Positions 1-64,000 of a stretch of 64,000 bases of DNA are shown here, piece by piece. Origin of the DNA: Parvicella tangerina (lineage in GTDB: Bacteria > Bacteroidota > Bacteroidia > Flavobacteriales_D > Parvicellaceae); NCBI RefSeq assembly GCF_907165195.1, contig NZ_OU015584.1, forward strand, positions 496,001 to 560,000. Direction: 5' to 3'. The notes beneath the pieces were generated by a model. It saw only the letters and a program-made list of their open reading frames with translations, was not told the origin of the DNA and searched no databases. The position numbers were made by a program, and so were the translations under genes. How positions within the stretch are numbered: the first letter of the stretch is position 1; each line of letters begins with the position of its first letter.

Positions 1-123
1 CTGATTTTTACCTACCTCCGCTTCTAACATAAGCTGCTCTTGGCTCATTCCTTTAGATATACGCAGCTGTTTCACTCGTTCTCCAAAATTCTTTATAAAT
101 ATTTCGTCTCTCGTATTATTCAC
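1..123 (-). CDS. XRE-family helix-turn-helix regulator, N-terminus only (runs off the left edge)
   Basis: Reading the complement from a GTG at 123 gives about 41 residues that run off the left edge. They contain FGERVKQLRISKGMSQEQL, the classic first helix and HTH entry of Cro/C1-type (XRE) DNA-binding domains. An in-frame stop lies upstream at 151-153, so the start is GTG at 123 or TTG at 141. The gene is divergent from the DUF429 gene at 197. The 16-bp palindrome at 159-174 sits between them, where an autoregulating XRE protein would usually bind. The effector or C-terminal part is outside the window, so its role (phage-type repressor, R-M controller or antitoxin) cannot be decided. Confidence 0.7.
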   Translation of the reverse strand, partial: MNNTRDEIFIKNFGERVKQLRISKGMSQEQLMLEAEVGKNQ

Positions 124-158
124 GAGACAATAATTCCGCAAAATATCCTGCTAAATCA

Positions 159-174
159 ACCCTATATATAGGGT
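159..174. promoter_or_regulatory. Palindromic operator candidate, copy 1
   Basis: ACCCTATATATAGGGT is a perfect 16-bp palindrome in the divergent region between the XRE gene and the DUF429 gene. It ends 7 bp before the -7 element of the DUF429 promoter, so a bound protein would cover the -33 region. A near copy lies at 865-880 before the next transcription unit. Binding by the XRE protein is inferred. Confidence 0.5.
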
Positions 175-181
175 CTTTTCT

Positions 182-189
182 TAATTTTG
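182..189 (+). promoter_or_regulatory. Bacteroidota -7 promoter element for the DUF429 gene
   Basis: TAATTTTG matches the Bacteroidota -7 consensus TAnnTTTG exactly and lies 7 bp upstream of the ATG at 197. That predicts a very short leader for the DUF429 transcript. Confidence 0.55.
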
Positions 190-196
190 CTTATCT

Positions 197-865
197 ATGG
201 AGTTAAATGCCAAATATTATTTGGGTGTTGATGTAGCAGGATCAAAGAACACGTGGTTTACCATAATTAAATATTCAAACGGAAAACTCCATCTACTCCA
301 ACCGCCAGACATAACATCATTCAATGCTCTCCTAGATATAGGTAATAAACTTGGTGGGTTCCATGCAATAGCTATTGACGCTCCTTTATCAGAGGATGTT
401 GTTTCTGAATCTGGAATGAGACCTTGTGAAAAAGCACTAAGGATAGAGCTTGAAAATGGAGGTAATCCAAATTGGATAATGTCCCAAAACAGTATGATGG
501 CTGTTCCTACCAGAGGTCGCAGTATTGCGTCATTACTAGCCCTTTATTCAGGCACAATCATTGAAACACACCCCACAGTTTGTTTGCACAGGACTTTAGG
601 CAACATTCCTAATTACAAAAAACCTTCTGAGCGTGTAGTGGTCTACCCCTTGGTTTTGAGATGGTTAGATTCTATAAACTTGATCATTGACACAGAACCA
701 GGTTGGTTTGAGAAAGACGGCTGTTTAGATTCTCTCGTGTGCGCGTGCGTGTCCTTTTTATACATACAAAGCCCTGATTCACTGGAAAACCTTTCACTCA
801 AAGATTTAGCGGATTCTGGTGTTTTGAATATGAGAGGACACCATCCATTTATCATAACTAAATAA
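197..865 (+). CDS. DUF429 family protein (predicted RNase H-fold nuclease)
   Basis: This 222-residue protein fits the DUF429 family, predicted nucleases of RNase H-like fold. Acidic residues stand where that fold needs them: YLGVDVAG near the N-terminus, AIAIDAPLSE near residue 57, ETHPTVCL near 122, and DGCLDSLVCA near 174. RPCEKALR also fits the family. No signal peptide or membrane segment is visible. The gene is alone between two near-identical palindromes and is followed by a separately promoted operon. The substrate of this family is not established; its place beside an XRE regulator in an accessory region fits a mobile or defence-linked nuclease, but that is inference. Confidence 0.7.
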   Translation: MELNAKYYLGVDVAGSKNTWFTIIKYSNGKLHLLQPPDITSFNALLDIGNKLGGFHAIAIDAPLSEDVVSESGMRPCEKALRIELENGGNPNWIMSQNSMMAVPTRGRSIASLLALYSGTIIETHPTVCLHRTLGNIPNYKKPSERVVVYPLVLRWLDSINLIIDTEPGWFEKDGCLDSLVCACVSFLYIQSPDSLENLSLKDLADSGVLNMRGHHPFIITK

Positions 866-880
866 CCCTATACATGGGGT
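865..880. promoter_or_regulatory. Palindromic operator candidate, copy 2
   Basis: ACCCTATACATGGGGT differs from the palindrome at 159-174 at two positions and keeps its 5+6+5 layout with one mismatched arm position. It overlaps the last base of the DUF429 stop codon and lies 11 bp upstream of the -7-like element at 892-899. The two sites suggest that one regulator controls both transcription units. Confidence 0.45.
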
Positions 881-891
881 GTTTTTGGCAT

Positions 892-899
892 GATCTTTG
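892..899 (+). promoter_or_regulatory. -7-like promoter element of the four-gene operon
   Basis: GATCTTTG matches TAnnTTTG with one mismatch. Transcription would start near 906, downstream of the TTG at 903. This supports ATG 930 as the start of the first gene. Confidence 0.4.
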
Positions 900-929
900 T
901 GATTGAATTCACGCCCTAAAATACACAAT

Positions 930-2780
930 ATGAAACAGTTAGCTTTTGCTTCAATTTTCTTGCTCGTTGGAGCAGTAAATTTATTCGCGCAATCAACAGA
1001 AACAGTAAAAAACTACTTTGATGTATACAAAACACAGTTATCTGAGAAGTACACCGTTATCTCAGGAACAAACACAATGCATGGCCTCTATCAATCATAC
1101 AACCAGAATGGTGACATCATCAAAACAGTTAATTATAAAAATGGAAAAAGACATGGTTCAGTTAAACACTACAACAGTGTAACGCTTGACTTGGAATACT
1201 CGGGAACATTCAATGAAGGTGAACCTGTTGAAGAAACAGGGTATTTCAGGAAAGGTCAAAAGAAATTCTACAAGAAAGCAGATGGAGTTTGGAAGATTTG
1301 GTATGAATCCGGACAACTAGCAGTTGAAGCATTTATTGGTCAGGGTAAATGGGGTGCAGGAAATGATTACAGTCCAAATTTGATGGACTACTATATGGTG
1401 AGCCCTTCTGGTGACTTAATCTACCCGAAATCAGTAAAATTCTTCCATAAAAACGGTAGTATTTCTGCAGAAAATTCGTTCGGGGCAGATGGTCTTTCAA
1501 GTTCATACGTTAGTTATGACATAGATGGCAGTGTTATTTACAAAAGAGAAAATCAAGGAGACAGGGGGTACACTGAAACCTACTTTCAAAATAGTTCTCC
1601 ATTGGTATCTAGGTCTCTATTATTAATTCCGTCAAAAGAAGAATATAGTCCTTTTGAATCTTTGCTAGACGGTGAATATGTCATCTACAATTCAATAGGA
1701 GAAAAAGTAGGTGGAGGCATTTATGTAAAAGGGAAACGTGAAGGGGAATGGAAATATTTTCTTGATGAAAAAGGAAACCTTTGTAGTCTACTAGATGAAA
1801 ATGGTGAACGATTTTTGGTTCATGATGAACCACACTATTATAGGACAGTCCAATACAAAAATGGCATTCCAGAAAAAGTAACTGTTTACACCATTCAAAA
1901 TGAAAAGACATGGGAAGGCAGTATGCTAACTGATTTTCCAGACAAATTACATGGAGAGTGTAAGACCTATCAAAACAACAAAGTAATTGCCATCAACAAC
2001 TACAATTCTGGGATTGAACATGGAGAACAAAGTTACTTCTATCCTTCTGGTAAGCTTAAGATCAGAAAAACACAAAACAACGGGAAATCCATAAAAGTTG
2101 AAGCTTGGTTTGAATCAGGTCAACAGTCACAGCTCGTTGTTTACAGAGATGATGACAATGTATACGAGAGTCAACTGTGGTACGAAAACGGGAACATCAA
2201 AGAATCCGGTCTATTGTCAGGTGACAGTCCTGATAAAAAGATAGGCATCTGGAAGTTCTATTCCGAAAGCGGAGACCTTGTAGAGGTTAAGGAATACAAC
2301 CAGTACGGCTCCGTAATTAAGACCTATGATGGACAAGACTACCTTAAGCTAGAGGAACAAAAACTAAAACAGGAACAGGAAAAGGTAGAAAGAGAAGAAC
2401 ACAATAAAAAGATGCGTCATTACGACAACAACATTTTTGTCATTTATGGTAAAAAGGTTGCTTCATCTCCAAGGAAAGGTGGCCTCAAAGATAAGGTGGA
2501 TGAAGCCTACATTGAAATCGTGCAACCTGATATTCCAATCACAAAAATCAAAAAGAAAAGACTGTACAAAGCTTATGAAATTCTTTTTGAGCATTTAGAG
2601 GACATCAGTAAAACAGTTGATAGTGATTTGGATGCTGCTATATCAGCAACTGATGCTATGGTCTCATTATGTAACAAGATGCTTCAGCTCATAAATGAAG
2701 ATACTGACGAGTTGGAGGATAAGCTTAAGAAGGAAAAAGACCCTTTAGTTATTGCTGAGTTGTTAGAAATAAAGATATAG
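930..2780 (+). CDS. Secreted MORN/YwqK-type repeat protein with C-terminal coiled coil
   Basis: I chose ATG 930 over the in-frame TTG at 903 because it begins a textbook signal peptide (MKQLAFASIFLLVGAVNLFA, cleavage after AQ) and because the probable promoter leaves the TTG outside the transcript. The 616-residue product carries many repeats of the type YxNGxxxGxWxxY (for example GKREGEWKYF), as in MORN_2/YwqK proteins, up to about residue 465. A charged coiled coil at about 470-500 (EEQKLKQEQEKVEREE) and a helical C-terminal region of about 110 residues follow. It is first in a four-gene operon, with a 19-bp gap to the next gene. An exported or outer-membrane-facing role is likely; the function is unknown. 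Confidence 0.75.
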   Translation: MKQLAFASIFLLVGAVNLFAQSTETVKNYFDVYKTQLSEKYTVISGTNTMHGLYQSYNQNGDIIKTVNYKNGKRHGSVKHYNSVTLDLEYSGTFNEGEPVEETGYFRKGQKKFYKKADGVWKIWYESGQLAVEAFIGQGKWGAGNDYSPNLMDYYMVSPSGDLIYPKSVKFFHKNGSISAENSFGADGLSSSYVSYDIDGSVIYKRENQGDRGYTETYFQNSSPLVSRSLLLIPSKEEYSPFESLLDGEYVIYNSIGEKVGGGIYVKGKREGEWKYFLDEKGNLCSLLDENGERFLVHDEPHYYRTVQYKNGIPEKVTVYTIQNEKTWEGSMLTDFPDKLHGECKTYQNNKVIAINNYNSGIEHGEQSYFYPSGKLKIRKTQNNGKSIKVEAWFESGQQSQLVVYRDDDNVYESQLWYENGNIKESGLLSGDSPDKKIGIWKFYSESGDLVEVKEYNQYGSVIKTYDGQDYLKLEEQKLKQEQEKVEREEHNKKMRHYDNNIFVIYGKKVASSPRKGGLKDKVDEAYIEIVQPDIPITKIKKKRLYKAYEILFEHLEDISKTVDSDLDAAISATDAMVSLCNKMLQLINEDTDELEDKLKKEKDPLVIAELLEIKI

Positions 2781-2799
2781 GTAAACACGTTTTTGTAGA

Positions 2800-3324
2800 A
2801 TGTCGATAAATCAATTCGCAGAATATTGGGGCATCATTGAAAAAGGAGAAGAGGTCATTTCTTACCAAATGATTGAAGATATGACCCGTATTCGGGAAGG
2901 ACTGGAAAAAGAGGTGCTTGGAGTCTTCTTTTTTAATCGTGGATGTTATGACACAGCCTTTGATATTTTCAAGAAACTTGATTCAAAAAACAATGTACAA
3001 GAGCTTGTAAAAACCTGTGAACATAGACTTTATCCAAAACCGCGAAACAAAGAGCTGCCGATTCTTGAACTTGATAAAATTCGTCCGGGATTAAAGGAGT
3101 ATCTTTCATTAGGAGAAAAGTCACCACTAGGTGAAGCACGTAATGGCTGGTTAAAACAGGGAGAGTGGAGTATTTACTCACTATCAGGAAACAAGGTCAT
3201 TGATAAGCTCAAAGCTGTAAGTCCATTTCATAATGGTATGGCTAAAGTGAAGTTAAATAATGGAGAAACAGTCGTGATTAATCGACATGGCAAAACCCTT
3301 AAGATTACTAAGAATGGAAATTAA
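2800..3324 (+). CDS. Uncharacterised TPR/WG-like protein
   Basis: This 174-residue protein has no signal peptide. The N-terminal half is helical and TPR-like (RGCYDTAFDIFKKLDSKNN). The C-terminal half has the rhythm of a WG repeat: GEWSIYSLSGNKVIDKLKAV, then FHNGMAKVKLNNG. It is the second gene of the operon and overlaps the next one by 11 bp. The architecture is a shorter version of the downstream protein at 3314, which suggests the two arose by duplication. The function is unknown. Confidence 0.65.
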   Translation: MSINQFAEYWGIIEKGEEVISYQMIEDMTRIREGLEKEVLGVFFFNRGCYDTAFDIFKKLDSKNNVQELVKTCEHRLYPKPRNKELPILELDKIRPGLKEYLSLGEKSPLGEARNGWLKQGEWSIYSLSGNKVIDKLKAVSPFHNGMAKVKLNNGETVVINRHGKTLKITKNGN

Positions 3325-3916
3325 AAGATTGACAACAATAGACGAGCAGTTTGAGGCCGGGAAACAGGCATTTATGGAAAAAGATTTTCAAGAAGCTTGC
3401 AAACTGTTAAGGTTAGCCCTAGGAAACATTCAAGAGCCGACCCATAACAACGACATCATATATTGGCTTGAAAAAGCAGAGCTGTGTAGAAAGCATTTTG
3501 AAGCTGCATGTTTTTATCAGGAGCTTGAATTTTATGAAGAGTCATACGAACACATGAAAGAACTCTATCCATTCGTTGAAGAGATGAGCTGGCCTTGGCA
3601 TAATGTAGAAGGACAGATATACATTCTTAAAAAAGATTCCTCCGGAAAATATGGGTATCAGAACAAAGATGGTGTTTGGAAAATAGACCCCATTTTTGAA
3701 AAGGCATATCCATTTCGAGAAGGTCATGCTCGTGTATATTTAGATGGAAAGATAGGATTTATTGACAGAAGAGGTATTCAGGTAGTAAAGCCCATGTACG
3801 AAGAAGCAGATGATTTCGAAAATGGATTGGCTTTGGTAAAAAGAGACGGGCAGAGTTTCATGATAAATCGCTTAGGTGTAGAACTTGAACAGGTGGAGGT
3901 TGAGATAAATGGATAG
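3314..3916 (+). CDS. TPR/WG-repeat protein
   Basis: The start is ATG 3314 (MEIKRLTTIDEQF), which overlaps the previous stop. An in-frame ATG at 3287 would overlap further and add nine residues. The roughly 200-residue protein has a TPR-like helical N-terminus (AGKQAFMEKDFQEACKLL) and then two WG-type repeats: YGYQNKDGVWKIDPIFEKAY and DGKIGFIDRRGIQVVKPMYE. It overlaps the next gene by 8 bp (ATGGATAG). It is probably cytoplasmic, since no export signal is seen. WG and TPR repeats usually mediate protein-protein contacts, so a scaffold or adaptor role within this operon is plausible but not shown. Confidence 0.7.
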   Translation: MEIKRLTTIDEQFEAGKQAFMEKDFQEACKLLRLALGNIQEPTHNNDIIYWLEKAELCRKHFEAACFYQELEFYEESYEHMKELYPFVEEMSWPWHNVEGQIYILKKDSSGKYGYQNKDGVWKIDPIFEKAYPFREGHARVYLDGKIGFIDRRGIQVVKPMYEEADDFENGLALVKRDGQSFMINRLGVELEQVEVEING

Positions 3917-4703
3917 GTCGTATTCTTACAACAAGCGAATGAAGCATATTGCAAAACTAGATCTAGATAATGTTGTTCCGGCATATCCAGAGTCAATTAG
4001 TACTAAGTATTCATTTCTTGATGAGCAAGAGCTGATTTATCCCACTGGAATAACCCTGGTTTCTTCTCAGATTCTTCCCGGAGAGGACTTCTACTATAAT
4101 TTGATCACCAATTGTTCCGAGTCGGTATCTCCACTGAAGGCATGTGTTATCTCATATAGGCGTTCATTTGAACACATTTGCAATAAGCTGGTGGCAATTC
4201 AAACTGGAGCCCATTTAGAAGGAAGGCCACAGCAATTGTCTTTTTGTGAAACGAGCAAAAAGAAGCTTAATGACGTCTTAGATTCTGACAATATTCAAAT
4301 TAATGCTGACCCACCTTTAAGAATTGATGACCTAATTGCCTACATGGGTCACGAGCTAAAAGAATGGACGGGCATCTATTTTATCGATAGACTAAACTCC
4401 TTTATTTATGAAACGGAGGAAGAAGTGCTTGAGAAGCTGTATCGATTTTCGACCCAAAATCAAAGACCCGTTGTGATTTATCGCCAAACTGAGCCGGAAG
4501 AGGGAGAGAAAGACGAGGAACACTCAATTACATTCCTTGACAGTCAACTATTAAAAACTGTTACCAATCACATTATTTACGTGGGTTGGCAAAATGAAAA
4601 CACACAGAATGAAATCTCCATTTATGTGGAGAGCAATAAAGATATAGGCCGTTCAGATTTCCATAGTTTAGAATGGAATTATTTGAATGGGATTTGTGAG
4701 TAA
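3909..4703 (+). CDS. DnaB-helicase-like RecA-fold protein lacking Walker A (candidate)
   Basis: The 264-residue product follows the order of the DnaB C-terminal RecA domain. A strand GITLVSS is followed by QILPGED where DnaB has its Walker A loop (GRPSMGKT). NIQINADPPLRIDDL sits where DnaB has IDDTPGLSLEEL. GIYFIDRLNSF sits at the Walker B strand (LIVIDYLQLM), RPVVIYRQTE at the VIALSQLSR strand, and HIIYVGWQ then EISIYVESNKDIG at the last strands (MFLYR, IIAKNRNG). The P-loop lysine and threonine are absent, so ATP hydrolysis is unlikely. It is the last gene of the operon and converges on the metalloprotease gene with a 7-bp gap. The assignment rests on motif order only. Confidence 0.55.
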   Translation: MDRSYSYNKRMKHIAKLDLDNVVPAYPESISTKYSFLDEQELIYPTGITLVSSQILPGEDFYYNLITNCSESVSPLKACVISYRRSFEHICNKLVAIQTGAHLEGRPQQLSFCETSKKKLNDVLDSDNIQINADPPLRIDDLIAYMGHELKEWTGIYFIDRLNSFIYETEEEVLEKLYRFSTQNQRPVVIYRQTEPEEGEKDEEHSITFLDSQLLKTVTNHIIYVGWQNENTQNEISIYVESNKDIGRSDFHSLEWNYLNGICE

Positions 4704-4710
4704 TAAATGG

Positions 4711-6063
4711 TTATCTAGTTTCTCCACTATATTTCGGACTGTTCCCACACAAAGCCCAATGCTTCCATATTGTAGCAAACGGACAAAGGTTTTCATCGTT
4801 ACATCTACTCCATGGTTTATCATCACATCTTTCATCAACCGAAATTTTTGGATCTATTTCTTGGCTCTTTTTACAATACTCTCTGAGACCGCACGGCTTA
4901 GGTTGATCCGAATAAAAAACTGTGAGCACTTGATTGATAGCCCAAAATAGACTAATATTTAAGTTTTTTGGATTGAATCCTTTGGGCAAACTTATTGTGG
5001 CATTATAATCGGAATTTAAAACAAGAGGAGAACCTACTAGTTGATGAAAAGCACCAAATAATTCATTATTCTTAGGATCTCCAAAGTATACCATATCTAC
5101 AATAAATCTGGGTATCTTCAATCTGAAATCTTTTATTCTGTCAAAAAGAATATCAATCCATTTATTATTATCATTGAAATATTTGTCGTTAAAGTTTTTC
5201 TTTATTTCTCCTCTAACCACCTCAATTAACGTTTCAAAATCCACATGATTACCCTTTAAAAAAGAATACGAAAACTCATAAAGTTTGTCTAACAAATCTT
5301 TATTTTCTGATAACTTATGGTCTTCAAAAAAGTTTTTATCCCTTAAATGCTCCAACAATCTGACATAACTAAGGCCAGGATGATAGGTCATTAAACAAAT
5401 GTCACATAGCGCAATTAGTATAAGTGAATCTTCTGCAATTTTGGGGTATAGCTTTTCTGCAATTTTCTTAACTAGGAGGTATGGATATTCTTGAGCGATT
5501 ATTTCATGCTCGTGCTCTTTCAAAACCTCCTTGTATATATGGCTTTCTGCTAAATAAGCCATTCCTTCACAAATATGATTCCCGCCCAACTCTATAACTC
5601 TCTCACTATCATCTTTAAGGTCAATAAATTTCACTTCAACAATCCCCACTGTCTCACCTTTTTCACCAAATTGACGTGGCTTTATTTTATAGGATAGGAA
5701 CTTTATTTTATCAGATTTGGGGTTTATGCTAGTCCCTATATAAATTGGTTTTAATTTAAAGTTATTAAAACCATGATCATTTTCCTTTTGAACTAATGAA
5801 ATTGGAGGATGAAACTCTTTACCCTTTGCTTTGTGAATTTTATTTGCGCAATCTTGAATATAATAGTTGATTGTGGAAATATTCATCAATCCGTATATCG
5901 TAGAAATATCCTGAATAAAATGAATGTATTCATGTAAATACAGTGAAAATGCACCATCAGGTATTTCATTCAGGTTTGACATATCAATAGGTAGGTCAAT
6001 TTTCATTCTAAAAAATGATGGTTTATAGTAGCATTTACCGAAGTCTAACCCTAAATCTTCCAT
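4711..6063 (-). CDS. Putative zinc metalloprotease (HExxH), defence-island neighbour
   Basis: The 450-residue protein has a zincin motif HEYIH at residues 44-48 (SLYLHEYIHFIQD). A glutamate-containing helix CEGMAYLAE, with Glu167, could supply a third zinc ligand as in gluzincins. The last 60 residues are rich in cysteine (CGLREYC, ERCDDKPWSRC, LCPF, WALC) and may form a second metal-binding site. No signal peptide or membrane segment is seen, so it is probably cytoplasmic. It is divergent from the SPARSA operon across 415 bp and converges on the DnaB-like gene. I do not recognise a named family; a proteolytic role in defence or regulation is inference. Confidence 0.6.
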   Translation of the reverse strand: MEDLGLDFGKCYYKPSFFRMKIDLPIDMSNLNEIPDGAFSLYLHEYIHFIQDISTIYGLMNISTINYYIQDCANKIHKAKGKEFHPPISLVQKENDHGFNNFKLKPIYIGTSINPKSDKIKFLSYKIKPRQFGEKGETVGIVEVKFIDLKDDSERVIELGGNHICEGMAYLAESHIYKEVLKEHEHEIIAQEYPYLLVKKIAEKLYPKIAEDSLILIALCDICLMTYHPGLSYVRLLEHLRDKNFFEDHKLSENKDLLDKLYEFSYSFLKGNHVDFETLIEVVRGEIKKNFNDKYFNDNNKWIDILFDRIKDFRLKIPRFIVDMVYFGDPKNNELFGAFHQLVGSPLVLNSDYNATISLPKGFNPKNLNISLFWAINQVLTVFYSDQPKPCGLREYCKKSQEIDPKISVDERCDDKPWSRCNDENLCPFATIWKHWALCGNSPKYSGETR

Positions 6064-6478
6064 ATCTTAATGAATAAAAAATTGAAATTATAACTAAAAG
6101 ACGTATACTCTTAGATTTGGTTGGTCCACCTGAAACTGATGTCACAAACTTTGTTTTGAGTATAAAAAAATGACTCAGGAATAATTTTGTATCTGTTAGC
6201 TCCTAGTTTAAAGGAAAAAACCTTTTTATTGCTGTCAACAGGTACTTAATTATACATTGACAACCCTGCCAACTGTGCCAATATGCCACCGTATATTTCC
6301 TGTAGTATTCTACTACGAACTTCCTACGAATAGATAGCATATAAAATCCCAAAATTCGTTTCTTACAAGGTTCTTGGAATTCAATTTTATACCCTTGACT
6401 AGGGTTGAAGTCTTTCGGGAATATTATGTTAACTTTGTCATCTAGTTTTAAGCATGAAACTGAAACAGAGAACAGATA
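6064..6478. promoter_or_regulatory. Divergent intergenic region before the SPARSA operon
   Basis: No convincing protein gene is present. Visible signals are a perfect -7 element TAATTTTG at 6182-6189, followed 20 bp later by a small A/T hairpin (AAAGG at 6210-6214, CCTTT at 6221-6225, then Ts); three TGCCA copies at 6267, 6276 and 6284; one copy of a near-direct repeat at 6313-6329 whose partner lies at 9696-9712; a palindrome ACCCTTGACTAGGGT at 6391-6405; and the operon's -7 element at 6430-6437. The length and the number of short repeats suggest complex control or remnants of module insertion. Confidence 0.5.
6430..6437 (+). promoter_or_regulatory. -7 promoter element of the SIR2-APAZ/pAgo operon
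   Basis: TAACTTTG matches TAnnTTTG exactly. It predicts a start of transcription near 6444 and a leader of about 35 nt before the TTG start codon at 6479. Confidence 0.5.
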
Positions 6479-8200
6479 TTGAATTTAAGCGAATTCATAC
6501 AGTTATTTCCCTTAAGGGCTTCAAACCTAGCATGGTTATTTGGAGCTGGCACATCTGTTTCTGCAGGATTACCAACAGCCTATGATTTAGTATGGGATTT
6601 CAAAAGACGCATTTATTGTGCTGAACAAAATTACGAATTGCGTTTGTTTGAAAATCTTTCCGATTCAGGACTAAGAAATCAGATTCAAAGTTACTTTGAT
6701 GGAAAACAAGACTACCCTAAAAAAGACAGTCCTGAGGAATATTCTTTTTATTTCAATAAGGCATTTGTCACTCCCTCTGCAAGAAGAGAATACATAGAAA
6801 GTCTTCTTTCAGGAGTAAAATTGTCCTATGGTCATAAGGTATTAGGAGCATTTATGAAGCTTGGTTATGCCCCGCTTATATTTACGACCAATTTTGATAA
6901 AGCATTTGAGAATGCAGCAATTGAGTTTTTTAAAAGTTCAGAAGGATGGTTTTGTACAGACATAGACAATGCTGAGTCAGGATTAAAATATTTCCAGTCG
7001 AATAACTCTCCCTTAATTGTAAAGCTTCATGGCGACTACTATTCTGAAAAGCTTAAAAACACATCCGAAGAATTACAAAATCAGGATAGTAAGTTAAGAG
7101 GGATACTTTCAGGTACTAGTCTTAATAAGGGATTAGCTGTTATGGGTTACAGTGGTCGTGATAACTCCATAATGGAAACTCTAAGAGAAGGACTAAATAA
7201 AGAAAATCCCTATCCTCATGGAATTTTTTGGTTCATAAGATCAGGAGAAAAACCACTTAAGGGTGTAGAGGATTTTTTGAATGAAGCAAAAGAGAAAAAA
7301 GTTGAAACAAACCTTATTGAAATTGAGACTTTTGATACAGCTTGGGGTGATTTCATTAAAGGGTTTAGTTCCATACCTGACGAAATTAGAGATCAATTAA
7401 ATGAAAACTATTATCGATTTGATAATAGACCCTTGCCCAGCAAAGGAACAAAGCTTCCGTTATTAAGGCTTAATGCTTTAGAGATTGAAAAATTCCCAGC
7501 AACTGCTAGGATATACAAATGTGAGATAGGAGGGATAAAAGAGGTCAAATCTAAAATCAAAGAGAAACAAGCGAATATAGTAGCTATTAGAAAGCGTCAA
7601 GGAGTAGTTGGATTTGGTTCAGACTCAGAGTTTAAACGAGTTTTTGGGGAGAATAATGAAATGGATGTATTCAATATTCCTGATAAACATCTGAGATATG
7701 ATGATTCAACATTAAAAAGCCTTTTAATTGAGGCTCTTGCAAAAGCAATTTGTAATCAACTAGACCTTAAGTACACTTACAGAAGAGGCCAACATTCAAT
7801 ACTAATCAATCCTAAAAAGAGAGATTCCGATGATTATAAAGTTCTAAGTAACTCAATAGGAGGGGTTTTTGGAGATATTCCCAGTTCCAATTTAAAATGG
7901 GCAGCAGGAATTGGACTTTCAATTCAGTATAAACTTAATAGAGCACATTTGATATTATCTCCAACTATAATTGCAACTAAACCAAAAGATAGGGAAGCCG
8001 CTAAACATATCGCACCATTTGTTAAAGAAAAAATGGCAACGTGGTACAACAACAAGTATAATCGTATTCTTGACGCTTGGTTAGATGTAATCTTTGGCAA
8101 AAACCAGCAACTGAATATTTCTCTTTTCAACAATGATGAAGATGGGATAAACGCTCATTTTCAGATCAATAAACAAACGAACTATATTAAATTCAGTTGA
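6479..8200 (+). CDS. SIR2-APAZ effector of a short-Argonaute (SPARSA) defence system
   Basis: The 573-residue protein begins with a SIR2 NAD-binding domain: FGAGTSVSAGLP (residues 21-32), TTNFD (136-140) with the conserved Asn138, KLHGDY with His184, and GYSGRD (223-228). Residues from about 300 to the end have the length and position of the APAZ domain that pairs with short Argonautes. The next gene is a short pAgo joined by a TGATG overlap, so the pair is a SPARSA-type system. In characterised members, guide-directed recognition of invader DNA activates SIR2 to deplete NAD+ and arrest the cell. The start is TTG 6479: the frame is closed by a stop at 6461 and has no ATG before the NAD motif. 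An out-of-frame ATG lies at 6454. Confidence 0.9.
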   Translation: MNLSEFIQLFPLRASNLAWLFGAGTSVSAGLPTAYDLVWDFKRRIYCAEQNYELRLFENLSDSGLRNQIQSYFDGKQDYPKKDSPEEYSFYFNKAFVTPSARREYIESLLSGVKLSYGHKVLGAFMKLGYAPLIFTTNFDKAFENAAIEFFKSSEGWFCTDIDNAESGLKYFQSNNSPLIVKLHGDYYSEKLKNTSEELQNQDSKLRGILSGTSLNKGLAVMGYSGRDNSIMETLREGLNKENPYPHGIFWFIRSGEKPLKGVEDFLNEAKEKKVETNLIEIETFDTAWGDFIKGFSSIPDEIRDQLNENYYRFDNRPLPSKGTKLPLLRLNALEIEKFPATARIYKCEIGGIKEVKSKIKEKQANIVAIRKRQGVVGFGSDSEFKRVFGENNEMDVFNIPDKHLRYDDSTLKSLLIEALAKAICNQLDLKYTYRRGQHSILINPKKRDSDDYKVLSNSIGGVFGDIPSSNLKWAAGIGLSIQYKLNRAHLILSPTIIATKPKDREAAKHIAPFVKEKMATWYNNKYNRILDAWLDVIFGKNQQLNISLFNNDEDGINAHFQINKQTNYIKFS

Positions 8201-9603
8201 TGGAGTTTCCAGGATATCATATTGTACCAGAACCACAACTCTCATTCGATGCGATGACACCTAAGGCTAGTCATATTCATCCTTTACAGGGATTGAAAGA
8301 TTTTGGTCCACACAGTTGTAACTTAATGCCTGTTGACGAAATCAGAGTTGCCGCTATATATCCGAAAGGAACACGACACATTTTAGAAGGACTTTTTAAA
8401 GAATTTACTCAATCTCACAATCCAAAAGAAAGAAAAAGATATTTACCCGATTATACAGGGTTTGAGACCATATTTAAATCTAAAATCAGCCTCACATCAT
8501 CCAATATCTGTGTTGAGCTAGAAGGCGTTGAATTTTCAGAAAATAAGAGTCCATACATAATCTTAAGCGAAGAAATTAGTAACGCTTTGAGAACCATGTC
8601 CCAAAGAAAACAAGATTTCGATGTCCTCGCTATCTACTTACCTGAATCATGGGCTCCCGCATTTGTAGATGTTGATTCCGGATTTGATTTGCATGATTAC
8701 ATAAAGGGAACAACGGCTATGATGCATATTCCTACCCAAATATTAAGGGAAGATAGCGTTATCAGTTACAAATGTAGATGCAGCGTTATGTGGAGGCTTT
8801 CAATTGCATTTTATGTAAAAGGGGGTGGTGTACCATGGAAATTATCTTCAATTGATCAAGAAACAGCGTTTATTGGACTAAGCTATTCTTCTAGATTAAA
8901 TAAAAATACAGGCCAGTTTGATTTCATAACTTGTTGTAGTCAGGTTTTCGATGCTGATGGAACAGGAATGGAATTTATAGCTTATGATGCTTCAGAAATT
9001 GAATCGAGAATAGGAGACAATCCATTCTTAACAAGAGCAGAAATGCGCAAGGTGATTGCGAAAAGTTTGCAGTTATATCAAAGAAGACATGCAGGACGAC
9101 AACCAAAAAGGTTGATAGTTCACAAAACAAGTCATTTCAAGGCACAGGAAATAGATGGTGCGTTTGATGCAGTTAATACAAATATGGAACTCGAGCTGCT
9201 TCAAATTGTTCAAGACCAACCATGGACAGCAACCCAACATGTAAACTACGGTAAAGAATGGTCTGTTCCGGGATACCCAGTTAAAAGAGGAATTTACGCT
9301 CAGATTGACCAACAAGAGGTTTTATTGTGGACACAGGGTCAAGTAAAACTTGGTGATAAAAACAACTTTTACAAAGAAGGAAAAGGCATTCCCTCTCCAT
9401 TGCTAATTAGAAGATTTGCAGGTAAAGGAGGTTGGGATAAGAATTGTCAAGCTATTTTGGGGCTTACAAAAATGAATTGGAATCATGATGGGATTTATGA
9501 CCGACTACCCGTGACTCTTGGATACGCTTCTGTCTTAGCCAAAACAATTAAAAAGATGAACGAACTTACCAATAAGCCCTACGAATTTAGATTCTTCATG
9601 TAG
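8200..9603 (+). CDS. Short prokaryotic Argonaute (MID-PIWI, catalytically inactive)
   Basis: The start is ATG 8200, overlapping the SIR2-APAZ stop (TGATG). A TTG at 8197 would add one residue. The 467-residue length and lack of N, L1 and PAZ domains fit short pAgos. The MID/PIWI junction is typical: HIPTQILRED (about 176-185), then MWRLSIAFYVKGGGVPWKL (197-215). The PIWI tetrad is degenerate: GLSYS (226-230) replaces the first Asp strand, VHKTSH (307-312) lacks the second Asp, and VTLGYAS (438-444) lacks the last acid. The protein should bind guide and target without cutting, and signal to the SIR2 partner with which it is translationally coupled. Confidence 0.92.
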   Translation: MEFPGYHIVPEPQLSFDAMTPKASHIHPLQGLKDFGPHSCNLMPVDEIRVAAIYPKGTRHILEGLFKEFTQSHNPKERKRYLPDYTGFETIFKSKISLTSSNICVELEGVEFSENKSPYIILSEEISNALRTMSQRKQDFDVLAIYLPESWAPAFVDVDSGFDLHDYIKGTTAMMHIPTQILREDSVISYKCRCSVMWRLSIAFYVKGGGVPWKLSSIDQETAFIGLSYSSRLNKNTGQFDFITCCSQVFDADGTGMEFIAYDASEIESRIGDNPFLTRAEMRKVIAKSLQLYQRRHAGRQPKRLIVHKTSHFKAQEIDGAFDAVNTNMELELLQIVQDQPWTATQHVNYGKEWSVPGYPVKRGIYAQIDQQEVLLWTQGQVKLGDKNNFYKEGKGIPSPLLIRRFAGKGGWDKNCQAILGLTKMNWNHDGIYDRLPVTLGYASVLAKTIKKMNELTNKPYEFRFFM

Positions 9604-9695
9604 AAAAGGCTGGCATAAGACTTGTTAGATTTTCACCAGCGATCTTTGACAGTTACATCATTGGATATCAGGGCTTAACTTTTATTTTATTTCCC

Positions 9696-9712
9696 CTACG
9701 AAATCCCTACGA
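9696..9712 (+). repeat. Near-direct repeat flanking the SPARSA operon (partner at 6313-6329)
   Basis: CTACGAAATCCCTACGA at 9696-9712 and CTACGAACTTCCTACGA at 6313-6329 match at 15 of 17 positions in the same orientation. They lie about 150 bp before the TTG start codon and about 90 bp after the pAgo stop. Each also has an internal CTACGA repeat. They could be recombination or att-like sites, or regulatory sites. Confidence 0.4.
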
Positions 9713-9716
9713 GACG

Positions 9717-9767
9717 CAAAAAGAAAAACCCTCAAAATCCGCGTCAGCTAAGATATTTGAGGGTTTT
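9717..9767 (-). terminator. Rho-independent terminator (tRNA operon; possibly bidirectional)
   Basis: A 12-bp perfect stem pairs AAAACCCTCAAA (9725-9736) with TTTGAGGGTTTT (9756-9767). On the minus strand it is followed by TTTTTCTTTTT, so it ends the tRNA-Gly/tRNA-Leu transcript. It may also stop read-through from the pAgo gene. Confidence 0.8.
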
Positions 9768-9772
9768 CTTTG

Positions 9773-9856
9773 TACCCGAGGCGGGACTTGAACCCGCACG
9801 GCCCAAGGGCCACAAGATTTTAAGTCTTGCGTGTCTACCAATTCCACCACTCGGGT
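9773..9856 (-). tRNA. tRNA-Leu (UAA)
   Basis: The complement folds as a class II tRNA. The acceptor is ACCCGAG/CTCGGGT with discriminator A. The D-arm carries GGTGGAATTGGTAGACAC. The anticodon stem is CAAGA/TCTTG around loop CTTAAAA, giving anticodon UAA. A long variable arm and T-arm GCGGGTTCAAGTCCCGC follow. No CCA is encoded. Its 3' end faces the accessory region on the left, the usual orientation for islands inserted at tRNA genes. Confidence 0.95.
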
Positions 9857-9859
9857 AGC

Positions 9860-9878
9860 TCAGACGGAAACCGTCTGA
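9860..9878. repeat. Tight perfect hairpin just upstream of tRNA-Leu
   Basis: TCAGACGG-AAA-CCGTCTGA is an 8-bp perfect stem with a 3-nt loop, beginning 3 bp before the 5' end of the tRNA-Leu. No T-tract follows on either strand, so it is more likely a processing or stability element of the tRNA transcript than a terminator. Confidence 0.45.
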
Positions 9879-9950
9879 ATTCACTTTCCTCATCAATCAA
9901 AAGACTGACAAGATTCGTGGTTTGGCATTTTTAGTATTAAAAAGTCTTAG

Positions 9951-10023
9951 AGCGAAAGACGGGGTTCGAACCCGCGACCTCGACCTTGGCAAGGTCGCGC
10001 TCTACCAGCTGAGCTACTTTCGC
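9951..10023 (-). tRNA. tRNA-Gly (GCC)
   Basis: The complement gives a 73-nt tRNA: acceptor GCGAAAG/CTTTCGC with discriminator U, D-arm AGCTCAGCTGGTAGAGC, anticodon stem CGACC/GGTCG around loop TTGCCAA (anticodon GCC), and T-arm GCGGGTTCGAACCCCGT. A -7 element TATTTTTG on the minus strand at 10076-10069 probably drives this tRNA and the tRNA-Leu 94 bp downstream as one transcript. Confidence 0.95.
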
Positions 10024-10068
10024 ATGACAATGTTATTTCAAATTGTGTACCTCTCTTTTGAGGGACGG

Positions 10069-10076
10069 CAAAAATA
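10069..10076 (-). promoter_or_regulatory. -7 element of the tRNA-Gly/tRNA-Leu transcript
   Basis: On the minus strand this reads TATTTTTG, an exact TAnnTTTG match, about 46 bp upstream of the tRNA-Gly 5' end. Confidence 0.5.
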
Positions 10077-10115
10077 ATTAAAAATTAAGAATTACAAAAC
10101 ATTACGCTCATTTAA

Positions 10116-10667
10116 TTAGAGTTCCTGAAATTGTTCGCATTCTGACAAAATAAAAGAAACACGATCATTAAGGGGAGCATGAGGTACTTCAATCAAATCA
10201 AAGCCCAGCGATTGATAGGTTTCTGCAAGTGCATTGCCTATTTTTTCAGCTTCCTCAATACTTTCTTTTCGCTCTTCATCTTGTGTGTAGATTTCTGTCC
10301 ATAAAGGTAAAAAGAACACTTTTTTCGAATATCCAACAGACAGCGCTTCTCTAATGTAATGAGGTGGGACAGGGTTGTTGGCAAACTTCATGTAACCAAT
10401 AAGATCCACCATGCTGCGGTCTAGGAACTGTGTAGTGGTTGGTTCAAATGTTTTTACCAGGTTGATCATACGCTCTAGTACAAGATCACTAAAACCATGC
10501 ATATTGTTCCATGGGAAGATATCAATGCCAGTGTCCAAATTCTCACGGATTACCTCCCTTGCAATTTCTTGATGACAAATGAACCCACGGTTTCTGAGTT
10601 CGTTCAGTATGGAAGTTTTTCCTGTACTCGGTGCTCCTGTGATAATATAATATGGATTCCCTGCCAT
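10116..10667 (-). CDS. AAA family ATPase (AAA_28-like)
   Basis: The 183-residue protein has an N-terminal Walker A (GAPSTGKTS, residues 11-19), a downstream QEIAREVIRENL segment and FLDRSMVDLIGYMKFANN, as in the AAA_28 group of small predicted ATPases/kinases (COG3911-like). It starts at ATG 10667 inside ATGGCAGGG. A -7 element on the minus strand (TATTTTTG, 10691-10684) lies 16 bp upstream. Substrate and role are unknown; nucleotide or small-molecule phosphorylation is possible from the fold. Confidence 0.75.
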   Translation of the reverse strand: MAGNPYYIITGAPSTGKTSILNELRNRGFICHQEIAREVIRENLDTGIDIFPWNNMHGFSDLVLERMINLVKTFEPTTTQFLDRSMVDLIGYMKFANNPVPPHYIREALSVGYSKKVFFLPLWTEIYTQDEERKESIEEAEKIGNALAETYQSLGFDLIEVPHAPLNDRVSFILSECEQFQEL

Positions 10668-10939
10668 GGAGGCGCAAATGTAGCAAAAATAGTTCTGACA
10701 AACGTGTTCTTTTGGTAGAGGGGTAGTTCACCTCGTGTCAGTATAAATGAATGAACGTGAACGATTTGAAAGTATATAGTTCACCCTTTTATTTTTAGGT
10801 AGTTTAATATAAACTGCAGATATTCAAATGATTATATGAGTTTGTTTGGTTTTTTGTCTTGAAATATGTAAATTATGGTACACCTTTTGACCATGACATG
10901 CCGAAGTAAAAAACTGACAAAACTTAAACGGATAAAACT

Positions 10940-11392
10940 ATGGAGACGTTAAAAAATATTGTTTACGCAGGTGTTGGGCTAGCTAGTACAACCTCAGACA
11001 AAGTTAAAGAAACGATAAATGACCTTGTTGAAAAGGGAAAGATATCTGACACTGAAGGAAAAAAAATTATTGATGACATCTTTAAAACAACAGAGTCTAC
11101 GATTGAAGAGTTTGAGACAAAAGTGAAGTCGATGACTGATAAGATCAATGCTACTTTTGATTTTAAAGGAAAAAAAGAAGATAAAGTTGTGGTATCTCTT
11201 GAGAAGAAAATTGCAGAATTGGAAAGAGAATTAGCTGAGGCAAAGAAAGCCACTCAGGCAAAGGCTGCCCCAAAGAGAGCTGCTGCCAAGAAGACGTCAC
11301 CAGCTAAAAAGACAACAACACGTAAGACAGCAGCTAAAAAGACAACTGCGAAGAAAATGACTACTAAAGCATCAAATACAAAAACTAAATAA
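10940..11392 (+). CDS. Phasin-like protein with histone H1-like basic tail
   Basis: The 150-residue protein has an amphipathic helical N-terminus (ETLKNIVYAGVGLASTTSDK) like polyhydroxyalkanoate granule phasins, then a coiled coil (EKKIAELERELAEAKKATQ, about residues 91-110). The tail is rich in Lys, Ala and Thr (AAKKTSPAKKTTTRKTAAKK), as in PhaF- or H1-like DNA-binding tails. It is followed 26 bp later by a paralogue without the tail. No polyhydroxyalkanoate synthase is in the window, so the granule role is unproven. A nucleoid- or membrane-associated stress role is an alternative. Confidence 0.65.
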   Translation: METLKNIVYAGVGLASTTSDKVKETINDLVEKGKISDTEGKKIIDDIFKTTESTIEEFETKVKSMTDKINATFDFKGKKEDKVVVSLEKKIAELERELAEAKKATQAKAAPKRAAAKKTSPAKKTTTRKTAAKKTTAKKMTTKASNTKTK

Positions 11393-11418
11393 ATAACAGA
11401 ACTTAAAACTAAAGAGAT

Positions 11419-11844
11419 ATGAATATTATTGAAACATTAGCTTACGCAGGTCTAGGACTGGCTGCAGAAGCAAACGACAAAGCAAAGGCAAAATTTGACG
11501 AATTAGTTGAAGCTGGTAAGAAGTATGACAGCGAAGGAAAGAACTACGTTGGTGACTTCTTTAAAACTGTAGATTCGACTAAAGAGGATTTCAAAACAGA
11601 ATTTGAAAAGAACAAAGCGAAGTTGGAAGATGCTTTTCCATTCTTGAAAGAATTGGAAGAGAAGTTTGAAAAAACAAGAGAAGACTTGACAAACAAGTTC
11701 AACTCTACGAAAGAAGATTTAACAAAGAAGGCTGAAGAGGCCAAAGAAAAGTTTACATCTAAAGCTAAAGAAACGGCTGACGATGTTAAAGAGAAGGTGA
11801 ACAATATCACCAAAGATGCTAAAGTTGTCGATGAGACAAAATAA
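11419..11844 (+). CDS. Phasin-like coiled-coil protein
   Basis: The 141-residue paralogue shares its start with the upstream gene (NIIETLAYAGLGLAAEANDK). It then forms long amphipathic helices with repeated KEDLTKK/KAKETADDVKE segments, resembling LEA-like and phasin proteins. It lacks the basic tail. The operon ends at a strong terminator at 11862-11897. Function is uncertain; surface coating of storage granules or stress protection are the family options. Confidence 0.65.
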   Translation: MNIIETLAYAGLGLAAEANDKAKAKFDELVEAGKKYDSEGKNYVGDFFKTVDSTKEDFKTEFEKNKAKLEDAFPFLKELEEKFEKTREDLTNKFNSTKEDLTKKAEEAKEKFTSKAKETADDVKEKVNNITKDAKVVDETK

Positions 11845-11861
11845 GCGTGTGTAGTAGTTTT

Positions 11862-11897
11862 AAAACCCTGACCTCAGTCGAGTGTCAGGGTTTTTTA
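11862..11897 (+). terminator. Rho-independent terminator of the phasin-like operon
   Basis: AAAACCCTGAC pairs with GTCAGGGTTTT over 11 bp around an 11-nt loop and is followed by further Ts. It lies 18 bp after the stop of the second phasin-like gene. Confidence 0.85.
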
Positions 11898-11979
11898 TTG
11901 GTAGATAGTTGAAATATTGATTTCCATCTCATTTAAAGGGTTATTAGTATAAAAATCGTGTAGTCTGGAATAGTGATTC

Positions 11980-11987
11980 TATCTTTG
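11980..11987 (+). promoter_or_regulatory. -7 promoter element of purN
   Basis: TATCTTTG matches TAnnTTTG exactly and lies 16 bp upstream of the purN ATG. Confidence 0.6.
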
Positions 11988-12003
11988 CCGAAAATTTTGA
12001 ACC

Positions 12004-12570
12004 ATGAAAGCGAAACTTGCTTTATTAGCTTCTGGAACTGGAACAAATGTTCGAAACATTATTGCTCATTTTGAGAATAACGATGCAATAACTGTTGATT
12101 GCGTTATTACAAATAAATCAGATGCGGGAGCGCTTAACTTTGCATTGGAAAAAGATATCGATGCCTTTGTTTTTTCAAAAGCTGAGTTTAACGATGGTTC
12201 GGTGCTTGAATTACTTAAGGAACGAGGAGTAACTCATGTTATTCTTGCAGGTTTTTTATTGATGATTTCTCCAGCTCTAGTAGATCATTTCAAAGACCGA
12301 ATATTGAATATTCACCCTGCTCTTTTACCTAATTACGGTGGAAAAGGGATGTACGGAATGAATGTGCACAATGCCGTCTATGAAAATAAAGAGAGCAAAT
12401 CTGGGATCACGATCCACCTAGTTAATGAAGAGTATGACAAAGGAAAGATTTTGGCACAGTTTGAGGTGGATATAGAAGGGTGCTCTCCTGAAGAGATCTC
12501 TTCAAGAGTAAGAGATTTGGAACAGCAGTATTTTCCCGGAGTTATCGAAGATTATATAACAGCTAATTAA
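12004..12570 (+). CDS. purN: Phosphoribosylglycinamide formyltransferase
   Basis: The 188-residue protein transfers the formyl group of 10-formyltetrahydrofolate to GAR in purine synthesis. The phosphate-binding SGTGTN motif is at residues 10-15. The catalytic triad is present as Asn102 and His104 in LNIHPALLP, and Asp145 in EEYDKG. Length is normal for PurN. It has its own promoter at 11980 and is followed 9 bp later by a marC-like gene, with which it may be co-transcribed. Confidence 0.95.
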   Translation: MKAKLALLASGTGTNVRNIIAHFENNDAITVDCVITNKSDAGALNFALEKDIDAFVFSKAEFNDGSVLELLKERGVTHVILAGFLLMISPALVDHFKDRILNIHPALLPNYGGKGMYGMNVHNAVYENKESKSGITIHLVNEEYDKGKILAQFEVDIEGCSPEEISSRVRDLEQQYFPGVIEDYITAN

Positions 12571-12579
12571 CAAGTTAAA

Positions 12580-13179
12580 ATGCTAGATTTTTTTTCAAAA
12601 TTTGACTGGGCTCAGCTAGGGGTTACTACTATGGTGCTTTTTGCCGTAATTGACATTGTTGGTTCTATTCCAGTTATTATCAAGATCAAAAAAGACGCTG
12701 GTGATATCAGTCCTTTTCGAGCAACGATCATCGCATTCTGTATAATGATTGGATTCTTATTAGGAGGTGAGTCGATTCTAAATTTTATGGGTGTGGATAA
12801 AAGTGCCTTTGCAGTAGCTGGTTCGTTCATTCTTTTTGCGCTTGCCTTAGAAATGTCTCTGGGAATTCAGATCAACAAACAAAAAGAAGAGGTTTCCCCG
12901 AAGTTGGCTACTGTGGTACCAGTTGCTTTTCCATTAATTGCTGGTGCCGGTTCCATGACTACACTCGTCTCGCTTCGAGCGGAGTACGAAATGATCAATG
13001 TGATCTTGGCGGTTGTAATTAACATGTTTGTTGTTTATCTTGTCCTCCGTTTGACCAAAAAGATAGAGAAACTTTTGGGGAATGGTGGTATTGCCGTTCT
13101 CGAAAAAGTGTTCGGAATTATCTTATTGGCTATTGCGATTAAGCTTTTTACGGAAAACGTACAGGTATTATTCAACTAA
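12580..13179 (+). CDS. MarC family integral membrane protein
   Basis: The 199-residue, very hydrophobic protein has six predicted membrane segments. It contains the family signature FPLIAGAGSMTTLVSLRAEY in the middle and FAVIDIVGSIPV near the N-terminus. MarC (UPF0056) proteins are inner-membrane proteins of unknown transport function. It sits between purN and the RNase H gene, whose TTG start follows its stop directly. Confidence 0.9.
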   Translation: MLDFFSKFDWAQLGVTTMVLFAVIDIVGSIPVIIKIKKDAGDISPFRATIIAFCIMIGFLLGGESILNFMGVDKSAFAVAGSFILFALALEMSLGIQINKQKEEVSPKLATVVPVAFPLIAGAGSMTTLVSLRAEYEMINVILAVVINMFVVYLVLRLTKKIEKLLGNGGIAVLEKVFGIILLAIAIKLFTENVQVLFN

Positions 13180-13998
13180 TTGGCAAAGAAGTATTACGTC
13201 ATATGGAAAGGGAAAAAGACAGGAGTATTCTCCTCTTGGGATGAGGTGAAGAAGTATATCTCTGGGTATCCAAATGCGAAATACAAGTCGTTTTCATCAC
13301 AAGAGGAAGCGAATAGGGCTTATGAAGATCCTTCAATTGTAAAACCAACTGAAAAGAAAAAGAAAGCCAAGTATTATGTAGTATGGGACGGTCCTCGCTC
13401 TAAAGTGTACACAGATTGGGATGAAGCTCGCGCTGCTCTAAAGGGTTTGTCGATGGATCATCTTAAAACCTTTGGTAGTAAAGTGCTAGCGGAAAGGGCA
13501 CTGCAGGAAGGTCCTGAGAATTATAAAGGGAAAGATTTTCGTAAGACGAAAGATCTGTCTGAATCGGAAATTGAGGAAATTGGAAGTCCTATAGAACTTA
13601 GCTTAGCCGTGGATGCTGCTTGTAACGAAATGACTGGAGTTATGGAGTATCAAGGTGTTTGGACGTTTGACAAAGAACAGGTGGTTTTTCGTAAGGGTCC
13701 ATACGAAGGAGGATCAAATAATGTAGGGGAGTTTTTGGCACTCGTTCATGGTCTGGCTTATTTGAAAGCACATAAGGATGAAAAAATGCACGAGTTGCCC
13801 ATTTATTCTGATTCAAGGATTGCGATGGGTTGGATTAAAGCTAAGAAATGTAGAACAAAGTCGGTTGGTTCTCAAGAATTAAGACAACTAATAAGTCGTG
13901 CTGAGACCTGGTTACAGAAGAATAGCTATAAAAATCCTATTCTGAAATGGGAGACAAAAGTTTGGGGAGAAATACCTGCAGACTTTGGCAGGAAATAA
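13180..13998 (+). CDS. Ribonuclease H with two N-terminal hybrid-binding domains
   Basis: The start is TTG 13180, directly after the marC stop. The 272-residue protein has two viroplasmin-like RNA:DNA hybrid-binding domains: KKYYVIWKGKKTGVFSSWDE at residues 3-22 and AKYYVVWDGPRSKVYTDWDE at about 64-83. An RNase H domain follows with Asp145 (AVDAAC), Glu184 (NNVGEF), Asp211 (YSDSRIA) and Asp268 (PADFGRK), the expected two-metal site. Most relatives carry one such N-terminal domain, so the tandem copy is notable. It should remove RNA from RNA:DNA hybrids. Confidence 0.92.
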   Translation: MAKKYYVIWKGKKTGVFSSWDEVKKYISGYPNAKYKSFSSQEEANRAYEDPSIVKPTEKKKKAKYYVVWDGPRSKVYTDWDEARAALKGLSMDHLKTFGSKVLAERALQEGPENYKGKDFRKTKDLSESEIEEIGSPIELSLAVDAACNEMTGVMEYQGVWTFDKEQVVFRKGPYEGGSNNVGEFLALVHGLAYLKAHKDEKMHELPIYSDSRIAMGWIKAKKCRTKSVGSQELRQLISRAETWLQKNSYKNPILKWETKVWGEIPADFGRK

Positions 13999-15531
13999 TT
14001 AAGCCTCCACCTGTTGGATCTTCTCAATCCCTATTTTCATCCGAGCTATCGTTTCTTCTTTCCCAAGAAGTTCACAAATTGCAAACATGCTTGGTCCCAT
14101 TCCAAGACCGGTTACCAGTACTCGGAAGTTGGGAAGCACCGCTCCCATACCCAACTCCTTGTCAGATAAGAACTGTTTGAAGATTGCTTCAAGAGTTTCA
14201 GCCTTCCAGTCAGTAGCTTGTTCGTATACACTGATCAATTCCTTCATGATCTCAGGGGTCTGCTCTTTCCATTTTTTTCGAACCGTTTTTGCATCAAATT
14301 CCTGAGGTCTTTCAAAGAAGTATTTGCCTTCCAGCATTTCATCAACAAAAGAAGCTCTTTCCTTCATCATTTCAGCAACACCAGCTAGAAACTCAAGCGA
14401 ATAATCTCCCTCAATCCTTTCTGAAAGTAATTGAGCAAGTTCCTCATTGCTTTTAGCTCTGAGGTAATGTTGGTTAAACCATTTTGTTTTGTCTGGGTCA
14501 AATTTTGCCCCACTCTTACTCACTCTTTCTAACGTAAAAGCATCTACTAATTCTTCTAATGAAAAAATCTCTTGAGGTGTACCAGGATTCCATCCTAGGA
14601 AAGCCAACATGTTTATAAAGCTCTCAGCAAAGTATCCTTTTTCTCGGTATCCAGAAGATACCTCTCCAGTTTTTGGGTCTTTCCATTCCAAAGGAAATAC
14701 GGGGAACCCTAAGCGATCACCATCTCGCTTACTTAACTTGCCATTCCCATCGGGTTTAAGTAATAGTGGTAAATGAGCAAATAGAGGCATGGTATCCTCC
14801 CATCCTAAAAATCGGTATAACAACACATGAAGTGGGGCCGATGGTAGCCATTCTTCGCCACGAATCACATGTGAAATCTCCATTAAATGATCATCAACAA
14901 TGTTGGCAAGGTGATAGGTAGGCATCCCATCTGATTTGAAGATCACTTTGTCATCCAAGTTGTTTGTGTTTACCGTTACCCAGCCTCGGATCACATCATG
15001 AAAACGCACATCTTCGTTTCTTGGCATTTTAATTCGGATTGTATAGGGATCTCCAGCTTCTAATTTTGCTCTAACTTCATCCGATGAAAGAGAAATAGAG
15101 TTCTTCATAGAGCCTCTTGTGATGCTGTTGTATTGCCAGTTAGGCATTTTAGCTTTTTTTGCCATTTCTCTCATGTTTGTGAGATCATCTGGCGTGTCAA
15201 ATGCATAATAAGCATGTCCGTTTTCGACCAATTGCATAGCATAAGGACGATAAATATCTGCTTCTTTTCGTTCGGATTGTTTGTAGGGTCCAAAATCTCC
15301 ACCAATTCCTTGCCCTTCATTTGGCATGATACCGCACCATTTTAAAGACTCGATTATGTAATCTTCGGCACCATCCACAAAACGCGTTTGATCAGTGTCT
15401 TCTATTCTTAAAATGAAATCACCACCATGCTTTTTTGCGAACAGGTAGTTATATAGCGCAGTTCTTACACCACCCATGTGAAGCGGTCCTGTTGGACTAG
15501 GGGCAAATCTTACTCTTACTTTTCTTTCCAT
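13999..15531 (-). CDS. gltX: Glutamate-tRNA ligase
   Basis: This class I aminoacyl-tRNA synthetase charges tRNA-Glu. The HIGH-type motif is PSPTGPLHMGG near residue 10 and the KMSKS-type motif is KLSKRDGDRLG in the middle. ILRIEDTDQTR is diagnostic. About 510 residues is normal. I prefer ATG 15531 (MERKVRVRFAPS) to ATG 15540. A minus-strand -7 element TACTTTTG is at 15577-15570. It converges on the RNase H gene with no gap. Confidence 0.96.
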   Translation of the reverse strand: MERKVRVRFAPSPTGPLHMGGVRTALYNYLFAKKHGGDFILRIEDTDQTRFVDGAEDYIIESLKWCGIMPNEGQGIGGDFGPYKQSERKEADIYRPYAMQLVENGHAYYAFDTPDDLTNMREMAKKAKMPNWQYNSITRGSMKNSISLSSDEVRAKLEAGDPYTIRIKMPRNEDVRFHDVIRGWVTVNTNNLDDKVIFKSDGMPTYHLANIVDDHLMEISHVIRGEEWLPSAPLHVLLYRFLGWEDTMPLFAHLPLLLKPDGNGKLSKRDGDRLGFPVFPLEWKDPKTGEVSSGYREKGYFAESFINMLAFLGWNPGTPQEIFSLEELVDAFTLERVSKSGAKFDPDKTKWFNQHYLRAKSNEELAQLLSERIEGDYSLEFLAGVAEMMKERASFVDEMLEGKYFFERPQEFDAKTVRKKWKEQTPEIMKELISVYEQATDWKAETLEAIFKQFLSDKELGMGAVLPNFRVLVTGLGMGPSMFAICELLGKEETIARMKIGIEKIQQVEA

Positions 15532-15569
15532 AACAAACAATTAGGTCAGTCCTATTTTTATTAAGGATG

Positions 15570-15577
15570 CAAAAGTA
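15570..15577 (-). promoter_or_regulatory. -7 promoter element of gltX
   Basis: On the minus strand this reads TACTTTTG, matching TAnnTTTG exactly, about 38 bp upstream of the gltX ATG. Confidence 0.55.
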
Positions 15578-15602
15578 AGCATTTACTGGAAACATTGTAG
15601 CA

Positions 15603-17330
15603 TTATCTCATGATATGAACATACCCAGTTACATGAGTTCTCAGGCTCTCGTCCTTATTCTCGTTGTACTCGTATTTCTTTGAATTTGGCTCAACCAAAT
15701 AATAATAGACCCCTGATGCGAGTTTATTTCCAGATTTGTAGTGTGTGCCGTCCCAATCGTCTTGATAATCCTCATTCATGTAAACGATCTTTCCCCATCT
15801 ATTGTAAACGGTTAGTTTGGAGTTTTCGTAACCGTTCAAATATTGTATAATGAATGTTTCATTCTGACCATCTCCGTTAGGCGTGAAAACGTTGGGTGGA
15901 ACGATAGGACATTGTACCCAAACAGTTACAGTGTCTGACGCAGGGCTTCCACATTCGTCAGATGAAGTTAAAATGTAATCCCTTGTTTCATCCCCAAAAA
16001 CAGTAATGCTGGTAGAGGTTTGGCCAGTATTCCATTCATAAGATACTGGAGGTAATCCTCCGCTTGTGGTAGCATTTAAATCTACGTTTTCCAGACAAAC
16101 GTTAAGACTGTCTGGTAACTCCACGACTAATGGATCATAATCTGATATCGTCAGTACTTCTGAGATCGTATCGAATTGACCGCTACAAGTTTCATAAATG
16201 ATGAGCATTTCAACTGTTTCTGCTGGCTCGTCATTCCCATCAATGTATGGGTAAATGAATACGGTGTCAGAGTAAACTCCTGTTGCTAATGTTAAACTGT
16301 CGGGAACTTCAATATAGTCTGTTCCATTAACAGCTGTTCCACTCATTTCAAAATGGACGGTAAAGTCTTGCGTTGTATCAGGGCGGGTAAAGGCAAAGAA
16401 AGCCGAATTACATCCTTCATAAAGTGCTGTGTCGCCATTCAAAATTCCTGCACTTACGTCAACACCAACCGAAGTAAAACTTCCTCCTTCAAGAAACACA
16501 CCAGAATCAAATTGGGAGTCACCCCCATCCCCAATGGCGAGTTTAATGTGATACGTTTGGTTGCAAACTACTGCTGCTCTACACTCAAGAACTACTGTGT
16601 TTCCATCGTACTCATAGTTTGTTGAAGTGTTATTCCCAGCATAGAAAACGCTATAAGTAGCCCAGCTAAGATCAATTGATGAACAGTTGCTTGGTGAGCC
16701 TGATGAACCTGCAACTCCAGGATTAACGGTGTTAATTGAAACAGGCGTAGTTGTATATACACTTGGATTGGATGGATCAGGAATAAGCGCCAGGTTTTGC
16801 GCAGCATAAGATCCTCCTGATGGATTAGGCCCTGAAAGGAAAAAGCCAAATGCATCGTTAACACTTCCGCACACATATTCTGGGTATTCCTCAGAAGCGA
16901 AAACATAACTAAAACTTATTGAATCGCCAACTGGAACAAAGTCAAACTCAACAACACATTCATCCCAAATCTGATTTGGGGTAATTGATGCTAAGTCTGT
17001 GTCAGACCCCATTGAGCCTGAACCACCAGCACTAGAACCTGTTCCAGTGTTGGGTTGTGAAGCCATGGTGACATCTCCAGACCCCAAAATTAACCCTTGG
17101 CCCAGACCAACAGATTGTGTTGCATCTGAGAACTCTCCAACCTGTTCGTTTTGCACATTTGCTGCTCCTCCATTAAATTGCACATTAGTAATGTTTACTC
17201 CTGGTCCGGCAAGAACATTTTGAATATACCATTCTATGTTTTGATTGTTTGAAACAACTACTTGTGCATGAGAAATACTAACAGAGACAAGAAGAAATAA
17301 TGTTAGAAAGGGTTTAAACGAAGGGTTCAT
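15603..17330 (-). CDS. Choice-of-anchor L domain protein exported by T9SS
   Basis: The 575-residue protein has a signal peptide ([16 protein letters not shown]) and an N-terminal choice-of-anchor L type domain ([20 protein letters not shown], residues about 141-160). A Calx-beta-like region follows ([20 protein letters not shown]), then an Ig-like segment. The C-terminus is the CHU_C/gliding-motility sorting domain: [26 protein letters not shown] and ASGVYYYLV. This is a type-B T9SS cargo, probably displayed on the cell surface. No catalytic motif is visible; adhesion is likely. It is divergent from the peptidase gene at 17406. Confidence 0.88.
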
Positions 17331-17352
17331 ATTTCTGATTGGTTTAAAATGA

Positions 17353-17360
17353 TAATTTTG
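17353..17360 (+). promoter_or_regulatory. -7 promoter element of the M20 dipeptidase gene
   Basis: TAATTTTG matches TAnnTTTG exactly. It predicts a transcript start near 17367 and fits ATG 17406 with a normal leader. Confidence 0.5.
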
Positions 17361-17405
17361 TAAACTGACGATTTTGTCAGTGGAATGGTTGCAAATATAA
17401 TTAAT

Positions 17406-18791
17406 ATGACGAGTACGAAATTTGTAGAGGAGAATAAAGATCGATTAATAGAAGAACTAAAGGAGTTTTTAAAGATTAAATCCGTTAGTGCTGATCCAGC
17501 ATTTGCTGGAGATGTTCAGGCGTGTGCTGGTTTTGTAGAGAATAGCCTAAAAAAGGCAGGAGTGGCTCATACCGAAATTTGTGAAACAGATGGGCATCCT
17601 ATTGTTTATGGAGAACATATTGTAGATGAAAAATTACCCACAGTTTTGGTTTATGGGCATTACGATGTTCAACCCGCTGATCCTGTTGAATTATGGGATT
17701 CGGATCCTTTTGACCCCGTTATTCGATCAACGGAAACTCATCCAGAAGGGGCAATTTTTGCGAGAGGCGCATGTGATGATAAGGGGCAGGTTTTTATGCA
17801 TGTGAAGGCTGCCGAATTTATGATTAAAGAAGGGAAATTGCCATGTAACCTTAAATTTATGATTGAAGGAGAAGAGGAGGTTGGATCCACGAATTTGGGA
17901 ATCTTCGTTAAAGAGAATGTAGAGAAATTAAAAGCTGATGTGATCTTGGTTTCTGATACTTCAATTATTGCTAATGACGTGCCTTCCATCACTGTCGGAC
18001 TGAGAGGACTTTCTTATATGGAGGTCGAGGTAACTGGTCCGAACAGGGATTTACACTCTGGTATTTACGGAGGTGCTGTAGCAAACCCAATTAATATTTT
18101 ATGCAAAATGATCGCTTCTCTGCAGGATGATCGTAACAAAATCACTATCCCTGGGTTTTATGATAAAGTGATGGATGTTTCAGCGGAGGAAAGAGCGGAG
18201 ATGGGAAGAGCCCCATTTGATTTGGAGGATTACAAAAGTGATTTGAACATTGATGATGTGCATGGAGAAGAGGGGTACACCACGAATGAAAGAGCTTCTA
18301 TTCGTCCAACGTTAGATGTAAACGGTATTTGGGGAGGATATACAGGTGAAGGTGCGAAGACGGTGCTCCCAAGTAAGGCTTACGCAAAGATATCTATGAG
18401 GCTGGTGCCTAATCAGGAGTGGGAAGAGGTCTCAAAATTGTTTCAGGAGCATTTTGAGAGGATCGCTCCTAAATCAGTCAAGGTTAAAGTTACCCCACAT
18501 CATGGAGGGCAAGGCGCTGTTATTCCGACAAACTTCGCTGCTTATCAAGCTGCTTCCAAAGCAATGGAGACTACTTTTGGAAAAAAGCCAATCCCTGAAA
18601 GAAGTGGAGGAAGTATTCCGATTATTGCTCTTTTTGAAGAGGTTCTCGGGCTCAAGTCTGTACTCTTTGGGTTTGGTTTGGCATCTGATTTGATTCATTC
18701 ACCAAATGAACATTATGGCTTGTTCAATTATTTCAAAGGGATCGAGACGATTCCGTTGTTTTATGAGAACTACGCCCAATTAAAAGAATAA
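17406..18791 (+). CDS. M20 family dipeptidase
   Basis: I prefer ATG 17406 ([18 protein letters not shown]) to the in-frame ATG at 17385, since relatives begin this way. The protein of about 461 residues has the M20 metal-binding order [21 protein letters not shown] (bridging Asp), EGEEEVGS (catalytic Glu) and VSDTSI. The dimerisation domain starts at [22 protein letters not shown] and the C-terminal [10 protein letters not shown] supply the last zinc ligand. It hydrolyses dipeptides or related amides in the cytoplasm. A lipoprotein gene follows 3 bp later. Confidence 0.93.
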
Positions 18792-18794
18792 TAT

Positions 18795-19268
18795 ATGGTT
18801 TCAGTTAGGTTTTTGAGGTTTTTCCTCTTACTGGGGATGGTAGTTTCTCTGCAAAGTTGCTTTGATTACGAAGAAGTGCTTTTTAGGGGGGTGCAAAATG
18901 TTTCTGTTTTAGAACGAACAGATAACGTGGTGAAATTACAGATTGATGTCAAGGTTGACAACCCGAACAAGTTTAACATTAAAGTGAAAAAGTCTACGAT
19001 GGATATCTACATTAATGAGCAGTATGTTGGTAAAACGCACCTTGATGACAAAATAATTCTCAAAAAGAGAACTGAAGATGTCTATGGTGTTGTTTTGCGC
19101 GCTAACCCTAAAGATATTTTGAAGGCTGCTATGGGCTCTTTGGGAGGGTTGTTAAAAGGAAATGTGACCGTAAGACTGAAAGGAGACGTTAAAGGTTCTG
19201 TTTACGGAATATCGAAGAAAGTTCCTGTTGATGTTGAGGAGAAAATTGATCTTAAAAGTTTAATGTAG
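18795..19268 (+). CDS. LEA14-like (water stress/hypersensitive response domain) lipoprotein
   Basis: The 157-residue protein has a lipoprotein signal ending in LQSC, so the mature N-terminus would be Cys22. The body (VKLQIDVKVDNPNKFNIKVK, then TMDIYINEQYVGKTHL) fits the LEA_2/WHy domain. It follows the peptidase gene by 3 bp and converges on the T9SS cargo gene with a 1-bp gap. It is probably anchored on a membrane facing the periplasm or outside. The function is unknown. Confidence 0.75.
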   Translation: MVSVRFLRFFLLLGMVVSLQSCFDYEEVLFRGVQNVSVLERTDNVVKLQIDVKVDNPNKFNIKVKKSTMDIYINEQYVGKTHLDDKIILKKRTEDVYGVVLRANPKDILKAAMGSLGGLLKGNVTVRLKGDVKGSVYGISKKVPVDVEEKIDLKSLM

Positions 19269-19269
19269 A

Positions 19270-21909
19270 TCAGTTGCCAGTTTGGCCGTTATTCTCAAAT
19301 ACATGAATGAAGCCAGTTAATACAACTGGTTCAATACCACTCAGTCGAATGGTGTTCACTGTGCAAAGGTAGTAGTAAACCCCGTCTGATACAGGTTCTC
19401 CGCTTTCCTGGTGTTTTCCGTCCCAGTTAATATCAGGATCTGTTGTATTAAAAATTACCTGACCCCAACGATTGTAAATTTCAAGTTCTATACTCTCAAC
19501 ATATTTATAAGGAAATATGGGGTGGAAAAGGTCATTTGTTCCATCACCGTTAGGTGTAAAAACATTAGGAAGCTCATATTCCGGACAGTTGTCAAAGCAA
19601 ACCGTGTTGCTTGAATCGCTTTCGTTTCCGTATTGTACTGAGTCTATTGCAGTAACCACGTAACAGCCTGCGACACTTCCATTATAATTATGTGTTATCG
19701 TGGTATCAGAATTACTATTCAAAGAACGAATCAAAAACATGGTGTCCCCTTCAACTGGAGTAAAATAGACATTGTATGACATCACATCATCGGCACAGTC
19801 ATTATTAGGATTGTTCCAGGTTAGGATATTCTCACCAAGTTCGCAGTCTCCTTCCAAAGTTAAAGTTGGAGGACAAGGAGGAGTGAGGTCAATTGGAGAG
19901 TCACAAACAACCTGACTAAGGTTTTCAATCGGATTGATAATACTGGCGTTTGAATAATACCCAATACTCTTGACATAATAGCAATAATTTAAACCGTTAA
20001 TCAAGCCAGTGTCTCTGTAGCTTTGAGTAGTTGTTGAGCCAATAAGACTGTATGGTCCCCCAAAATTAGAAGAACGATATACTTCGTAGTCAGTGTTAAT
20101 CCAGGGCACATTTTCATTCCAGACTAAAAGTATTTCATTGTCATTAGGAGTGGTTTCTATAAAGATGCTGCCCCCTCGATTTGAAGAGCCCACCAAGCTA
20201 TCATCACCCAAGTGGTCATAGAAAAGCTCAACTCTGAAATAATATTCCTGATCTTGTGTATTGATACCAGTTACGGTAAAAGTAGTGTCGGTTTGATAAA
20301 GAAAATTACTGCTGGCAGTCTGCCCGATCAAGTTGTTGATATTGTTAATCGATGCGCCTTGATAAACGTTGTAAAAATATGGTCCTGGAAACTGATTGGT
20401 GTCTAGTTCAGTGGGTTTAGACCACATGATGGAGTCAATTCCGTTGGTTTGGTCAGTGGCATTAACCGTTACGTGAGTAAGAATGGGGACTTCTTTCTTT
20501 AAGCTAGCGCAAGCCGTATCTGAAGGGCAACTTTCTACCTGATTCACATTGTAGAATGCGGTGACCACATAGCAATAATTAATCCCGAGGGTTAAACTGG
20601 TGTTGTCAGTAAAAGAGTTGTTTGAAGCACCAAATACACTTCCAACCAAAACAAAACCTTCATCCAATGGGGAAGGGAAATCGCAGCAATCACCAAACGA
20701 AAAGCTCGGGCTGGTTGTTCGATAAATATGATATCCTTCAGCATTATTGCAAGAAGACGCATCCCAGGAAATATTCACTCCATTACCAAATGGGGTAGCG
20801 GTCACACCAGTAACAACAGGAGGAAGTACCGTGATGTCGACATTTGCATAGTCACTGAATGTTGGGTCTCCATTATCTTGCGCAGCAAATAATACTTGAT
20901 AAATGCCTGGCTTAATATGGTCGCAAGTTGTGTTCCAATCAAAGTTTCCCGTAACACTACTAGAACTACTTACCGTTGGAAAAGTAGCAGGGCTGCTCGT
21001 AACACTTAATGGATTTCCAGAAGCTGTTAACGAGATCACATCACCGTCAGGGTCAGTGGCACTAACGTTAAAGTTGATATTATCTCCCGTTGTCACACAA
21101 AATGGTCCGGGAACATTTAGTACTGGAGGTTCATTGTCACAATTTCCATTAACGGTTACCTGTATGTCTCTATAAACATAGCCAACGGGATAGCCGTTCC
21201 GCCATTCAGTTATTTTAAAGGTAATATTAAACTCCCCTACCGTTCCTGGAGAGTCCCAGCAATACGTTCCTGTTTCCTCATCCATAGATCCTGAACCGCC
21301 TCCAACACTCGGAGGAAATTCGTAAGAGCCGCCAATTGCTAGAGACATACAGTCTCCTCCTAATGGAGCTACTAATTCGTAGCTTAAACTATCTCCGTCA
21401 GGGTCAACAGCCTGAGGGTTGTAACAGTAGGGCACTCCAATACAAGCAATCGCAGGACATGGACATTCATCAAACTGTACTGAATTATTTGCATTTCCTA
21501 GAAAAGGACTGATGACCAACTGAGACTGCAAAGAGAAAATAGTGTTATCTGAATTTCCGCTGTCAATATTTAAAATTCCCCCATTACGATTGGGGTCTTC
21601 CATACAGATCGTGTAAGTCCCTGCGCTCGAGAAGGTGTGGATGCCTTTGTAAATGTTTTTTTGATGATCAAAAGGCTGCGGAATCTCCTGTATTCTTGGC
21701 AGTGTGTCAATGGTCCCATCTCCGTAGTTGATATACAACTCATCACGGTCAGCTTGTGCAGAAGGACCCACATCTGTACAGGTGGTAATAGTGAATTCAT
21801 AGGTGTTTCCGCCTAAATGTAAGTACGTAATCTCACCTCCTCGATTATGAGAGGCGAAGATCGTTACAAAGGGAGCGATCAAAATCAGTATAATGAATAG
21901 TTTTCTCAC
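19270..21909 (-). CDS. T9SS cargo with fibronectin type III-like domains and CHU_C sorting domain
   Basis: The 879-residue protein has a signal peptide (LFIILILIAPFVTIFASHN). Its N-terminal module RGGEITYLHLGGNTYEFTIT recurs in Bacteroidota surface proteins. Cadherin/PKD-like (SATDPDGDVISL) and several fibronectin III-like domains follow (GVNISWDASSCNNAEGYHIY; ILLVWNENVPWINTDYEVYR). The C-terminal sorting domain reads [26 protein letters not shown] and DGVYYYLCT. It is probably a surface adhesin or structural protein; no catalytic residues are recognised. It lies head-to-head with the aminopeptidase gene across 75 bp. Confidence 0.85.
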   Translation of the reverse strand: MRKLFIILILIAPFVTIFASHNRGGEITYLHLGGNTYEFTITTCTDVGPSAQADRDELYINYGDGTIDTLPRIQEIPQPFDHQKNIYKGIHTFSSAGTYTICMEDPNRNGGILNIDSGNSDNTIFSLQSQLVISPFLGNANNSVQFDECPCPAIACIGVPYCYNPQAVDPDGDSLSYELVAPLGGDCMSLAIGGSYEFPPSVGGGSGSMDEETGTYCWDSPGTVGEFNITFKITEWRNGYPVGYVYRDIQVTVNGNCDNEPPVLNVPGPFCVTTGDNINFNVSATDPDGDVISLTASGNPLSVTSSPATFPTVSSSSSVTGNFDWNTTCDHIKPGIYQVLFAAQDNGDPTFSDYANVDITVLPPVVTGVTATPFGNGVNISWDASSCNNAEGYHIYRTTSPSFSFGDCCDFPSPLDEGFVLVGSVFGASNNSFTDNTSLTLGINYCYVVTAFYNVNQVESCPSDTACASLKKEVPILTHVTVNATDQTNGIDSIMWSKPTELDTNQFPGPYFYNVYQGASINNINNLIGQTASSNFLYQTDTTFTVTGINTQDQEYYFRVELFYDHLGDDSLVGSSNRGGSIFIETTPNDNEILLVWNENVPWINTDYEVYRSSNFGGPYSLIGSTTTQSYRDTGLINGLNYCYYVKSIGYYSNASIINPIENLSQVVCDSPIDLTPPCPPTLTLEGDCELGENILTWNNPNNDCADDVMSYNVYFTPVEGDTMFLIRSLNSNSDTTITHNYNGSVAGCYVVTAIDSVQYGNESDSSNTVCFDNCPEYELPNVFTPNGDGTNDLFHPIFPYKYVESIELEIYNRWGQVIFNTTDPDINWDGKHQESGEPVSDGVYYYLCTVNTIRLSGIEPVVLTGFIHVFENNGQTGN

Positions 21910-21984
21910 TTAGCTGAAAAATAGAACTCTAAAATTACCAATTTTGTTGTTTGCTGCCGACTAAAAGTCAGGTTAATTATTATA

Positions 21985-23454
21985 ATGACGTTTTTTTCAG
22001 CAAAAGGTCTCCTAGAAATTGTAATTTTGGGAAAAAATGTGGAAATGGGGGCAAAGAAAAAAGAAGTTTACGCTACGGTTGAAGTTATAGCAGCAAAGAA
22101 GGAAGTTGACAACACGTCACTGGATGCAGCTCAGAAAAAGTATGCTAAAGAGAAGCTTAAAGAGCAGGGAGATCATGTGGTGTTTGGTGATTTAGGGGTG
22201 TTGAACTTTGTTGTTCTAGCGAAAAGTAAGCAAGACTATAAAGGGGCTGAAAAACTTAGAAAGACAGGAGCTGCGATTACAAAAAAACTGAACGATGCCA
22301 AGCTTTCTAACGTGTTGGTGAAGTCAATTTCAAAGAATGATGATGCGCTCTACATCGTTGAGGGTATGGCTCTCTCAAATTATCAATTCTTGAAGTATTT
22401 TTCAGATAAAAAGAAGAAAGCAAATTCACTAGAGAATATCCTGGTTGAAGAAGGAAATATATCTTCCAAGAAAACGGCAGAAATGTGGTCAGTTGTCGAG
22501 GCTGTACTTAAAGCAAGAGATTTAGTTAATGAACCGCAGTCCTACCTGAGTGCACCACAATTGTCTGTTGAGATTCAAGAAATGGGGATGTACGCAGGGT
22601 TCGATGTGACAGTGCTTGATCAAGCCAAAATAGAATCGCTGAAAATGGGAGGACTGTTGGCGGTGAATAAAGGAAGTGTGGCGCCTTGTACTTTCAATAT
22701 TCTCGAATACAAACCGAAGAAAGCCAAGAATAAAAAACCTTTAATTTTAGTAGGTAAAGGAGTAGTTTATGATACTGGTGGGTTAAGTTTAAAACCTACA
22801 GCAAACTCTATGGACTTTATGAAATCTGATATGGGAGGAGCTGCAGTTGTTGCAGGAACGCTTCAGGCCATTGCCAAGGCTGGATTAAATGTTCACGTCA
22901 TTGGTTTGATACCTGCAACAGATAATCGACCAGGAGGTGATGCCTATGCACCTGGGGATGTGATAAAGATGTACGATGGCTCGACAGTTGAGGTCCTAAA
23001 TACGGATGCAGAAGGAAGAATGATCTTAGCAGATGCTTTGGCTTATGCGAAAAAATATGATCCTGAGTTAGTGATTGATTTTGCTACTCTTACGGGAGCA
23101 GCCATGCGCGCTGTGGGAAGTCATGCTTCTGTTGTAATGGGAAGCGCAGATGAAAAAGTTTTTAACCGATTATCAGAAGCTGGGAATGAAGTGTACGAAA
23201 GACAAGCACGGATGCCGTTTTATGAAGAATACGGTGAGGAAATTAAATCTCAAATAGCGGATATCAAAAATTTGGGAGGTCCTACCGCAGGAGCTATTAC
23301 TGCTGGAAAGTTCCTAGAGCATTTTACTGATTATCCTTGGGTACACATGGACATCGCTGGTCCGGCATGGGTTACTTCCCCAAAGGGCTATTTTACCTTT
23401 GGAGGTTCAGGAGTAGGCGTAAGAATGATGTTTGAGTACTTAAAAAACTATTGA
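21985..23454 (+). CDS. Leucyl aminopeptidase (M17 family)
   Basis: The 489-residue protein has the M17 catalytic region: VGKGVVYDTGGLSLKPT, MKSDMGGAAVVAG, IGLIPATDNRPGG and the signature NTDAEGRMILADALAYAKK, holding the two-zinc ligands and catalytic Lys and Arg. The N-terminal domain is divergent, as is usual. ATG 21985 is the furthest start; ATG 22045 (MGAKKKEVY) is possible. pdxA follows 6 bp later. It releases N-terminal amino acids from peptides in the cytoplasm. Confidence 0.9.
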   Translation: MTFFSAKGLLEIVILGKNVEMGAKKKEVYATVEVIAAKKEVDNTSLDAAQKKYAKEKLKEQGDHVVFGDLGVLNFVVLAKSKQDYKGAEKLRKTGAAITKKLNDAKLSNVLVKSISKNDDALYIVEGMALSNYQFLKYFSDKKKKANSLENILVEEGNISSKKTAEMWSVVEAVLKARDLVNEPQSYLSAPQLSVEIQEMGMYAGFDVTVLDQAKIESLKMGGLLAVNKGSVAPCTFNILEYKPKKAKNKKPLILVGKGVVYDTGGLSLKPTANSMDFMKSDMGGAAVVAGTLQAIAKAGLNVHVIGLIPATDNRPGGDAYAPGDVIKMYDGSTVEVLNTDAEGRMILADALAYAKKYDPELVIDFATLTGAAMRAVGSHASVVMGSADEKVFNRLSEAGNEVYERQARMPFYEEYGEEIKSQIADIKNLGGPTAGAITAGKFLEHFTDYPWVHMDIAGPAWVTSPKGYFTFGGSGVGVRMMFEYLKNY

Positions 23455-23460
23455 GAATAG

Positions 23461-24495
23461 ATGGGACGAGTTAAGGTTGGAATTACAGTAGGTGATACGA
23501 ATGGTATTGGTATTGAAGTAATTTTAAAGGCGCTAGAGGATAATAGGATGTTAGATAAAATAACTCCTGTTATATATGGTCCGGGTCGTGTAGTGTCATT
23601 TCATAAAAAAGCGTTGTCGCTGAATACGAACTATCAAAAAATAAATGACGCAAGTGAAGCCAAAGGTGGAAAAACGTTCTTATTGAGTACAAATGATGAA
23701 GAAGTTAAGGTTGACTTTGGAAATGCAACAAACGATAGTGGTCGGGAAGCTTATTCAAGCTTAAAGACTGCAGTAAGCGACTTAGCGGGGGCGAAAGTTG
23801 ATGTGCTCGTCACTGGACCAATAAACAAAAAGAACATTCAGGCGCAGGGTTTTGATTTTCCAGGTCATACAGAATACCTTACCAGTTATTCTAATGTGGA
23901 AGATTCATTGATGTTTATGATATACAATGACCTGCGGGTAGGAGTGGCTACCAATCATTTGCCGCTGAATCAGGTGACTAAGGAATTGACGAAAGAAGTT
24001 ATTGTTTCCAAAATAAAACTGATGGATCAATCTTTGAGACGCGACTTTTCTATTCCAAGGCCACGAATTGCAGTGCTTGGCTTAAACCCCCATGCAGGAG
24101 AGAACGGTGTGCTCGGAGGTGAAGAATCTGAAATAATACTACCAGCTATTGATCAAGTGAGTAAGGAGGGTATTTTAGCTTTTGGACCTTACGCTTCTGA
24201 TGGGTTGTTTGGTTCAGGCAGTTTTAAGAAGTTTGATGCTGTGCTTGCCATGTATCATGATCAGGGTCTGACTCCTTTTAAGGCGATAGCTGGAGGAGGC
24301 GGGGTTAATTTCACAGCTGGTCTTCCTATTGTGCGAACTTCTCCAGATCATGGAACAGCTTTTGAAATCGCAGGCAAAAACGAAGCAAGTCCAGATTCTT
24401 TGAGAAGCGCCATCTATCTGGCCGTAGACGTCTTTACTAATCGTAAAAGATTCAAGGAGTTGACGGCAGATCCACTGGTCCCTCAAAAAAAGTAG
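23461..24495 (+). CDS. pdxA: 4-hydroxythreonine-4-phosphate dehydrogenase
   Basis: The 344-residue protein catalyses the NAD-dependent step of DXP-dependent vitamin B6 synthesis. Family motifs are GITVGDTNGIGIEVILKAL at the N-terminus, TGPINKKNIQAQGFDFPGHT, AVLGLNPHAGENG, and the metal-binding MYHDQGLTPFKA with RTSPDHGTAFEIAG. Length is normal. It lies 6 bp after the aminopeptidase gene and is likely co-transcribed with it. Confidence 0.95.
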   Translation: MGRVKVGITVGDTNGIGIEVILKALEDNRMLDKITPVIYGPGRVVSFHKKALSLNTNYQKINDASEAKGGKTFLLSTNDEEVKVDFGNATNDSGREAYSSLKTAVSDLAGAKVDVLVTGPINKKNIQAQGFDFPGHTEYLTSYSNVEDSLMFMIYNDLRVGVATNHLPLNQVTKELTKEVIVSKIKLMDQSLRRDFSIPRPRIAVLGLNPHAGENGVLGGEESEIILPAIDQVSKEGILAFGPYASDGLFGSGSFKKFDAVLAMYHDQGLTPFKAIAGGGGVNFTAGLPIVRTSPDHGTAFEIAGKNEASPDSLRSAIYLAVDVFTNRKRFKELTADPLVPQKK

Positions 24496-24680
24496 AGGCA
24501 CTAAATAATCTAATTTTTTTGTGATTATTCTAAGCCTAAATAATCATTGATGAAATAATTGTTTCGCTTGTTAAGCATTATTAATTCAAGGTTAAGAGTT
24601 TGTTATAGGTGAGCATCAAGGACTATTCTTGTTGCGAATTTGTTATATATTGGACGCACCTATTTTAATAAGGCTTGTCT

Positions 24681-27600
24681 ATGAAATCAAATTTACGTTT
24701 TATTTTGTCGCTATCACTTCTCGTGCTAGTATGTGGGTATAGTTTTGGTCAGAACCTTGTGGAGTATAGTTTGACAGTTACCAATGTTGAACATAATTTC
24801 CAGTGTGGTACAGATGGCTTTTTCAGTAATCCAGAACCTCGTTGGAAGATTAGAGGTTACCATGTTGGTGGAGCTGTTCCAGGATATTCGGTGATTAACC
24901 TGGGCACTGATGGTTGCAGTGCTTCCAACCCCCAATCAGTATTGCTAGCAGATTTCTTTGATGCCACTGGTGGAGTTGTCTGCGCTAGTCAGTTTGAAAT
25001 TGACTATCAGTCTTGGGAGGAAGATGGTTGTGGAAGTGATAATGATTTTAATGGAGGTGGTTGTGCAAATAATGATGAGAATGAAGCTAGCGCTACCAAT
25101 ACCTATATGTTTTCCTCGTATGCTGAAAACACACCAGTTACAATTTCAATCAACTCATCAAACGGTTATGATTTTGATGTTAGATTGATTTGGAATAAGA
25201 TTGATGCGCCTACTTTGCTTGGTTCATCGGTTACTACAGGATGTGCTGGCTCTAATGCTACGCTGAATGTATCGGCTCCAGAAACTATCTCTGGTGGGGA
25301 TTTCTATTGGTATACCACACCAACTGGAGGTACTTCAGTTGCCACTGGTAGCACTTATTCTCCGGTGATTTCAGGATCAACAACTTATTATGTTGCTTAT
25401 GGTACTGGTTCTTGCGAAACAGATAGAACTGCCGTTGCGATAACGGAGACCTCAAGTTCAACAGCACCGACTTCTTTATCTTCATCGCCAGCATCCCTTT
25501 GCGGTTCAGGATCAGTAAACCTTACGGTTGTAGGTGGAAGTCTTGGCGCTGGTGCTCAATATGAACTATATGATGGCAGTTGTGGAGGTACTCTTGTTGC
25601 AACCTCTCCTACTGCTAACTTTACTGGAGTAAGTGTTTCAGCTACTACAGACTTTTTTGTAGCAATTTCTGGAACTTGTAATACGACTTCATGTGCCACC
25701 GTGAATGTGCCTGTTTCAACTCCTTCTGTTGCGCCAACTGGTGCTACTGCATCTGCTACCACTGTTTGTACAGGTGATCCAGTTACGCTTTCTGTTGTTG
25801 GAGGATCATTAGGAACTAGTGCTTCTTGGGAGTGGTATTCTACCTCTTGTGGTGGTGTTAGTGTTGGGTCAGGTGCCTCAATTATGGTTAATCCTTCTGC
25901 AACAACTACTTATTATGTTAGGGCCGAGGGAGGCTGTGGAAATACGATCTGTGAAAGTGTTACCGTTACAGTAGAGTCAACAAGTACAGATCCTACATCG
26001 ATTAATGCCTCAACAAGTACTATTTGTATTGGGACTGGTCCTGTCTCTCTTAATGTCGTAGGAGGGTCGCTAGGTACTGGAGCTTCCTGGGAGTGGTATG
26101 AGACTGCTTGCGGGACTGGGAACATTGGTTCTGGGACAAATATTGTTGTTAACCCTAGTGTAACCACTACTTATTATGTTCGAGCCGAGGGAAGTTGTAA
26201 TAATACGAATTGTGCTTCAGTAACCATTACTGTTAATGACGAGTCTACGGATCCTACAGCAGTTGTTACACCAAATACCAACCTTTGTAATGGACAAACA
26301 GCTGTGCTTACGGTTTCCGGAGGTTCTCTTGGAGCTGGAGCTGATTGGGAATGGTACGAGGCATCGTGTGGAGGTCTTTCAATTGGTTCAGGAAATGCAA
26401 TTAGTGTTTCACCAACTGCTACTACTTCTTATTTTGTAAGAGCGGAGGGAACTTGTAACACAACAAACTGTGCTTCTACTACCATAACAATTGGTTCAGG
26501 TGCTGCCGATCCAGATTCTGCTACGGTTGATGTAAATAATATTTGTCCAGAGGATACCGTAACTCTTACAGTGTGGTCTTCAACATTATTGCCAGCAGGT
26601 TACACGTATGTATGGTACACTGGAGCGTGTGGTGCAGTTCCCGTAGGTGTCGGACAAACATTGGATGTTGCACCAAGTTCAACGATTACGTACTATTGCA
26701 AGGCTGTTGGAACTTGTGGAGAGTCACTTTGCGCAAGCGTTACAGTTAACGTATTGCCAGGGTCGGTTACGCCTAATGGAATCACAACAGATAATAATAA
26801 TTTCTGTATTGGTGGAACGGCTAACCTGACAGTGGATGGCGGTTCATTAGAGGCTGGAGCCAACTGGACTTGGTATGAAAACTCATGTGGCGGTGGTACA
26901 GCTATCGGAACAGGATCATCGATCACTGTAACCCCAACATCGTCTACAACTTACTATGTAAGAGGTGAAGGTGGAACTTGCGGTAACACCCAATGCGCTA
27001 CAATTAATATCAATGTCTTTGGGGCTCAGGTTTATCTCGTGCCATTTGATACGGTTTGCGTTGAAGGAAATACAGCTTTTAACTTAACAGGGGGGCTTCC
27101 CGTAGGAGGAACTTATTCTGGTACAGCTGTTACTGGAGGAGTTTTTAATGCTTCCACAGCTGGGGTAGGTACTCATGCAATTACTTATACTTACACAGAT
27201 GGCTTTGGTTGCTCCAACACAGCTACAGAGAATATTGAAGTAGTGGATGCAAATAGTGCTGCTACTAGTGTTACAGCGGACAATAATACGGTATGTAATA
27301 GCGGTTCAGCTACGTTGACTGTAAACGGTGGTAACCTAGTGTCTGGAGCTGATTGGTTCTGGTATGAAAATGCTTGTGGAGGAGGGGCTTCAATTGGAAA
27401 TGGAGCGTCAATTACGGTTTCGCCAACACAAACGACTACTTATTTTGTGAGAGCCGAAGGAGGAAATGATTATTGTGGGCCAACCGAATGTGTTGCCATT
27501 ACGATTTCGGTAAGTAACCCTGAAGCAAACCTGCTCCCATTTGATGATGTTTGTGGAGCAAGTGTTATCACGCTTAACGGTGGAATACCTGGTGGAGGTA

Positions 27601-28232
27601 CATATTCTGGAACGGGAGTTTCTGGAGGTATGTTTGACGCAGGGGCGGCTGGAGTTGGTACTCATACCATCACATATACCTATACTGATGGAAATGGTTG
27701 TAGTGCTTCAACTACAGGAGATATCACCGTCCAAGCTGGAAGTATAACTTTAGAAACAGCGATCGAAACACAGACATGTGCAAATGGTGGTGTTCTCGTC
27801 CATGCCATTGCTTCAGGTGGAAATGGCTCTTACACGTATGTCTGGTCTGATGGAACTAATGAAAATCCTCATTACTGGACGGAACCAGGAACCTATACGG
27901 TAACAGTATCTGATGGTTCAGGATGTTCAGCATCAGTGGATAGTATAGAGGTATCAGAAGACCTTGCTTGTCTTGAACTTGCAAATACTTTTACTCCAAA
28001 TGGAGATGGTACTAATGATACCTGGAACTTAGATTTTACGGCCTTCAGCTCGGCTGAGTTAGAGGTGTATTCGAAATGGGGAGTTTTAGTTTACCAGACA
28101 GATGGCTTGACGATTAATTGGGATGGTAATGACTTGAATGGAAATGCACTTCCTGCAGGTACCTATTACTATATTGTCAACTTGGATGGTGGTAGTAAAA
28201 CGCAAAATGGTCCAATAACAATTGTACGTTAA
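24681..28232 (+). CDS. Giant T9SS adhesin-like protein with tandem Ig-like repeats
   Basis: The start is ATG 24681, giving signal peptide MKSNLRFILSLSLLVLVCGY ending SFGQ; the in-frame TTG at 24675 is less likely. The 1183-residue protein has an N-terminal domain (about 24-172), then about ten repeats of 75-90 residues. Most read LTVxGGSLGxGAxWxWYExxCG, then SITVxPTxTTTYYVRAEG. Two interspersed units read GGTYSGTxVxGG with GVGTHxITYTYTDG. A SprB-like unit (YTYVWSDGTNENPHYWTEPG) precedes the CHU_C sorting domain (NTFTPNGDGTNDTW, from about 1096). It heads a cluster with PorP/SprF and OmpA proteins, the usual T9SS cargo/anchor set. Confidence 0.9.
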   Translation: MKSNLRFILSLSLLVLVCGYSFGQNLVEYSLTVTNVEHNFQCGTDGFFSNPEPRWKIRGYHVGGAVPGYSVINLGTDGCSASNPQSVLLADFFDATGGVVCASQFEIDYQSWEEDGCGSDNDFNGGGCANNDENEASATNTYMFSSYAENTPVTISINSSNGYDFDVRLIWNKIDAPTLLGSSVTTGCAGSNATLNVSAPETISGGDFYWYTTPTGGTSVATGSTYSPVISGSTTYYVAYGTGSCETDRTAVAITETSSSTAPTSLSSSPASLCGSGSVNLTVVGGSLGAGAQYELYDGSCGGTLVATSPTANFTGVSVSATTDFFVAISGTCNTTSCATVNVPVSTPSVAPTGATASATTVCTGDPVTLSVVGGSLGTSASWEWYSTSCGGVSVGSGASIMVNPSATTTYYVRAEGGCGNTICESVTVTVESTSTDPTSINASTSTICIGTGPVSLNVVGGSLGTGASWEWYETACGTGNIGSGTNIVVNPSVTTTYYVRAEGSCNNTNCASVTITVNDESTDPTAVVTPNTNLCNGQTAVLTVSGGSLGAGADWEWYEASCGGLSIGSGNAISVSPTATTSYFVRAEGTCNTTNCASTTITIGSGAADPDSATVDVNNICPEDTVTLTVWSSTLLPAGYTYVWYTGACGAVPVGVGQTLDVAPSSTITYYCKAVGTCGESLCASVTVNVLPGSVTPNGITTDNNNFCIGGTANLTVDGGSLEAGANWTWYENSCGGGTAIGTGSSITVTPTSSTTYYVRGEGGTCGNTQCATININVFGAQVYLVPFDTVCVEGNTAFNLTGGLPVGGTYSGTAVTGGVFNASTAGVGTHAITYTYTDGFGCSNTATENIEVVDANSAATSVTADNNTVCNSGSATLTVNGGNLVSGADWFWYENACGGGASIGNGASITVSPTQTTTYFVRAEGGNDYCGPTECVAITISVSNPEANLLPFDDVCGASVITLNGGIPGGGTYSGTGVSGGMFDAGAAGVGTHTITYTYTDGNGCSASTTGDITVQAGSITLETAIETQTCANGGVLVHAIASGGNGSYTYVWSDGTNENPHYWTEPGTYTVTVSDGSGCSASVDSIEVSEDLACLELANTFTPNGDGTNDTWNLDFTAFSSAELEVYSKWGVLVYQTDGLTINWDGNDLNGNALPAGTYYYIVNLDGGSKTQNGPITIVR

Positions 28233-28250
28233 CCTAGAACAAATTAAGCT

Positions 28251-29198
28251 ATGAAGAATAAATTATATATCCTTGTTGGACTGGTAATTACAGTTGCGTC
28301 TGTAAATGCTCAGCAAATCGCGCTAACAAGCCAGTACATGTTTAATGAGTTTTCTTTCAACCCTGCGGTTGCTGGAACAAAAAACTTTGCGCCATTGACG
28401 TTTTCTTTTAGAAGACAATGGATGGGAATGAATGAAGCGCCTGTGACACAGAACCTATCTTTTCACTCCTTCATTGGAAAGAATGCGGGTGCAGGGGTAC
28501 AGCTTTACAATGATGTGGCTGGACCAACAAGAAGAACTGGTTTGAGTGGAACATTCAGTTATCAGATCCAAACTTCTGATGTAACAAGGTTATCTTTTGG
28601 GTTATCAGCAAATGTTACTCAATTCATGATGGATCGAGAGCAGATGATTACAGAGATTCCAGATGATATTGCTGTTCAGTCAAATACATTCAACCAGTTG
28701 ATCCCTGATTTTAATTTCGGAATGTACTGGTATGGAGAAAAGTTCTTTGTGGGTGCTGCTGGATACAATTTGCTGCAGAGCACTGACGATCTTTTTGACC
28801 TTACAAAGCCAGTGACAAATACACTTGATAGGACGGTATTTGCGCATGCAGGATATTATTTTTCGATAAGCGAAAGTTTTGGAATTGAGCCAAGTGGTAT
28901 GTTCAGATATATGACCAACGCACCGATGTCGTTTGATGCTAACCTTAGGTTTGTAGTGAAAGATCAGTATTGGTTGGGAGGTTCTTACAGATATCAAGAT
29001 GCCATTGCCATTATGATTGGTGCTGATCTTGGCTTTTTAGAATTAGGGTATTCTTATGATCTAGGAATGTCCAACCTAGCAACTTATAATGCAGGATCGC
29101 ATGAAGTTTTTCTAACAGCAAAGCTGAACAAGTCAACAAAGAATAGATCTCCTTGGCACAAGAGAAACAGAATTTATTCATCTTTTTCTAAAAACTAA
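28251..29198 (+). CDS. PorP/SprF family type IX secretion membrane protein
   Basis: The 315-residue protein has a signal peptide (YILVGLVITVASVNAQ) and the family opening QQIALTSQYMFNEFSFNPAVAGTK. FSFRRQWMGMNEAPVTQNLS and the glycine-rich, strand-alternating remainder (ELGYSYDLGMSNLATYNAGS) fit an outer-membrane beta-barrel. PorP/SprF proteins are usually encoded beside type-B T9SS cargo and are needed to export or attach that partner. The gene is 18 bp after the adhesin gene and 26 bp before the OmpA-family gene. Confidence 0.93.
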   Translation: MKNKLYILVGLVITVASVNAQQIALTSQYMFNEFSFNPAVAGTKNFAPLTFSFRRQWMGMNEAPVTQNLSFHSFIGKNAGAGVQLYNDVAGPTRRTGLSGTFSYQIQTSDVTRLSFGLSANVTQFMMDREQMITEIPDDIAVQSNTFNQLIPDFNFGMYWYGEKFFVGAAGYNLLQSTDDLFDLTKPVTNTLDRTVFAHAGYYFSISESFGIEPSGMFRYMTNAPMSFDANLRFVVKDQYWLGGSYRYQDAIAIMIGADLGFLELGYSYDLGMSNLATYNAGSHEVFLTAKLNKSTKNRSPWHKRNRIYSSFSKN

Positions 29199-29224
29199 AT
29201 GCTGACACTGCAGTGAATCTAGTT

Positions 29225-31912
29225 ATGAGGGCGTTATTGGTAGGGATTGTTATTTTATTGGGCTGTTCGGGTAGTTATTCTCAGGCCGAGAGTATTGTTG
29301 CCGATCATCTCTTCGATAACTTCGAGTATGAAGAGGCAATACATTATTACCTCAGAGCAGATGAGTTGTCGCTCAATCAAGAGCAAAACCTGGCGTATTC
29401 CTACTATGCTATTAAAGATTACAAGAATGCAGCCGAGCGATACAAGACTATTGTTGAACAAGAAGAAGACCTTGATCCTATACTCTATTATCTGTACGGT
29501 AATTCTCTAAGGAATAGTTTTCAATACGATGCAGCTAAGACATGGCTCTCTAAAGCTTATCAGTTAGATACAACCCAGCATTTTATTGCGGTAGCGTTGA
29601 ACAGTATTGATCTTCTACGCTCAGAAATGACCAAGGAGCCAACTTTAGAAGCTCTTGCGCTTGAGGGAGTAAATAACGGTGCTTCTACGTACTCGCCACA
29701 ATGGTATAAAGATGGTTTCCTGTTTTGCAGTGAGTTCAAGATTGATTCTGCTAAGGGTAGGCCAATGGTGGATGTTGGAGGATATGGAAATGTAGACAAA
29801 CTAAATTACGGTCTGGCTGAGAGACCCTTTTCACGACTGTACTACGTTGAGATGAATGGGTTTGAGGTTGCAAAAAGTGAACTGATAGCGAAGGATGAGA
29901 AGTATCACATTTCAAGCTTCTATGTGAGTGATGACCAGATTTACTTTACGAAAATTGATGTGAACAAAAGTTGGGATCCTTCCCTTAGAAATCACCCGAG
30001 AATCTTCGAGGGAACCTTGAATAGTTCAGAGAAATCAATTGATGACCCGAAAAGAACCCCGATCAGAAAACTGAGTAATGAGGTCGGCTCAGGACATCCT
30101 TTCTTAACCTCAGATGGTAAAACAATGTTTTTCTCGTCAGATAGACCAGGAGGATTCGGAGGAGCAGATTTGTATCGAACAACATTAGGTGACGATGGAA
30201 AGTGGAGTGAGCCAGAGAATTTGGGACCCAAAATTAATTCTGAAGGAGATGAGCTATATCCCAACATCAATGGTGACGATTTTTATTTTTCCAGTGATGG
30301 ACTCCCAGGCTATGGAGGCTTGGATATTTTCACGTTACCGCTTGCGCAATTAGAAAGTGCAGACCCTGTTTTGTTGGAAGCTCCTGTAAACTCTGTAGCA
30401 GATGACTATGGATTAATCATCCATCCAGATAATCAAGATCAAGGATTCTTTACTTCAAATAGGTACGGAGGTAAAGGAGATGATGATCTCTATTTATTTC
30501 GACTTAAGTTGGACGGTATTTTTGTTCAGGGAGTAGTTAAAGATATTAATGGAGATCCTGTTGCCAATGCTTTAGTCAAGATTTACGATGATGAAGGGAA
30601 TGAAGTGGCACAAGTTAAGACGGATGAGAGCGGCAGGTATATTATGGAGTTAGAGGAAGAAGGAAGTTATGAGGTGGTTGCCACGATACCTGGTTATGGT
30701 GATAAAGAACAAGTGACCATTGATGATGATTGGGATAATTATACGGAGGTCGAAATGAACCTCGAACCCATGTTAACGGCTCAGGGAATTGTTAGGAATG
30801 AGGATGGTTCTCCTGCTGGAAATGTTGAGGTTACCTTGAAAGATGATGCTGGCAATATTATTTATTCTGGTAAAACAGATGAAGATGGTTATTATCAATT
30901 TCCTTTGGAGGAAGATCGAACTTACACAGCCTTGGCTAGCGATGGATTACTTTCTGGTGAGGAAACCTTTACTACTGACGAAAATTATGATCCATTAGAG
31001 GATACGGATATAGTGCTCACATCAGGAACTTTTGTAGAGGGTGTTGTATTAGATGAAGATGGAAATCCTGTTTCAGGTGCTGAGGTTAAATTGTATGACG
31101 ATGAAGGAAATTTGATAGCTTCTACAGTTTCGGATGAAAATGGAGAATACCACTTTAACCTCAAAAATGACGAAAACTATCAGATTGTTGCAACGACTGA
31201 TGGCTTTGAAGCGGTTGAGAATATCTATACCGGAGAGAATTATAATTCAGATGACAAGTTGACCCTGAATCTTGAGCCAGTTGGAACAGAGTCATTCGCC
31301 TTAGTTGAAGATAACGACAGTAAAGAAGGAAATGAAGGGGTTAAAGTAACCCTAATAGACAATGAAACTGGGAAGAAGTTTGTGACGACTACAGATAGTG
31401 ATGGCAAGTTTACTATTAAAATAAGACCTGATAAGAGCTATTCGATTCACCTGGAGAAAGAGGGGTATTTCCCCAAAACAGTGAAAATTAAGGCAGGAGA
31501 ACTTCCTGATAAAGTGGACTTGAATCAGATGGGAGATTTCGGAATGGATTATGCGGGTTATGAAGTGAAACGAATCTACTTTGAGCTGGACGAATATACA
31601 GTAACTCCAGAATCTGCTGACCAATTAGATAAAATTGTAACATTACTAAAGGCAAATCCTAAGGCAGTTATCACCGTGAAGTCTTATGCAGATTGTCGAG
31701 GTCCCGCAAAGTACAATGTCTCGCTATCCTGGAAGAGATCAAAGGCTGTAAGGGATTATCTTAAAGACAAAGGAGTGAGTACTAATCGCATTTTGACGGA
31801 GTCTTATGGCGCAACGAATTTTGTTAATAATTGCTCTACTCCAGAGGCTTGTTCAGAGAGTGAACATGCATTAAATAGACGTTCTGAGTTTGAAATTGAC
31901 TTTAATAAATAA
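29225..31912 (+). CDS. OmpA-family protein with TPR, PD40 and carboxypeptidase-regulatory-like domains
   Basis: I prefer ATG 29225 (MRALLVGIVILLGCSGSYSQ) to GTG 29213. The protein has about 895 residues: a TPR-like helical region (about 20-150); PD40/WD40-like propeller repeats (about 280-400, with TMFFSSDRPGGFGGADLY); three carboxypeptidase-regulatory-like domains (about 430-690, each like GNPVSGAEVKLYDDEGN) and a fourth degenerate one; and an OmpA peptidoglycan-binding domain (VKSYADCRGPAKYNVSLSWK, about 818-837). A GC-S motif in the signal could make it a lipoprotein. It probably anchors the T9SS surface complex to peptidoglycan. Confidence 0.92.
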   Translation: MRALLVGIVILLGCSGSYSQAESIVADHLFDNFEYEEAIHYYLRADELSLNQEQNLAYSYYAIKDYKNAAERYKTIVEQEEDLDPILYYLYGNSLRNSFQYDAAKTWLSKAYQLDTTQHFIAVALNSIDLLRSEMTKEPTLEALALEGVNNGASTYSPQWYKDGFLFCSEFKIDSAKGRPMVDVGGYGNVDKLNYGLAERPFSRLYYVEMNGFEVAKSELIAKDEKYHISSFYVSDDQIYFTKIDVNKSWDPSLRNHPRIFEGTLNSSEKSIDDPKRTPIRKLSNEVGSGHPFLTSDGKTMFFSSDRPGGFGGADLYRTTLGDDGKWSEPENLGPKINSEGDELYPNINGDDFYFSSDGLPGYGGLDIFTLPLAQLESADPVLLEAPVNSVADDYGLIIHPDNQDQGFFTSNRYGGKGDDDLYLFRLKLDGIFVQGVVKDINGDPVANALVKIYDDEGNEVAQVKTDESGRYIMELEEEGSYEVVATIPGYGDKEQVTIDDDWDNYTEVEMNLEPMLTAQGIVRNEDGSPAGNVEVTLKDDAGNIIYSGKTDEDGYYQFPLEEDRTYTALASDGLLSGEETFTTDENYDPLEDTDIVLTSGTFVEGVVLDEDGNPVSGAEVKLYDDEGNLIASTVSDENGEYHFNLKNDENYQIVATTDGFEAVENIYTGENYNSDDKLTLNLEPVGTESFALVEDNDSKEGNEGVKVTLIDNETGKKFVTTTDSDGKFTIKIRPDKSYSIHLEKEGYFPKTVKIKAGELPDKVDLNQMGDFGMDYAGYEVKRIYFELDEYTVTPESADQLDKIVTLLKANPKAVITVKSYADCRGPAKYNVSLSWKRSKAVRDYLKDKGVSTNRILTESYGATNFVNNCSTPEACSESEHALNRRSEFEIDFNK

Positions 31913-31949
31913 TTAAGTCTTAACTTAGCTACCTCAAACTATTAAAGGA

Positions 31950-33236
31950 ATGAAATTAATTACAAGGTGTCTCATCACGTTGATGATGGGGTCGTTTTTG
32001 TGGAGTTGTGATTCCTCAAATGAGGCTGAAGTAGAGGAAAATAAAGCAACTGAGGAAGGAGATGCTAACACGGATGATTCAAGCTACCTGCTGAAACAGG
32101 GGTATTGGATCGGTAATTTAAGGATCAGTAAGACTAGGATGATTCCGTTTAATATGGAGATTGTTAAAGACTCCGTTTACTTTGTCAATGCTGAAGAACA
32201 TATCGGAGCAAAAATTGTTGAGGATGGTGCGCAGCTCGTTATTGAAATGCCAATCTTTGATAGTGAGTTCAGAATTTCCAAGAACGATAAAGGTGTGTTT
32301 GGGTTTTGGCATAATTATGCGAAGGGACCAGATTATCAAATTGATTTTACGGCAAGGCCTATAGATAAAGAACATTATGACAATAGGTTCAGCATTCCAG
32401 AATCAAATACAGTCACTAATTTTGAAGGAAATTGGGAGACTACCTTTGATGTGGGGTCAGAAGATGCTTACAAAGCACTTGGGTTACTCCTTCAAGTAAA
32501 TCAAGACGTTAAGGGTACCTTCTTAACAGAAACAGGGGATTATCGCTTTTTGCAAGGAAATGCCATAGGAGACTCACTCTACCTTAGTGCATTTGATGGT
32601 TCGCACGCCTTTCTGTTTGCAGCCGAGATGGATGGAGATACAATGAGAGGAACATTTTACAGCGGTAATCACTATCAGAATAACTGGGTAGCCTTCCGTA
32701 ACGATGATTTTGAACTTAGAAATCCAGATTCATTAACGCGATTGAAGATTGGAGAAGAGTTTTCATTTAACTTTCCAGGTATTGATGGTAAGCCAGTAGC
32801 ATACCCATCTCCAAAATATACTGAGGAGGTGGTGATAATCCAGTTGTTGGGATCTTGGTGCCCTAACTGTATGGATGAGACAAAGTTCCTTACGGACCTT
32901 CACAAGAGTTATAAGGATAAAGGACTTCATATTATTGGTATTGCATTTGAAAATCCGGAAACATTAGAAGGAAAGATTGAACGAGTAAAAGAATTGGCAA
33001 ATTATTATGGAGCTGAATATGAGTTTTGTATTGGGGGTTACGCAAGCAAAAAGGAAGCAGAGGAAGCGTTGCCAGCTTTGAGTGAAGTGCTTTCATTTCC
33101 AACTACAATTTTCATCGATAAAGATGGTCAGATTAGAAAAATTCATACGGGCTTCAATGGCCCAGGAACAGGGCCTTATTACTTGAAATTCGTTGAATCA
33201 ACGAATAAATTCGTGCAAAAGTTGTTAAGTGAGTAG
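31950..33236 (+). CDS. TlpA-like thiol-disulfide oxidoreductase lipoprotein
   Basis: The 428-residue protein has a lipoprotein signal (MGSFLWSCDSS). The unassigned N-terminal part (about 50-260) is rich in beta-strands, and a C-terminal thioredoxin fold follows with LLGSWCPNCMDE (Cys304 and Cys307) and the cis-Pro segment SFPTTIFIDKDGQI. It should act in the periplasm in redox or disulfide handling. The WYL regulator gene starts 2 bp after its stop, so the two are likely co-transcribed. Confidence 0.9.
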   Translation: MKLITRCLITLMMGSFLWSCDSSNEAEVEENKATEEGDANTDDSSYLLKQGYWIGNLRISKTRMIPFNMEIVKDSVYFVNAEEHIGAKIVEDGAQLVIEMPIFDSEFRISKNDKGVFGFWHNYAKGPDYQIDFTARPIDKEHYDNRFSIPESNTVTNFEGNWETTFDVGSEDAYKALGLLLQVNQDVKGTFLTETGDYRFLQGNAIGDSLYLSAFDGSHAFLFAAEMDGDTMRGTFYSGNHYQNNWVAFRNDDFELRNPDSLTRLKIGEEFSFNFPGIDGKPVAYPSPKYTEEVVIIQLLGSWCPNCMDETKFLTDLHKSYKDKGLHIIGIAFENPETLEGKIERVKELANYYGAEYEFCIGGYASKKEAEEALPALSEVLSFPTTIFIDKDGQIRKIHTGFNGPGTGPYYLKFVESTNKFVQKLLSE

Positions 33237-33238
33237 CT

Positions 33239-34249
33239 ATGATGATAGCTTCCAAAAATGCTATTCTTAGGTATCGGATCATAGATCGATGCATTCGATC
33301 TACGGCATTTCCTTTTCCATCCAAAAAAGAGCTTAGAGAGGCCTGTGAGGAAGAGCTTTACGGATCACAAAATGGCAGTCACATTTGTGATTCTACGATA
33401 GAAAAAGACCTCTTTGCAATGCGAAACGAGCACGATGCACCAATTCGATATAGTCGTAAGGAAAAAGGATATTATTATACAGACTCAGAGTATACCATCG
33501 ATGAAATCCCTCTAAATGATAAGGATGTAGATGCAATTAAAATGGCGGCCAATGTGTTGTATCAGTTTAAAAACTCAAACCTTTTTCAAAACTTTGATTT
33601 TGCCATTAGTAAGATACTCGATCGGGTAAATATCTCAAATAAGATAGACGATAAAGAGATCGACAATTTTGTTCAGTTCGAAAAAGTGACATCGCCAAAG
33701 GGAGGCGAGTTTTTGGAGGGACTTTTAACTGCCATCAAGCAGAGAAAGAAGGTGCAATTCGAGTATCAGGCATTCAAATCAGAGCAGCGATCCATTAGAA
33801 GAGTTCACCCTTACTTGTTAAAGGAGTATCGGCATCGATGGTATGTTATTGGAAAAAATGAGATCAAAGACAGAATTCAAACTTTTGGGTTAGATCGCGT
33901 TTTGAGTCTGCAATTATTGGAAGATCAATTCGAAGTAGATCAAGCATTTGACCCAGATCGTTTTTTTAAATATTCGTTAGGGATCACTGCTAATGTTGGT
34001 GATCCTCTTCAAATCAAAGTTGCTACAGATGAGGTGCTTTCCAAGTATCTGCTTTCTCAGCCTTTGCATTTTTCACAAACCTACTTGGGAGAAGAAGATG
34101 GAAAGTTTCTTTTTGAGTATTTCTTACTTCCGACCTATGAGTTAAAACAGCAAATATTAGGTTTTGGCAGTGAAATAAAAGTGTTGTCTCCACCATCATT
34201 TGTGGAAGAAATTAAGTCTTCAATAGAGGCCATGAAGTCGCTATACTAA
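33239..34249 (+). CDS. WYL-domain helix-turn-helix transcriptional regulator
   Basis: The 336-residue protein has an N-terminal winged-helix-like part (SKKELREACEEELYG, then STIEKDLFAMR) and a central WYL domain: KKVQFEYQAFKSEQRSIRRV, HPYLLKEYRHRWYVIGKNE and FGLDRVLSL. The C-terminal WCX-like region ends with IKVLSPPSFVEEIKSSIEAM. WYL domains bind ligands or nucleic acids and often occur in stress or defence regulators. The gene start overlaps the promoter-less end of the TlpA-like operon, so it has no clear promoter of its own. Confidence 0.9.
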   Translation: MMIASKNAILRYRIIDRCIRSTAFPFPSKKELREACEEELYGSQNGSHICDSTIEKDLFAMRNEHDAPIRYSRKEKGYYYTDSEYTIDEIPLNDKDVDAIKMAANVLYQFKNSNLFQNFDFAISKILDRVNISNKIDDKEIDNFVQFEKVTSPKGGEFLEGLLTAIKQRKKVQFEYQAFKSEQRSIRRVHPYLLKEYRHRWYVIGKNEIKDRIQTFGLDRVLSLQLLEDQFEVDQAFDPDRFFKYSLGITANVGDPLQIKVATDEVLSKYLLSQPLHFSQTYLGEEDGKFLFEYFLLPTYELKQQILGFGSEIKVLSPPSFVEEIKSSIEAMKSLY

Positions 34250-34304
34250 CACATTGTAGTGGATGGACAGTTTAACTTTCCTAGCCATTCACAATGTTAT
34301 GAGC

Positions 34305-34312
34305 TAATTTTG
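34305..34312 (+). promoter_or_regulatory. -7 promoter element of the RHS-like secreted protein gene
   Basis: TAATTTTG matches TAnnTTTG exactly and lies 16 bp before the ATG at 34329. An imperfect inverted repeat (ACATTGT at about 34251, ACAATGT at about 34291) lies just upstream. Confidence 0.5.
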
Positions 34313-34328
34313 TGCTGATTCAAACCTT

Positions 34329-35240
34329 ATGAGTAGCTATAAGATATTGTACATATTCGCAATGATTCTGTTTGGAATCAGTAGGTTACATGCACAACTT
34401 GTTGATAATATGGATTGTCAGGCTTTTAGTGACGAACCGTTTTTTGATGAGCTCTTCATTCGTCAAAATGGAATCAAAGTGATCAATGGTGAGATCAAAA
34501 CAAAAGGCAATCTAGAAGTGATTAAAGACCCTAAATTGGTTTCTAGGTATGAATTTGACTCTACTGGTAAGTTAATCATGCAGTACACATCGTTTAACGG
34601 TGGAGGTAACAAGGATACCACCTTCATCAAGTATATCTACGATGATCGTGGGAATATTATCACCAAACGAACCAACGATGCCTATGGCTTTTTCTCTTAC
34701 AATTTTGAGTATGATAGTCTAAATAGACCTGTTTTAAAAACGTATTGCAGAGAGGAGAACGCAGGGTCTGATCGATATAACTTTGAATTGGGCAAACAGT
34801 ATGTCATTGTTAAGGAATCGTACTCATACAAAGATGAAGATTCTGTATTGACCAAATCAATTTACAATAATCATAATCGGATCTACCAGACGGATAAGTA
34901 CATATATAACGAGCTAGAGCTACTGGTGAAGATAGAAACCAGATATGTTATTAATAAGAAACGGGCAGTGACTGCATTTACGTACACCGACCTGGGCAAA
35001 GTGGCTTCAAAAGTTTATTACAGAGACTATAAAAATAAGGACGAATACGAGAAATGGGAGTATCAATACGATGAATTAGGAAACTTAACCTATATTGATT
35101 ATTACAAGGGAGAGGAACATATTACCCACAAGGAGGTGCTCTATGATAAATCAACGTACTCGCTTAAGGCCCTTCTTATTCAGGATGTTGCGTCCAATTT
35201 TATAACTATTGTGAAGTACACGACAACCTTCTCAGATTAA
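34329..35240 (+). CDS. Secreted YD/RHS-like repeat protein
   Basis: The 303-residue protein has a signal peptide (ILYIFAMILFGISRLHAQ). Its repeats are of the YD/RHS kind, with aromatic strands separated by turns: YEFDSTGKLIMQYTSFNGGG, YIYDDRGNIITKR, FEYDSLNRPVLK, YQYDELGNLTYIDYYKG. No toxin domain is attached, so it is a simple periplasmic or surface beta-repeat protein of unknown role. It is monocistronic by spacing (105 bp to the next gene). Confidence 0.7.
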   Translation: MSSYKILYIFAMILFGISRLHAQLVDNMDCQAFSDEPFFDELFIRQNGIKVINGEIKTKGNLEVIKDPKLVSRYEFDSTGKLIMQYTSFNGGGNKDTTFIKYIYDDRGNIITKRTNDAYGFFSYNFEYDSLNRPVLKTYCREENAGSDRYNFELGKQYVIVKESYSYKDEDSVLTKSIYNNHNRIYQTDKYIYNELELLVKIETRYVINKKRAVTAFTYTDLGKVASKVYYRDYKNKDEYEKWEYQYDELGNLTYIDYYKGEEHITHKEVLYDKSTYSLKALLIQDVASNFITIVKYTTTFSD

Positions 35241-35345
35241 GGCTTTCAACAATAGACTCTTAAGAATAAAGCCGTGTCCGTTTTTGTTATCCTCGAAAAA
35301 CTTATATATTTGCTCACGAATGTTTAATTTTTAAAACTTAGAAAG

Positions 35346-35483
35346 ATGAAAAAGGTATTTATGATGATGGCTTTCGCTGCTTTCTTTTCTATGGCTGCTA
35401 CTTCATGTGCAGGTGAAGAAAAAGAAGAAGAAGGAACTGAAGCTGAAGCTTCTGATGAAGAAACTGAAGAAGAAGCTCACTAA
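35346..35483 (+). CDS. Small acidic lipoprotein (45 aa)
   Basis: The frame from ATG 35346 gives MKKVFMMMAFAAFFSMAATS then Cys21, a typical lipoprotein signal. The mature part of about 25 residues is almost only Glu, Ala, Thr, Asp and Ser (EEKEEEGTEAEASDEETEEE). A strong terminator follows at 35505-35538, which supports a real short transcription unit. The function is unknown; very acidic small lipoproteins of this kind are common in marine Bacteroidota (general impression, not searched). Confidence 0.75.
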   Translation: MKKVFMMMAFAAFFSMAATSCAGEEKEEEGTEAEASDEETEEEAH

Positions 35484-35504
35484 GAGATTCTTTCTGAAGA
35501 AATT

Positions 35505-35538
35505 AAAGCTCTCTATCAAGGATAGGGAGCTTTTTTTT
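35505..35538 (+). terminator. Rho-independent terminator of the small acidic lipoprotein gene
   Basis: AAAGCTCTCTAT (35505-35516) pairs with ATAGGGAGCTTT (35522-35533) with one G-U pair and a 5-nt loop. It is followed by a run of Ts. Confidence 0.88.
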
Positions 35539-35561
35539 ATGTTTGTAAAAAATTAAACACC

Positions 35562-35822
35562 ATGAAACATTTTCTTTTCCTAGTGTTGGTTAGCGTGTCT
35601 TTTTTCGCTTGCTCTGAGCCTCGCGATGATAGAGCAACTGCTTTGTGTGAATGTCATAAAGACCTGGGTAGAATAGATCCTGAAACAGATCTCGAACTAA
35701 TGAATTATGTGGCGGATAGCTGCAAAACCCTTTATATCGAGATACTTACTGAATTAGAAGACAAACCTGAGGAAAAGGCGAAGTTTGATGAAGCCTATGA
35801 GTTTTGTCAAAACGAAAAGTAA
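35562..35822 (+). CDS. Small cysteine-containing lipoprotein (86 aa)
   Basis: MKHFLFLVLVSVSFFACSEP is a lipoprotein signal with Cys17. The mature part carries four more cysteines (ALCECHKDLG, DSCKTLY, EFCQNEK) spaced as if to form two disulfides or bind metal. The length of 86 residues and the spacing to the flanking genes suggest an independent gene. The function is unknown. Confidence 0.75.
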   Translation: MKHFLFLVLVSVSFFACSEPRDDRATALCECHKDLGRIDPETDLELMNYVADSCKTLYIEILTELEDKPEEKAKFDEAYEFCQNEK

Positions 35823-35922
35823 TTAATGTTCATCATAAGATTTTGGTAAAATGTCGAAATAATATTTGGTGTTTTACTTGAAGTAGTATATTCGCACCCC
35901 AAACCCTAAAAAATAGAAATTA

Positions 35923-36747
35923 ATGAGTTTTATGGATGAATACGTGAAACCTTTCATCAAGGATGATTTGGTTCCTTTTGTTATAGATGCGGCAATTGCA
36001 GCAGCGATAATTTTTATTGGATTTGCACTTGTAAAGAAACTGCATAAGATCATGCGCAAGGCGCTCGAGAAAAGAGGCGTTGAAGCTTCACTGGTACCTT
36101 TCCTAACGAACATCGTGTCAATATCTTTGAAGGTATTATTGGTGATCACCGCTATTGGCATCATGGGTATTCCAACCACTTCTTTAGCAGCTATTTTGGC
36201 GGCAGCTGGTTTGGCCATTGGTATGGCGCTTTCTGGCACGCTTCAGAATTTTGCTGGTGGAGTGATGATTTTAATCTTCAAGCCATTCAAAGTAGGAGAC
36301 TACATCGAGGCTCAAGGTCATGGAGGAACAGTTAAAGAAATTGGCTTGTTCATAACTACTATGACAGCTTTGGATAACCGTACGATAATGTTGCCAAATG
36401 GCCCGTTATCTAGTGGGTCAATGGTCAACTTTTCTACAGAAGAAAACAGAAGAGTAGACTGGACTTTCGGAATTGGTTACGGTGACGAGCCGGCTAAGGC
36501 AAGACAGGTATTGTTAAAGTTGATCAGTGAAGATGAACGTATTTTGAGAGGTGAAGGGTTTGATCCATTCATTGAAGTTGGAGAGTTGGGAGATAGTTCA
36601 GTAAACCTTAAATGTAGAGTCTGGGTGAAAAATCCAGATTATTGGCCAGTCTATTTCCAGATGCAAGAAAAAGTTTACAATGCGTTTAATGCAGAAGGGC
36701 TCAATATACCGTTCCCACAAATGGATGTTCATGTGCACAATGCTTAA
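35923..36747 (+). CDS. MscS-family mechanosensitive channel
   Basis: The 274-residue protein has three N-terminal membrane segments. The pore helix is rich in Ala and Gly (SLAAILAAAGLAIGMALSGT), followed by LQNFAGGVMILIFKPFKVGD and the MscS beta domain (GTVKEIGLFITTMTALDNRT, IMLPNGPLSS). The C-terminal alpha/beta domain ends at NIPFPQMDVHVHN. The size equals small-conductance MscS. It releases solutes on hypo-osmotic shock. The DUF3078 gene follows 11 bp later. Confidence 0.95.
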   Translation: MSFMDEYVKPFIKDDLVPFVIDAAIAAAIIFIGFALVKKLHKIMRKALEKRGVEASLVPFLTNIVSISLKVLLVITAIGIMGIPTTSLAAILAAAGLAIGMALSGTLQNFAGGVMILIFKPFKVGDYIEAQGHGGTVKEIGLFITTMTALDNRTIMLPNGPLSSGSMVNFSTEENRRVDWTFGIGYGDEPAKARQVLLKLISEDERILRGEGFDPFIEVGELGDSSVNLKCRVWVKNPDYWPVYFQMQEKVYNAFNAEGLNIPFPQMDVHVHNA

Positions 36748-36758
36748 ATAAGTTACTC

Positions 36759-37754
36759 ATGAGAAAAATCGTAATAGTTTTATTAAGTACTTTCCTTTTT
36801 TCTGCATCAATTTATGGACAGTTTGAAGCGGAGGAGAAAAAACTAAAATCAAAGGCAAAAGGATCCTCTGATAGTACAAAAACTTGGGATGTTGGAGGGA
36901 ATGTGAATCTCAATGCAACACAGGTGGCTCTGTCAAATTGGGCCGGAGGTGGTGAGTCATCTCTCTCTTTACAAGGGCTTTTTGGCGTTTATGCTAATTA
37001 TTCCAAAGGAAAATCGGCCTGGGATAATAGCCTCGACCTTGCTTACGGTATGATTAAGTCAGGAAAAGCAGATTGGTTTAAGAATGATGATCGTATCGAG
37101 TTGAATTCAAAGTATGGTCATAAAGCTTCTGAGCATTGGTACTATGCAGCTTTACTAAATTTTAGAACACAATTTGTAGAGGGGTACAGTAAGGTTGGTG
37201 ATTTGAACTACATATCCAACTTTATGTCTCCTGGTTACTTGACAGTTGCCTTAGGGATGGACTATAAGCCCAACAAAAAACTTACCATGTTTTTCTCTCC
37301 GGCAACGCTGAAAATGACGGCAGTGCTGGATGATTCACTTGCTGCAATTGGCGCTTTTGGAGTTGATGACGGGCAGAATATCAGGAATGAATTTGGAGGG
37401 TATCTTAAGGCAACGTTCAATGAGCCGAAAGTCTTTGGAAATGAAAACCTTTCCTTTAAGTCAAGCTTGGCGCTTTTCTCTAACTACAACGAAAAACCTC
37501 AGAATATCGATGTGAACTGGGATGCTACACTTACCGCTAAAGTGGCCAAGTACTTCACGGTTAGCCTCTCTCTGAACATGATCTATGACGATGATATTGA
37601 TATTCAACGGTACAATTCTGATGGCACCCCAGTTTATATACTGGATTCAAATAATGATGCTTATTTGGATGGGGATGGTAATCCAATTAAGTTTAAAGGG
37701 CCGATCACACAGTTGAAAGAAGTCCTAGCTCTAGGGTTTGCCTATAAGTTTTAG
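36759..37754 (+). CDS. DUF3078 outer-membrane-type protein
   Basis: The 331-residue protein has a signal peptide (MRKIVIVLLSTFLFSASIYG). The DUF3078 signature is WDVGGNVNLNATQVALSNWA, then GGGESSLSLQGLF. The rest alternates short strands ending at an aromatic residue (final F), as in beta-barrels. It follows mscS in an apparent two-gene operon that ends at the terminator at 37777-37799. The function of the family is unknown. Confidence 0.88.
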   Translation: MRKIVIVLLSTFLFSASIYGQFEAEEKKLKSKAKGSSDSTKTWDVGGNVNLNATQVALSNWAGGGESSLSLQGLFGVYANYSKGKSAWDNSLDLAYGMIKSGKADWFKNDDRIELNSKYGHKASEHWYYAALLNFRTQFVEGYSKVGDLNYISNFMSPGYLTVALGMDYKPNKKLTMFFSPATLKMTAVLDDSLAAIGAFGVDDGQNIRNEFGGYLKATFNEPKVFGNENLSFKSSLALFSNYNEKPQNIDVNWDATLTAKVAKYFTVSLSLNMIYDDDIDIQRYNSDGTPVYILDSNNDAYLDGDGNPIKFKGPITQLKEVLALGFAYKF

Positions 37755-37776
37755 GATGGTAATAAATTGACGATTT

Positions 37777-37799
37777 AGAGGGCTTGTCCCTCTTTTTTG
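37777..37799 (+). terminator. Rho-independent terminator after the mscS-DUF3078 pair
   Basis: AGAGGG pairs with CCCTCT around a 5-nt loop and is followed by six Ts, 22 bp after the DUF3078 stop codon. Confidence 0.8.
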
Positions 37800-37834
37800 T
37801 TGCCGCAATTGACGTGACCTATGAAATCATTTTA

Positions 37835-37842
37835 TACTTTTG
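37835..37842 (+). promoter_or_regulatory. -7 promoter element of tatA
   Basis: TACTTTTG matches TAnnTTTG exactly and lies 17 bp upstream of the tatA ATG. Confidence 0.6.
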
Positions 37843-37859
37843 CGTAAAACTTATTTATA

Positions 37860-38039
37860 ATGGGAAAATTTAGCATCGGTACTATCGTCTTAATACTGGT
37901 TGTAGTACTACTTCTGTTTGGTGGAAAGAAGATTCCTGAGTTGATGAGAGGATTGGGGCAAGGAATGAAAGAGTTCAAGGATGCCTCTAATGGTGATGAA
38001 AAGAAAAAGGATTCTGCCAAAGAAGACAATAAAGCTTAA
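37860..38039 (+). CDS. tatA: Twin-arginine translocase subunit TatA/TatE
   Basis: The 59-residue frame from ATG 37860 reads [20 protein letters not shown] then [20 protein letters not shown] and a charged tail. This is the TatA layout: one membrane segment, a hinge, an amphipathic helix with the KKIPEL signature, and a polar tail. It forms the pore of the Tat pathway for folded proteins. It precedes gatA by 20 bp and shares the promoter at 37835. Confidence 0.92.
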
Positions 38040-38059
38040 TAACGTTTAAAGAGACTATT

Positions 38060-39481
38060 TTGCAAGATTATAAAACGTATTCTGACGTTAAAAGAGATTT
38101 ACTATCAGGAGCCACCAATTGTGTGGCTCTTGTGAGTTATTATATAGAGCGGATCAAGGCTTCTGAAACGAACGCAGTTCTCGAACTTTTTGAGCAATCA
38201 GCACTAGAAAGGGCAAAGGAAATTGACAAAAAAGTCAAAATGGGTACTGCTGGAAAGTTAGCTGGTATGGTTATTGGCCTCAAGGATAATATCTGTTTCA
38301 AAGGGCATAAAGTATCTGCTTCTTCAAAAATACTGGAAGGATTTGAATCTATCTATAATGCAACAGTGGTGGATAGATTATTAAAGGAGGATGCGATTAT
38401 TATAGCTCGCTTGAATTGTGACGAGTTCGCTATGGGAAGCTCTAATGAGAATTCAGCCTTTGGAAATGTGTTGAATCCTGTTCAGTTGGATAAGGTTCCT
38501 GGAGGGTCCTCAGGGGGTTCTGCGGCTGCAGTAGCAGAAGGGTTGTGCCTGGCGGCATTAGGAAGTGATACAGGAGGTTCTATTCGGCAACCTGCTTCTT
38601 TTTGTGGTATTGTAGGGTATAAACCTACTTACGGAAAGGTTTCTAGATATGGTTTATTGGCTTATGCCTCAAGTTTCGACCAAATTGGACCTATGACGCA
38701 TAGCGTTGAGGATGCTGCATTGATCCTTGAGGTGATGGCTGGTCCTGATGAGTACGATAGCACGGCATCTCAAAAACCTGCTGAAAACTATGCCGAAAAA
38801 CTAGATGAATCGCATAAGTATAAAATTGCCTACATCACAGATTGTTTTGACAACGAAGGAGTAGATAGTGAAATTGTGGATCGACACAAAAAGCTTATTG
38901 AAGATCTGAAGAAGGAGGGGCATACCGTTGAAGGAGTTGAGTTTGAACTATTAGACTATATGATCCCCAACTATTATATTCTCACCACTGCTGAAGCTTC
39001 ATCTAATCTAGCTCGATACGATGGCGCTCATTTTGGGTTTAGAAGTGAAGATGCTGTTGATATTGAAACAACCTATGTGAAATCAAGAAGTCAGGGGTTT
39101 GGTGATGAAGTAAAAAGAAGGATCATGCTAGGAACTTTTGTGTTAAGTGCAGGATATTATGATGCTTACTATACCAAAGGTCTTAAGGTAAGAAGATTGA
39201 TCAAAGAAAGAACAGAAGAATTGTTTAAGGAATATGATTTTATCTTGCTTCCTACTGCACCATCTACCGCTTTTGGTATAGGCGAAAACGTAGATGATCC
39301 AATTACAATGTATCTACAAGATATTTTTACTGTGCATGCTAATCTCGCTGGAATTCCAGCCATATCCATGCCTATATTTACTCACTCCAATGGATTGCCG
39401 TTTGGAACCCAGTTAATGGCAAAGAAAGATGATGATGCAAGGTTATTAGCGTTTAGTAATACGTTGATGAAAAAGAAGTAA
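38060..39481 (+). CDS. gatA: Asp/Glu-tRNA amidotransferase subunit A (amidase)
   Basis: The 473-residue amidase-signature protein has the Ser-cisSer-Lys triad: Lys75 in [10 protein letters not shown], Ser150 in [11 protein letters not shown] and Ser174 in [12 protein letters not shown]. The GatA-specific [20 protein letters not shown] and the C-terminal [12 protein letters not shown] are present. It supplies ammonia for Gln-tRNA(Gln) or Asn-tRNA(Asn) synthesis. The start is TTG 38060 ([16 protein letters not shown] follows); no ATG fits. GatB and GatC are not in the window. Confidence 0.94.
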
Positions 39482-39483
39482 AC

Positions 39484-40956
39484 ATGAGGAACTGGAAAGT
39501 CATAACGCTATTATGGCTGGCTTTCTCCAGTTGTACCCATTACGCTCAACAGCACCTAACCCCAGAGGAACGAGCCTTTGTAGATCGCTGTGATAGCCTT
39601 ATGGTAGCCCATTTTCGAGAGCTAGACTCCTTCACCTGGGATACATCTGCACTTAATGTTTACAATTATGAGGACCATGAGAAGCCGCAAGTTTCTGATG
39701 AAGAGTTGTTAGCAAGAATCGAAGAGATGGATGAGAACTCCCCTTTCGATTTTGTGGCCAATGATGCCTCGCTAGCGATGATAAAACTCTATGTAAGGAA
39801 ACGATACCGTCTCACTTCAAGAATGCTTGGTTTATCAACGTTATATTTTCCCATTTTTGAAACAAAACTTTCTGCCTATCACATTCCTTACGAAATCAAA
39901 TACCTTCCTATTGTGGAGTCAGCCCTAAACCCTAAAGCAATTTCAAGGTCAGGAGCTGGAGGTCTTTGGCAGTTTATGCCACCCACAGGTAGAGATTACG
40001 GACTCAATATTGGGTCTATGGTGGATGATCGATTTGACCCGTATTTGGCTACTGAGGCGGCATGTAAATACCTGTCTAAACTTTATGCGATTTATGGAGA
40101 TTGGAGTTTGTCTTTAGCGGCATATAATGCTGGTCAAGGAACGGTCAACAAGGCAATCAGAAGGTCAGGAGGACATGTGGATTACTGGAGTATACGAGAG
40201 TTTTTGCCCAAAGAAACGCAGAACTATGTTCCCGCTTTTATTGCTGTGAATTATGTTATGAATTACGCTTCACACCATAATATCTACCCCCGAGTACCCA
40301 AATTTTTTGAATACGAGATGGATACTATTCATGTTCATCATCGCATTGATTTTGGCGTAATGGAAAATTGGTTGGACTATAACAGGACAAAGTTAGCGTA
40401 TCTTAATCCTATGTATTTATCAGAGATTGTTCCAGCAAGCAAAGAAAAGGGCATGCCAATAAAAATGCCGGTCAAGCTGATTGGTAGATACATGGACCTC
40501 GAAGATTCGATCGTTAAATACTCTAGTCTGGAATATAAATACTGGGTAGCGGAAAATCAACCCGCCCGAGAGGAAATAAAACATGTGATCAAAAGTGGTG
40601 AAACACTAGAGAGTATTGCGAAGAAGTACTATTGCTCCGTGCAGGATATTAAGGCGTGGAATACCCTTACCAAAATCAGGATGAAACCTGGAAGAAAGAT
40701 TCGGGTGTTTAAGTTAGTTCATGAGCCTGATGATTACAAGGAAAAGTTCGTTCATCAAAAAGCAGGAGCTGGAGAGGTCGAAGATGTGGTGGTGAAGGAT
40801 GAGCAATACATTTATCATGTTGTCAAGAAAGGTGATACGCTTTGGGATATTGCAAAATCTTATAACTGCTCTGTAGATGAGATCAAAAACCTGAACAAGG
40901 ATAAAGATATTTCAACACTTCACTCTGGCACGAAACTAAAAGTGGTGAAACGATGA
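39484..40956 (+). CDS. MltD-like lytic transglycosylase with two LysM domains
   Basis: The 490-residue protein has a lipoprotein-like signal (LLWLAFSSCTHYAQQ). Its SLT domain contains LPIVESALNPKAISRSGAGG (catalytic Glu145), LWQFMPPTGRDYGL and SLAAYNAGQGTVNKAI. Two LysM peptidoglycan-binding domains follow: HVIKSGETLESIAKKYYCSV near 367-386 and HVVKKGDTLWDIAKSYNCSV near 446-465. It cleaves peptidoglycan in the periplasm. It starts 2 bp after gatA and overlaps the next gene by 4 bp. Confidence 0.95.
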   Translation: MRNWKVITLLWLAFSSCTHYAQQHLTPEERAFVDRCDSLMVAHFRELDSFTWDTSALNVYNYEDHEKPQVSDEELLARIEEMDENSPFDFVANDASLAMIKLYVRKRYRLTSRMLGLSTLYFPIFETKLSAYHIPYEIKYLPIVESALNPKAISRSGAGGLWQFMPPTGRDYGLNIGSMVDDRFDPYLATEAACKYLSKLYAIYGDWSLSLAAYNAGQGTVNKAIRRSGGHVDYWSIREFLPKETQNYVPAFIAVNYVMNYASHHNIYPRVPKFFEYEMDTIHVHHRIDFGVMENWLDYNRTKLAYLNPMYLSEIVPASKEKGMPIKMPVKLIGRYMDLEDSIVKYSSLEYKYWVAENQPAREEIKHVIKSGETLESIAKKYYCSVQDIKAWNTLTKIRMKPGRKIRVFKLVHEPDDYKEKFVHQKAGAGEVEDVVVKDEQYIYHVVKKGDTLWDIAKSYNCSVDEIKNLNKDKDISTLHSGTKLKVVKR

Positions 40957-41369
40957 AGTATGCTTTGGATGAAGAATATGATTTTGATTTTCACCTGCTG
41001 GGTATCAGCTGTCACGAAAAAGATTACCGTATTTGCTGGGCAATTAATCAAGCGCTGGGTTTAAACTTAGCAAAGGAAGAACAGGATATTGAGGTGTTCA
41101 TGAAGAAAAGTAACCGAAGTAGTTTACACGCAATGTTTACCTATTTTCATGAAGAATCCGAGACAGATTACAGGTTGATAGCAAATCGAAGTACACTGGG
41201 AATCCTTATTCCAGAGAAGGCGCAAGCAGACTATTTGTTTATGGTAACGGATACTGCCGAAAGATCAGCTCAGGAGTTGAGATCAAAAGTGAATGAGATC
41301 CCATTTGTTCTTACTTCTTTTATTATCGATGTGGAATCGTTAAAGTCAAAAGAAAACCTTATCTTTTAA
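40953..41369 (+). CDS. IPExxxVDY-like family protein
   Basis: The 138-residue protein matches the small Bacteroidota family named for its IPExxxVDY motif, here in the variant LIPEKAQADYLF, with D..FDFHLLGISC near the N-terminus and FVLTSFIIDVESLKSKENLIF at the end. It overlaps the lytic transglycosylase gene by 4 bp (ATGA) and sits 70 bp before pyk, the usual neighbour of this family. Its function is unknown. Confidence 0.85.
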   Translation: MKYALDEEYDFDFHLLGISCHEKDYRICWAINQALGLNLAKEEQDIEVFMKKSNRSSLHAMFTYFHEESETDYRLIANRSTLGILIPEKAQADYLFMVTDTAERSAQELRSKVNEIPFVLTSFIIDVESLKSKENLIF

Positions 41370-41439
41370 TAATATTTACTTAATTTTAATCTCCGCAACT
41401 TCACTAACCTTTGTGGAGATAAAGTAATTCCCAAATAGA

Positions 41440-42864
41440 ATGATGGATAGAAAAACGAAAATAGTAGCAACGCTTGGACCTGCATCTAATTCTTACGAGC
41501 AGATCAGGCGTTTGGTTGAGGCTGGAGTGAACGTATGTAGGCTGAATTTTTCTCATGGTAAACATGAGAACCTCGTTAATGTGATCGAGAATATTAGAAA
41601 GATCAATGATGATCTTGGGGTACATACCGCCATTTTAGGAGATCTTCAAGGTCCCAAGATCCGAGTAGGAGAAATGGAACAAGATACAGTGTTGGAAGAC
41701 GGACAAGAGTTTATCTTAACCAACACAGAGTGTATTGGAAATAGTGAGCGTGCATACATCTCTTATCAGGAAATAGCTAAGGATGTTAAGCCAGGAGAAA
41801 ACATCCTTATGGATGATGGCAAGTTGCAAATGGAAGTGGTGAGTACCAATTATTCAGACCAAGTAGTGCTAAAAGTGATTCATGGAGGGGTGCTGTCATC
41901 GAAAAAAGGCGTTAACCTACCCAACACAAAAATATCACAGCCTTGTTTAACGGAGAAAGATCTGGTAGACCTTGATTTTTGCTTGGAACATAACTTAGAT
42001 TGGATTGGTCTTTCGTTTGTGAGATCAGCAAGAGATATTATTGAATTGAAACATATTATCTCTTCCAAGAATAAGGCGTCAAGAGTTGTAGCAAAGATTG
42101 AAAAGCCTGAGGCAGTTGCTGAACTCAGTGATATTATCAAGGTGACTGATGCAGTAATGGTTGCAAGAGGTGACCTGGGTGTAGAGATTCCTATGCAAGA
42201 CGTTCCTATCTTACAGAAAGAGATCGTGCATAAGTGCCAAATCAATGCAAAACCAGTCATCATTGCCACTCAAATGATGGAAAGTATGATTGAGAACATA
42301 GCCCCTACCAGAGCAGAAGTGACAGATGTGGCTAACGCTGTGATGGATGGAGCAGATGCGGTTATGTTGAGCGGAGAAACTTCTGTGGGCGCACACCCAG
42401 TTGAAGTAATCGAAGCCATGTGTAAGATCATTAATAAGGTAGAAAAAGACTACGGACAGCTTTATGAGCAGGAACGTGTCCCAGAAAAAAATCAGGAGAG
42501 GTTTATTACTGATAGCATCTGTTTCAATGCATGCAGACTTTCTTCTAGAGTAGATGCGAAAGCCATCGTAACGATGACGCATTCTGGTTATACTGGTTTT
42601 AAAATAAGTAGCCAGCGGCCACGTGCTAAGATTTTCGTGTTCTCTGGAAATAAAAGACTTCTAACGACCATGTCACTCGTGTGGGGAGTTAAGACTTTCT
42701 ATTATGACAAAATGGTAAGTACGGATCATACGATTGCAGACATAAAATACTTGCTTAAAAAACAAAACTTTGTAAAAGAGGGTGACTTGATCATCAATAC
42801 TGCATCCATGCCGATTGAAGAGAAAGGAAACACCAATATGTTAAAGCTAAGCTATATTGAATAA
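41440..42864 (+). CDS. pyk: Pyruvate kinase
   Basis: The 474-residue enzyme makes pyruvate and ATP from phosphoenolpyruvate. Motifs include KIVATLGPASNSYEQIRRL at the N-terminus, CRLNFSHGKHE, the active-site AKIEKPEAVAELSDIIKVTD, VMVARGDLGVEIPMQDVP, ATQMMESMIENIAPTRAEV and VMLSGETSVGAHPVE. The C-terminal domain is standard. ATG 41443 is an alternative start. A -7-like AACCTTTG lies about 25 bp upstream. Confidence 0.96.
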   Translation: MMDRKTKIVATLGPASNSYEQIRRLVEAGVNVCRLNFSHGKHENLVNVIENIRKINDDLGVHTAILGDLQGPKIRVGEMEQDTVLEDGQEFILTNTECIGNSERAYISYQEIAKDVKPGENILMDDGKLQMEVVSTNYSDQVVLKVIHGGVLSSKKGVNLPNTKISQPCLTEKDLVDLDFCLEHNLDWIGLSFVRSARDIIELKHIISSKNKASRVVAKIEKPEAVAELSDIIKVTDAVMVARGDLGVEIPMQDVPILQKEIVHKCQINAKPVIIATQMMESMIENIAPTRAEVTDVANAVMDGADAVMLSGETSVGAHPVEVIEAMCKIINKVEKDYGQLYEQERVPEKNQERFITDSICFNACRLSSRVDAKAIVTMTHSGYTGFKISSQRPRAKIFVFSGNKRLLTTMSLVWGVKTFYYDKMVSTDHTIADIKYLLKKQNFVKEGDLIINTASMPIEEKGNTNMLKLSYIE

Positions 42865-42923
42865 AAGTTAAATAGCAATTTTTCTGATATTAGCACGTTT
42901 ATTACTACCTCAATATACAAGTA

Positions 42924-45281
42924 ATGAGATTTTTAATTGTACTCTTTGTACTTCTGTCCTCACTGTTGCTGAACGCGCAAGTAGTGGTTTCAGGTTATGT
43001 GACAGATAAAACCTCTGGTGAGCCACTTATCGGTGCAACTATTTATGAGGAGTCTACTAAAAAAGGAACAACAACCAATGTGTATGGATATTACAGCATT
43101 GCTTTGTCGGGTGATAGTGCCATATTGAAATTCTCGTTTGTAGGTTATGGCAATCAACGTTTTCAGTTTGCTTTGAACGAGGATATTAAATGGAATGTGG
43201 AGATGGATCCTTTTAATGAGTTAAATGAGGTTGCTGTCAATGCGAGTCAGTCAAGCAATATTCAAGATGAGACACAAATGAGTTCCATCGATCTTTCCAT
43301 GGACAAGGTGAAGGCGCTTCCCGTGTTTTTAGGAGAGAAGGATGTGATGAAAACGATTCAGTTACTTCCAGGTATCCAGAGTGGAACAGAAGGTGCAAGT
43401 GGTATATATGTTAGGGGAGGAGGTCCTGATCAAAACTTGATTTTGTTGGACGGAGTTCCCGTGTACAATGCCTCGCATTTGTTTGGCTTCTTTTCAGTGT
43501 TCAATGCAGATGCCATCAATTCGGTTCAGTTGATCAAAGGAGGTTTTCCTGCGCATTATGGAGGTCGATTATCCTCTGTGATTGATATTAGAATGAAAGA
43601 AGGAAACATGAAAGAGTTCCATGGAGAGGGATCAATTGGTTTGATTAGTGCAAAACTGATGCTTGAGGGACCAATTGTAAAGGATAAAACCTCATTCGCC
43701 ATATCCGGAAGAAGAACCTATATTGACCTTCTGGCAAGACCCTTGATAAAGGCCGCGGCTGAAGACCAAGGGTTTGGAGGTTATTTTTTCTATGACCTCA
43801 ATGCAAAATTGAATCATAAATTCTCTGATAAGAGTAGGTTGTATGCAAGTGGATATTTTGGCAATGATAAGTTTTACGCTACCCTAAATGATGAGTATGT
43901 GGATAATGGAACTACTTATAGTTATCGATTTGAAAACCAATTAAAGTGGGGAAATGGAATAGCAGCTTTGAGATGGAATTACCTGATCAATCCAAAACTT
44001 TTCAGTAATACTACGCTTACTTTTAGTAAGTACAATTTTGTAGTGGGCTTTAGTGAGCAAGACGAGCAAATTTCTTCAACTGGAACGGAGTCTCAGGAGT
44101 TTTCCTTTCAATATCTTTCTGGGATAAGAGACTATTCTGCCAAAGTTGATTTTGACTATACGCCACACCCTGATCATTATGTCAAGTTTGGGACGGGGTA
44201 TACGTATCATACCTTCACACCAGGTGTAAATACGTTTAGGCAAGAACAAGGAAGTACAGTAGAGATTGATACTACTTTTGGAGCGACTTTAATTAACGCA
44301 AGTGAATTCTGGGCTTATGCAGAAGATGATTATAAGATTACAACTAGATTAAAGGCTAATTTGGGAGCACACTTTTCTGGTTTCATCGTCAATGGAAGAA
44401 CATATTTGTCCTTTCAACCTAGAGCATCTGTTCGCTTCATGCTGAACGAAAACAGTTCAATCAAGGCTTCTTACGCGCAAATGGCTCAGTTTCTGCACTT
44501 GCTGACCAACACGGGTATTGGTCTCCCCACAGATCTTTGGGTGCCGCCAACGGATACAATTAAGCCTCAATATTCAACTCAATATGCAATTGGATATGCG
44601 CAAACTATTGCAAAGAAATATGAGTTAAGCGTTGAAGGGTATTATAAAAAGATGACCAACTTGATTGAATATAAAGATGGCGCATCTTTCTTCGGCAATC
44701 AAGAATCCTGGGAAGAAAAGATTGAAGTAGGAGAAGGAATGGCTTATGGAGCGGAAATATTAATAGAAAAGAAAGTGGGCAAAACAAGTGGTTGGATCGG
44801 CTATACGCTTTCCTGGAGTAACCGAACTTTCGAGAACTTAAATTTCGGAGAAACATTTCCTTATCGTTATGACAGAAGACATGATATCGGTGTGGCGATA
44901 ACCCACAAATTTAACGAGCGAGTAGATATTGGAGTAGTCTGGGTTTACGGAACCGGAAATGCGGTGTCGCTGGGGACAGAAAGGTACCTGTCTTATGATG
45001 CTGCTTTTAATGGTTATTATTGGGAGGGTCAGGAAATCGAACACATAGACTCAAGAAACGGTTACAGAATGCCCTCATATCATCGTTTGGATATAGGAGT
45101 GAACCTGCATAAGAAGATGGCAAAATGGGAAAGGACTTGGTCATTTGGTGTCTATAACATGTATAACAGACAAAATCCGTTTTATTTATATTTTAGTTAC
45201 GATGATAGTGGCGATCGCAGGTTGACTCAAATTAGCTTGTTTCCGCTTATCCCATCGTTTAGTTATAGCTTTAAGTTTTGA
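42924..45281 (+). CDS. TonB-dependent receptor with carboxypeptidase-regulatory-like domain
   Basis: The 785-residue outer-membrane protein has a signal peptide (FLIVLFVLLSSLLLNAQ), an N-terminal CarboxypepD_reg-like domain (VSGYVTDKTSGEPLIGATIY), a plug (IQLLPGIQSGTEGASGIYVR, then GGGPDQNLILLDGVPVYNAS) and a beta-barrel ending in FSYSFKF. It imports a substrate across the outer membrane with TonB energy. It overlaps the DUF4249 gene (TGATG), a partner often seen with this receptor class. The substrate is not evident. Confidence 0.94.
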   Translation: MRFLIVLFVLLSSLLLNAQVVVSGYVTDKTSGEPLIGATIYEESTKKGTTTNVYGYYSIALSGDSAILKFSFVGYGNQRFQFALNEDIKWNVEMDPFNELNEVAVNASQSSNIQDETQMSSIDLSMDKVKALPVFLGEKDVMKTIQLLPGIQSGTEGASGIYVRGGGPDQNLILLDGVPVYNASHLFGFFSVFNADAINSVQLIKGGFPAHYGGRLSSVIDIRMKEGNMKEFHGEGSIGLISAKLMLEGPIVKDKTSFAISGRRTYIDLLARPLIKAAAEDQGFGGYFFYDLNAKLNHKFSDKSRLYASGYFGNDKFYATLNDEYVDNGTTYSYRFENQLKWGNGIAALRWNYLINPKLFSNTTLTFSKYNFVVGFSEQDEQISSTGTESQEFSFQYLSGIRDYSAKVDFDYTPHPDHYVKFGTGYTYHTFTPGVNTFRQEQGSTVEIDTTFGATLINASEFWAYAEDDYKITTRLKANLGAHFSGFIVNGRTYLSFQPRASVRFMLNENSSIKASYAQMAQFLHLLTNTGIGLPTDLWVPPTDTIKPQYSTQYAIGYAQTIAKKYELSVEGYYKKMTNLIEYKDGASFFGNQESWEEKIEVGEGMAYGAEILIEKKVGKTSGWIGYTLSWSNRTFENLNFGETFPYRYDRRHDIGVAITHKFNERVDIGVVWVYGTGNAVSLGTERYLSYDAAFNGYYWEGQEIEHIDSRNGYRMPSYHRLDIGVNLHKKMAKWERTWSFGVYNMYNRQNPFYLYFSYDDSGDRRLTQISLFPLIPSFSYSFKF

Positions 45282-46132
45282 TGAAGAATTTTGTTTACAT
45301 ATTGTTAATTAGTTTAAGTTTTATATCCTGCGAAAAGTACATTGACTTCGATGCAGAAGTAAAGCAGCCGAAGTTAGTGATCAATGGTATTATAAACCCA
45401 GATAGCACCTTTGATATTCATATTAGCAGGAGCTTGAGTGTGATTGATAATGCCGAACTAAGTATTGTAGAAGATGCAACCGTCAACATCCTAGATGAAA
45501 ATGGAGGGGTATATGAAACCCTCTCATATTATTATGATGGGCATTATCTGGGAGTGCAAAAACCGATGAATAATCAGCGTTATTCGATAGAGGTTGCTAC
45601 TCCTGGTTTTGAAGATGTGTCGTCTTCTACGGCTATTCCCAATTTAGTCAGTCTTAGTGATGTAGACACCTTGGGAGTAGAGGATGTGGATGGATTCAAA
45701 GAATTGGAGTTAACCATCACTTTTCAGGACATTGCCAACGAGGAGAACTTCTATATGTTAGAGGTATTTGCTGCAGACTTGGTTAGTGGTCAGGTTTATC
45801 TGAACCCGATGTCGATGCGCTCTGATGATGTCACGCTCGGGCTTGATGAGAATGGATACGATACGCAAGTCTTCTTTTCTGATGAATTGTTTGATGGAGA
45901 GACAAAAACACTAGTTGTTTATGTGGAGGACACGCGCGATTATGATGACTATATTGAGATTAGAATGACGAGTATTACACAGGAGTTAGAGCGGTATGCA
46001 AGAACGCAAAATGCCTATGAAAACAACTACGGGAATCCTTTTGCACAACCTGTGCAGGTTTACTCTAATGTTGAAGGTGGATTTGGTATTTTTGCAGGTT
46101 ATCAGGTCAGCCGAAAAAAGATCACTTTTTAA
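45281..46132 (+). CDS. DUF4249 lipoprotein, partner of the TonB-dependent receptor
   Basis: The start is ATG 45281 in the TGATG overlap with the receptor gene. The roughly 283-residue product has a lipoprotein signal (LLISLSFISCEKYIDFDAEV) and the DUF4249 opening PKLVINGIINPDSTFDIHIS, then RSLSVID. ADLVSGQVYLNP and the C-terminal YSNVEGGFGIFAGYQVS are also typical. It is probably surface-exposed, associated with the receptor, and may bind the substrate. Confidence 0.88.
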   Translation: MKNFVYILLISLSFISCEKYIDFDAEVKQPKLVINGIINPDSTFDIHISRSLSVIDNAELSIVEDATVNILDENGGVYETLSYYYDGHYLGVQKPMNNQRYSIEVATPGFEDVSSSTAIPNLVSLSDVDTLGVEDVDGFKELELTITFQDIANEENFYMLEVFAADLVSGQVYLNPMSMRSDDVTLGLDENGYDTQVFFSDELFDGETKTLVVYVEDTRDYDDYIEIRMTSITQELERYARTQNAYENNYGNPFAQPVQVYSNVEGGFGIFAGYQVSRKKITF

Positions 46133-46801
46133 TCACCATTCATCTAGCTCTTCTCTTTTGAAAGCCATGCGAAAGAGTTCCCCAAGAAGAATCTTGACCT
46201 GAAACTGATAATAGGGAGCGTTTAAGGGTCTTTTGATGTTTTCTTCTTTGGAAAGCATTGCTCGATAACCTCCTCCAGTACCCAATGCTAGCCATCGCCA
46301 TATTTTGAACTGGACAGATCCCCCAATGCCAAAAACCACTGACCCTCCTTTGATAAAAGGAGGTCTTCGCACTCCTGCAGTATCTTGATATTGTATTTCA
46401 ATAGCGCCTATTCCCAAGTGTGTTGGAGTAGTAAGTTCCCATCGCTTGGTTCGTAACCAAACATAATCGTAGAAGAAGCCTGTGTAGTTGAAATTAAAAA
46501 AGAGGGTGTCTGTAGCTTCAGGGAATTCTTGTTTGTCTATTCTCCCGATAAAATTAACGGGTTTTCTAAGACCATAAAAACCAAGTCCAACTCGGTGTTT
46601 TTCGTAAAGTTCAACGCCAATTTTAAAACCGTTGAACTTCACTTTATTATCTAGAACAAAAGAACGTCTCGCATCGAGCGCGAACATCAGTTTTGCTTTT
46701 TTTACCTTGGGAGAGGTGGGCGGATCGACTTTTTGTTGACCCATAAAGGAGATACAGAAAGTATTCAAAAATAATATGAAAACCCACTTACTTTTCAGCA
46801 T
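46133..46801 (-). CDS. Putative outer-membrane protein of unknown function
   Basis: I prefer ATG 46801 (MLKSKWVFILFLNTFCISFM then GQQ, a signal peptide) to ATG 46816. The roughly 222-residue product alternates short amphipathic strands rich in aromatic and glycine residues (KIGVELYEKHRVGLGFYGL, SVVFGIGGSVQFKIWRWLA), as expected for a small outer-membrane barrel. It overlaps the end of prmC by 14 bp and is probably co-transcribed with it. No family is recognised. Confidence 0.7.
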   Translation of the reverse strand: MLKSKWVFILFLNTFCISFMGQQKVDPPTSPKVKKAKLMFALDARRSFVLDNKVKFNGFKIGVELYEKHRVGLGFYGLRKPVNFIGRIDKQEFPEATDTLFFNFNYTGFFYDYVWLRTKRWELTTPTHLGIGAIEIQYQDTAGVRRPPFIKGGSVVFGIGGSVQFKIWRWLALGTGGGYRAMLSKEENIKRPLNAPYYQFQVKILLGELFRMAFKREELDEW

Positions 46802-47654
46802 ATAGTATTCTATCATTACTATTAATGTCCTTAACGATTGTTACATTGGTGAACCCCATTCCTTCAACAAGTTGCTTGGTTTCCAAACCTAAGTATTGAT
46901 TGATCTCAAAATACAATGTTCCTCCTTTTTTTAATTTGTTAGCCGCTAGTTGAGCAATTGCATGATAAAAGACCAACGGATCGTCATCATCCACAAATAG
47001 TGCCAAATGCGGTTCGTAATTCAATACACTTTTTTGCATGTTGAGCTGTTCGATTTTTTTGACGTACGGAGGGTTACTTATCATCACATCAAACTGTTCT
47101 GGAAAAGATTCAGGCAGATCGTTTTGATGTAAAATGTCGTGACGAGCAAAAGAGATTTTAGTAGTTGAATTCCTCGAATTTTCGGTGGCAATTTTCAGCG
47201 CTTCTTCCGAAATATCAGTTGCGAAAACTTGGGTGTTAGGTAACTGGTGATTTATCGCAATGGGAATACAGCCTGTTCCAGTGCCGATATCGATAACTGT
47301 TGCTATTGGACTAATATTTCTAATTATAAGGCCTACCAGTTCTTCTGTTTCAGGCCGGGGAATTAAAGTAGCTGACGAAACCTTCAAGTTCAATCCATAA
47401 AAAGGAGCTTCTCCCAATATGTATTGTATAGGCTCACTATTTCGAAGTCGCTTAAGTGTGAAATGGAAATCGAGTAATTCAGATTCAGAAAGCTTTGCAT
47501 CCAACTTCATTTTCTGTTCCAGTTTATTCCACCCCATGAAGTGCTCACAGGTAATTTCAAACAAAGTGGTGATCTCGTTTGAAGAGTAGACGGACGCTAA
47601 CCCTTCTTCAAAGTACTCCTTAACAGCCTGAAGTGTGTTGATCTGGACAAACAT
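46788..47654 (-). CDS. prmC: Peptide chain release factor N5-glutamine methyltransferase
   Basis: The enzyme methylates the GGQ glutamine of release factors. I prefer ATG 47654 (MFVQINTLQAVKEYFEEGL); the frame is open to 47705. Motifs are FYGLNLKVSSATLIPRPETE, the SAM-binding VIDIGTGTGCIPIAI and NPPYV (residues about 194-198). The length of about 288 residues is normal. It is divergent from the ATP-grasp gene at 47715. Confidence 0.93.
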   Translation of the reverse strand: MFVQINTLQAVKEYFEEGLASVYSSNEITTLFEITCEHFMGWNKLEQKMKLDAKLSESELLDFHFTLKRLRNSEPIQYILGEAPFYGLNLKVSSATLIPRPETEELVGLIIRNISPIATVIDIGTGTGCIPIAINHQLPNTQVFATDISEEALKIATENSRNSTTKISFARHDILHQNDLPESFPEQFDVMISNPPYVKKIEQLNMQKSVLNYEPHLALFVDDDDPLVFYHAIAQLAANKLKKGGTLYFEINQYLGLETKQLVEGMGFTNVTIVKDINSNDRILYAEK

Positions 47655-47714
47655 ATTCACAAAAAGATAAGACGAAATTAATGTTATTTCATTTACGTTT
47701 GGCATCTTTAGGTT

Positions 47715-48626
47715 ATGAACGCAATAGAATATGACGTAGTTGTTCTAACTGAGGATAGATATGCCTATCCAGAAAAAGTAGTGGACTATACCAAGAATGT
47801 TTTAGTAGAAGATGCTTTACTGCTTAATGCTTTAAATGCATTGGGCTTGCGTGTGGCTCGTTTTTCTTGGTCAGACCCTAATGTGGATTGGTCCAAAGTA
47901 AAAGCTGTAGTGTTCAGAACAACGTGGGATTACTTTGATCGATACGATGAGTTTAAGCCTTGGTTTGATAAATTGAAAAATAGTCTGGTCATGTATAACG
48001 ATGCATCTATTTTAGAGTGGAATCAAGACAAGATCTATCTCCAGGAGATGTTCGATAAAGGAGTTCATATCCCAGAGACCATTTTTATTGAAAAGGGAGA
48101 TGCTCGAAGATTGGAAGACGTAGTGAATGGTCTATCTACGGATGAATTCGTGTTAAAACCCAATATATCTGGAGCTGCCCGTTTAACATTTAGACTACAG
48201 AAAAGCGAATGTAAAGACTTTGAGGATAAGTACAGAGAAATGATCGATCGGGAAGATTTTATGGTGCAAGCTTTCCAAAAACAAATCCTGACAAGAGGAG
48301 AGGTCTCCTTGATGTTAATTAATGGAGAATATACGCATGCCGTATTAAAAAGAGGGAAGTCAGGAGACTTTAGAGTTCAAGATGATTTTGGGGGTACTGC
48401 TGTTCCTTATGATCCTAATCAAGAAGAAATCGATTTTGCCAATAAGTGTTTTAACCTGCTTGAGATTAAACCACAGTATTGCCGTGTTGATATTATTTGG
48501 GATAATGAAAATAATCTAGCCCTTTCTGAATTGGAGTTGATAGAACCTGAACTTTGGATGAGAACCTGTCCGAAAGCCGCTACAAAATTAGCGCAAGCGA
48601 TTGCTAATGATTTAGCTAAACGATAA
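47715..48626 (+). CDS. ATP-grasp domain protein (RimK/glutathione synthetase-like)
   Basis: The 303-residue protein has an ATP-grasp layout: an N-terminal Rossmann-like part (VVFRTTWDYFDRYDEF), EWNQDKIYLQEMFDKGVHIP, the lysine strand FVLKPNISGAARLTFRLQ, VQAFQKQILTRGEVSLMLIN, HAVLKRGKSGDFRVQDDFGG, and the metal-binding VDIIWDNENNLALSELELIE. It probably joins a carboxylate to an amine using ATP. The substrate is unknown. It converges on the helicase gene, overlapping by 11 bp. Confidence 0.88.
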   Translation: MNAIEYDVVVLTEDRYAYPEKVVDYTKNVLVEDALLLNALNALGLRVARFSWSDPNVDWSKVKAVVFRTTWDYFDRYDEFKPWFDKLKNSLVMYNDASILEWNQDKIYLQEMFDKGVHIPETIFIEKGDARRLEDVVNGLSTDEFVLKPNISGAARLTFRLQKSECKDFEDKYREMIDREDFMVQAFQKQILTRGEVSLMLINGEYTHAVLKRGKSGDFRVQDDFGGTAVPYDPNQEEIDFANKCFNLLEIKPQYCRVDIIWDNENNLALSELELIEPELWMRTCPKAATKLAQAIANDLAKR

Positions 48627-50019
48627 ATTCAGGATTGAAATTCACAAAGTAAACTTTCTCTGTTGCTCGAGTAATAGCAGTGTATAACCATCTCATATAC
48701 TCATAATCTATTCCATCTGGCGGTAGAAACCCTTGGTCGATAAAGACAATTGGCCACTGCCCTCCTTGAGATTTATGGCAGGTAACACTGTAAGCAAACT
48801 TGACCTGAAGTGCATTGAAATATGGGCTCTTCATAACCTTAGCCATACGCTTCCTTTTATCACGGATATCCATGTAGTCTTCTTCAATAGCATTGAATAA
48901 TTCATTTTGCTGTTCCCAGGAAAGTGATGCTTTATCAGACATGATGGCATCCAAAATGATCTTACAATCAAACTCTGGTTCATCGGGGTAATCTACAAAT
49001 TGAGCGGTGACATCTGCAAAGTTGAATCCATAAAGCTTTTCAGTTCTTTTAATTCGTAGGATTTCAATAGAATCGCCATTAGCTATGAAGCTGATCTTGC
49101 TGGTTGGATCAATCCAGAAATAGTTGTTTTTAAGGACCATCATCAGATCTCCAGTAGCTACCTCCTCTTCCTTGTAAAGTATTCGATGTCTAATATTTTG
49201 ATTGAAGAGGTTGGAGCGTTTATTTGATCTGCATATCACAATAACATTTTCCTCGCCTTCCTGACTGATAGCAGTTTCTAATTCATCTTGTAAGGTATAG
49301 CCATCAATAGCAATTGCATCTGTATGATTTGCTTCAAGTTTAAGGTTAAAATCTTGTTGAAGCATTTGAACTCGAAGCTTTGTAGCGTTATAAAGAATAC
49401 CAGAGTCTTCCCCTTGACGCACAACCGTTTTTAACTGAATTGAGCCAAAAGGAATACCGTAGGCTCCTTCAAGATATTGTTTGTCTAATGCTGGGCTAAA
49501 CGAGCTGCCCACAGGAGGGAGTTGAGCGGTGTCACCAATGAAAAGAAGTTTACAATTAAAGCCATTATAGACAAATCGAAAGAGGTCATCTAATAAATCT
49601 CTAGAGTCTGAAAACTCCAGTCCATTTTCTGATGCGATCATACTGGCTTCATCCACAATAAATAAGGTGTTCTTGTGAAGATTTTTACCCAATCGATAGG
49701 TGATTTTCCCTTTTACTCTTGCCTGAAAATAGATTTTTTTGTGAATGGTCATGGCGTCTTTGCCACTATGTCCGGCTAATACTTTAGCCGCTCTGCCTGT
49801 AGGAGCGAGTAAAACACTTTTCATTTTGTTTTGATCGAGTGTCTTGACTAGAGCTCCGATTAAACTTGTTTTTCCTGTTCCAGCGTATCCTTTCAGGATC
49901 AACCCCACCTGAGAGTTCAAGGAGTAAACAAACCTGGCAAGTGCATTTGCTGCTTTGGCTTGATCGGGAGTAGGCGGAAATCCTAAATTATGAATGAGTT
50001 GACCCTCGAATTCTTCCAT
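48616..50019 (-). CDS. RecD/Dda-like superfamily 1 helicase
   Basis: The 467-residue ATPase has Walker A GYAGTGKTSLIGALVKTL near residue 45, FIVDEASMIASENGL (Walker B), LLFIGDTAQLPPVG (motif III) and a C-terminal FAYSVTCHKSQGGQWPIVFI then YTAITRATEKVYFVN (motifs V-VI, UvrD_C_2). The size fits Dda/RecD2-like helicases without the N-terminal extension. It lies 2 bp after an exonuclease gene, so the pair may act in DNA processing or repair. Confidence 0.9.
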   Translation of the reverse strand: MEEFEGQLIHNLGFPPTPDQAKAANALARFVYSLNSQVGLILKGYAGTGKTSLIGALVKTLDQNKMKSVLLAPTGRAAKVLAGHSGKDAMTIHKKIYFQARVKGKITYRLGKNLHKNTLFIVDEASMIASENGLEFSDSRDLLDDLFRFVYNGFNCKLLFIGDTAQLPPVGSSFSPALDKQYLEGAYGIPFGSIQLKTVVRQGEDSGILYNATKLRVQMLQQDFNLKLEANHTDAIAIDGYTLQDELETAISQEGEENVIVICRSNKRSNLFNQNIRHRILYKEEEVATGDLMMVLKNNYFWIDPTSKISFIANGDSIEILRIKRTEKLYGFNFADVTAQFVDYPDEPEFDCKIILDAIMSDKASLSWEQQNELFNAIEEDYMDIRDKRKRMAKVMKSPYFNALQVKFAYSVTCHKSQGGQWPIVFIDQGFLPPDGIDYEYMRWLYTAITRATEKVYFVNFNPEFIV

Positions 50020-50021
50020 GA

Positions 50022-50741
50022 TCAGGTGCTTAGAATAAAGTCATCATGGATTAAGGGTTGGTTCGTGTACCTTCTCATTAATTGGATTGTAGCGATTACA
50101 TCCTTTTCACAATACGTAATGATTCGGTCTATATCTTGTTCCTCATAGAACACTGCCGCAACCTGACTGCCGTCTATATCATCTTTGGGTGTTGGTATAT
50201 CAAAAACATAAGTCAATAGCTCTAAAGAAGTGTAGTTCTTATAATCACCGAACTTCCAGAGCTCCATCGTGTCGAGGTGATTGATCTCCCATGGTTTTTT
50301 ACCTGCAATATTTAACATTTCTGGAAGCATCAAACCATTGATTAAAAAACGCCTTGATAAGAAAGGAAAGTCAAACTCTTTACCATTGTGAGCACATAGC
50401 ATATAGCTTGGGTGGGCGAACTTACTATTCACCATATCAGCAAACTCTTGCAGTAATTGTTTTTCATCTGTGCCGGCAAATGACCTCAGCCTGATTTGCT
50501 CTTCTCCATCTTTATTGGCAAGAATACCAATGCTTATACAGGCAACTTTAGCAAACTCAGAATAAATGCCTGCCTTTTCATACACTTGAGCCGGAGAGAG
50601 ACCATCCCGATCTTGAAGAAAACGAGTTTTCTTGTCCCACAACTCCTTACCACGATCGTCTAGATCTGAAAAATGATAGATGACAGGAACAGTTTCGATG
50701 TCTATAAAGATGATCTTGGAAAAGTCGAGATTGTTTAACAT
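50022..50741 (-). CDS. DEDDy 3'-5' exonuclease (PolB-exonuclease-like)
   Basis: The 239-residue protein has the exonuclease acidic residues in order: FIDIETVPV near residue 12, AHNGKEFDFPFLSRRFL (Exo II), HLDTMELWKFGDYKNYTSLE, and ITYCEKDVIATIQLM (Exo III, YxxxD). This fits the predicted 3'-5' exonucleases related to the PolB proofreading domain. A minus-strand -7 element TATATTTG at 50766-50759, inside the T-tract of the upstream RNA terminator, probably drives it and the helicase gene. Confidence 0.9.
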   Translation of the reverse strand: MLNNLDFSKIIFIDIETVPVIYHFSDLDDRGKELWDKKTRFLQDRDGLSPAQVYEKAGIYSEFAKVACISIGILANKDGEEQIRLRSFAGTDEKQLLQEFADMVNSKFAHPSYMLCAHNGKEFDFPFLSRRFLINGLMLPEMLNIAGKKPWEINHLDTMELWKFGDYKNYTSLELLTYVFDIPTPKDDIDGSQVAAVFYEEQDIDRIITYCEKDVIATIQLMRRYTNQPLIHDDFILST

Positions 50742-50766
50742 AGTAATAAGATTTGAACCAAATATA

Positions 50767-50815
50767 AAAAACTTCGAGGTCTTAAAAGGGACCCCTCCCT
50801 AATAAAACCTCGAAG
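50767..50815 (-). terminator. Rho-independent terminator of the tRNA-like RNA gene
   Basis: On the minus strand CTTCGAGGT (50815-50807) pairs perfectly with ACCTCGAAG (50780-50772). A nested AGGGA/TCCCT hairpin lies inside and TTTTTTAT follows. It lies between the unusual RNA and the exonuclease gene. Confidence 0.85.
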
Positions 50816-51133
50816 CTACTACAAAACTACTACCTCTTACTTTTCCGCTTGAAAAAGCAACTCGATGATGTCTCCTTGCATCCACCATCGATGACGTTTG
50901 AACTTTACGTTCTGCTGTGAGAGAAGGATTCGAACCTTCAAAAGGCGGTTAGCAACACTACAAAATCGTTTAACCTTGCAATAACAAATTGGTGGTCAAC
51001 CCCTGGAAATAGTCTTTCTACAAATAGATCTGCGACCATACTTTCCTATAATGTGTTTATCCCTTATCCTCACCCCCGAGACAGGAGGGCATGTCTGCCA
51101 TTTCATCACCTCACAGTATAAATAAGAACTTTG
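50767..51133 (-). ncRNA. Unrecognised structured RNA with tRNA-like ends
   Basis: The region has no convincing protein frame but has a full minus-strand unit: promoter TTTG-N20-TATATTTG (-7 at 51147-51140) and a terminator at 50815-50767, giving about 365 nt. Near the 5' end TGTGAGG (51115-51109) can pair with TCTCACA (50922-50916), with one G-U pair. Directly joined to the latter is a perfect T-arm, GAAGG-TTCGAAT-CCTTC (50939-50923). The 5' half continues with a D-arm-like ATG-AAATGGCAGA-CAT and an anticodon-like stem CCCTC/GGGGG. Between the halves lie about 115 extra nt. The total of 201 nt is too long for a tRNA. The remaining 150 nt form a trailer. Function unknown. Confidence 0.55.
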
Positions 51134-51139
51134 TTGATA

Positions 51140-51147
51140 CAAATATA
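51140..51147 (-). promoter_or_regulatory. -7 promoter element of the tRNA-like RNA gene
   Basis: On the minus strand this reads TATATTTG, an exact TAnnTTTG match, with a TTTG 20 bp upstream at the -33 position. It is one of the best promoters in the window. Confidence 0.65.
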
Positions 51148-51190
51148 GGTAAAAACAATTTGTGATACAAATAATTTAATATATATTCAT

Positions 51191-51198
51191 TATTTTTG
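51191..51198 (+). promoter_or_regulatory. -7 promoter element of the Lrp/AsnC gene
   Basis: TATTTTTG matches TAnnTTTG exactly and lies 46 bp upstream of the ATG at 51245. Confidence 0.55.
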
Positions 51199-51244
51199 TG
51201 GATTAAACAATAATTGAGCGATTTATTTATCAAAAACATAAAAT

Positions 51245-51718
51245 ATGTATCAAAAGTATGACGTCCATTACGAGATTGATGATTTGGACCGAGCCATCCT
51301 GAACATTTTAATAAAGGATGCTAAGACTCCATATACAGAAATTGCCAGTCAACTGATTGTTTCTCCAGGAACAATTCATGTAAGGATGAAAAAATTGGAA
51401 TCTTTGGGCATTGTCACAAAGTCAACATTGATTGTAGATCCAGTGAAATTGGGTTATGATATGACCGCTTTTCTTGGTGTTTATTTAGAGCATGGATCAG
51501 ATTACGAGCAGGTCGTGGAAGAGTTAAAGGATATTCCAGAAGTTGTGGAGGCCTATTTTACTACTGGAGAGTACAGTATCTTTTTGAAAATTCATTGCAG
51601 AAATACGCAACACTTATATGATTTACTTAATCACAAGATTCAATCGATCAAAACGGTGGTAAGAACCGATACGTTGATTTCTTTGGCTGAGAGTATCAAA
51701 CGTCAGATCAAAGTGTGA
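51245..51718 (+). CDS. Lrp/AsnC family transcriptional regulator
   Basis: The 157-residue protein has the Lrp HTH (DDLDRAILNILIKDAKTPYT, then IASQLIVSPGTIHVRMKKLE) and the RAM ligand-binding domain (VVEAYFTTGEYSIFLKIHCR). Such proteins act as global or local regulators that respond to amino acids. It is divergent from the tRNA-like RNA gene across 112 bp and may also control that promoter. No close biosynthetic target lies beside it. Confidence 0.93.
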   Translation: MYQKYDVHYEIDDLDRAILNILIKDAKTPYTEIASQLIVSPGTIHVRMKKLESLGIVTKSTLIVDPVKLGYDMTAFLGVYLEHGSDYEQVVEELKDIPEVVEAYFTTGEYSIFLKIHCRNTQHLYDLLNHKIQSIKTVVRTDTLISLAESIKRQIKV

Positions 51719-51898
51719 TTACCTGTTCCAAAAATACTGCCAGGCCATAAACACCAGTCCAGCTAGTGCAATACTTCCGTAGATGAAGGACTTAGTAAAT
51801 GAGTATCCTCTTGTTTTGCCGTGTTGGGCAGATAAAAAACTGATCAATACGGCAAGACTTAATCCAACGATTAGAAAGTATTTTTCTCCTTCATTCAT
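51719..51898 (-). CDS. Small membrane protein (about 59 aa)
   Basis: The start is ATG 51898 (MNEGEKYFLIVGLSLAVLIS); a TTG at 51907 is less likely. Two hydrophobic segments (FLIVGLSLAVLISFL and SIALAGLVFMAWQYFW) flank a short polar loop (SAQHGKTRGYSFTK). It converges on the Lrp gene and is divergent from the binding-protein gene. A minus-strand TAATTTTG at 51912-51905 is very close to the ATG, suggesting a nearly leaderless transcript. No family is recognised. Confidence 0.6.
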   Translation of the reverse strand: MNEGEKYFLIVGLSLAVLISFLSAQHGKTRGYSFTKSFIYGSIALAGLVFMAWQYFWNR

Positions 51899-51916
51899 GG
51901 TCGGCAAAATTAAAAC

Positions 51917-51924
51917 TATTTTTG
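51917..51924 (+). promoter_or_regulatory. -7 promoter element of the ABC binding-protein gene
   Basis: TATTTTTG matches TAnnTTTG exactly but lies only 10 bp before the GTG start at 51935, so the transcript would be nearly leaderless. It lies 5 bp from the divergent -7 element TAATTTTG (51912-51905, minus strand). Confidence 0.5.
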
Positions 51925-51934
51925 CGATTGAATC

Positions 51935-53068
51935 GTGATTAAAGTTACAGTCATAATAGCCCTCTTAGTTTTATTTTCATGGAGTTGTACTTCTACGATG
52001 AGTGAGAGTAAAGAGAGCCCTGATGGAGCTAATTTTCCTCAAGAACCAGTCAAGGTTGCCTATTCAAAAACTTTTGAGATTGATACGCTGGATGGTTTTC
52101 AAGTGCTGAGAATAAAAGACCCACAAACAGGTGACTCTCGCGATTACACATTAGTGCCGAAAGGGATGGATGCTCCAGAAAATAGAGCCGTGATCTTTAC
52201 GCCAGTAAGGGACTTGTCTTTGTTCTCGGTTAGTTTTGTCGGTTATTTGGACGCCCTTAATGCGTTGGACAAGGTGAAGTATATTGAAAATATAAATTAC
52301 ATATACAACCCCGCTATCATTGAGCTTTATGAGAAAGGAAGTGTTATGGAGTCTGGTTTGTATGGTCAGTGGAATATGGAAAAGCTGATCTTAAATTCGC
52401 CAGAATTAATGATGATCAATGACTTTCCAGAAAGTAGCAATGAGCTCAACAAGTTGCTGAAGGCAGGAATCAAGGTGCTTCCCATAATGGAATGGCAAGA
52501 GCAGGATCCACTGGCGAGAGCTGAATGGATCAAAGTTTTTGGAGCGTTGTTAGATCAGGAGGAAGAAGCACAGTTTATTTTCGATCAAATCGAAAAGGAT
52601 TATCACAAAGCAAGTGATGAGATTAGCCCAGATACGAGTGGAATACAGGTCCTTTTTTCTTCGATGTATCAAGGTGTATGGTATATGCCAGGAGGAAATA
52701 GTTATTTGGCTAACCTTTTACGTGATGCCAAAGGGACTTACGCCTGGGAACATACTATTGAAACTGGAAGTTTGAGTCTTAGTTTTGAAGAAGTGATACT
52801 GACCTCGCTAAAGAATGATGTTTGGATTAACCCAGATGCAAATAGCTTGTCAGAACTGTATGCAAGAGATGGTAGGTATCAGAAATTCGTTGAGGAATTA
52901 AGTGGAGGAGTCTATCAAAACAATAAAAGAGTAAATGCTAACGGTGGGAATGATTATTGGGAGTCTGGAGTGGTAAGACCTGATCTTATTCTGAAAGATT
53001 ATGCTAAGATGCTATATCCCGATGCTAAAAAGGGGGTAGAGTTGTTCTACTTTCAAAAACTGAACTAA
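51935..53068 (+). CDS. ABC transporter substrate-binding lipoprotein (iron-siderophore/B12 type)
   Basis: The start is GTG 51935 followed by a lipoprotein signal (ITVIIALLVLFSWSC type, Cys18). The 377-residue product fits the helical-backbone binding proteins of the BtuF/FecB class: SFVGYLDALNALDKVKYIEN, YGQWNMEKLILNSPELMMIN, MYQGVWYMPGGNSYLANLLR and VRPDLILKDYAKMLYP. It delivers a metal chelate or corrinoid to a FecCD-type permease. Its likely partners lie at 60120 and 61147, separated by the chaperone/usher-like genes. It converges on the MORN protein gene with a 4-bp overlap. Confidence 0.9.
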   Translation: MIKVTVIIALLVLFSWSCTSTMSESKESPDGANFPQEPVKVAYSKTFEIDTLDGFQVLRIKDPQTGDSRDYTLVPKGMDAPENRAVIFTPVRDLSLFSVSFVGYLDALNALDKVKYIENINYIYNPAIIELYEKGSVMESGLYGQWNMEKLILNSPELMMINDFPESSNELNKLLKAGIKVLPIMEWQEQDPLARAEWIKVFGALLDQEEEAQFIFDQIEKDYHKASDEISPDTSGIQVLFSSMYQGVWYMPGGNSYLANLLRDAKGTYAWEHTIETGSLSLSFEEVILTSLKNDVWINPDANSLSELYARDGRYQKFVEELSGGVYQNNKRVNANGGNDYWESGVVRPDLILKDYAKMLYPDAKKGVELFYFQKLN

Positions 53069-54285
53069 TCCTCTGTTAGCGGAAGTGTCCGCACTAACTC
53101 ATCATCTTTATATTCTGCTTTTTCAATGAGCTTACCGCTCTTATCGTAAGCTCTTCCAATCCCGTTACGCATTCCGTTCACATATTCATGTGTTGTTCTT
53201 AGTTCGCCAGTATCATAATAGAACTTCCACTTCCCGCTTTTCAAACCTTCTTTGTAGCCACCTTCAAAGGCCAAAGAGCCATCTTCGTTATAGAATTTCC
53301 ATATTCCACTTTCTTTTCCTTTAATATATGTGCCGGTTTGCTTTCTCGTCCCATCAGGAAAGTAAACATCCCAAATACTGTCTCGCTCACTACTTTTATA
53401 ATACCCCTCGTAGTATACTTGTTCTCCTTCTGGGTAGTATATTGTCCATTTGCCCGTCTTCTCCCCATTTACAAATTTTCCGACCATGTAAAGAGTGTTT
53501 AATGAATCGTCAAAATACTCCATGTAATCTCCTTCCTCAATATTGTTCTTAAAGTAATATCGATTCATTATATTTCCTGAAGGATAAAAGCCTTCAAATA
53601 AGCCTTCTAGTTTGCCATTTTCGTAACGACAAATCTTCTGAGGCATTCCTTTGTGCTCTTTATAATATCCAACATACTTTCCATGTAATTCGTTGTCTTT
53701 TTTTGTGGTTTTTTCAGCAATGTGACCATTTTCGAAGTATCTAGTGTAAGGTCCGTTGAAAGCTCCTTTCGTCATGATGGCTTCATAATGAAGTTGCCCC
53801 GATTCGTAATACGCTTTTATTTTTCCTGAGGGAAGTCCAAATTGATAGGTCGAGCGCTCCTTAATGTTACCATTTTCATGATAAATCACCACCTCTCCTT
53901 CTAAAACATCATTTTGATAATTCATCACTTCATGGAGTTGCCCATTGCGATAATAAGTCTTTGATTCCCCCTGAAGCAATCCCGATTTAAAAGTCATTTC
54001 TTGCTTCAACTCTCCAGTTTCATGGTAGAGTTTCCAAGGACCTTCAAGTTGATTCTGATCAAACCTCCCTTCTTGACCTAGAGTGCCGTTTGGATAAAAG
54101 TATTTGTATTCACCCTGTCTAAGGGTGTCTTTTGTATTCTTGTCAATAATTGCAGAAAACGACTCTTTTAAACTGCCATCAGCATACTTTAATTCGATGT
54201 GTTTTGCTTTCTGAGCGTATGAGGAGAGACCAATTAAGAAAAAAGTAAAAAAGAGGAAACTTGATTTCATCAGACGATGCATCAT
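53065..54285 (-). CDS. Secreted MORN/YwqK-type repeat protein
   Basis: The 406-residue protein has a signal peptide (LMKSSFLFFTFFLIGLSSYA) and roughly fifteen repeats of YxNGxLxGxxxxYYxxG type, for example HENGNIKERSTYQFGLPSGK and YNEDGSLAFEGGYKEGLKSG. The automatic family name (toxin-antitoxin YwqK antitoxin) should not be read as function; no toxin is nearby. Its ATG overlaps the stop of the chaperone gene (ATGA), so the two are translationally coupled. It may be a periplasmic or surface part of the assembly system. Confidence 0.8.
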   Translation of the reverse strand: MMHRLMKSSFLFFTFFLIGLSSYAQKAKHIELKYADGSLKESFSAIIDKNTKDTLRQGEYKYFYPNGTLGQEGRFDQNQLEGPWKLYHETGELKQEMTFKSGLLQGESKTYYRNGQLHEVMNYQNDVLEGEVVIYHENGNIKERSTYQFGLPSGKIKAYYESGQLHYEAIMTKGAFNGPYTRYFENGHIAEKTTKKDNELHGKYVGYYKEHKGMPQKICRYENGKLEGLFEGFYPSGNIMNRYYFKNNIEEGDYMEYFDDSLNTLYMVGKFVNGEKTGKWTIYYPEGEQVYYEGYYKSSERDSIWDVYFPDGTRKQTGTYIKGKESGIWKFYNEDGSLAFEGGYKEGLKSGKWKFYYDTGELRTTHEYVNGMRNGIGRAYDKSGKLIEKAEYKDDELVRTLPLTED

Positions 54286-55079
54286 AGGTCAATCATAATT
54301 TGAGTTCCTTCTAAATCTGAACCGTGACCATAATCTAGGATCGCTGCCAATGCGTGTTTTCCAGACCCTTCTCCTTTAGGTAGCGATAGGATAAAAGTTC
54401 TTTTTTCCCCAGGGTAAACGCGTTGCATTTGTGAAGGATATTTCTTTTCCGTAGCTGTCGATAAATTAGCAAGGTAAAGCTGGACGCTGGCTTCAAGTAT
54501 TTTGTCTCCAGTGTTTTCTACGGTAACTTGATATTGATAGGTAGAGTCCTCTGCGGTGGTAATGTCTTTAAGATCATAAATCTTTCCACTGTAGTTGGAG
54601 TTTGATTTAGGAGATTGATTTATTAACACGGCAATTCTCGGTTTAACTCGAATACCAGTCTGAAGCTGTTTGTCAACAGGATTTTCTGTTTGTTCTTCGG
54701 CCGTTTGAACATACAGTAAACACCACCTTGTATCATAACCGTCTTTTGGAACAGTCATCAGTACCGAAATATTTTTCTCTTCGTTCGGATTCAATTGAAT
54801 AAAAGATGGCGTTACGGTAGTCCAGTTTGCGCAGCTCTTTTCCGATTGTCCAGCAGGGATTCTCTTTTTGTCACCTTTTTCGTCTATAATAAAGTCTCCA
54901 AGAGTGATGGTGTAAGACTGTTTAATGTTTGCATGGTTACGAATTGTAATCTCAGCCTTTTGGATCTCTCCAGGGTTAGCATCGAAATTGACAATTACTG
55001 GCGCCACCTCAAAATCTTGGGCCATACAAAACCCCAACAAAAACTGGATAAGTAAAATACTGACAATGCCTTTTTTCAT
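54282..55079 (-). CDS. PapD-like periplasmic chaperone
   Basis: I prefer ATG 55079 (signal MKKGIVSILLIQFLLGFCMA). The 265-residue product has two Ig-like halves: FEVAPVIVNFDANPGEIQKA with EITIRNHANIKQSYTITLGD, then VTPSFIQLNPNEEKNISVLM (like the TPPLFRLEPG strand of pilus chaperones), and a second domain (YQYQVTVENTGDKILEASVQ, YPGEKRTFILSLPKGEGSG). The layout fits pili-assembly chaperones or DUF916-like proteins. It is divergent from the two small secreted proteins and the outer-membrane barrel, its inferred clients and exit port. Confidence 0.7.
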   Translation of the reverse strand: MKKGIVSILLIQFLLGFCMAQDFEVAPVIVNFDANPGEIQKAEITIRNHANIKQSYTITLGDFIIDEKGDKKRIPAGQSEKSCANWTTVTPSFIQLNPNEEKNISVLMTVPKDGYDTRWCLLYVQTAEEQTENPVDKQLQTGIRVKPRIAVLINQSPKSNSNYSGKIYDLKDITTAEDSTYQYQVTVENTGDKILEASVQLYLANLSTATEKKYPSQMQRVYPGEKRTFILSLPKGEGSGKHALAAILDYGHGSDLEGTQIMIDL

Positions 55080-55329
55080 GTTTATAGATCTGTAAAAGAT
55101 TAAGATAAATGGTATTATTTTCAAATGTAAGTAAAAATCTCTCATCTAACTGACAAAAATGAGGCCAAAGAAAGCTTGTCTTGATGACTGAGTAATGTTT
55201 GTCAAAGAATCAAACTGTTTTAAATGACTAATAAGTCTGTTGATGGATGATTTTAATTTTTTTGAAGAGAATTTGGAACTCATTTTGAAAAAAACCGTAA
55301 ATTGCAACTAAACCTAAAAACTTAAGAGG

Positions 55330-55989
55330 ATGAATTTAAAGAAAATTACACTGATTGCAGCTGGTCTGGTTATAGGGTCGGCTAGCGTGAATGCACAGGC
55401 AGTAAGAGACAGAAATGTTGTTCCTGTCGCTGTAAACCTTAACGAGGTATTAAGAATGACGATTACCAATGGGGGTAATATCGAGTTCACATTTAACTCT
55501 ATTGATGACTATCGTGATGGACTTTCAGGGGATGCTGCTACTTCAGGTTCTGCCAACCCAGCAACTTCTGATCCAATGTATGTTACAGACTTTACAATTG
55601 CGTCATCTACAAGATGGGAGCTAAGCTATGGTTCTGAAGAAGCAACTTTTATTGGTACAGACAATCCTGCTAATACATTGTCTTTAGATAATGTTGGATT
55701 TAACCTAGCATCTAACGGAACACATGCGTTCTTAACAGAGCTTACATCTGCTCCGACAACTGATGGAACTGTAATTGCGGATTTAGATGTTTTCCCTGTA
55801 GTATTAATTACTGATAATGGAAACGTTCTATCTTCTGCAGGTGATGTAACTGATAATGACTTTACCATCACTTGGAGATGTGGTACTACTGAAGGTGATA
55901 TGAATGCAACTTCAATTTTGGAGCAAGATCCTTCTCCAACTCCAGATAGATACATTACAAACGTATTGTTTGAATTAGCGTCTCTATAA
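55330..55989 (+). CDS. Secreted pilin/WxL-like subunit, major (candidate)
   Basis: The 219-residue protein has a signal peptide (ITLIAAGLVIGSASVNAQA). The mature part is beta-rich and small-residue-rich, with LRMTITNGGNIEFTFNSIDD, RWELSYGSEEATFIG, DFTITWRCGTTEG and a C-terminal strand ITNVLFELASL that could serve as a subunit-exchange strand. It shares the motif IEFTFN/IEFNFN with the next gene and also its ending (YxTxxxxxEL). A hairpin follows at 56007-56040, which would reduce transcription of downstream genes and favour this as the major subunit. The function is inferred. Confidence 0.65.
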   Translation: MNLKKITLIAAGLVIGSASVNAQAVRDRNVVPVAVNLNEVLRMTITNGGNIEFTFNSIDDYRDGLSGDAATSGSANPATSDPMYVTDFTIASSTRWELSYGSEEATFIGTDNPANTLSLDNVGFNLASNGTHAFLTELTSAPTTDGTVIADLDVFPVVLITDNGNVLSSAGDVTDNDFTITWRCGTTEGDMNATSILEQDPSPTPDRYITNVLFELASL

Positions 55990-56006
55990 TTAAATATTCA
56001 TAAAAC

Positions 56007-56047
56007 TGGGTGTCGCTATGCTTTTGTCTAGTGACGCCCATTTGTTT
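56007..56047 (+). terminator. Terminator/attenuator between the two candidate subunit genes
   Basis: TGGGTGTCGCTA pairs with TAGTGACGCCCA over 12 bp with two G-U pairs and a 10-nt loop, followed by TTTGTTTTAT. It lies 17 bp after the first subunit gene and 19 bp before the second, with no clear promoter between, so partial read-through is likely. Confidence 0.65.
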
Positions 56048-56058
56048 TATGTTTAAAT

Positions 56059-56598
56059 TTGATGAGGGTTTTTGTAGTTGGGATATTGCTAATGGTTGCT
56101 TGCCTAAACGGCAGTTCACAGGATAATTACGCCCGTCTAACTGTTTTGATTGGTTCTCATATAGAGTTTAACTTCAATACATTAGACAAATACAACACGG
56201 GGATTCAAATACCTGATGGGACCACACTAGGAGTGGCTATCGGGGAAATTGCTCCAGCTGTAATGACAGGGTGGCATTTAGATGTGCAAACTTTTCTTGG
56301 TGCTACTGACTTAGTTGGCAGTACAGGAGCAACATTGCCTTCTGAAACGATTCAGATAGAGGCAACTGATGCGAACGGAAATTTGGGTACTGCAATTTTT
56401 GCTGGTCCCAGGGACCTAACTGCTGCTGGTGCAACACTTATGAGCACAAATGATTTAACTGATATTCCTGCAGACCCTAACACTCATCAGATTAACATTA
56501 CTTATGATTGTGGTACAACGCCTGCTACCAACTTGCTTGGAGCAACACCAGATTACTACACGATTGAGGTTGAGTTTATCTTAATACCTGATTTTTAG
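56059..56598 (+). CDS. Secreted pilin-like subunit, minor (candidate)
   Basis: The 179-residue protein has a signal peptide (FVVGILLMVACLNGSSQ). Its mature part resembles the upstream protein: LTVLIGSHIEFNFNTLDKYN, TGWHLDVQTFLGATDLVGST, INITYDCGTTPATN and a final strand YYTIEVEFILIPDF. The two share the order of a conserved strand, a W-containing strand, a C-GTT loop and a C-terminal strand, so they are paralogues. It lies 34 bp before the barrel gene. It is probably a minor or adaptor subunit. Confidence 0.65.
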   Translation: MMRVFVVGILLMVACLNGSSQDNYARLTVLIGSHIEFNFNTLDKYNTGIQIPDGTTLGVAIGEIAPAVMTGWHLDVQTFLGATDLVGSTGATLPSETIQIEATDANGNLGTAIFAGPRDLTAAGATLMSTNDLTDIPADPNTHQINITYDCGTTPATNLLGATPDYYTIEVEFILIPDF

Positions 56599-56632
56599 GT
56601 AAATCTATCACTTGTAAAACGAGTAATAATAG

Positions 56633-59600
56633 ATGATTAGAAAATTACATCTATTTATAGTAATAGTCTTTTCGGGTCTTGTCCTCCAGGTACAAGCATC
56701 AAGCATGATGGTAATCATTGATGGGGGGGAGGATAGTACGAAAAAAGAAAAGGACGGCATTGATGAACTTATTCTTCAAGATAGTCTAAACGCACTCAAT
56801 AAAAAAATTCAAGTCGCTTTCAAACTTAAGAAAGTTGAACAAAGCGCTGATTCCGTTTACTTTAATGTGGTTACTTTCACAAACACGGATTCAAAAACTA
56901 TTTCAGGAGCTTTGCAAGTAAGGGTTCCCAATGATTGGAAGCTCATTGCTGATCCTTCCATGGACAACATAGAACTTGCTCCAAATGAAACGATTTCACT
57001 CCCCGTCAGGGTTTCAATACCCTTGAATTCTACTGGAGGAGTAGCTTATGTAATTGACGCTTCATTCACAACACAAAACGGAATCTATTCGGGTGCGGCT
57101 TATGTTAAGATTCCGATGAAGTCAAAGTGGGATGCTGAAGTATTTGAAAAACAGGTTTACTTCAACGAATTATTTGATCGTGTTCCATTTAAATTGAAAA
57201 TTGTCAATGAAGGAAATGCTACTGAATTACTTAAAGTTAATTTGGATGTAGGTAGACTTTACAATATCATCGAATTGGACAAAGAGGAGTTTTATGTTGA
57301 AGTTCCACCCCTTTCTGATACAATTATTGAATACACCGTAGAATCAAATGATCTTTTGACGATCGAACAGCGGACCGAATACGGAATGATTTGGGATGAA
57401 TCATCTGTAAAAGTAAAGATAGTTGGTTCAGATGGTAAAAAGTTCCAAGATGCGGTACATTACCTTGACTTAGAAAATGAGCTAACAACGCAAAGACAAG
57501 AGAAAAATACTCCGCTTAACGTTGATTTTAGCATCTTCAATTTGTTATCCCCAAACCCAACCTTTGTGAACCTTTTGGTTTATGGACAACTTCTATTTAA
57601 AGGAGATCACGACCTGAGTTATATGGGGAATTTTAGAAATATCTACAGAAATGGTCAGTTTTTCGGACCAACATTTTGGAGTAATCCTAATAACATTCGG
57701 TATCAATTGGGATACTCTTGGAAAGATAGACTACATGTAAATGCCGGACTTATTACGAACTACACGCTCCACACTGGGAGGGGAATAGGAGCACGAGCTT
57801 CTTATGACATCACTGAAAAGGATCGTGTGCAAGCCTCGTTTGTGAGTAATCAGTTTCTTCCCATTATAATTGGAACAGCTGAATACCATAGAAGACTGAA
57901 GACAGGTATAAACCTTAACATTGGGCTTACTTACGAAGATAATGATTACGTAAACTATCAAGCGTATTCAACTCAATTAGGTGGTAGCTTTGTTTTTGCT
58001 GGTAGTCAGAGTATATCGGGACAAGTGTTATTGACCAATGCCAGGTTTGACGCTACTGCGTTTGGAGGAAGTTCTGATTCTTCGCTAGTTGGAGCATCCT
58101 ATAACTTCAAGTATTCTGGAGCTTTTATAGATAACAAATTGAGGGTTTCTTTATCTACCAGGAACGATCAATTTAATTTTTTAAGGTTGAGACCTGTGCA
58201 TGTGATCAGTGGTAATAGCCTTTATAGAATCAATAAGGTTAGTAATGTTAAGGTGTTCGGGATCTACAATGCTGTCAAACCAAGTCGCTACACACTTAGC
58301 CCATTCTATAATGGTCTTTATGCAGAAACACAGGTTTATAGAGCTACATACCAGTATAGATTCAATGATAAGGTAACAAGTGAGGCGGGTCCTATGGCTA
58401 AGATATTATCGAGAAGGAGTTTTGATAATTCGCTAGGTCTTTATGACGATTTTGATAACTACTTTATCGGAGGGTACTTCAATACGCGATTCAGGTTGAA
58501 TGAGCGAACATTTATTTCTCCTACATTGACCATCGGACGCACATCTTTTAGAAATATTTTAAGTGACTCAACAATACTTAGCCCAATATTAAGTACTTCC
58601 GTTGGGGCGAACATCACAGGAAGAAACTTTAGATTCAATGCAAGTTATATTCGAGGCCCCATGTTTTTTGTGGATGATGATTATATTCTTTTTGACGAAA
58701 TCTCTATGGAGACGGTTTCTTTAAGGGGGCAGATGGATAAATTCATTTACAAGAATACGATAAAACTCAGTGGTTTTGCTAATTACTATTTAAGGCTTCC
58801 TTCTAACCGTCAGAGCATAGTTCTCTCAGGAAGGACTGACTTTTTCTTCCCTGAAGGGTGGAGAGCTTACCTTACTGCAGGCATTTTTACGAATAGTTAT
58901 GTCGATGAAAGCACACAAGGTATAAGTGCGTCTCGTTTTTTCAACTTGAACGTAGGTGTAATCAAGTCATTTGGTTTTAATCAACCAAGAATCAAATATA
59001 GTGATGTTGAGTTTGTTTGTTTTAATGACTTCAATGGTGATGGTGAACGTCAGGAAAATGAGCCGCTCTTACCGAATATAAAGGTTAAACTTTCTTTAGA
59101 CCCTAATTACGATGACCCAAGAGGAATCAAATGGGGAGAGCGTGAATTGATGACCTCAGCAGAAGGTAAGGTAGTCGTTCACAACATGCCCGATATCAAC
59201 TATCTAGTTAACTTTAAACCAATGGTCAATTTAGGTACGCTGTACAATGTTAATGGCGATAATCAGATCATATCAGTGAATGAAGATAGGGTCATATATG
59301 TGCCTTATGCGGAGAGCTACCGTGTTTATGGAAATGTAGTAATGAATCGAGATGAGTACTCTTCAAAAGGGTTAATAAACGTTGGGGGCATTAGAATAAC
59401 AGCAACAAACTTGAAAGGGGATGCGTATAGTGTATTAACCGACAATGACGGAAGTTACGTGTTGAATGTTCCGCAAGCGGGTAGTTATGTGATTTCAGTA
59501 AATAATATTTTTGGTGACCAGTTCTATATTGATAAAGAGTCTTTTGTTATCCAATTTGATGGATTTAAGACGTATCAGTTAGATTTCACTTTCTATGAAG

Positions 59601-60127
59601 GTAAACGTAAGGTAAACTTTGGAGGAGATAATATCTTTAATTTCCAATCTTTGAATGGATCAGGTGATGATAATAATTCTGATCAGGAGGGTGCAAACGG
59701 TGCTGGAGAGAATACTTCCAATGCTGATAGCACTGACACGGGAAATAATGCGGCTCCAAATGGCGACTTTATGCAGAATGCTCAGAAGCTAAGAGAGGAA
59801 ATAGAAAAGATAAGTAAGGAGAATGAAAAGACAATTGAAACTCCAGTGAACCCCGATGATGTCAGATATATGGTAGAAATTGGAGTGTTTGACGATGAAA
59901 TTGATACCGATGTTGCCAATCTGATCCTAAGTCTTGGGTTTACACCTACAGCGATTAAGGTAGATGGTGTCACTGTTTATGCCACTCCAGTTAAGAAAAC
60001 TCATGCTGAGATTAATGAAGTTCTGCAGTCGATTTATGATGCTGGACTCTCTGAAGCGATGATCGTTGGAATCTATCAAGGCAAAATAATCACCGAAGAC
60101 AAAGCCCGAGAATTTAGAGGTGAATAA
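56633..60127 (+). CDS. Usher-like outer-membrane barrel with Ig-like, regulatory-like and SPOR-like parts
   Basis: The 1164-residue protein has a signal peptide (LFIVIVFSGLVLQVQAS). Residues about 40-290 are Ig-like, with IELAPNETISLPVRVSIP like NEW3-type domains. Residues about 290-790 are strands with aromatic ends (GASYNFKYSGAFIDNKLRVS), as in a large barrel. A SdrD-like segment FNDFNGDGERQENEPLLPNI (about 798) and a carboxypeptidase-regulatory-like domain (SVLTDNDGSYVLNVPQAGSY) follow. Then come an Asp/Asn-rich linker and a C-terminal SPOR-like domain (YMVEIGVFDDEIDTDVANLI, about 1078 on). The order barrel then plug-like Ig recalls pilus ushers, but no classical usher signature is recognised. 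It overlaps the permease gene by 8 bp. Confidence 0.7.
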   Translation: MIRKLHLFIVIVFSGLVLQVQASSMMVIIDGGEDSTKKEKDGIDELILQDSLNALNKKIQVAFKLKKVEQSADSVYFNVVTFTNTDSKTISGALQVRVPNDWKLIADPSMDNIELAPNETISLPVRVSIPLNSTGGVAYVIDASFTTQNGIYSGAAYVKIPMKSKWDAEVFEKQVYFNELFDRVPFKLKIVNEGNATELLKVNLDVGRLYNIIELDKEEFYVEVPPLSDTIIEYTVESNDLLTIEQRTEYGMIWDESSVKVKIVGSDGKKFQDAVHYLDLENELTTQRQEKNTPLNVDFSIFNLLSPNPTFVNLLVYGQLLFKGDHDLSYMGNFRNIYRNGQFFGPTFWSNPNNIRYQLGYSWKDRLHVNAGLITNYTLHTGRGIGARASYDITEKDRVQASFVSNQFLPIIIGTAEYHRRLKTGINLNIGLTYEDNDYVNYQAYSTQLGGSFVFAGSQSISGQVLLTNARFDATAFGGSSDSSLVGASYNFKYSGAFIDNKLRVSLSTRNDQFNFLRLRPVHVISGNSLYRINKVSNVKVFGIYNAVKPSRYTLSPFYNGLYAETQVYRATYQYRFNDKVTSEAGPMAKILSRRSFDNSLGLYDDFDNYFIGGYFNTRFRLNERTFISPTLTIGRTSFRNILSDSTILSPILSTSVGANITGRNFRFNASYIRGPMFFVDDDYILFDEISMETVSLRGQMDKFIYKNTIKLSGFANYYLRLPSNRQSIVLSGRTDFFFPEGWRAYLTAGIFTNSYVDESTQGISASRFFNLNVGVIKSFGFNQPRIKYSDVEFVCFNDFNGDGERQENEPLLPNIKVKLSLDPNYDDPRGIKWGERELMTSAEGKVVVHNMPDINYLVNFKPMVNLGTLYNVNGDNQIISVNEDRVIYVPYAESYRVYGNVVMNRDEYSSKGLINVGGIRITATNLKGDAYSVLTDNDGSYVLNVPQAGSYVISVNNIFGDQFYIDKESFVIQFDGFKTYQLDFTFYEGKRKVNFGGDNIFNFQSLNGSGDDNNSDQEGANGAGENTSNADSTDTGNNAAPNGDFMQNAQKLREEIEKISKENEKTIETPVNPDDVRYMVEIGVFDDEIDTDVANLILSLGFTPTAIKVDGVTVYATPVKKTHAEINEVLQSIYDAGLSEAMIVGIYQGKIITEDKAREFRGE

Positions 60128-61154
60128 CTTTGGGGTAACAAAGATTGTTTTGTCGAAGTCTCCTCACATAATTATTGTCTCTTTAATACTGGTGCTTTTT
60201 GCCTTGTTAAGCCTCATTCTGGGATCAGAGATTGTTGCTGTTAATGATTTGTTTTCAGGACTCATCGAAGACAATAAGTATCGTTTTATTTTGATGGAAT
60301 TAAGGTTGCCCAGAGTACTAACGGCTGTGCTCGCTGGAGCTGCCTTGGCTGTAGCTGGTCTTCTGATGCAGTCTTTCTTCAGAAATCCATTAGCAGGACC
60401 GTACATACTGGGAGTGAGTGCTGGAAGCGGACTGGGTGTGGCGCTGCTCATTCTTTTTGGATCGTCCGTAGGGTGGAAACTCGTGCAAATGAATAACGGA
60501 GTAATGCTGTTCAGTGTGTTGGGTGCCGCTGGTGTGCTGGGAATTATTTTGTACTTGGCTAAGAAAATAGGTAATGGAGCGATGTTACTTATTGCAGGCT
60601 TGATGGTAGGAGCCTTTGCGAGTGCCGTGGTGAGTGTTCTACAATTTTTTGCGCCTAGTGAAAGCATTAAGAAATATTTGCTCTGGACAATGGGAAATCT
60701 GTCTGCTGTTGAGATGTCTGAAATGTTTTTGTTTGCGCTACTAACCCTGGGGTTCATCGCATTTTCGTTTTTTAAAATCAACCCTTTAAATGCACTTTTG
60801 CTTGGGGATCAGGCTGCTCAAAGTTTAGGTGTTGACGTAAAGAAAACAAGATTCACTGTAATCCTGATAGCAGGAGTGCTGGCTGGAGTAGTTACAGCAT
60901 ATTGCGGCCCAGTTGCGTTTATTGGTTTAGCAGCTCCACATCTCTCAAGACTGATAGCTAAGACAAGTGATCATCGAACCTTAATCCCGCTTTCAGCACT
61001 GCTGGGTGCTTTGTTATTGGTTGTGTGTGATATGGTAGCTCAGGTTCCTGGGTTTGACTTGCTATTGCCGATTAATGCCGTCACATCTCTTGTGGGTGCC
61101 CCTTTGGTGATTAGTATTATTCTTAACAATCGAAAAACATGGTTGAATGAATAA
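60120..61154 (+). CDS. FecCD/BtuC-type ABC permease
   Basis: The 344-residue protein starts at GTG 60120, overlapping the barrel gene stop (GTGAATAA). It has about ten membrane segments with family motifs LPRVLTAVLAGAALAVAGLL, MQSFFRNPLAGPYILGVSAG, the coupling segment GDQAAQSLGVDVKKTR and GPVAFIGLAAPHLSRLIA. It carries iron chelates or corrinoids inward with the ATPase gene that overlaps its end by 8 bp and, by inference, the binding protein at 51935. Confidence 0.94.
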   Translation: MNNFGVTKIVLSKSPHIIIVSLILVLFALLSLILGSEIVAVNDLFSGLIEDNKYRFILMELRLPRVLTAVLAGAALAVAGLLMQSFFRNPLAGPYILGVSAGSGLGVALLILFGSSVGWKLVQMNNGVMLFSVLGAAGVLGIILYLAKKIGNGAMLLIAGLMVGAFASAVVSVLQFFAPSESIKKYLLWTMGNLSAVEMSEMFLFALLTLGFIAFSFFKINPLNALLLGDQAAQSLGVDVKKTRFTVILIAGVLAGVVTAYCGPVAFIGLAAPHLSRLIAKTSDHRTLIPLSALLGALLLVVCDMVAQVPGFDLLLPINAVTSLVGAPLVISIILNNRKTWLNE

Positions 61155-61872
61155 GAAGAGTACGATATTAGAGGTTGAGGACCTAATTATTGGCTACAAG
61201 AATAAGGAACTGGTTAGGAGTATAAACGTAAGCGGCTCTGCAGGACAGTTTATTTTACTGGTTGGTGCAAATGGAAAAGGGAAGTCTACGTTGCTGAAAA
61301 CATTAATGGGACACTTAGCACCCATTGCAGGAAAGGTTCGTTTGAAAGGAGAGGATCTTGCAGATTTGAGTTTAACGACTATAGCTCAAACAGTTGCATT
61401 TCTTTCAGGAAATACCCATTTGCCGAGTTCAGTTACGGTTAACGATCTCTTACAGTTTTCTAGAATACCCTACCAGAGCGGTGTGAGAGGAATCCGTGCA
61501 GAAGATCGCAAGGTAATTCGGCAAGTAGTAGATGAGATGGGTATTGATGACTTCCTTGAAAAACCTTATATGTCATTATCCGATGGACAAAAGCAACTGA
61601 TAAATATTGCTCGCAGTTTAGTTCAGCAAACACCGATCATTTTACTCGATGAGCCAACAGCTCACTTAGATGTGGTCAACAAAAGAACAGTTTTTCAGCT
61701 GTTAAAAGATCAAACAGAAAAAGGGAAGTTAATTGTCTGCTGCTCCCATGATCTTGCTGAAGGAAGCTTATTTGCAGATGAGGTTTGGCTAATTAATAAA
61801 GCCGATAACTTTGAAGTGGTGGAAATGTATAAGGAGATAACTACCTCTGATCTGGAGTCTCGTCTTTTCTGA
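61147..61872 (+). CDS. FecE/BtuD-type ABC ATPase
   Basis: The 241-residue ATPase has Walker A VGANGKGKSTLLKTLMGHL, Q-loop IAQTVAFLSGN, signature MSLSDGQKQLINIARSL (LSDGQ variant of LSGGQ), Walker B IILLDEPTAHLD and the switch CCSHDLAEG. It powers the adjacent permease. The ATG overlaps the permease stop by 8 bp. It converges on the TauE/SafE gene with a 1-bp gap. Confidence 0.95.
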   Translation: MNKKSTILEVEDLIIGYKNKELVRSINVSGSAGQFILLVGANGKGKSTLLKTLMGHLAPIAGKVRLKGEDLADLSLTTIAQTVAFLSGNTHLPSSVTVNDLLQFSRIPYQSGVRGIRAEDRKVIRQVVDEMGIDDFLEKPYMSLSDGQKQLINIARSLVQQTPIILLDEPTAHLDVVNKRTVFQLLKDQTEKGKLIVCCSHDLAEGSLFADEVWLINKADNFEVVEMYKEITTSDLESRLF

Positions 61873-61873
61873 T

Positions 61874-62611
61874 CTAAAGTATCCACAGCTTAATGCTCGC
61901 AATGCCTAGTACGGTGGCTAGCACATATTTGAGCAATTTGAGGTGTTTTAATTGGCTCCCCCAATAACTTCCAAAGTAGCCGCCAATGGTGGCAAGGAAA
62001 ACAGTTGTCAGAAGTTCTGGTAGTGACGTTTCCAGATCAAAGCTCATCTTGCTAAAGTAGTTGCCTGCAAGCCCCAATGCAGAGTTTGTGAAGATGAATA
62101 GGGCTGACACGGCCGCTGTTTCCTTGATGTTTCCCCAGCCAAGAAGTAAAATAACAGGACTTAAAATAATCCCTCCACCAATACCGATCATGCCACTAAA
62201 TAGACCAATAGAAGCACCAATAAAAATGGAGAGTAACAAGTTAGATTGCTTTCTGTCGGCTGACGCCTTTTTTTCTAGCAAGAACCTAATAGTAGCAATA
62301 AGTAAAAATACTCCCAGAATGCGTTTATACCATAAACTGTCGATTTCTAACATGCCACCGATAAACGAAGCAGGAATAGAACCAATAATAAACGGATAAA
62401 ATAATCGACTATTGAAATGTCCTTCTTTTCTAAAGTGTAAAAAACTGATTCCCGCTACAAACAGGTTTAAGGTTAACGCAATGATTCGAATGTCTTCAAC
62501 TGCAAAAGAACACAAAGCCATCAAAGCAAGATATCCACTGGCTCCACCATGTCCAACACTTGCGTAGAGAAACGCTACAATTGGCAGGATGACGAAAAAT
62601 AAGTACTCCAT
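61874..62611 (-). CDS. TauE/SafE family permease
   Basis: The 245-residue protein has about eight membrane segments and the paired TauE/SafE motifs VGHGGASGYLALMALCSF at the N-terminus and GIGGGIILSPVILLLGWGNI in the second half. Family members export sulfite or other organosulfur anions. It abuts moeA with no gap (moeA stops at 62612) and is probably co-transcribed with it on the minus strand; a sulfur or molybdenum-enzyme link is plausible only. Confidence 0.92.
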   Translation of the reverse strand: MEYLFFVILPIVAFLYASVGHGGASGYLALMALCSFAVEDIRIIALTLNLFVAGISFLHFRKEGHFNSRLFYPFIIGSIPASFIGGMLEIDSLWYKRILGVFLLIATIRFLLEKKASADRKQSNLLLSIFIGASIGLFSGMIGIGGGIILSPVILLLGWGNIKETAAVSALFIFTNSALGLAGNYFSKMSFDLETSLPELLTTVFLATIGGYFGSYWGSQLKHLKLLKYVLATVLGIASIKLWIL

Positions 62612-63793
62612 TTAGGATAGTTTGATTACTTCTACTGTTTCACCTTCCTGCGGAGTAGAGTGAGATGGTAAATGGATCAGGGCATTGGCTTCTGCAAACG
62701 ACTTAAGCATGGCAGAACTCTGACCTTCCAAGATTTTTACTGTTCCATTATTGTCGTCATACGCTTTTAGGAATTGTTCCCTAGAATTTGACTTAGTTAA
62801 AGAGGTGGTAAGTGTAGAGGTCGATTTTGGTAAACCGATAAAGCCTTGCCCAGACAACTTATTCAGTGCTGGAAGCACGTAGATATAGAAACACGTCAAT
62901 GCAGCCGCAGGATTTCCAGGTAAGGCAAAGACTAACTTGTTGCCTTTGGTTCCAAAAAACAGCGGTTTTCCAGGCTTTTGATTAACCTTGTAAAACACTT
63001 GCTTCACGCCATTCTCTTGGAGTCCTTTCCCAACGAAATCATAATCACCAACAGAAATACCCCCTGAAATAATGAGCACATCAGATTCATGCAATGCTTT
63101 CTTGAGCCCCTTGCAGACTTCATTATAATCATCCTGTAGATGCCTCGAATGGCGACTCTCGTAGCCAAGTGAATGCAATGCGGATGACAACATGACGCTA
63201 TTACTCTCAAAAATTTTGCCCTCAGGTAAGGTGTTTAGCTCATCTGGAGAGATCAGTTCGTTTCCAGTTGAAATGATACTGATAATTGGTTTACGGACTA
63301 CAGAGAGGTCTTTGATCCCTAAGTTTGCTAAAAAACCAATAGTAGCCGGATTTACCTTACCTCCTTTAAGGATACTTGTTTCTCCTTTTTTAATTTGTTC
63401 GCCTTGCCACCTAATATTTGCTCCTTTTGTTGGTGTTTTGGTAACGGATATGACGTTTCCCTTTTCAACAATATCTTCAATCCTACAAACGAGATCTGCA
63501 GTTTTTGGAACCATGGCTCCAGTAAAGATCTTTACAGCTTCTCCCTTTGACAAACTAAATTCGCTGGCGTCATCTCCTGCTTGAATTTCACCAATAACTG
63601 AGTAAGTATCTTCACCTCCCAGACAGATTGCATATCCATCCATAGCTGATTGATCAAATGGTGGGAGGTCGATTTTTGCGGTAACGTCTTCTGTCGTGAT
63701 ACAACCAAGACTTTTGCTTAATGCAGTGGTTACCGCTTCAAGTGGTCTGGTTGAGTCGCTAATTAGAGAAATTGCTTCAGCTGTTGAAATCAT
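62612..63793 (-). CDS. moeA: Molybdopterin molybdenumtransferase
   Basis: The 393-residue protein inserts molybdate into adenylated molybdopterin. Motifs are the domain I/II opening DLPPFDQSAMDGYAI type (IDLPPFDQSAMDGYA), EIQAGDDASEF, AVKIFTGAMVPKTADLVCRI, the MPT-binding domain III ISIISTGNELISPDE and DVLIISGGISVGDYDFV, and KPGKPLFFGTKGNKLVFALP then GNPAAAL. It stops where the TauE gene begins. The frame starts at ATG 63793. Confidence 0.96.
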   Translation of the reverse strand: MISTAEAISLISDSTRPLEAVTTALSKSLGCITTEDVTAKIDLPPFDQSAMDGYAICLGGEDTYSVIGEIQAGDDASEFSLSKGEAVKIFTGAMVPKTADLVCRIEDIVEKGNVISVTKTPTKGANIRWQGEQIKKGETSILKGGKVNPATIGFLANLGIKDLSVVRKPIISIISTGNELISPDELNTLPEGKIFESNSVMLSSALHSLGYESRHSRHLQDDYNEVCKGLKKALHESDVLIISGGISVGDYDFVGKGLQENGVKQVFYKVNQKPGKPLFFGTKGNKLVFALPGNPAAALTCFYIYVLPALNKLSGQGFIGLPKSTSTLTTSLTKSNSREQFLKAYDDNNGTVKILEGQSSAMLKSFAEANALIHLPSHSTPQEGETVEVIKLS

Positions 63794-63871
63794 AGTGGAT
63801 GGTAAACGTTACTAATGTTGCACAAACTTAAAAAAACTACAAACGATAAACCACAACTTGAAAGGAACAAC

Positions 63872-63879
63872 TATCTTTG
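63872..63879 (+). promoter_or_regulatory. -7 promoter element of the heme o synthase gene
   Basis: TATCTTTG matches TAnnTTTG exactly and lies 21 bp before the TTG start at 63901. Confidence 0.55.
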
Positions 63880-63900
63880 CCCCCTGAAAATCAGGTTTAA

Positions 63901-64000
63901 TTGGCTGAAAACACAGAAATTATTAGTTCAAAGGTAAAGCAATATTCTAAGGTACAAGATTTTGTAGCGTTGGGCAAGTTGAGGCTAGCTTCATTAGTCG
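63901..64000 (+). CDS. ctaB: Heme o synthase (protoheme IX farnesyltransferase), N-terminus only
   Basis: A TTG start directly after an in-frame stop (63898-63900) gives 33 residues before the window ends. They finish with KVQDFVALGKLRLASLV, which matches the first cytoplasmic stretch and the entry to membrane segment 1 of Bacteroidota CtaB/CyoE proteins. The enzyme adds a farnesyl group to heme b for terminal oxidases. The catalytic Asp-rich motifs are beyond the edge, so the call rests on this start only. Confidence 0.6.
   Translation, partial: MAENTEIISSKVKQYSKVQDFVALGKLRLASLV

Follow-up and report, generated by a model that had tools for sequence, protein, structure and literature searches.

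Five adjacent genes of the window (the whole stretch of 64,000 nucleotides that was analysed) probably encode a chaperone-usher-type pilus pathway of Bacteroidota, equipped with an usher family of its own, which would make TLP-type pili by donor-strand exchange. This proposal is built on what was computed here: the gene content, the linkage of the genes, a PapD-like chaperone, a predicted domain order that is usher-like, and the homology of the pilins to the chains of the TLP fibres.

Organization of the locus

The cassette spans positions 53065-60127. On the minus strand, the genes of a secreted MORN-repeat protein (53065..54285) and of the chaperone (54282..55079) overlap by 4 bases; they diverge from three genes of the plus strand, encoding pilin 1 (55330..55989), pilin 2 (56062..56598) and an usher-like outer-membrane protein of 1164 residues (56633..60127). 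All five lie where the preliminary description had placed them, apart from the start of the second pilin gene, for which ATG 56062 is likelier than the TTG 56059 first proposed. The GC content gives no sign of a recent foreign origin of the cassette, since it amounts to 38.1 % against 39.1 % for the window.

The MORN protein (MORN_2, E 7.3e-36, 10 stretches) is considered accessory, with no role assigned. Of the 28 pilin-baited loci in which a chaperone is present, 26 have the MORN gene next to it; L065 and L066 do not. It was not found in L040 and L041, nor in L118-L121, and loci L055-L063 were left out of this survey.

The cassette is flanked, by family matches, by a btuF-like gene (Peripla_BP_2, 51935-53068) on one side and on the other by a btuC-like permease gene (FecCD, 60120-61154) and an ABC-ATPase gene (61147-61872). 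This position, between binding-protein and permease genes, could suggest that the barrel is the uptake porin or receptor of the surrounding btu/fec-like ABC genes, the pilins and the chaperone being mere neighbours; TonB-receptor barrels are indeed among the VIA matches of the barrel. However, FecCD has a close match in 28 further genomes, from which 11 loci were compared: in 10 the binding-protein gene directly adjoins the permease gene and no cassette separates them (at L105, the remaining one, a binding-protein match was not found). The cassette thus interrupts the ABC set rather than being part of it. Conversely, when 46 cassette or operon loci were searched for the three ABC genes, none had close homologues and only L074 gave any, which were distant ATPases; the barrel travels instead with the chaperone and the pilins. 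We therefore regard the uptake reading as most improbable: judged by these sequence comparisons, the ABC genes are bystanders. The cassette had been described as lying inside an ABC transporter gene set, which is right for its position, but the setting is incidental.

A PapD-like chaperone

The chaperone probably starts at ATG 55079, within a longer reading frame that begins at 55145: the motif QDFEV, which follows the signal peptide of the shorter form, is invariant in 25/25 aligned rows. Its predicted model consists of two beta-sandwich domains (pLDDT 85), whose fold matches by Foldseek and VIA are WxLIP, CfaA, FimC, Caf1M and CsuC. The single-sequence search of the PDB with this protein (P0003) returned nothing relevant, and PapD_N is matched by only 4/16 members of the family (best E 0.0025). 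The profile of the whole family, on the other hand, matches the eight chaperone-usher (CU) chaperones of E. coli K-12 at 93.9 %, covering both domains, and 100 column shuffles used as a control score far lower; a profile restricted to the window's own clade matches weakly (13 %). The protein is thus PapD-like by predicted fold and by profile, in agreement with the two-Ig chaperone announced by the preliminary description.

Residues 143-155 (54615..54653, minus strand) form the candidate G1 donor strand, proposed from DSSP, pLDDT, alternating hydrophobic residues and R148; the residues 129-145 preceding it are a loop of low confidence. In PapD the Arg/Lys pair R8/K112 anchors the C-terminus of the pilin. 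Here R148 is present in 13/16 rows of alignment A5 and 19/25 of A10; of the 15 A5 rows that are not gapped at the other position, 7 have a second Arg, and the window's own clade is not among them.

The closest structural match is nevertheless a Gram-positive protein, WxLIP of Enterococcus faecium (9i25, 9i1y; Foldseek E 2.6e-11, Z 13.5), tied with CfaA (Z 12.9). WxLIP resembles the chaperone over both domains, with a sequence identity of 11-13 % in the structural alignments, but belongs to a setting devoid of outer-membrane barrel. Weak WxLIP_PGBD matches occur in 11/16 chaperones; for the one of the window the value (E 0.0057, 17.1 bits) is under the cut-off of 27.3, and WxLIP_HBD is not listed. 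These likenesses, together with the SPOR domains of some usher relatives, would fit a WxLIP-like scaffold or anchor, holding at the surface or on the peptidoglycan small proteins that are secreted by the barrel and do not polymerise. We consider such an anchor unlikely: against it stand the profile match of both domains to CU chaperones and two features of the pilins presented below.

The usher-like protein

The predicted model shows, in this order and all encoded on the plus strand, N-terminal Ig-like (NEW3-like) domains (56807..57487; NPCBM_assoc E 0.0014, below cut-off), a beta-barrel (57515..58972), C-terminal beta-sandwich domains (58997..59599; CarboxypepD_reg/SdrD_B-like, below cut-off) and a SPOR-like end (59840..60112). 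A barrel of 24 strands with a plug had been named as the structure to look for; the barrel is there in the model, but with 26 strands—counted by DSSP on one predicted model (pTM 0.48), with a possible error of two—and with no gap between strands longer than about 20 residues, hence no plug-sized insertion.

The classical usher signature is absent, as had been supposed. PF00577 was found in 0/60 genomes, including that of the window, with a positive E. coli control; it is not listed for the usher-like protein of the window nor for five distant ushers, and was not seen for 17 members of the usher family, among 25 of 27 listed families. By hhalign the family compares with the E. coli ushers at 9.5 % over 45 columns, i.e. 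without detectable sequence kinship, and the first contig scan with the window protein (P0006) as single sequence gave no match.

Could the barrel be a true usher of the FimD superfamily, diverged past sequence recognition? This concerns kinship only and is compatible with a chaperone-usher-type pathway. FimD comes first among barrel proteins by Foldseek (E 1.2e-11; PapC 1.4e-8), and VIA aligns it with residues 292-988 of the model, that is the barrel and the C-terminal domains together and in order; in the model the C-terminal beta-sandwich domains occupy the place of those of FimD. The profile homology of the chaperones to CU chaperones points the same way. The TM-scores with FimD are however low (at best 0.24 by query and 0.35 by target), and VIA-align ranks FimD (Z 14.3) behind the Mtr barrel (chain B of the Mtr complex, Z 19.2), FecA, LptD and further barrels. 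Considering also the hhalign value, the lack of PF00577 and of a plug, we hold this descent for a tentative option, rather less likely than not.

The SPOR-like end resembles a part of a 718-aa protein of the same genome (E 6e-11) which carries SPOR (PF05036, E 2.8e-16), while the window part itself has no PF05036 match. SPOR matches occur in the C-termini of the ushers of L081, L083, L089, L160, L164 and L172. The domain is not universal: ushers of 930-970 aa stop before that region, and among distant ushers the match of L163 is below cut-off and L165 has none.

The pilins are related to TLP fibres

The two small secreted beta proteins, recognized as paralogues in the preliminary description, are distant ones: their relatives cross-hit at E 6e-4 to 1e-6. 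A pilin profile made from distant relatives only finds pilin 1 (E 1.7e-6), pilin 2 (E 5.3e-8) and TLP-2 (E 5.7e-24). Searched against the PDB, the pilin-family profile A7 matched TLP-1 and TLP-2 (9ikj, 9ikk; TLP-2 at E 6.4e-25), two solved entries of 16 chains each which we take to be CryoSeek fibres. The L040 pilin alone reaches a TLP match at E 1.7e-48. By contrast pilin 1 (P0004) alone has no match in the PDB, and the profile of its close relatives finds TLP-2 at E 0.085 only, so that the link between pilin 1 and the TLPs runs via intermediates. TLP-2 has no match at 1e-5 in the window's own genome. By sequence, the pilin family is homologous to the TLP-1/TLP-2 chains; with the pilins of E. 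coli K-12 hhalign gives no support (3.8 %). L122, another place in the window's genome that matched the pilin weakly, looked unrelated.

The first 15 residues of pilin 1 after its predicted signal peptide align, through L040, with the starts of the TLP chains: the corresponding segments are NVTVTMDLQPVLQL in TLP-2 and NVVPVAVNLNEVLRM in pilin 1. They constitute its candidate donor strand (residues 23-37; 55396..55440, plus strand). Pilin 1 is the candidate major pilin. In the alignment pilin 2 lacks this N-terminal extension. In 8 distant loci the protein in its place has an extra domain followed by a C-terminal pilin domain, and pilin 2 is a candidate tip or end subunit. This two-domain, adhesin-like architecture and the homology to chains of 16-chain entries are the two features that argue against the WxLIP-like anchor.

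Conservation of the cassette

The operon of pilin, chaperone and usher, with the adhesin-like protein in the distant loci, is conserved across loci, and the same gene set indeed exists in other Bacteroidota. Linkage was surveyed in 394 genomes of the phylum. All 16 near-full-length usher matches have a chaperone within 1.7 kb; the profiles drew on 10 of these loci, the other 6 contributing none. Among 32 loci baited with the pilin, 28 have a chaperone and 24 an usher, and a TLP-2-like pilin adjoins the chaperone and/or the usher in all six genomes of the order that encode one.

The usher profile A6 matches 47/394 genomes. At most of the weaker places the match is confined to the C-terminal beta domains (about positions 715-945), and these were not taken as ushers; a chaperone lies within 2.6 kb of five weak places (G316, G244, G299, G434 and G063), and within 3 kb of the two A6 pieces in G428. 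The chaperone survey yielded 80 rows from 67 genomes, with neighbours looked at for a minority. Linkage has exceptions: the L089 genome carries its chaperone on another contig, and L171, a stretch of 12 kb, has a chaperone match and neither an usher nor a pilin match. L169, L170 and L171, among 13 stretches examined, show no clear match to the usher profile. L038 and L039, at the ends of contigs, hold fragments of an usher, and the flanking DNA examined there shows no chaperone.

A model for assembly

The predicted barrel, the conserved gene order, the chaperone PapD-like by fold and profile, and the absence of PF00577 bear out the earlier idea of a system analogous to chaperone-usher. From them we infer the following path. 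The pilins would reach the periplasm by Sec, where each incomplete pilin would receive the G1 strand of the two-Ig chaperone. This complex would dock on the Ig domains at the N-terminus of the 1164-aa barrel protein, and the subunit would pass through the barrel. The chaperone strand would then give way to the N-terminal extension of an incoming pilin 1, and a TLP-type tube would lengthen on the outside. Pilin 2, which has no such extension, may be the tip or end cap, a position that in distant relatives would fall to the two-domain adhesin-like protein, and the SPOR-like end may hold the usher to the peptidoglycan.

With the classical and archaic chaperone-usher pili (Fim, Pap, CFA/I, Csu, CupE) the cassette shares a PapD-like chaperone, pilins with an N-terminal extension, a linked large outer-membrane barrel that is predicted to bear N- and C-terminal beta domains and, in its distant relatives, a two-domain adhesin-like protein. 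It differs by an usher that is outside PF00577 and has no plug-sized insertion in the model, by the SPOR domains of part of the ushers, and by pilins not recognisably similar to those of E. coli. With TLP-1 and TLP-2 it shares a homologous pilin family and the corresponding N-terminal segment; but these are known only as fibres. We found no source naming the assembly genes of the TLPs, and the gene set is not described in the titles and abstracts of the literature searched.

What appears new is the pairing of a known kind of chaperone with an outer-membrane pore of no described usher family. We give an even chance to a wider proposal: that Bacteroidota have their own pathway, in which a PapD-superfamily chaperone serves unrelated, plug-less and often SPOR-tethered ushers to make tubular TLP-type pili, that the TLP fibres from pond water come from this pathway, and that it is a second solution of usher-mediated secretion. 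The assembly of TLP fibres becomes directly testable by gene removal. The type V pili of Bacteroidia (FimA/Mfa1) are also fibres of Bacteroidota for which strand exchange has been proposed; in PMC5954841, P. gingivalis is described as devoid of chaperones and ushers, and this is among the reasons given there for the type V class. An usher-like family across Bacteroidota would change the picture behind that class.

The cassette and its proteins

A five-gene cassette occupies 53065-60127 of the window. The minus strand encodes a MORN-repeat secreted protein (53065-54285; MORN_2, E 7.3e-36) and a chaperone (54282-55079), and the plus strand pilin 1 (55330-55989), pilin 2 (56062-56598) and an outer-membrane protein of 1164 aa (56633-60127), which we call usher-like. 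All five N-termini, judged by eye, look like signal peptides. With Pfam, the chaperone barely exceeds the cut-off of fn3_5 (E 4.6e-6), and no family is above cut-off for the pilins or the barrel; chaperone, pilins and barrel receive no NCBIfam name above that collection's cut-offs.

In the chaperone model (mean pLDDT 85), a loop of low confidence (residues 129-145) links two Ig domains, and the strand after it has hydrophobic residues at alternate positions. The top Foldseek match is WxLIP; CfaA, EcpB, CsuC, Caf1M and FimC come after it in that order, other Ig-repeat proteins being interspersed. VIA-align, over about residues 27-263, gives a tie between WxLIP (Z 13.5) and CfaA (12.9), then FimC (11.9), the next matches being single-domain glycosidases (Z about 11). 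Sixteen members of the chaperone family, aligned by hhalign with eight chaperones of E. coli K-12, reached 93.9 % (E 1.6e-7, 195 columns), with a score of 56.7 vs at most 21.9 across 100 column shuffles; a narrower alignment of 25 close relatives of the window chaperone reached just 13 %. PapD_N of Pfam matches 4 of the 16 members (best E 0.0025) and does not match the window chaperone. At the profile level, the cassette chaperone is kin to the PapD superfamily.

The usher-like protein (model of mean pLDDT 78, pTM 0.48) is predicted to carry Ig-like domains (residues 59-285), a beta-barrel of 26 strands devoid of any plug-sized insertion (295-780), C-terminal beta domains (789-989) and a SPOR-like end. 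Its two best Foldseek matches are ciliary central-apparatus proteins; FimD comes next (E 1.2e-11) and PapC reaches 1.4e-8, with low TM-scores. For the barrel alone, VIA-align places chain B of the Mtr complex (Z 19.2), FecA (16.5) and LptD (16.4) above FimD (14.3); on the other hand, among the 50 alignments listed, those with FimD are the only ones to span the barrel and the C-terminal domains together (292-988). Family scans and hhalign found no sequence kinship to FimD-family ushers.

The SPOR family (PF05036) is above cut-off in the usher C-termini of the MAG loci L081, L083 and L089 and of the distant loci L160, L164 and L172, among five distant ushers scanned; the C-terminus in the window is below this cut-off, and ushers of 930-970 aa stop short of the SPOR-like part. 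The usher-like proteins of L081, L083, L089 and L091, all from MAGs, measure 1378-1537 aa and have long C-terminal tails. Elsewhere in the P. tangerina genome, a 718-aa protein (G000:C1:2817479-2817775, L042:5465-7621) carries a SPOR domain and resembles the usher-like C-terminus; such matches are common in relatives.

Pilins and TLP fibres

A profile of 18 rows of pilin-1 type, compared with PDB, matched TLP-2 (9ikk, E 6.4e-25) and TLP-1 (9ikj, 5e-24), two solved fibres of 16 chains per entry, which are the sole sequences of PDB at E <=0.001. The TLP fibres are presumably the CryoSeek filaments; the CryoSeek work of Wang and colleagues in 2024 is reported to describe tubes with a width of about 8 nm, the N-terminal strand of protomer n+4 completing protomer n. 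A review (PMC12967142) states that no conclusive identification was possible for the pond-water filaments of the CryoSeek authors. A single pilin of L040, a chaperone-pilin-pilin-usher operon, matches TLP-2 at E 1.7e-48, the alignment starting at the second residue of the chain. Used as query against 399 genomes of the order, TLP-2 found six (best identities 39-47 %), and in all six its homologue adjoins a chaperone gene, an usher-like gene or both.

For the window pilins the link to TLP is indirect. Pilin 1 alone has no match in PDB, and with the profile of close-relative pilins TLP-2 scores 15.5 bits (E 0.085), the highest score among 500 shuffles being 10.5. Another profile, made from distant pilins and excluding the clade of the window, matches both the window pilins (1.7e-6 and 5.3e-8) and TLP-2 (5.7e-24).

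Eight distant loci (L041 and L057-L063) encode a further protein with an extra N-terminal domain and a C-terminal pilin domain (E 3.3e-16 or better, 13 proteins searched; the weaker L056 is left out of the count); this is the architecture of tip adhesins. The stretch from the predicted signal cleavage site to the common IEFxFN motif is about 14 residues longer in pilin 1 than in pilin 2, a surplus close in length to the donor strand of CupE, given as 13 residues (PMC10104325). One branch (L077, L082, L084-L088, L090 and L095) has Cys-bearing N-termini in pilin 2, which is at odds with a simple rule of pilin 2 without any extension. Upstream of a pilin, four loci encode a secreted protein of 143-153 aa (L058:3877-4311, L060:9382-9813, L061:11142-11576 and L062:10522-10983), whose start is donor-strand-like (LNVxLYPVQM or similar) and which is too short for a full pilin domain; it is possibly a terminator or a regulator of assembly.

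Distribution and neighbourhood

Among 60 genomes searched, own included, full-length matches to the usher-like protein occur in six others, that of G032 being interrupted by one stop codon; several more genomes have partial or distant matches, and many other matches are confined to the SPOR-like part. The identical divergent five-gene layout is found at L032, L033, L034 and, trimmed by the contig end, L037; L006, L035 and L036 are more heavily cut.

The named-genome scan with a pilin bait gave 32 loci, from Flavobacteriales (Crocinitomix, Cryomorphaceae, Salibacteraceae), Bacteroidales, Paludibacter, unplaced Bacteroidota and one MAG labelled Chitinophaga; L064, L068, L069 and L070, judged from the lengths of their contigs, appear to be the same contigs as L035, L037, L033 and L032. 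As the scan patterns AQAVRDRN and NLN[EQ]VLRM sit in the N-terminus of the pilin, conservation of this segment among the baited loci is partly due to ascertainment. The usher-like gene is present in 24 of the 32—the eight misses all stop at contig ends—and the chaperone in 28, divergent in 25 of them; at L081, L083 and L091 the MORN and chaperone genes are placed beyond the usher-like gene. At two of the four loci where the chaperone is missing, the sequence breaks off 154 (L064) and 450 bases (L080) upstream of the pilin; no chaperone was found in the 9 kb upstream at L094, which is cut inside the pilin, nor at L089 in the 1.1 kb upstream or the 4 kb past the usher-like gene. All four genomes encode a chaperone elsewhere (E 8e-102 or better). 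At L089, in a Paludibacter MAG, pilins and usher-like gene stand together and the chaperone gene (G790:C100:147311-148096) sits well inside another contig, so that it is truly unlinked. The usher-like gene of L077 (L077:10437-13924) is split by a frameshift or an assembly error into frames of 894 and 283 aa that overlap.

Across 394 genomes of the phylum, an usher-only profile matched 10, the window's own included, and chaperone and pilin-family genes adjoin the usher in all nine others, as found with profiles built without those loci. An HTH_18/AraC-family regulator gene lies upstream at L057, L058 and L060, the three of the nine that were scanned. A broader usher profile matched 16 places over at least 700 of its 947 positions, each with a chaperone match within 1.7 kb; ten of them had supplied profiles and six had not (G125 and second loci in G061, G071, G152, G267 and G365). 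The chaperone profile matches 67 of the 394 genomes; among the minority of these places whose surroundings were examined, L171 lies near no match to pilin or usher. The distant loci L160, L161, L164 and L172 associate small secreted proteins and a chaperone with a gene of 1122-1239 codons matching the usher profile weakly; DUF4402 matches one pilin of L160 and, below cut-off, one of L164.

The preliminary description had placed the locus inside an ABC transporter gene set. In this genome the 7-kb cassette indeed splits a B12- or siderophore-type set, with the binding-protein gene (51935-53068) on one side and the FecCD permease and ATPase genes (60120-61872) on the other. The permease has close matches in 28 other genomes; the binding-protein gene is directly beside it in 10 of the 11 loci compared, and none was found at the eleventh, L105. 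None of the 46 cassette or operon loci contains a close homologue of any of these three genes, L074 holding distant ATPases. Since ten permease loci are contiguous and none of the 46 has close ABC homologues, the insertion between btuF- and btuC-like genes is, among the loci examined, particular to this genome.

Classification and proposed mode of working

Classical and archaic chaperone-usher systems have an usher of the FimD family. Because the usher-like protein gave no match to this family and its model is without plug, the cassette is set apart from these systems, in keeping with the earlier reading of a locus lacking the classical usher signature; the usher-like protein may be remotely related to FimD or may be a barrel of separate origin. 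In its proposed mode of working, the system resembles the chaperone-usher pathway: the chaperone would complement the pilins by a donor strand, strand exchange would take place at the barrel, and a TLP-type tube would grow, with pilin 2 at an end.
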